DNA of 22,117 nt, from IMG/VR virus record IMGVR_UViG_3300001450_000020, positions 56,151-78,267 of that record; one strand, written 5' to 3'. Shown here one piece after another: positions 1 through 22,117 of the stretch (the stretch's first letter is position 1; each line of letters starts with the position of its first letter). This DNA is from a virus. Under the pieces are notes generated by a model, which searched no databases, was not told the origin of the DNA, and saw only the letters and a list, made by a program, of their open reading frames with translations. The position numbers were made by a program, and so were the translations under genes.

Positions 1-3000
1 TCTGGATCAGCTTATACATTAAAACTAAGAGAATTAAATTCAACAGGTACAGCTCAAATAAGTTCAATAAGTTTATTAAACCCTATTACAAATACATTAA
101 ATTGGGATGAGCATCCAAATGGGATGGCTATAAATGATCTATGTGAAAAATGGTTACAAGCACCGGATAATGTAAATCCTGCTATTGTACCATATGCTGA
201 TTGTGTAAGTTGTTTTACTAATGTTTCTACTGCAAGTTGTTGCTTTAGTTTAACTAATTGTGTTACAGGTGTAGTAACTTATAGCCAATCTAATCTAACT
301 GCTTATATAGGTCAAGTAGTTCAAGATGCTTCAGGGAATTGTCTTACAGTAGCTACTAGTCTTGCTTGTATTTCCCCGGCACCTTTTACTCCATCAGGAC
401 CACCTTTTGCAGATTGTATTTCTTGTTCAACACCTACTGTTTGTTATAAATTAACAAAGTGTGGTGATCCATCTAATGTAATATATACAACAGGAATTTT
501 ATCTCCTTTTATACCAGGTCAGGTAGGAGGAGTTGTTCAGTTAACTGGTGAGCTTTTTTGTAGAGAAGTTGCTATAGATTCTACTTGTACATTACCACAA
601 GTGGCTGTAACAATAGTTAATACACCTTCAGATTGTTCTGAATGTAACTTTTATATTGAATTAAGAGAGTGTAGCAGTGGTGCTATTATGTTAGTAGACT
701 ATGCAACTAGTTTAGCATTTGTTCCTTTTTTCGGAACACTAAATGCTCATACTGTTACATTAGGAGGAGTTGCTCAAGCAGGTTGCTGGAACGCTATAGG
801 TGTTTTTGGCCCAAGCGCAACAGCATATCCTACAGGAGCTATTGTTACTACATCTACTAATTGTGTAGCATGTAGTAATCAAGGGAGTTGTTTCTTGTTA
901 ACTCACTGTTGTGGCCAAGGTTTTGTAACAAGTCAGATTGTAGGAACAGGATCAGGTGTAGCAGGTACTGATATAGGACAAGTAATTGAAGCAGAAGTAA
1001 CTGTAGCGGGTATTGTTTACCCAGGATGTTGGACAGTATCACAACCAGGATCACTAAATTGTTCACTCGCACTTCCAAATATAGATGTAACAGTATTAAA
1101 CTCAACAACTGTAGGTTCGCCTATAGGAACTAATTGTCTCGACTGTCCTACTAGTCCAGACCCATGTTCTTCTGACTGTGATTTATTAGTTACATGTGTT
1201 CCGAATGCGGGACCAGATATAAATATATCCCCAGCAGATGCAGCACTTGTAGGAACTGATGCAGTTACAATACTAGGTTCTCCACTTTGTTATCAGATAT
1301 GCCCAAGCGGAAATCCTTTACATGGTACCCAATTATTTTATGGGAACCAATTAGGAATAGATTATTCTAGCGGTGCTCCTACACCAAACCTTTCTGGAGG
1401 ATCATTAATGAATGATTATGATAGTGTCGGAGCTGCTGATTATAGTACAATGGGAGGAGCAAGTTGTTGTGCTAATAAAGCAGCTACTATTGGTGCTACT
1501 GTATATAACGAAGGTGATATAATGTTTTATACAGACGGTCATCTAATATATGATTCATCACATAATTTAATGCTTGATAGTACAGGAGCTGCAGCAGGAT
1601 TATTAGGAGGGGCCAATGGACAACCTGGTTTCGAAAATAGAAAATTCGCACAACAACAAGTATTATACTTTCCTAAAACAGATGGGGGAATCACAAATGG
1701 ATTATACCATCAATGGTATATTGTATGTAATACTGTTGATGATGGACCAATATATCGTTCTATTGTAGATATGACTCTCAATAGCGGTAAAGGACAAGTC
1801 TTAGTAGCAGGTAAGAATACAGTAGTTATAGCTAATGGAATTCCTACTGAGCACATGTGCGTAACAAATACAAGAACTAGCGCTACTGCTCAAGATTATT
1901 ATTTTTATTATAGACATAAAATGAGTAGTAATGTTGATTATGCTGATCTAGGTATACGAGGAATTAAAATTACAAATGGTGTTTGGGGAGCTCCTTTTGT
2001 AGCAGGAGACCTACCATCAAATTTCATGCTAGCAACTTATACACAAAAACAAAGATGCTCTGGAGAAATGTTAGTATCTCCTAATAACAAAGTACTTGCT
2101 ATGTGTGGCTTATGGAGAAATGATGCGGCTAATGATGATGGTGCAGGTTATGCATCTTTTTCTATAAACATGAGTGATGGAACACTAACAGGACCTGGAG
2201 ACCCTGCAATAAGGGTAAATAATGGTTACAACGGAGGTGCAAATAATGGTATATTACAATATCTAGGAGCTATTGGTACAGGTATATTTGGAGGATCAGC
2301 ACCTGATATGTGGGGTGAAATAGCAGGATCTATTGCTATTACTCAAAATGGAGACTATGTATATTGGGCCATTGATTATACACCTGGATTCCTACAGTCT
2401 GCGGGAGTGCTAGTTAGAGATCCTGTTGGTAGTTGGAGAGATAGTCTTCCTTCTCCTAGCCAATCCAACTGGACAATGAGGGGTTATCCAGATGATACTA
2501 CAGTTAATGGTTGGAGAACTTTTTCACCAGTAGAACCAGTAACTACAGGAGATATAGCTTTAATGCCTGATGGAAATATTGCTTTTGCTATGCAAAATGT
2601 AGTTGAGGCCGATCTATATAAAGGAAAAATAGGTACTGCTCCTCCACCTGATGGAAATTCAAGTGCATGTATTGGAGTAATTGTAAACTCGGAAAGTCCT
2701 AATCCTACAGATATAGGCAACCAAATAGATGGTGATATGGGTGCTCCAGGTCCTAATATGCTTGCAAGTATTTATAATATAGGAGGAAGAGTTATGGGAA
2801 CAAAATTCCCTACATATTTATGGGGACCTTGTGATTGCGACCCAAGCCTTATACAAGCAATTAATATAACAAACACTTATCCAAACTGTAGTGATGCAAA
2901 TTGTGTTGGTGGAACTGGTGGACAAGATGGATTTGAAATTACAGAATGTGAGTGTACAGGAGGAGGAGCTGTAACTAATTTATGTGATATATCAAATGTA

Positions 3001-6000
3001 GCTAATCAGCCTCCAGCAATGGTTGCAAATGGCAAGTCTTGGTCTCCTACATGTCAGAGCCCAGGACCTCAAAGAATAAATGCATTAGTAGCTGCAGTTC
3101 AAAATTTAGGAACACAAGCAGTTCCAGGTTTACCACAAACATTAACATTTACTTATAGTTTCTGTGCAGCAGGTACACAGGTCCCAGGAGAAAGTGGGGC
3201 GGGAGTTACTTTGACTTTTGAATCAGGACCGACAACTGCTAACCCAACAGGGAGATTAAATAGTTGTGCAGTTTATACTAAAACATACACTATAACCAAT
3301 GTTCAATTTAAAGCTGAAATAGCTGGATCGTTTGCAAAAATGAAAGGTTTAATTGAAAGTAGATTTAATACAGCGTGTGGGTATGGTGCAGATCTTACAG
3401 TAAACTTTACAGATGTAGGAAACGAAAGTGCAGCAACAGATATAACACCAGGTGTAGGTATAGCTAGTGCTCAAGTAAATGGTACTTATACAGACACTCA
3501 AGGAACTAGTAATATAGGAGATTTTAGATTTGGTTATGGACCAACAAATACTTCTTGTTCTAGTGTAGGAAGTAAGTTAGGTGTTCTTGCTTATGCTTAT
3601 AGCCCAGAACCAAACATGGTTCCAGGTAATGGAGGAGCCGGAGTAAAAAATACTAGTTGGGGTAGCTTTATGATGATTGATGCTAATGAGGATTGGAGAA
3701 AAGGTATGGGTGTTCCAGATCCAGTAGTTGCTGATAGTTTTGATTTACAATTAGTTGTAACTCACGAGCTTGGGCATGCATTTGGATTGGGCCATGATAT
3801 ATTTTGGGATCAGGCAGCATGTACTACGTTAACAGGAGCTCCTTGTGGATGCCCTTGTTATCAGGGAGCTGGTAATTCTGTTTGTGGTAATGTAATATGT
3901 GGAACTGCTAATTCAGACGCTTTGATGGGGCCTTGGGCTACAACTGCTCAATTTTCATCAGTATTTCCAACAGGTCTTACAGGATCAGATGGTATATATG
4001 AACAAAGAGCTATCTGTGGTATCTACGGAAACCCAAGTGCAAACTATGGATGTGAAGATGTATTCTGTTTAGCAGGATGTACTCCTTTAGTATATCATTC
4101 TACAGACTTTGTAAATTTAACTAATGTTGCACCGGGAATAATGGACTGGGATGATGGTACTCCAGCCGGACTAAGATGTTGGGATGTACAATATATGAAT
4201 CCATTACCAAGTGGATATGTAGACACAACACCTGTTGTCCCAGTTAGTTCAACACAAAATGCAGATTGTTTGGATTGTACAACTCAAGCTAATCAATGTT
4301 ACACTCTTAATTTATGTGCATGTAATACAATACTAGGAGTACCTGCACAAGTTGTAACAACAACAGACTTAAGTGGATATTGCGCTGGAACAGTAGGATC
4401 AGGTACTATTGTAGAAATAGATTTATATCCAGGAGCATGTTATGAAATAGATTGTACACCACAGCCATGCCCTCCTACTGGAGCAGTGGCTGTAGTAGTA
4501 ACACAAGATCATTTAGATTGTGCAGATTGTTGTACAGCGAATCAATTATGTTATGAATTATGCCCATGTACTACTACTCCTACTTCTAATACTTGTTCTA
4601 CTCTTACTGAGATAAATGTAGGAGTATCAACTTCAAATGGATTTGCATTACAGTTTATTTCTGATGTTGCTAACTCTCCATTAAATAGTACAGATGTTAC
4701 TACATTAAAATATGGGAATAATGTTCAGCCTGCAGGACCAGATCCATGTGTAGCTCCGGGTGGAGGACACTATACATATTTCCCTGGTTTTATGGCTAAT
4801 GGTGGAGTTTTTACTTGTTATACACCTGGCACGAGTACTCCCCCTCCGGGAATAGCAGTAGGTTATACCAAATGGACTGATTTCTTAGCTGACCTTGTAG
4901 GACTTGGTGTTGCCGGAGTTTCAAATCCTGCGACACCGTATTTAGGCATTTCTTCATTAATAAAAACTCATTATGGGTACTCGAGCAATCCGCCTTTTGC
5001 TATTTGGAACAAGCGATGTGAATGTACAAGTGTTTCGGGATGTGTAACAGTAACAAATGATTTATCAGGTGTTATAGGATCAGTTGTAGATTTAACAGGA
5101 GCAACTCCTACAGGTTTAGATGATTCAACATGTTATCTACCAGGAGTGTGTGGACCATGTTCTTCAGTTCCAGGGGCTGCATGTGTACCGGTAGGGACTG
5201 TAACAATAGATAATGTGTATACTGATTGTGTAAAATGTGATAATGGTAATCCATTAGATTGTTATCAACTTATAAACTGTAATGACCCTAATGATATAAT
5301 AGACAATGTTTGTGCAAATATAGATATAGATAATGCGTATATAGCTGGAGAAGTTGTAAATGTAAATGGTACTACAGAATGTTATTATATTGATACAAGT
5401 CAAAACTGTGATCCAAATACCTGTATACCAGTTACAGTAGATAATACTTTTGCATCTTGTCAGCTTTGTACTGGTGCTGGATTGAACTGGGTATGTACTA
5501 GTCCATGTGATTGTACACAAGTAGCCGGACCGGGATGGGCAACTCAAGCACTATGTTTAGCTAACACTAATTCTGTAGGCCAACCTTGTTGTCCTTCAAC
5601 TTCTTTTGATTGCGATCAGGGATGTAATTGTGTACCAGCTCCAGGATCAACGGGAGCTTTCCCAGATTTAGTTACATGCCAGACTGCTTTACTTAATCCA
5701 AACGGAGGAGCAAACTGTTGTAATGGAATAACTCCATCTTTTGATTGTGGTCAATATACACCAGGCTCAACAGTATTTACGTGTCAGGACCCTGGAAATG
5801 GTACTGGACTATTTGCAAGTCTGTCTGATTGTAACGCAGCAATAGCATCTAATACTCAGCCATGCTATGCAGAAACATGGAATTGTCTAATTGATTTAAC
5901 TACAGGAGTAAGTACTTGTATTGATCCTTTAGATGGGACCGGAGTATTTAATAGTGGTAACGGAGGTTTAGCAGCATGTGCGGCTTGTAATGGTTGTCCT

Positions 6001-7515
6001 CAATCTCCACAGTGTACGGGAACTTTAGATACATGGGATTGTGATCCTACTTTAGGATGTGTTTTAGTATTAACCGGAACAGGCCAATATACTTCATTAG
6101 CAGACTGTGCTCTAAATTGTTCTAGCTATGATCCTGACGGAGGAGAGTATGAAGGAGATTGTATTAATTGCTTTGAAGATCCTGATATGCAAATCTTAAT
6201 GGAAAAAGTAGCTGATATGTGTGATGATTGTAATCCACCATTCGGCTTAGAAAAAAATGAAGTAATATGTGATGACTGTTTTGGTAACTCAAACCTTTAT
6301 GTATTCTTTGATATGTCTTCAACATTCACAGGAGGACCATTTGATAAACTGACAGCAATATCTCAGTTTAAAGCTAATGTAGTTATTCCAGCATTTAATC
6401 AATTAAAAGCAGAATATCCTCAGTATGGAGGACACTTATATATAATACCTGGACCTGTATGGTCTGTTAGTTGTAATAACTATAATGGTTCAGGAACAAC
6501 TATAGCAGGAAGCTCAACAGCATTTGAAGACTGGTTAAACTGGGCTTCATATCCGATGACAGGTAATGCAGGAGCTAATGGGTCTCTACCAAATCCACTT
6601 ACTGGACAGACATTACCAAATGCACTAAGAGTTCCATTACTAGGTACAATAATTGATGGTGTAGGCGGTGCACCACTTTCTTGTTGGACTTACACTGCAG
6701 CAATGGCTCCGTTAATAGAAGACATACTAATCCTTCCAGGTAGTTATGCAACTGATGGATTTACCCAACTTAATCCTTGGGGAGATGCTGCAGGCTTTGA
6801 AGGAATAAGTGATCCTTTCCATGAGTTTGAAGGAGGGGATAGAACTGCAATCTCAATGATTATATGTGATGAAGCTACACAGGGTTACTATGCTTCAAAT
6901 AATAATGGAGTTACTGGAGCTAATCCTTTTATTAACCCTATGGGTACGTGCGGTAATCCATTAGATAATGGAGTGCCTGCTACAGATTACAATGATTTTG
7001 GATTAAATAATGCAGGAAACTTGACTGCAACTTGGAAATTACATTATAATAATTACATGGATATATATAGATATGGTATAGATCTTAACGGAGCTGTAAA
7101 TGTGGGAGCAGCTGCATTACCTGAAGCTACAACTAGAGTAATGTTATATTTAGGATCAGATAAAATTCCGGGTCCAGGTCTCTTTGATTCTTATAGAGAT
7201 ATGTTCTACCACATATACCAAGCTATTGGAGGTAAGATGGGAACTGTAAATAATACAGGCCATATAAGTTGTGCAGACTATGTACCTTTACCAGCGGTGT
7301 ATGGATTCCAAATCTTTCTTGTAACAGACCCGTCAATCCCTAATCAGTATATGGGAGCAGCGGGAGGAGGAGATCCTACTCATACAACAGGGTATAAAGG
7401 AGGATCATTAAGTAATTATGGTATGGACTTTTATGTACCGGATGTTCCTATTGATCAGATGGATTCCAATAGGTTGTATGAATTATGGAAAGAATATTTA
7501 TCGAATTGTGTCTAA
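1..7515 (+). CDS. Giant cysteine-rich mosaic virion/adhesin-like protein with metzincin domain (5'-partial)
   Basis: The frame is open from base 1, so the gene begins upstream; the ATG at 124 has no ribosome-binding site and the 41 codons before it look like the same protein. In window residues (residue 1 = bases 1-3): four cysteine repeats of about 70-95 aa at ~65-400; a module at ~441-880 resembling Bacteroidota surface proteins (motifs FYGNQLGIDYSSG, FYTDG, YRSIVDMTLN); a metzincin-like domain at ~995-1410 with HELGHAFGLGH at 1255-1265 and a Met-turn candidate DALMGP around Met1309; further cysteine repeats ~1421-1829; short four-cysteine repeats ~1830-2040; and a vWA-like C-terminus from ~2098 with DMSST at 2104-2108. 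More than 100 cysteines are visible. I infer a fibre, appendage or adhesin that acts at the host surface and whose disulfides form after lysis. No signal peptide can be judged because the N-terminus is missing. An exported host-type protein captured by a phage is the alternative. Confidence 0.85.
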   Translation, partial: SGSAYTLKLRELNSTGTAQISSISLLNPITNTLNWDEHPNGMAINDLCEKWLQAPDNVNPAIVPYADCVSCFTNVSTASCCFSLTNCVTGVVTYSQSNLTAYIGQVVQDASGNCLTVATSLACISPAPFTPSGPPFADCISCSTPTVCYKLTKCGDPSNVIYTTGILSPFIPGQVGGVVQLTGELFCREVAIDSTCTLPQVAVTIVNTPSDCSECNFYIELRECSSGAIMLVDYATSLAFVPFFGTLNAHTVTLGGVAQAGCWNAIGVFGPSATAYPTGAIVTTSTNCVACSNQGSCFLLTHCCGQGFVTSQIVGTGSGVAGTDIGQVIEAEVTVAGIVYPGCWTVSQPGSLNCSLALPNIDVTVLNSTTVGSPIGTNCLDCPTSPDPCSSDCDLLVTCVPNAGPDINISPADAALVGTDAVTILGSPLCYQICPSGNPLHGTQLFYGNQLGIDYSSGAPTPNLSGGSLMNDYDSVGAADYSTMGGASCCANKAATIGATVYNEGDIMFYTDGHLIYDSSHNLMLDSTGAAAGLLGGANGQPGFENRKFAQQQVLYFPKTDGGITNGLYHQWYIVCNTVDDGPIYRSIVDMTLNSGKGQVLVAGKNTVVIANGIPTEHMCVTNTRTSATAQDYYFYYRHKMSSNVDYADLGIRGIKITNGVWGAPFVAGDLPSNFMLATYTQKQRCSGEMLVSPNNKVLAMCGLWRNDAANDDGAGYASFSINMSDGTLTGPGDPAIRVNNGYNGGANNGILQYLGAIGTGIFGGSAPDMWGEIAGSIAITQNGDYVYWAIDYTPGFLQSAGVLVRDPVGSWRDSLPSPSQSNWTMRGYPDDTTVNGWRTFSPVEPVTTGDIALMPDGNIAFAMQNVVEADLYKGKIGTAPPPDGNSSACIGVIVNSESPNPTDIGNQIDGDMGAPGPNMLASIYNIGGRVMGTKFPTYLWGPCDCDPSLIQAINITNTYPNCSDANCVGGTGGQDGFEITECECTGGGAVTNLCDISNVANQPPAMVANGKSWSPTCQSPGPQRINALVAAVQNLGTQAVPGLPQTLTFTYSFCAAGTQVPGESGAGVTLTFESGPTTANPTGRLNSCAVYTKTYTITNVQFKAEIAGSFAKMKGLIESRFNTACGYGADLTVNFTDVGNESAATDITPGVGIASAQVNGTYTDTQGTSNIGDFRFGYGPTNTSCSSVGSKLGVLAYAYSPEPNMVPGNGGAGVKNTSWGSFMMIDANEDWRKGMGVPDPVVADSFDLQLVVTHELGHAFGLGHDIFWDQAACTTLTGAPCGCPCYQGAGNSVCGNVICGTANSDALMGPWATTAQFSSVFPTGLTGSDGIYEQRAICGIYGNPSANYGCEDVFCLAGCTPLVYHSTDFVNLTNVAPGIMDWDDGTPAGLRCWDVQYMNPLPSGYVDTTPVVPVSSTQNADCLDCTTQANQCYTLNLCACNTILGVPAQVVTTTDLSGYCAGTVGSGTIVEIDLYPGACYEIDCTPQPCPPTGAVAVVVTQDHLDCADCCTANQLCYELCPCTTTPTSNTCSTLTEINVGVSTSNGFALQFISDVANSPLNSTDVTTLKYGNNVQPAGPDPCVAPGGGHYTYFPGFMANGGVFTCYTPGTSTPPPGIAVGYTKWTDFLADLVGLGVAGVSNPATPYLGISSLIKTHYGYSSNPPFAIWNKRCECTSVSGCVTVTNDLSGVIGSVVDLTGATPTGLDDSTCYLPGVCGPCSSVPGAACVPVGTVTIDNVYTDCVKCDNGNPLDCYQLINCNDPNDIIDNVCANIDIDNAYIAGEVVNVNGTTECYYIDTSQNCDPNTCIPVTVDNTFASCQLCTGAGLNWVCTSPCDCTQVAGPGWATQALCLANTNSVGQPCCPSTSFDCDQGCNCVPAPGSTGAFPDLVTCQTALLNPNGGANCCNGITPSFDCGQYTPGSTVFTCQDPGNGTGLFASLSDCNAAIASNTQPCYAETWNCLIDLTTGVSTCIDPLDGTGVFNSGNGGLAACAACNGCPQSPQCTGTLDTWDCDPTLGCVLVLTGTGQYTSLADCALNCSSYDPDGGEYEGDCINCFEDPDMQILMEKVADMCDDCNPPFGLEKNEVICDDCFGNSNLYVFFDMSSTFTGGPFDKLTAISQFKANVVIPAFNQLKAEYPQYGGHLYIIPGPVWSVSCNNYNGSGTTIAGSSTAFEDWLNWASYPMTGNAGANGSLPNPLTGQTLPNALRVPLLGTIIDGVGGAPLSCWTYTAAMAPLIEDILILPGSYATDGFTQLNPWGDAAGFEGISDPFHEFEGGDRTAISMIICDEATQGYYASNNNGVTGANPFINPMGTCGNPLDNGVPATDYNDFGLNNAGNLTATWKLHYNNYMDIYRYGIDLNGAVNVGAAALPEATTRVMLYLGSDKIPGPGLFDSYRDMFYHIYQAIGGKMGTVNNTGHISCADYVPLPAVYGFQIFLVTDPSIPNQYMGAAGGGDPTHTTGYKGGSLSNYGMDFYVPDVPIDQMDSNRLYELWKEYLSNCV
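193..1206 (+). repeat. N-terminal array of long cysteine repeats (protein level)
   Basis: Four to five diverged units share the order DCxxC, about 6-12 residues, C(Y/F)xLxxC, a variable stretch with V/I and Y, GxVV or similar, then C(W/L/R)xV. Unit starts are near bases 199 (DCVSC), 415 (DCISC), 634 (DCSEC), 862 (NCVAC) and 1132 (NCLDC, incomplete). The units are diverged at DNA level, so this is an old domain array rather than a recent tandem duplication. The regular cysteine spacing suggests small disulfide-stabilised beta domains. I know this pattern from environmental phage and Bacteroidota proteins but cannot name a family. Confidence 0.7.
4261..5487 (+). repeat. Second array of long cysteine repeats, with an inserted segment (protein level)
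   Basis: The same DCxxC...CYxLxxC pattern returns after the metzincin domain: units start near 4264 (DCLDC), 4513 (DCADCC) and 5224 (DCVKC), and a last one begins near 5455 (SCQLC). The second unit is interrupted by roughly 400 bases (about 4600-5010) of non-repeat sequence rich in Gly and Pro with few cysteines, after which repeat-like sequence resumes at CECTSVSGC. The recurrence on both sides of the protease module suggests that whole modules were inserted into an ancestral repeat array. Confidence 0.65.
5488..6120 (+). repeat. Short four-cysteine repeats (protein level)
   Basis: About five units of 35-45 residues follow the pattern W/F-(D/N)-C-x(3-8)-C-(V/Q/I)-DPxxGTGxFxSLxxC-x(4-8)-(P/N)C. 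Clear examples are FTCQDPGNGTGLFASLSDC (bases ~5776-5835) and the unit ending YTSLADCALNC (~6090-6120). This is a different repeat class from the DCxxC units. Similar four-cysteine repeats are, from memory, common in marine Bacteroidota and their phages, as strings of small disulfide knots acting as a stalk. Confidence 0.65.
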
Positions 7516-7537
7516 TGAATAATTTTTCCTATATTTG
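7506..7537 (+). promoter_or_regulatory. Bacteroidota-type promoter (TTG / TAnnTTTG)
   Basis: TTGTGT at 7506-7511 (-33 element) lies 21 bases, counted from its TTG, before TATATTTG at 7530-7537, an exact match to the -7 consensus TAnnTTTG of the Bacteroidota primary sigma factor. Transcription would start near 7544 and serve the small genes from 7670 onward. The -33 part overlaps the last Cys-Val codons of the giant gene, so part of the match could be coincidental. The same TTGTGT plus TAnnTTTG(C/T)AG arrangement recurs at 17795-17825. Confidence 0.5.
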
Positions 7538-7670
7538 CAGAATGTTTAAAAATAAATCTAAATATTACTGGGATATAACTAGGAATATGGATTACAAAGA
7601 AGGTAAAGAGTATTTAAGATTAGAAAATAAAATAAAAAGAATTATTAATAAAATAAAAAATAAAGTATAA
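7515..7670 (+). CDS. Small basic hypothetical protein (51 aa)
   Basis: I do not recognise this protein. The chosen ATG at 7515 overlaps the stop of the giant gene as TAATG, and its own stop overlaps the next start (7668-7672) as TAATG, so it is a coupled link between two genes. In-frame alternatives are ATG 7542 (42 aa) and ATG 7587 (27 aa). The later ones would fit better if the promoter at 7506-7537 is the main one, because transcripts would then begin inside the ORF. The product is very rich in Lys, Asn and Ile, with a basic probably helical C-terminal half (ENKIKRIINKIKNKV) and no membrane segment. It may be a short regulatory or leader peptide, or only a coupling ORF. Confidence 0.45.
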   Translation: MNNFSYICRMFKNKSKYYWDITRNMDYKEGKEYLRLENKIKRIINKIKNKV

Positions 7671-7987
7671 TGGGAATAGAAAAGACAGACATTTCGATGT
7701 TTAGCAAAGTCACGTCTCTAGGAGCACGTTTCTTTGAGAAATATGTATCTACAGCGATGATGAATAAAAAATTAACAGAGATGAATAACATAGGATTACG
7801 TGATGTAATCGTTGCTACAGCAGTATCACAAACTACAGACTTTGGAAGTCTTAAGGTTGGAGATCAGGTTATTATCATTAAGCCTGCTGCAGGAAATGCA
7901 CAGTTTGTGACTATCACAACAGCAGGAGATTTAGGAACCGCAGCAGTAGTTGGACAGTTATATGTAGTTATAACTCCAAGTATGTAA
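7670..7987 (+). CDS. Small beta-rich, putatively structural phage protein (105 aa)
   Basis: The function is not firmly recognised. Residues 1-45 form a probable helix (SKVTSLGARFFEKYVSTAMM) and the remainder is a compact series of predicted beta strands with motifs DFGSLKVGDQV and AAVVGQLYVV near the C-terminus. From memory, such short proteins, a helix followed by a GD-containing beta domain ending in VVGxLYVV, occur among small head-decoration or virion-associated proteins of environmental phages; this is a pattern match, not an alignment. The ATG overlaps the preceding stop (TAATG), and the promoter at 7506-7537 lies just upstream. There is no signal peptide or membrane segment. Composition matches its neighbours. 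The gene itself is very likely real; the structural role is an inference from its place between an adhesin-like gene and tail genes. Confidence 0.75.
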   Translation: MGIEKTDISMFSKVTSLGARFFEKYVSTAMMNKKLTEMNNIGLRDVIVATAVSQTTDFGSLKVGDQVIIIKPAAGNAQFVTITTAGDLGTAAVVGQLYVVITPSM

Positions 7988-8018
7988 TAATAATTAATAT
8001 TAATTTAAAAACAATAAC

Positions 8019-8435
8019 ATGAGTACAAAAGTAAAAGAAATGAAAACTTCTTCAATAAGTCAAACAATGAAGAAAAAAGAATTGTTAACTGTAAGCCAAG
8101 GACTTGCATACATTAATAGTAAAGAAACAAGAGTATGGCATACTATATCTAAAAATTTAGATAATATTGCTACTTTAGTTTTTCAGACTAACGAAGCTCA
8201 CAAACAGTTAGTTGCTGATCTCTCTATTAAAGATGAAGATGGAAATGCTGTTAGAAGCGAAAATAACCAAATTGATTTTGGAGATAATTTAGAAACGGCT
8301 AACGAAAGATGGAATACAGTTTTAGAAGAAGAAGTTACATTTGATTTAATTCCTATCAATCTTGAAGATATTAAGGATTATGGATTAGATGCAAATATCA
8401 TGAAACCTTTAATGGGACTTTTAGTAATTGAATAA
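8019..8435 (+). CDS. Conserved-looking phage protein of unknown function (138 aa)
   Basis: I do not recognise this gene. The N-terminus is basic and helical (SISQTMKKKELLTVSQGLAYIN), followed by a likely amphipathic helix with NLDNIATLVFQTNEAH, an acidic middle part (KDEDGNAVRSENNQIDFGDN), and a C-terminus with DLIPINLEDIKDYGLDANI leading to a hydrophobic LMGLLVIE end. It has no cysteine, transmembrane segment or catalytic motif. The helical, acidic character and position in the virion block would suit a tail-assembly chaperone or a small virion component, but that is inference only. The ATG at 8019 follows a 31-base AT-rich gap without Shine-Dalgarno; an in-frame ATG at 8040 is possible. It is transcribed with the flanking genes. 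Confidence 0.7.
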   Translation: MSTKVKEMKTSSISQTMKKKELLTVSQGLAYINSKETRVWHTISKNLDNIATLVFQTNEAHKQLVADLSIKDEDGNAVRSENNQIDFGDNLETANERWNTVLEEEVTFDLIPINLEDIKDYGLDANIMKPLMGLLVIE

Positions 8436-8446
8436 ACTATAAGATA

Positions 8447-8662
8447 ATGAGAAGACGAATAACAAACTTAGAGTTAGATGAGAAACTAGCAGATATAAAA
8501 GATGATGTTAGATTAATTAAAACACGACTTTTAGATCCTGATATAGGAGTAACAGCTAGGGTAAATAAGAATACGTCTTTTCGTAAATCAACTACAAAAG
8601 TTTTATTTTCAATTTGGGTAGCGCTTGCGGGAGTGTTAACTAAATTAATATTCTGGAATTAA
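8447..8662 (+). CDS. Small C-terminal membrane-anchored protein, holin-like (71 aa)
   Basis: Residues ~5-30 form a charged, heptad-like helix (LELDEKLADIKDDVRLIKTRL), then come a short linker and a basic patch (RKSTTK), and residues ~51-69 form one hydrophobic segment (VLFSIWVALAGVLTKLIFW). A coiled coil followed by a C-terminal transmembrane helix recalls XhlA-type haemolysin/holin accessory proteins, though I see no diagnostic motif. Its stop overlaps the next start as TAATG at 8660-8664, coupling it to a second membrane-anchored protein. The pair therefore looks like a lysis cassette: holin-like plus envelope-spanning partner. A membrane-bound virion protein is the alternative. Size and charge pattern are normal for small phage membrane proteins. 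Confidence 0.6.
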   Translation: MRRRITNLELDEKLADIKDDVRLIKTRLLDPDIGVTARVNKNTSFRKSTTKVLFSIWVALAGVLTKLIFWN

Positions 8663-9219
8663 TGAAGAATAATAAAATATGGATAATAGTTTTAATAGGG
8701 CTTTTTCTATATATTATTAATTCAGAGGGATGTAGAACTAATACTGATGATATTGTAATAACTGAAACTGATACTATTAGAACTACATTTGTAGATACAG
8801 TTTTGTTTATAGATACAATAGTTCATACAGTAGTTGTAACTATTGATGACCCATTAATAATAAATGATAGTGTAAAAGAATATACTAATGATTTTACAGA
8901 TAGTTTATTAATAGGGTCTGTATGGACACAGGTTCAAGGAAGTATTCTGAATCAGAAGATTGATTATACACCAAAGTTTCCACAGTATATCTTTCAGATT
9001 GATACAGTAATTATTAACAATAATCAAACTATTATTAGACAACCATCTAGTTTTAGTTTGAATGTAGGTCTTGAGGTAGGAGGGAATACTGATAAATTCA
9101 ACTTCTCTCCTATGTTAGGCTTAACAGATAAAAGAGGTACATCTTACTCTTATAGATATGGAGTTCTTGATAAAACTCATAATATAGGATTAATGTATAA
9201 TATAAAAATAATGAAATAA
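8662..9219 (+). CDS. N-terminally anchored envelope protein, spanin-like candidate (185 aa)
   Basis: A short basic N-terminus (MKNNK) is followed by a hydrophobic segment at residues ~6-20 and Cys24 in NSEGC. The context resembles a lipoprotein signal, but residue -3 is Ser rather than Leu, so a plain membrane anchor is equally likely. The exported part is rich in Thr, Asp, Ile and Val with repeated DT pairs (DTIRTT, VDTVLFIDTIV), and ends in a strand-rich region with LEVGGN, NFSPMLGL and SYRYGVLDKTHNIGLMYN. There is no C-terminal transmembrane helix, which argues against a classical unimolecular spanin. The start is coupled to the holin-like gene by a TAATG overlap. I infer a periplasmic, envelope-spanning lysis or virion protein; no enzymatic motif is visible. 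Confidence in the gene is high and in the role low. Confidence 0.6.
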   Translation: MKNNKIWIIVLIGLFLYIINSEGCRTNTDDIVITETDTIRTTFVDTVLFIDTIVHTVVVTIDDPLIINDSVKEYTNDFTDSLLIGSVWTQVQGSILNQKIDYTPKFPQYIFQIDTVIINNNQTIIRQPSSFSLNVGLEVGGNTDKFNFSPMLGLTDKRGTSYSYRYGVLDKTHNIGLMYNIKIMK

Positions 9220-9223
9220 AACT

Positions 9224-10369
9224 ATGATATTACAGATCACGTATGAAGGTCAACTGGTAGGGCGTTACCAGAGCATAACAGAAGCGTCAGATAAAACAGA
9301 TATTGATAAAGGAAGTATCTGTAGAGTGTTAAAAGGTCAGCGTAAAAGTGCTGGAGGATTTAAATGGGAACGGGAAGAAGATGAAATTGATAATGATAAT
9401 ATCAATATGAATGATTCTGATTTTAACTCCTTACTAACAGCAGAAGGATTAGACCGATCCAACGTCAAGTCTGTGAAGATATGGCAAACAATGAAGGGTC
9501 AAACTCGTTACTCTATAGTAACAAAGGAGGGAGATCAGGCAATGCGAGATGTTAAAGATGAGTTCTTTGAAAGTTTAAAATCTATATCCCCTACGATTCT
9601 AAAAAGATCGTATGATATAAAAAAGGAGAGTCCTGTTGTATATGAAATATCTTTACCAGATATTCATTATGGTAAGAGAACAGGTATTAGCCCTGAGCAA
9701 GCTGAAGTTAATTATATGAATTCGATTCAAGAATTACATCAGAGAGCGGAAGGATTAAATATAGAAAGGTTCTTATTACCTATAGGTAATGATGGAATGA
9801 ATTCTGAAGGTGCTAGTAGAGCTACAACAAAAGGAACTCCTCAAGATGATACAATGGATTGGCAGCAATCTTTTGTTGGGTATACAAAACTAATGATAAA
9901 AGCTATAAATTATCTAAGTCAGTATGCGCCAGTAGATGTTGTTGTTATTCAGGGAAATCATGATCATGAGCGTATGTTCTATGCGGGTGAAGTTTTATCT
10001 GCGTGGTATATGAAAGACGATAATGTTACTGTAGACAATGATACAGAAGGAAGAAAGTATTATGAATATGGAACTAACATGATTATGTTTACTCATGGGG
10101 ATAAAGAGAAAGCTGCAAATATGCCACTTATAATGGCTACAGAGCAGCCGATGATGTTTGCACGAACTAAGTTTAGAGAAGTTCATTGTGGACATCTACA
10201 TAAAGAAATGGTTAATGAGTATAGAGGAATCAAAGTAAGATTTATTCCTTCAATATGCGCTAACGATTCTTGGCACAAACTGATGGGTTATTCCGCATCA
10301 AGATGTGCTCAAGCATATATATGGAATAAGGAAAAAGGATGTGAAGGTTATTTACAGGTAAATATTTAA
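9224..10369 (+). CDS. Calcineurin-like metallophosphoesterase with N-terminal NUMOD1-like segment
   Basis: The five metal-binding blocks of the calcineurin-like phosphoesterase superfamily appear in order: PDIH (Asp146, His148), GND (188-190), GNHDHE (244-249), THGD (290-293, His291) and GHLH (323-326). It should bind two metal ions and hydrolyse a phosphoester; the substrate (nucleic acid, nucleotide or phosphoprotein) cannot be told. Residues ~5-49 match the NUMOD1 pattern (YQSITEAS, SICRVLKGQRKSAGGFKW), a short helix-turn-helix DNA-binding module usually attached to homing endonucleases. Residues ~55-135 are an acidic linker plus a small domain (KIWQTMKGQTRYSIVTKEG). There is no signal peptide or membrane segment. 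The gene sits four bases after the previous stop and four before the ring-protein gene, so it belongs to the late operon. The second block reads GND instead of the commoner GD. Confidence 0.85.
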   Translation: MILQITYEGQLVGRYQSITEASDKTDIDKGSICRVLKGQRKSAGGFKWEREEDEIDNDNINMNDSDFNSLLTAEGLDRSNVKSVKIWQTMKGQTRYSIVTKEGDQAMRDVKDEFFESLKSISPTILKRSYDIKKESPVVYEISLPDIHYGKRTGISPEQAEVNYMNSIQELHQRAEGLNIERFLLPIGNDGMNSEGASRATTKGTPQDDTMDWQQSFVGYTKLMIKAINYLSQYAPVDVVVIQGNHDHERMFYAGEVLSAWYMKDDNVTVDNDTEGRKYYEYGTNMIMFTHGDKEKAANMPLIMATEQPMMFARTKFREVHCGHLHKEMVNEYRGIKVRFIPSICANDSWHKLMGYSASRCAQAYIWNKEKGCEGYLQVNI

Positions 10370-10373
10370 GCGA

Positions 10374-11099
10374 ATGGCAATAAATTTAAATAAGATAGTT
10401 TATGATATAATTAATATCGCATACGGAGGAGAAAGTTCTGACGATGCAGATGTTAGTTTTAGACAATGTGCGTATTGGGTCATGCAGGAAAGATCGATGC
10501 TACTCACACAAATGATGAGTCGGAAAGTTCGAGTACCAGCCGCCTGTACAGAATATCTAAACTGTGTATATTTAGAGCCAGTAGATGCTTCTGAATGCTG
10601 TGAAGTAGATTTAGGTGTACACGTACTTAAGTCTATTAGTCCGATTCCCGGTACAGTACAGAGAAATAATAGAGATAGTATATTAGCTGTTGAGTCTTTA
10701 GACGGTGCAAGAGCATTTTCAGAGACTACTGATACAAGACGCAAGTGGAACAAATACAATAAATACACAAGTTCAAATGCGAGATGGTATATTAAAAACA
10801 GTTACTTATATGTGAGTTGCGATATGTTGATTGAAGCAGTCAAGGTAACAGGAGTATTCGAAGATCCTACTGAAGTATGGAAGATGAATTACTGTACAAG
10901 CGCAACGAATCCAATTATTTCAGCCTGTGAGTATGACTGGGAATTTCCTTTCCCTATTTCATTATCTATGGCAAATTCAGTAACTAATCAAATTTTACAA
11001 AAAAGAATTAATATAATATTATCAACACCGGGAGATGAAACAAACAATGCAAATGGAGACAGGATGTCAGGACCTACTCAACAACAAGCCAGCAACTAG
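10374..11099 (+). CDS. crAss-like ring/tail-adaptor protein (241 aa)
   Basis: The start (MAINLNKIVYDIINIAYGG), the helix with SFRQCAYWVMQER, and the VDASECC motif at residues 70-76 followed by LKSISPIPG match a family I remember in crAss-like and related Bacteroidota phages next to the muzzle/stabilization gene. In the phage crAss001 tail such small proteins form rings below the portal. Further family-like features are ARWYIKNSYLYVS and VTGVFEDPTEVW. The C-terminal ~30 residues are low complexity and overlap the next ORF by 65 bases. This is the only gene here ending in TAG; the others end in TAA. Read-through would add eight codons before TAA at 11121-11123. Assignment to a specific ring number is not possible from sequence alone. 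Confidence 0.75.
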   Translation: MAINLNKIVYDIINIAYGGESSDDADVSFRQCAYWVMQERSMLLTQMMSRKVRVPAACTEYLNCVYLEPVDASECCEVDLGVHVLKSISPIPGTVQRNNRDSILAVESLDGARAFSETTDTRRKWNKYNKYTSSNARWYIKNSYLYVSCDMLIEAVKVTGVFEDPTEVWKMNYCTSATNPIISACEYDWEFPFPISLSMANSVTNQILQKRINIILSTPGDETNNANGDRMSGPTQQQASN

Positions 11100-11511
11100 T
11101 TGTACACTAGTTCAAGCTTATAAAGAGTATGATGATTTTTATAAGGTTGGTTATAAAAAATATAGAAGTATATGTGAAGAGTTTAATAAACTAATCATTG
11201 ATGACATACTTCTAAAAGCAAAAGAATTTAAAATTCCTTATAGGTTAGGAAGTTTAAGAATTCTAAAAAAAGAAATGAATTATTCTGTAAATAAGAATAA
11301 ATTAAAAATAGATTGGAAAGAAACTAATAAACATAAAAAAGTAATATATCATTTAAATGATCATACTGATGGATTTAATTATAGATGGTTATGGTCTAAA
11401 AAAAATGCAATAGTTAAAAACAAAAGTGTTTATAGTTTCCAAGCAACGAGAACTAATAAGAGAAGATTAGCCTCACTATTAAAAGAAAAAAAAGTAGACT
11501 ACTATGAATAA
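11035..11511 (+). CDS. Small basic conserved tail-module protein (158 aa)
   Basis: This Lys/Arg-rich protein has an N-terminal helix (YKVGYKKYRSICEEFNKLI), then IPYRLGSLRI (67-76), DWKETNKHKK, HLNDHTDGFNYRWLW (106-120) and a C-terminal YSFQATRTNKRRLASLLK (133-150). I remember this motif order as a widespread small phage protein located between ring-protein genes in crAss-like genomes; its biochemical role is unknown to me. The invariant-looking His/Asp/His/Asp cluster and many basic residues would suit nucleic acid or portal contact, but that is inference. The start at 11035 overlaps the preceding gene by 65 bases; in-frame ATGs at 11047 and 11053 would shorten it slightly, and none has a good ribosome-binding site. 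Convincing family-like sequence begins only around residue 24, after the overlap. Confidence 0.7.
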   Translation: MKQTMQMETGCQDLLNNKPATSCTLVQAYKEYDDFYKVGYKKYRSICEEFNKLIIDDILLKAKEFKIPYRLGSLRILKKEMNYSVNKNKLKIDWKETNKHKKVIYHLNDHTDGFNYRWLWSKKNAIVKNKSVYSFQATRTNKRRLASLLKEKKVDYYE

Positions 11512-11520
11512 ATAACGCTA

Positions 11521-12276
11521 ATGATTTACAAATTTATATCAATAAATGAAATAATAGAAGGAGTATACAGAGACAATGCTATCTATGAGGAGTTAGATAT
11601 TTGGGATGTAATTGAGTGGGGAGGAGAAGCTTTAGAGCTTATTGGAGCAGGCTTGCAATATGAAGAGCTTATTGCTGAAATTTGTGTTAAAGAACACCGA
11701 GCGCCTTTGCCTTGTAACTTACATTTATCTGATTCTGTTTCATATAAAGGACACCCATTACATCAATGTACTGGTACCTTCGGTGCAATCTCTACATCTC
11801 CTACAAGTACAGATACAAATATTATTGATGGCAAACAAGTAGATAAAGATAACTTTCCGCAGATGGGAGGGAGCCTAGGTGGAGGAGGAGATTGTTATTA
11901 TATGAATGATAATTTTATTGTTACATCATTTAAATCCGGATGTATCTTATTAGCATTTAGAGGAATCAAAGTAGACCATGATGGGTATCCAATGATACCT
12001 GATAATGTTAGTTACAAGAGAGCAGTTAAGTCTTATATAACTATGATGTTAGATAGGATTAATTGGAGAAAAGGTTCATCTCCAGAAGCTCATTATAGAG
12101 ATAGCCAAAGAGATTGGGAGTGGTATGTTAAGCAAGCTAGAGGAGCAGCTAATATGCCTAACTTGGATATGATGGATAATATTAAAACTCAGTGGGTTAA
12201 GCTAAAACCTTCTCAGACAGCTCATCAAACTTTTTATACAGATTTAGGTAATTCAGAAAGAAGATTAATCGGATAA
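11521..12276 (+). CDS. crAss-like ring protein (251 aa)
   Basis: The segment IWDVIEWGGEALELIGAG (residues 27-44) and the downstream GYPMIPDNVSYKRAVKSYI with ARGAANMPNLDMMDNIKTQW match, from memory, the ring proteins that sit between the adaptor gene and the muzzle gene in crAss-like phages. In crAss001 these rings form the tail barrel that joins the portal vertex to the muzzle. The middle region (~residues 90-125, with many Ser, Thr and Gly) is less conserved-looking and carries a GGSLGGGGD loop. Its stop overlaps the muzzle start as TAATG at 12274-12278, tying production of the two partners together. There is no signal, membrane segment or catalytic motif. An ORF in another frame inside it (11642-11842) is a shadow. 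Confidence 0.75.
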   Translation: MIYKFISINEIIEGVYRDNAIYEELDIWDVIEWGGEALELIGAGLQYEELIAEICVKEHRAPLPCNLHLSDSVSYKGHPLHQCTGTFGAISTSPTSTDTNIIDGKQVDKDNFPQMGGSLGGGGDCYYMNDNFIVTSFKSGCILLAFRGIKVDHDGYPMIPDNVSYKRAVKSYITMMLDRINWRKGSSPEAHYRDSQRDWEWYVKQARGAANMPNLDMMDNIKTQWVKLKPSQTAHQTFYTDLGNSERRLIG

Positions 12277-15200
12277 TGGCAGAACAAGGACAGCAACCCC
12301 CTATTAGTTTAAATACCTTTATAAAAGGTATGAATAAAGATATATCAAAGTATGCTCTTTCACCAGATCAATACTATGATGGAAAAAATGTTAGAGTAGT
12401 TGCGAGCTCAGCGAAAGAAGGAGCCGCTTTAGTTAACATAGAAGGTAATGAGTATGCTTTTAAAATACCTTGTAGCCCAGCTGTATTTAGTTTTACTTTA
12501 GACCCAGCTGCACTTTTAGCAGGGGTGCCTTGGACATCTACTATTACTATTGTAGTACAAATGGCCACAGGAGCAGTAGACACATGGACTTTAACTATTA
12601 GTGGTACAGGAGGTAATCCTATAAATACATTAGCAGAAAAATTAAAAGATGCAGCAAGTGCTCCTTGGTTTTTGAATGGAGTATTAACTACACCTAGCAA
12701 TGTAAGAGATAGAACACCTGGTTTTTTGTGGAGTTTTGATGAGTCTTCTAAACGAATTGTTATTTGGGGTAAACCTAATTTAATAAACCCTGATTTAAAT
12801 ATACCATTAACAAATTCAACGGGTGTATTTGGAACCCCTGAAGTAAATCAAGTAACTAGTATTTCTATGACTGGTGGGTATACATTTACAGATTCATTAG
12901 CTTTTGCTCAATGTGATCTTGATGTAATAGGATACACAACACTAAGAGAGAATATATATCTATTCACTACAAACTGGGATCCAGGAAACGGAGATGTTAC
13001 TGAAGCAGCTCTTGCGGCTGATGGAGATAATGGGCAGATCTGGAGACTAAGTATAGATACAGCTATACAAAATGTTAATGGCTATCAAGTATATTTAGAA
13101 TGTATATATGCTGCAAAGTCATGTATAAATTTTACTAAACAGCACCCAATAGAAGCTATTGGTAGATATGAGAAAAAAGATATTCAGGGTATATATTGGA
13201 CAGATAATTTTAACCCTCCCAGAAAACTAAATGTAGCTAACCCAGATGTAATGGCAACACCATGTGCCTTTTTAGACCTAGCTCCTAAAACAGGATTACA
13301 AATACCTACATTAAAAGTAATAACTATTGGAGGATCTTTAGAGTCAGGAGTATATCAATTAGCATTTAGATATAAGAACTCTGAAGGACTAGTAACTGAT
13401 TGGTCACCCCTTTCTAACTTAGTACCTATCTATGCAAGTGATGATCAAAATCCATTTTGTACAATAGAAGGAAGCGGTATAGATCCGGATACAAATCTAG
13501 GAAAAGTTACATCCAAAGCAATAACATGGACACTAACTGGTCTAGATACAACATATGAACTTTTAGAACTAGCAGCTGTTTATAGAAAAGATGCTGTCCC
13601 TGCAAATGCATCTGTATTTTCATTTGCTCAATTAACAAATGGATTACCTACATTAGATATAACTTTCTCAGGATCAGAGGATAGGATACCTATAACAATG
13701 GAAGATTTTTTAACTGGGATTGGAACAACCTTTGAAAGAGTAAAAACATTAGAATCAAAAGATAATAAATTATTTTTTGGTAATATAACTAATACTAGTT
13801 TTAATGTTGAGTATGATGCAAGAGCATATCGATTTAAATCTAATAGAGAAGCATTGTTAGATTCTAAGTCTGATGCGCCTGTGCAGTTAGACGGTGCTAA
13901 CTTAAATAATCCTGTTGCCCCATTTATTCCTATACTAGAAGTTCCAGATGAGCATGATTGTATAAATCGTTATAATGATGAAAATCCTTCAACGAATGCA
14001 GACTGGACTACTAATGACCAATATATCTTCCAAAGTAATGGAAATGTGTTAGGAGGTTCAGGAATAAATATTACTTATAAATTTATAAGAGAGCAACATT
14101 TTCAAGATGAGATAATTGAGTATGGAGACTGGGTAGCAGCTGATGCAGCTGGTAATTGGCTTTATAATAATATAGGAAGTTGTACATCATATAATCCAGA
14201 TCCTGTGTCAGGATGCTTTGCTACAGGAGGAGCACGTGTAAGTACTATAGATAATTTAGGTATAGCAGTTCAAAATTATCCTATGAATAATACATATGAT
14301 AATTATAAATCTCCTTATAAGTGGAGTTTATATGGAGCATATGCTAGAGGAGAAACTTATAGATTTGGTATTGTTTTTTACAATAATAAAGGGCAGGCAA
14401 GCTTTGTAAATTGGGTTGGAGATATTAAATTTCCATACTCATATAGTACTGGTGCGGGTACTCCTTTTGGATTTTTTAAAATCGAAGATTGGCGTGGAGG
14501 TGTAGGTTCTCCTGAGTTTGATTATTTTGATACACAAAATATGCCTTGGGTAGGTCAGATGTATACTAATAATATTGGAATTGAATTTTCAGTTAATTTA
14601 GATCCTTTAACTTCAGGAATAGATGTAGCAGAACTAGGTATCACAGGTTACTCTATTGTAAGATCAGAAAGAACAATTAATGATATGTCTCGTTTTGGTA
14701 CAGGATATATAAGAACTGTTGATAGATTACGAATGGTTCAGGATGAATGGGATGGTATAGCAGGAGCAGTTAGTAATTATTGGGGAGTTGGTAATAGCGG
14801 ATCAGTATTAATTCCATCAGTTGTTCAGTGGGAGAGTACATGTGGAGGCGCAGGATTAGCAAATAGAGGAGGTGCTGTTGATGATTTATGTTGTGATTTT
14901 TATCCTTACTGGGGAGGTGTGAACCAATCTGGTACACGAGTATGTCAAACACAGAAAAAAGAAGTATTATTATACGGGCCATTAGGTTGGCACAATAGTG
15001 ATCCATCTAGCCCTCTTAATTATGCTGGAGGATTAAGTGTAGATACTCCACTTGCTGATGGTGATTATATTAAAACAGAGTCTATCTTTTTACCTATGGT
15101 TAATCCTAATATGGGATTAAACTCAACTCTAAATGGATCTGGAGTAAATTGGAGAATTTATGCAAATCATTATTATAAGTATTATTATCCTGCAACACAG

Positions 15201-17792
15201 ATTGGGGGAATTCCTTTATCTGGCGCAAACGCTGCACTTTATGATTATGTTAATGGTATGCCTGCTAATGCTTATTCTCAAAACCCTTTAAACGATAGAG
15301 TACAAATTAGTTGGGGTGAATGGGTTTCTGATGGAGGGAGAATAGACGGTACATCAGTTCCTACTATGGGATTTGATTTTGTTAATGTTACAAACCCAGG
15401 AAGTCAAGATGATATTTCTAGTTATGGGTCCGCGGGTAGTATGATTACATGGCCGGCATCTAGACCTCGTAGTATTGGAGGGGAAGGGTTTTTATTAAAT
15501 TTAAAAACTGATTTTATAAATTCTCATTATCTTATGGGATCTAGTGTATCTCAAAGTTGTGCTAGTTTTCCTGCGGGAGGAACACCAATACAATATCAAG
15601 CTGTGCCTTTTCAAGCAACAATGAGCTACGAAAGATATATAACTCCTTATGGAGGTAATACTTATTCTACAAGGGCTAATAGTGATTACATGTCTACGGG
15701 ACATTTTATGCCTATTATAACTTCAGGCATAAATGCTACTATTCTTTCATTACCTTTAGTACATGATGTGTGGGGAGGAGATACAACTACTCAGATATAT
15801 GATTTTACCTTAATGGAAAAAAATTGGGGTCAGACTGATTTTGATAACTATGATAGTTTAGATGCTGCTGGTTTTAACGACTTACCAGATGACGCTGAGT
15901 ATGGAATACAGAGAAATGTTATGTTCCCTGCTGAAGTACATCATAAGAATATCATGTGGAGAATGGGTTATCACTTTGCAAACAAAGGAGCAGGATCTAG
16001 TTTTTATCCTAATAATGGTACAGGACTACATGATGAATATAAACTAAATGGAGGATATACATGTGAAAATGATATTAGAACATTCTTTCCTAAACCGTTT
16101 AATGTTTCTTTAGGAGATGAGTTTGATACTAGAGTTTATTATTCAGAAACAAAAATTAATGGTGAGCCTGCTGATTCTTGGGCTACCTTTTTAAATAACA
16201 ACTATAAAGATGTAGAAGGAGTATATGGTCCTATAAATAAATTATCTAGGCTACATGATACAATGTACTTCTTCCAAGATGTTGGTTTTGGATCATTAGC
16301 AGTAAATCCTACTGCAGTTGTACAAGCTTCAGATGGATCTGCCTTACAACTAGGAACAGTTAGTTCAGGAGCTGGAGCATTTATACAAGACTACCAATAC
16401 ATATCTACACGATTTGGATCTTCTCAACAATGGGCAGTAACTAGTAGTGATTCTAATATTTACTTTTTTGATATAAACCAACGAAAAGCATTTAGATATG
16501 GATCAGATGGTACAGCCCCTTTATCAGATATAACTGGAATGCATTCTTATTTTTTAGAAAATCTTTCTGGATCTATTATGAAACGAGATAATCCAATATT
16601 AAAAGAAGGAGTAGCTTGTACATACGATACACAAAACAATGAAGTTATATATACATTTCATGATAAAGGTTTTAATAAGAAAGAAACATTACCTATTAGG
16701 AACTATGAGACAAGTGTTCCTGCTATTGTTTCTATAGTAGTGCATGAACAGAATCCAGGCTGTAGTGAATGTATGAATAGAAACTGTGAGGAATATCCTC
16801 TTGGTACTAACCCTACATACTGGCCAATAGTAGATAATATAATGATTGAAAATTATGGACCGTATCGTGGAGTAATGATGCTGAGATTCGGATGTCCTAA
16901 TAACCCTTTACCTATTCCTAATCCAAATGGTTATAATATAGGAGATGTAGTAATATGGATACCTGCAAGCTGGAACGCAGATCCGAACGGAAGTGATTAT
17001 TCTCTTTTACAAACTCTAGTTGATCCGCAGACTATAACAATAGGTTGTCCTATTGAGAAAAATTCTTTTACAGTAGGGTATAGTGAACTAATAGGAGGAT
17101 ATACAGCTATCTACGATTTTAATCCTACAATATATATTAACAGTGGTTCTTATTTTATTACAGGGAATTCAGAGTCTAGTTGTGCAAAAGGTACAACAGA
17201 GTATACTCGTGATGAAATGTATATACATAATATCGGAAGATATGGAGAATTCTATAATATTATTTTCCAAAGTAAAGTAACATTAATTTCAAATATGCAA
17301 TCTCCTATAACTAAAACATTTGATAACGTTTCTTATCATATGGAAAGTTTATGGGTAAAAGGACCACAGGCAAGTAATAATCCAAACAGTGTTTTAAATA
17401 ATCCAAATGCAGCAATAAGAATTGGTAGGAATAATATTAACACTGTTGATCTTATAGATGTAAGTAAAGATACATTTGATACAATAAGATTTTATACCGA
17501 CTATCAAATGTCTGACTATGTTACACTAACTCCTGGACAAAATATAAGAAAGAAAGAAAGAGAGTGGCAGATGACCATTCCAAGAAATATAATGGATGAG
17601 AATTTAGTAGATGCAGATATATTTAATGTTTATAATTATAATCCTTCAAGAAAATTTAAAGATAGGATGAGAGATAAATATTTATTTGTTGATTTAATCT
17701 ACAACAATTTTGATTCAGATTTTGGAGATACCAGAAATATAAAATTTATTTTACATTACTTTAAAACATTTTTTAGACAATCTTATAGATAA
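12276..17792 (+). CDS. Tail muzzle/stabilization protein of crAss-like type (1838 aa)
   Basis: The N-terminal NTFIKGMNKDISKYALSPDQ with NVRVV and the C-terminal FKDRMRDKYLFVDLIYNN fit the family called 'stabilization protein' in crAss-like phages, now known from the crAss001 structure as the muzzle that closes the tail barrel. Other family-like stretches are VIGYTTLRENIYLFTTN (from ~12924), ESKDNKLFFGNITN and GYSIVRSERTINDMSRFGTGYI. Between the N-terminal motif and VIGYTT is ~430 bases of unrelated-looking beta-rich sequence (~12480-12910), likely an inserted domain. A second distinctive block at ~16740-17160 carries a cysteine cluster (CSECMNRNC). It appears long for the family as I remember it. 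Its start is coupled to the preceding ring-protein gene. There is no enzyme motif. Confidence in the family is fairly high, in the domain boundaries low. Confidence 0.75.
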   Translation: MAEQGQQPPISLNTFIKGMNKDISKYALSPDQYYDGKNVRVVASSAKEGAALVNIEGNEYAFKIPCSPAVFSFTLDPAALLAGVPWTSTITIVVQMATGAVDTWTLTISGTGGNPINTLAEKLKDAASAPWFLNGVLTTPSNVRDRTPGFLWSFDESSKRIVIWGKPNLINPDLNIPLTNSTGVFGTPEVNQVTSISMTGGYTFTDSLAFAQCDLDVIGYTTLRENIYLFTTNWDPGNGDVTEAALAADGDNGQIWRLSIDTAIQNVNGYQVYLECIYAAKSCINFTKQHPIEAIGRYEKKDIQGIYWTDNFNPPRKLNVANPDVMATPCAFLDLAPKTGLQIPTLKVITIGGSLESGVYQLAFRYKNSEGLVTDWSPLSNLVPIYASDDQNPFCTIEGSGIDPDTNLGKVTSKAITWTLTGLDTTYELLELAAVYRKDAVPANASVFSFAQLTNGLPTLDITFSGSEDRIPITMEDFLTGIGTTFERVKTLESKDNKLFFGNITNTSFNVEYDARAYRFKSNREALLDSKSDAPVQLDGANLNNPVAPFIPILEVPDEHDCINRYNDENPSTNADWTTNDQYIFQSNGNVLGGSGINITYKFIREQHFQDEIIEYGDWVAADAAGNWLYNNIGSCTSYNPDPVSGCFATGGARVSTIDNLGIAVQNYPMNNTYDNYKSPYKWSLYGAYARGETYRFGIVFYNNKGQASFVNWVGDIKFPYSYSTGAGTPFGFFKIEDWRGGVGSPEFDYFDTQNMPWVGQMYTNNIGIEFSVNLDPLTSGIDVAELGITGYSIVRSERTINDMSRFGTGYIRTVDRLRMVQDEWDGIAGAVSNYWGVGNSGSVLIPSVVQWESTCGGAGLANRGGAVDDLCCDFYPYWGGVNQSGTRVCQTQKKEVLLYGPLGWHNSDPSSPLNYAGGLSVDTPLADGDYIKTESIFLPMVNPNMGLNSTLNGSGVNWRIYANHYYKYYYPATQIGGIPLSGANAALYDYVNGMPANAYSQNPLNDRVQISWGEWVSDGGRIDGTSVPTMGFDFVNVTNPGSQDDISSYGSAGSMITWPASRPRSIGGEGFLLNLKTDFINSHYLMGSSVSQSCASFPAGGTPIQYQAVPFQATMSYERYITPYGGNTYSTRANSDYMSTGHFMPIITSGINATILSLPLVHDVWGGDTTTQIYDFTLMEKNWGQTDFDNYDSLDAAGFNDLPDDAEYGIQRNVMFPAEVHHKNIMWRMGYHFANKGAGSSFYPNNGTGLHDEYKLNGGYTCENDIRTFFPKPFNVSLGDEFDTRVYYSETKINGEPADSWATFLNNNYKDVEGVYGPINKLSRLHDTMYFFQDVGFGSLAVNPTAVVQASDGSALQLGTVSSGAGAFIQDYQYISTRFGSSQQWAVTSSDSNIYFFDINQRKAFRYGSDGTAPLSDITGMHSYFLENLSGSIMKRDNPILKEGVACTYDTQNNEVIYTFHDKGFNKKETLPIRNYETSVPAIVSIVVHEQNPGCSECMNRNCEEYPLGTNPTYWPIVDNIMIENYGPYRGVMMLRFGCPNNPLPIPNPNGYNIGDVVIWIPASWNADPNGSDYSLLQTLVDPQTITIGCPIEKNSFTVGYSELIGGYTAIYDFNPTIYINSGSYFITGNSESSCAKGTTEYTRDEMYIHNIGRYGEFYNIIFQSKVTLISNMQSPITKTFDNVSYHMESLWVKGPQASNNPNSVLNNPNAAIRIGRNNINTVDLIDVSKDTFDTIRFYTDYQMSDYVTLTPGQNIRKKEREWQMTIPRNIMDENLVDADIFNVYNYNPSRKFKDRMRDKYLFVDLIYNNFDSDFGDTRNIKFILHYFKTFFRQSYR

Positions 17793-17794
17793 AG

Positions 17795-17825
17795 TTGTGT
17801 AATTAAAATATTTTTAATAGTTTTG
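17795..17825 (+). promoter_or_regulatory. Bacteroidota-type promoter in the muzzle-cargo gap
   Basis: In the 54-base non-coding gap, TTGTGT at 17795-17800 stands 20 bases, counted from its TTG, before TAGTTTTG at 17818-17825, an exact TAnnTTTG match. Start of transcription would fall near 17832, about 15 bases before the ATG at 17847, giving a very short leader. It is the largest gap in the window and the spacing is as expected for a Bacteroidota primary promoter. It should drive the two cargo-like genes separately from the tail genes. Confidence 0.6.
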
Positions 17826-17846
17826 TAGGTTTTAGAATATAAGCTA

Positions 17847-20800
17847 ATGGCAAAGAAAAAGAAGAAAAAAACAAGTAACTCGTACTGGATGAAATTCGGA
17901 GGATCAAATTCTTCGAATATTCCTGCATATAGACAATATGAAAATGGGGGGAACCCCACTAAAGACACAACGAGTGATCCTACATTCAAAGCGTGGTTTG
18001 CAAAAAACGCTAGAAGAGAGGATGTTATGCAATCTGCTAGTAACCCAGAACAGCTTAAAAGTTTATTTTTAAATGATATTAATTTCCCAGGAAATGATAT
18101 GCCAGTATTCTCAGGAGAGATGGATGGTATGGGAAACATAGATAAAAGTAATAGAGACTTAGGACTCAGTATGCAAATGATTGGGGGACCTCAAATGAAA
18201 AATGGTGGCCTTTACGCTAACATGAATGCTAGAAAAAAAGCAGGGACTTCTAGATCTAAAAAGAATAGTACTGTAAGCGCAGCAGCTTATAAAGATATGC
18301 AGAATGGATTTGCAATGTATGGAGGAAAGAAAATTCAATATGGTAATGGCGGAGAAGTTTTACCTATGTATAATAAAGGAGGAAACATTTATCCAGGTGG
18401 AGGAAACAGGTCTGACTACAGTGGAGTAAATGATAGAAATACAAATGCGGGAACTGAAATAGGACAAACTGTAGGAGATACTAATATATTACAAAACTTA
18501 GATTACGTAGTTCCGGGGTTAGGTACAGGCTTAGATTTTTTAGCAGACCTTTGGGGATTCAAAGGAGAACAAGATCAATATATAGATAACAGAAGAGACG
18601 CTTCAGAAGCATCAGGCACATTAGATGTTTTAGATCGTGATAATGTAAATAAGGGAACGCTAAATCTAAGTACACGTAAAGATGCGTTAGGCGCAATGGC
18701 AAATTTTACTCAAGTACAACCAACATTTCAAAATTATATAATGCCTAGAATGATACAGACTGCTGGTGCCGGTGTAAGTAAATATGCGGCAGGCCAGCTT
18801 GGTACTGCTATTAAAGGATTAGGTACAGGTACAGGAGCAGTTGGAGATGCAGTATCCCCGATACCAATAGCAGCTGGAGATGCTTTAGCTAACTATGGAG
18901 GTAACATGAAAGATTTACCTGTAGCTTATAAAGGATTACCTAAAGCTAACATGGGTGGAAGAATGTCTAGCATGAGAGATATGATGACAGGGCCTACAGA
19001 AATGGAAACAGGAATGGATTTACGAAATAAAACTAAAATGAATTTTGGTGGAGGGGGAGCTATGAGTTTAGGACCTGGAATGGCTTTACCGGGGTTAAGA
19101 GCTCAAGCAATGAATAGTGGAGTAAGAAATCCGTATGGACAAAACGCTTTAATGCAAGCAACCGGAATGGCGGGAGAGCAGGCTATGGAACAAGGAGGAC
19201 AACCTCCAGCACAGTATGAAGCTGAAGGCGGTGAAGTTATTATGCATGAGCCTGGTAATCAACCTAGTACAACTGGTAATATGGAATCTCTAGGAGCTAA
19301 TGAAATGGTATCTAAACTAGAAGGATCTAGTCATGACAATGGAGGAGAGGTAGTACAAGGTGAAGGAGATCAATATGTATTTTCTAATGAATTAAAATCA
19401 GAGAAATGGGGCAACATTAGTTTTTCTGATGCAGCCGAAAAAATTGCAAAAAACATAGAGAAGTATGAAGAGAGTTCAAAAGAAGGGGATGATATAACAA
19501 AGTCTACAGCAGAATCTATGATTCAAGCTTGGACACAGAAGCTAGCTGAATTAAGAACAGAGCAAGAAAGTGCAAGAGAAGCTAAGTTTATGGAGATGGT
19601 TAATAGCGGGGCAGATCAAGAAACTCTTATGCAAAACTTTCCAGACCTTACGGAACAAATGATGGCAGAACAGACTATGGCTCAGCAACAGCCTGAACAA
19701 AATGATATGCCTATGGAGCAAGATAACCCAATGGGTAATATAGATATGTCTCAGTTAGCTCCTGAAGATCAAGAACTTATAGGAGCTAGATATGGATTAC
19801 CTCATTACAATCATGGAGGTTCTCATGAAGATTTTGATACATATGACTTTAATAAATATACTACAGATGATAGTGATTACCTTAAATTAGCATTAATGGG
19901 GGATGAAAATCTAAATCTTCCATTAGGTAGAGATTATAAACCAAGTAAAAAAGACTTGCAATCTATTTTAACACAGAATTTTGACGAAGATGGTGCATTC
20001 TTTCACGGCAACCTCTATAACGAAGTGGGATCATTATCAGATGCTATTCTCTCAGATTATGATTCAAAGAGAAGCGCTCATATAGAAAAAGCTACAGGAC
20101 TTAAAGGGAGGCCGAGAAGAAAAGATTATAAAAGTACAGATGAAATTACAGGCAAAACTTCTGTAGATAAAGTTAAATTACAACAAGATAAAGCTGCATG
20201 GAGTATGTATAATAGCGGACTGTCCGGTAATTGGTCAGAAAACTTTGGAGCAGATGCAAACATGAGTTCAAGAAAATATTTTAAAACTTTCTACAACGAC
20301 TTAATATCAAAGGGTACTGATCCAGAATTAGCTGCCACACTAGTAGAGAAAGAAAAAATGAAGAAAGCACAGCTAGATGCAACTAATTTAGAAACAGAGA
20401 CTCAAGAAGGAGAAATGAGTCCTGAAGACAAAGCAGCAGCATTAATAGAGCAGCAACAACAATCTATAAAAAATAAAAAGCTGTTAGGCGATATAGGAAA
20501 TGGTTTAATAAACATGGCTCCTACTATGTATAACTTTGCTAAAGGAAATGAGGATGCTGAAGTAGAACAGGTACAGACAAACAGAAATGATGATGAGGTT
20601 GAACAATTATTAAGAGGCCTTACTAATAAAGATATTAGCCAAGAACTAAAAACAAATGAAGAGTCATTTAATAATCTTAAGTATCTAGCTAGTGATATGT
20701 CAGATGGTAGTAGTGCAAATGCAATGAATACTTTACTTAGAGGACAAGTATTTAAACAAGATGCAGATGCTGCTGTATATGAATCTGCTGAAGAGTCTAA

Positions 20801-21140
20801 TCAAGCTAACAGAATGGTATTAGCAGACTATTTAAATAAAGCTGGAGAGAATGACAAAGCAGAAAGAATTAGAGCAACAGGTATTAACTCTGAAAATAGA
20901 GCAGCGGTAGAAGCATTTAAGGCTAAAGGTTGGGAAGGTTTATCAGGAGCTAATCAATTAAGACAGCAGATGGAAGGACTAATAAATAGAGATGAACAAC
21001 TTAAAGGTTTATTAGATGATATATATCCAGATGTACAAAAGTATAAAACTGAAGATGGAGGAATCGACTTAGCGGGATTAATTAAAGCTCACCCAGAATT
21101 AGAAGAACAGCTTAAAAAATACTATAAAGCAGCTAAATAA
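17847..21140 (+). CDS. Large cargo/ejection-type virion protein (1097 aa)
   Basis: A lysine-rich N-terminus (MAKKKKKKTS) is followed by Gly/Asn-rich, weakly structured sequence with repeated NGG and GG turns (residues ~15-190), small-residue hydrophobic stretches around residues 215-240 (VPGLGTGLDFLADLWGF) and ~330-350, then EGGEV (460-464) and GSSHDNGGE (493-501). The EGGEV...G(P/S)SHxxGG...YVFS arrangement is one I remember from large virion proteins of crAss-like and other Bacteroidota phages. Residues ~525-590 are a predicted coiled coil, ~590-640 are Gln/Met-rich, and the C-terminal third is helical. In crAss001, large proteins encoded just after the muzzle are packed in the tail barrel as cargo and ejected into the host; I infer the same here. 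It has its own promoter and a 12-base gap to the next, similar gene. Confidence 0.7.
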   Translation: MAKKKKKKTSNSYWMKFGGSNSSNIPAYRQYENGGNPTKDTTSDPTFKAWFAKNARREDVMQSASNPEQLKSLFLNDINFPGNDMPVFSGEMDGMGNIDKSNRDLGLSMQMIGGPQMKNGGLYANMNARKKAGTSRSKKNSTVSAAAYKDMQNGFAMYGGKKIQYGNGGEVLPMYNKGGNIYPGGGNRSDYSGVNDRNTNAGTEIGQTVGDTNILQNLDYVVPGLGTGLDFLADLWGFKGEQDQYIDNRRDASEASGTLDVLDRDNVNKGTLNLSTRKDALGAMANFTQVQPTFQNYIMPRMIQTAGAGVSKYAAGQLGTAIKGLGTGTGAVGDAVSPIPIAAGDALANYGGNMKDLPVAYKGLPKANMGGRMSSMRDMMTGPTEMETGMDLRNKTKMNFGGGGAMSLGPGMALPGLRAQAMNSGVRNPYGQNALMQATGMAGEQAMEQGGQPPAQYEAEGGEVIMHEPGNQPSTTGNMESLGANEMVSKLEGSSHDNGGEVVQGEGDQYVFSNELKSEKWGNISFSDAAEKIAKNIEKYEESSKEGDDITKSTAESMIQAWTQKLAELRTEQESAREAKFMEMVNSGADQETLMQNFPDLTEQMMAEQTMAQQQPEQNDMPMEQDNPMGNIDMSQLAPEDQELIGARYGLPHYNHGGSHEDFDTYDFNKYTTDDSDYLKLALMGDENLNLPLGRDYKPSKKDLQSILTQNFDEDGAFFHGNLYNEVGSLSDAILSDYDSKRSAHIEKATGLKGRPRRKDYKSTDEITGKTSVDKVKLQQDKAAWSMYNSGLSGNWSENFGADANMSSRKYFKTFYNDLISKGTDPELAATLVEKEKMKKAQLDATNLETETQEGEMSPEDKAAALIEQQQQSIKNKKLLGDIGNGLINMAPTMYNFAKGNEDAEVEQVQTNRNDDEVEQLLRGLTNKDISQELKTNEESFNNLKYLASDMSDGSSANAMNTLLRGQVFKQDADAAVYESAEESNQANRMVLADYLNKAGENDKAERIRATGINSENRAAVEAFKAKGWEGLSGANQLRQQMEGLINRDEQLKGLLDDIYPDVQKYKTEDGGIDLAGLIKAHPELEEQLKKYYKAAK

Positions 21141-21152
21141 AAAATATATAAA

Positions 21153-22117
21153 ATGGCAGTAAATAGATTCATGAAACCGGCTGAACAGCCATTAATAAAT
21201 ACCCATGTACCTCTTCCTTTTAAGGAAATGTCTTTAGCTTATGCTACTAAACAAAAAGAACATACTGATGCAGAATCTTTAGCGGGGACATTAGATGATG
21301 AGATATTAAAAATCAAAGCATCTAGTCCTGAACATGCTGAGTACCTTACTCAATATAGACAAGGGTTAACAACTGAACTTAGTGATTTAGTCGACAAACA
21401 TGAGGGTAGATATGCTGATATGTTACCTGATCTAAAAAGAATTAAAAACAGAACTGACTTAGAGATAATGCAAGGTAACTTAGGTATTATTAAAAAGTCT
21501 ACAAAACAAACAGAAAAGCTTCAGAAAAAAATAGCAACCTCTAAAGAGGATGGTGATTATGATGATGACTTTAATCCTGTATTGGCTAGTGAAGGTAACT
21601 GGCAATCATGGTATAGAAGTGGTACAGAAGGGCAGAATGAAGATTTATCTTGGAATCTTAGTGAAGACTCTAAAGGTATTTATGGTACTGAAGGAAGGTT
21701 AAAACCTTTCTCATACACTGGATTACATCCAAAAGTAGATGAACTTAAAGAAGCTAATGAGAATATATTTAAATATGTTAAGCCAGACATAGATAAGATT
21801 ATCCAGGAAAATGCAAAAACTGGAGCAAAAGTTACTAAGGAGCAAAAGAGTATAACACTATCTAAACTATATCAAGCAGCACATCAAAATAAACAATTCT
21901 TAAGTGATGGGTTCAAGAATGAATTAGATTATGTTGTTAGAAATAGAATGGATGATGAAATGGTATTAGGAGCAGCTACTAATGCTATAGATAATATGTT
22001 TGGAAATGAAGAAGATATATCTTCTATGTATGGTAATAATCCTAATGCAGACCAACAAGAAGCTATTGAGTCTAGACTAGCTCAAAGAAATGAGGCTATA
22101 GCATCTTTAAGTGGAGA
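21153..22117 (+). CDS. Second cargo/ejection-type virion protein (3'-partial, 321 codons present)
   Basis: The frame opens at ATG 21153 (MAVNRFMKP) and has no stop before the right edge. The beginning, with INTHVPLPFKEMSLAYATKQ, fits a pattern I remember for N-termini of large crAss-like virion proteins: an aromatic/Pro-rich start, (Y/H)VPLPF, then a long helix with KQ and Asp. The remainder is helical and charged (TELSDLVDKHEGRYADMLPDL, KQTEKLQKKIATSK), with an acidic loop at DGDYDDDF and a GNWQSWYR segment. It has no cysteines and no enzyme motif in the visible part. The 12-base spacing after the preceding cargo gene implies co-transcription. Likely role: an internal protein delivered with the DNA. 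Catalytic domains such as lytic, protease or polymerase-type could lie beyond the window. Confidence 0.7.
   Translation, partial: MAVNRFMKPAEQPLINTHVPLPFKEMSLAYATKQKEHTDAESLAGTLDDEILKIKASSPEHAEYLTQYRQGLTTELSDLVDKHEGRYADMLPDLKRIKNRTDLEIMQGNLGIIKKSTKQTEKLQKKIATSKEDGDYDDDFNPVLASEGNWQSWYRSGTEGQNEDLSWNLSEDSKGIYGTEGRLKPFSYTGLHPKVDELKEANENIFKYVKPDIDKIIQENAKTGAKVTKEQKSITLSKLYQAAHQNKQFLSDGFKNELDYVVRNRMDDEMVLGAATNAIDNMFGNEEDISSMYGNNPNADQQEAIESRLAQRNEAIASLSG

Follow-up and report, generated by a model that had tools for sequence, protein, structure and literature searches.

A giant cysteine-rich protein with a predicted metzincin domain, encoded in the tail-fibre slot of a Crassvirales phage

Among the virion genes of a Crassvirales phage we found a single open reading frame (ORF) for a giant protein of 3667 amino acids, in which two beta-propeller-like modules, cysteine-rich repeats, a metzincin-type zinc protease domain and a C-terminal domain of unassigned fold are joined. 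The protein is probably a tail appendage of the virion, that is, an adhesin with a protease that would bind, and perhaps cut, host surface protein. Of the readings weighed here this one is the best supported, both by synteny with the cultured Cellulophaga phage phi14:2 and by the fibre-like proteins that fill the same slot in relatives. An earlier note on this DNA had proposed a multi-domain adhesin; slot synteny favors that proposal, although the vWA-like part of it fails and the part that rested on the oddity of disulfides is weakened.

Extent and setting of the giant gene

The window, by which we mean the whole stretch of 22,117 nucleotides that was analysed, corresponds to bases 56151-78267 of a virus record (G000) that is 86,270 bases long. 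Its first 7515 bases form an uninterrupted frame of 2504 codons, open at the 5' end and without a start inside the window. The frame of more than 2500 codons reported earlier is thus real, and it is part of a longer ORF: recovery of the upstream sequence, which the earlier note had proposed, placed the ATG at G000:C1:52662 on the same phage contig. The gene spans G000:C1:52662-63665, with its first 1163 codons upstream of the window (G000:C1:52662-56150). The sole ambiguity in the ORF is one N at C1:56150, the base preceding the window, across which the frame stays open; in IMGVR 3300020438_000001, the closest relative, the corresponding ORF (3677 aa) contains no N. Compared with this relative the gene is under purifying selection, with dN/dS values of 0.26-0.47 in every segment and the lowest values in the protease and the C-terminal domain.

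Upstream of the giant gene lie a P22-like portal, a protein containing an SLT transglycosylase, a Crassvirales capsid (Pfam 1.7e-145) and ring 3/4, and downstream of it an exonuclease, ring 2, ring 1 and the muzzle (Table 1). The adjoining crAss-like tail genes were therefore recognized correctly from the DNA alone, and the conserved order of its capsid, ring and muzzle genes places the phage in the Crassvirales. Another giant, at the contig start, carries a DFDID motif and is presumably RNA-polymerase-like.

The three genes directly 5' of the giant (G000:C1:50486-52649; L001:14336-16499) encode proteins of 199, 296 and 219 aa that are themselves about 5% cysteine or close to it. The 296-aa protein is of the collagen and tail-collar type. 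Conservation of the 199-aa protein reaches into outgroup phages, and the protein shows similarity to phi14:2 gp98 (hhalign E 3.6e-5, prob 71%); its profile match to crAss001 gp38 is weak (E 0.0023, prob 12.5%) and only suggestive of a tail hub protein. The 219-aa protein was considered as a counterpart of crAss001 gp39, for which the comparison gave no support.

Table 1. Features located in the window, with the evidence for each
Feature	Position in window	Strand	Evidence
Giant gene, 3' two thirds (residues 1164-3667 of 3667)	1..7515	+	ORF reading
Cys-rich repeat block, class 1 (residues 1211-1597, 8.3% Cys)	142..1302	+	Repeat analysis, conserved Cys columns
Second beta-propeller-like module (residues 1598-2130)	1303..2901	+	hhalign, genome scan, Foldseek
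Metzincin-type zinc protease domain (residues 2131-2575)	2902..4236	+	Pfam M10, PDB profile matches
HELGHAFGLGH, predicted zinc-binding/catalytic motif (residues 2418-2428)	3763..3795	+	All homologues examined
Candidate Met-turn methionine (residue 2472)	3925..3927	+	Invariant in alignment A5
Second class 1 Cys-rich repeat block (residues 2576-2984, 8.3% Cys)	4237..5463	+	Repeat analysis
Cys-rich repeat block, class 2 (residues 2985-3224, 12.1% Cys)	5464..6183	+	Repeat analysis
C-terminal domain, fold without assignment (residues 3225-3667)	6184..7512	+	Profile and fold searches
DNA repair exonuclease (SbcD-like)	9224..10369	+	PHROG 704
Crassvirus tail ring protein 2	10374..11099	+	Pfam CrAss_Ring_2 6.9e-36
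Crassvirus tail ring protein 1	11521..12276	+	Pfam CrAss_Ring_1 4.7e-57
Crassvirus muzzle protein	12276..17792	+	Pfam crAss_MUZ 2.3e-141

Modules of the giant protein

The first propeller-like module is N-terminal (residues 1-845) and lies outside the window; hhalign shows it to be homologous to the second. Both have matches among Bacteroidota proteins with a C-terminal CHU_C or Por_Secre_tail domain (profile E 2.2e-38), and the module earlier described as Bacteroidota surface-protein-like can now be identified as the propeller family of these T9SS-tailed proteins. A scan of bacterial and archaeal genomes recovered 128 stretches related to the propeller module, and 79 of the 80 loci listed, out of the 128, are Bacteroidota (taxon taken from the record title). 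Because the AlphaFold models of the giant are of low confidence (pLDDT 60.5 and 57.7), its fold assignments rest mainly on sequence; in a Foldseek search with a low-confidence model, the top matches were mostly beta-propellers. Two Bacteroidota proteins from the scans (L109:6321-10886 and L117:6435-9980) fuse an M43 metzincin, PKD domains, a propeller of the same family and a T9SS tail. The giant itself has no Pfam match to CHU_C or Por_Secre_tail.

The metzincin-like protease proposed earlier was borne out by profile searches. Pfam Peptidase_M10 matches the whole giant at 26 bits, against a curated cut-off of 24, and the domain segment alone at 29.9 bits, and it matches 11 of 14 family members. 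The signature HExxHxxGxxH is present in the window and in all 16 related loci, and the PDB profile matches of the domain are myroilysin, karilysin and MMPs. Met 2472, 44 residues from the third histidine, is only nearly invariant in a further alignment (A1), its placement in distant members being alignment-dependent. When the low-confidence model was used, two annotated metalloproteases appeared among the viral fold matches (9.3e-5 and 3e-4) and none among the top 50 PDB matches. From the motif and profile matches, the domain most plausibly belongs to the metzincins and may have protease activity.

Two classes of cysteine repeat had been described, and both were recovered, the first clear, with the unit CxxC...C[YFC]xLxxC...G.V...C, and the second looser. 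The later class 1 block (residues 2576-2984) includes a poorly conserved insert around residues 2700-2850. The whole protein has 158 cysteines, of which 135 fall in the window part, where more than 100 had been claimed; most other proteins of the genome contain 0-2% cysteine. These cysteines are strongly conserved: 84 of the 158 (53%) are retained in >90% of 13 sequences (the giant included), compared with 277 of all 3667 residues (7.6%) in the same sequences, an excess of cysteine among conserved positions with a hypergeometric P of 3e-56. The tail hub and barrel of crAss001 carry disulfides (PMC10172136), so a disulfide role fits the cysteines of the giant, which may well form such bonds, although they could bind metal instead. 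The same precedent, tail hubs that are both Cys-rich and disulfide-bonded (PMC10172136), makes a disulfide-rich tail protein less unusual than had been claimed.

A search for a phage-encoded disulfide catalyst gave no thioredoxin-family match in this record; matches occurred in 5 of the 12 records searched. The ORFs of three relatives (L178, L179 and L180) were translated and are short thioredoxin-family proteins with hydrophobic N-termini and without CxxC.

The C-terminal 443 residues have been found so far only in the giant family, and profile and fold searches with them gave no match to anything known. They had been described as vWA-like. We reject this identity because it has no profile, fold or motif support: Pfam VWA matches no family member at E<=10, no fold match has an E below 2 with the low-confidence model, and the DxSxS-like (MIDAS) motif is not conserved, reading DMSST in the window and DMTSM, DMTSI or PITSE in relatives.

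Relatives and the occupants of the slot

A capsid scan for relatives yielded 52 loci. Eleven contigs with capsid identities of ~87-98%, together with two that have partial capsids, were read downstream, and the giant was present in 13 of 13 at the same location, complete or nearly so (3228-4147 aa; two end at the contig edge). With one exception (G008, less Cys-rich), the same three Cys-rich genes precede it. When the protease, each propeller and the C-terminal domain were used in separate scans, nearly identical contig sets came back, showing that the modules travel together. In one relative (L070:5208-16296) the giant region consists of two ORFs that overlap (3228 and 474 aa), with the C-terminal domain split off, which may be a real fission or a sequencing error.

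The metzincin might instead cut the giant itself or neighbouring virion proteins, making the giant a precursor of several mature tail proteins. We regard this as unlikely: the size and modularity of the giant and the separate C-terminal domain in L070 fit such a scheme, but all modules occur together in nearly all relatives, the L070 arrangement may reflect a sequencing error and no cleavage site was identified.

Because the modules resemble bacterial surface proteins, we also weighed whether misassembly or a prophage junction had fused a bacterial gene to phage DNA. The probability of this is negligible, and we reject it. The same gene, order and flanks recur in more than ten other contigs, the gene is under purifying selection, and no signal peptide was found in the giant, the N-terminal hydropathy maximum being 0.09-1.32 in the phage giants versus a median of 2.45 in the host proteins. 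The earlier note had named a host-type upstream sequence with secretion signals as the finding that would overturn a phage origin; that sequence proved to be phage, and the N-terminus of the giant is not hydrophobic.

Since it has no signal peptide, the giant would have to leave the cell through lysis or as part of virions. A free protease or adhesin released at lysis, acting for example on host matrix or competitors, would be in keeping with this and with the homologous host modules, which belong to exported proteins; however, the gene sits inside the virion gene cluster, in a slot that encodes structural proteins in phi14:2, and we think a non-virion protein very improbable.

That slot, which runs from the auxiliary-capsid-position gene to ring 2, is the tail-fibre slot. 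In crAss001 it is occupied by tail hub genes (PMC10172136), and in the cultured phi14:2 by six proteins with an MS/MS-based annotation as structural (gp91, gp92, gp94 and gp96-gp98), of which gp97 carries a Major tropism determinant (Mtd) N-terminal domain. In outgroup contigs with capsid identities of ~72-75%, other proteins replace the giant, and several of these have fibre, tailspike or lectin-like matches or contain LamG. The giant itself has no Pfam fibre domain. Among the genes compared between the two closest genomes it shows the lowest conservation, at 71%, with ring 3/4, the exonuclease and the gp33-like protein at 93-95%; receptor-binding proteins often diverge fast. We read the giant as a tail appendage on the grounds of the structural proteins in the slot, the likeness of the 199-aa neighbour to gp98 and this fast divergence.

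A head fibre or capsid decoration protein that binds loosely to surfaces or matrices is about as improbable as the precursor scheme. The crAss001 capsid bears two kinds of fibre (PMC10172136), and the giant gene is only a few genes downstream of the auxiliary-capsid position. Against this, the slot holds the Mtd_N-bearing protein in phi14:2 and tail-fibre-like proteins in the outgroups, and the head fibres of crAss001 are small (gp21 and gp29, 97 and 122 aa by annotated coordinates).

Beyond the relatives, tblastn of the giant against 50,697 phage records gave no match at E<=1e-3, the Cys-repeat blocks gave none in the same records at E<=5, and NCBIfam returned nothing over its cut-off. The literature that we searched holds no description of a protein like the giant. 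A phage without a Crassvirales capsid match encodes a repeat-rich protein of 1462 aa with 65 cysteines (L204:959-5347); it was considered as a relative and set aside, since it has no meaningful similarity to the giant and the propeller-pattern match at that locus falls in a different ORF.

Proposed role and comparison with known systems

For the tail appendage that we favor, the following course of events can be proposed. A propeller module of the kind that Bacteroidota export by type IX secretion was probably acquired by the phage line, where it would have been duplicated and joined to the Cys-rich repeats, the metzincin and the C-terminal domain. In the assembled virion, a protein or glycan of the host surface would be the ligand of the propellers and repeats, and surface protein would be the target of the protease, whose cuts would open a way for the phage or release it. 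Disulfides most likely form among the cysteines once the virion leaves the reducing cytoplasm. The complete version, in which a tail adhesin with an active metzincin, host-derived propellers and dozens of extracellular disulfides cleaves a Bacteroidota surface protein during entry, is more tentative than the appendage reading itself, and somewhat doubtful as a whole.

The phage tail enzymes known to date are mostly polysaccharide depolymerases and murein hydrolases. If confirmed, a tail appendage with a conserved zinc protease would make the cutting of surface protein a part of entry for these phages, as the protein-cutting counterpart of polysaccharide-cutting tailspikes. With modules akin to the surface proteins of their Bacteroidota hosts alongside a protease, these uncultured phages may be able to hold on to the host surface and also to cut it. 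The propeller homology ties the phage protein to a module exported by Bacteroidota and thereby makes the origin of the receptor-binding part testable, and the strong conservation of cysteine makes the giant a case for studying the maturation of highly disulfide-bonded virion proteins.

The giant shares its propeller with Bacteroidota exported proteins that have the NWYFG...LLFYTDG module (for example L118, L133 and L160), and in L109 and L117 the likeness extends to the metzincin. No hydrophobic N-terminus, PKD/SprB-type domain or T9SS tail, all of them features of these exported proteins, was detected in the giant; the Cys-rich repeats are the addition of the phage protein. With matrixins and astacin-like metzincins (M10; myroilysin, karilysin, MMPs) it has in common HExxHxxGxxH and a downstream methionine, but its predicted metzincin is one module of a giant phage protein. 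Outside the relative set the closest viral protein is BFVD A0A516LFR9, with 34% identity to the propeller-protease part over ~1026 columns and a Foldseek E of 2.4e-64. The crassvirus tail hub protein THA, crAss001 gp38 (11 Cys in 215 aa), is like the 199-aa neighbour in gene-order position and high cysteine content and is not homologous to the giant. Finally, phi14:2 gp97 (1275 aa; KC821624) and its neighbouring structural proteins occupy the same place in the Crassvirales virion gene order. Like the giant, gp97 is large and follows the auxiliary-capsid-position gene and a Cys-containing relative of the 199-aa protein, and it is annotated as a virion part from MS/MS; unlike the giant, gp97 has an Mtd-like N-terminus, few cysteines and no protease match.
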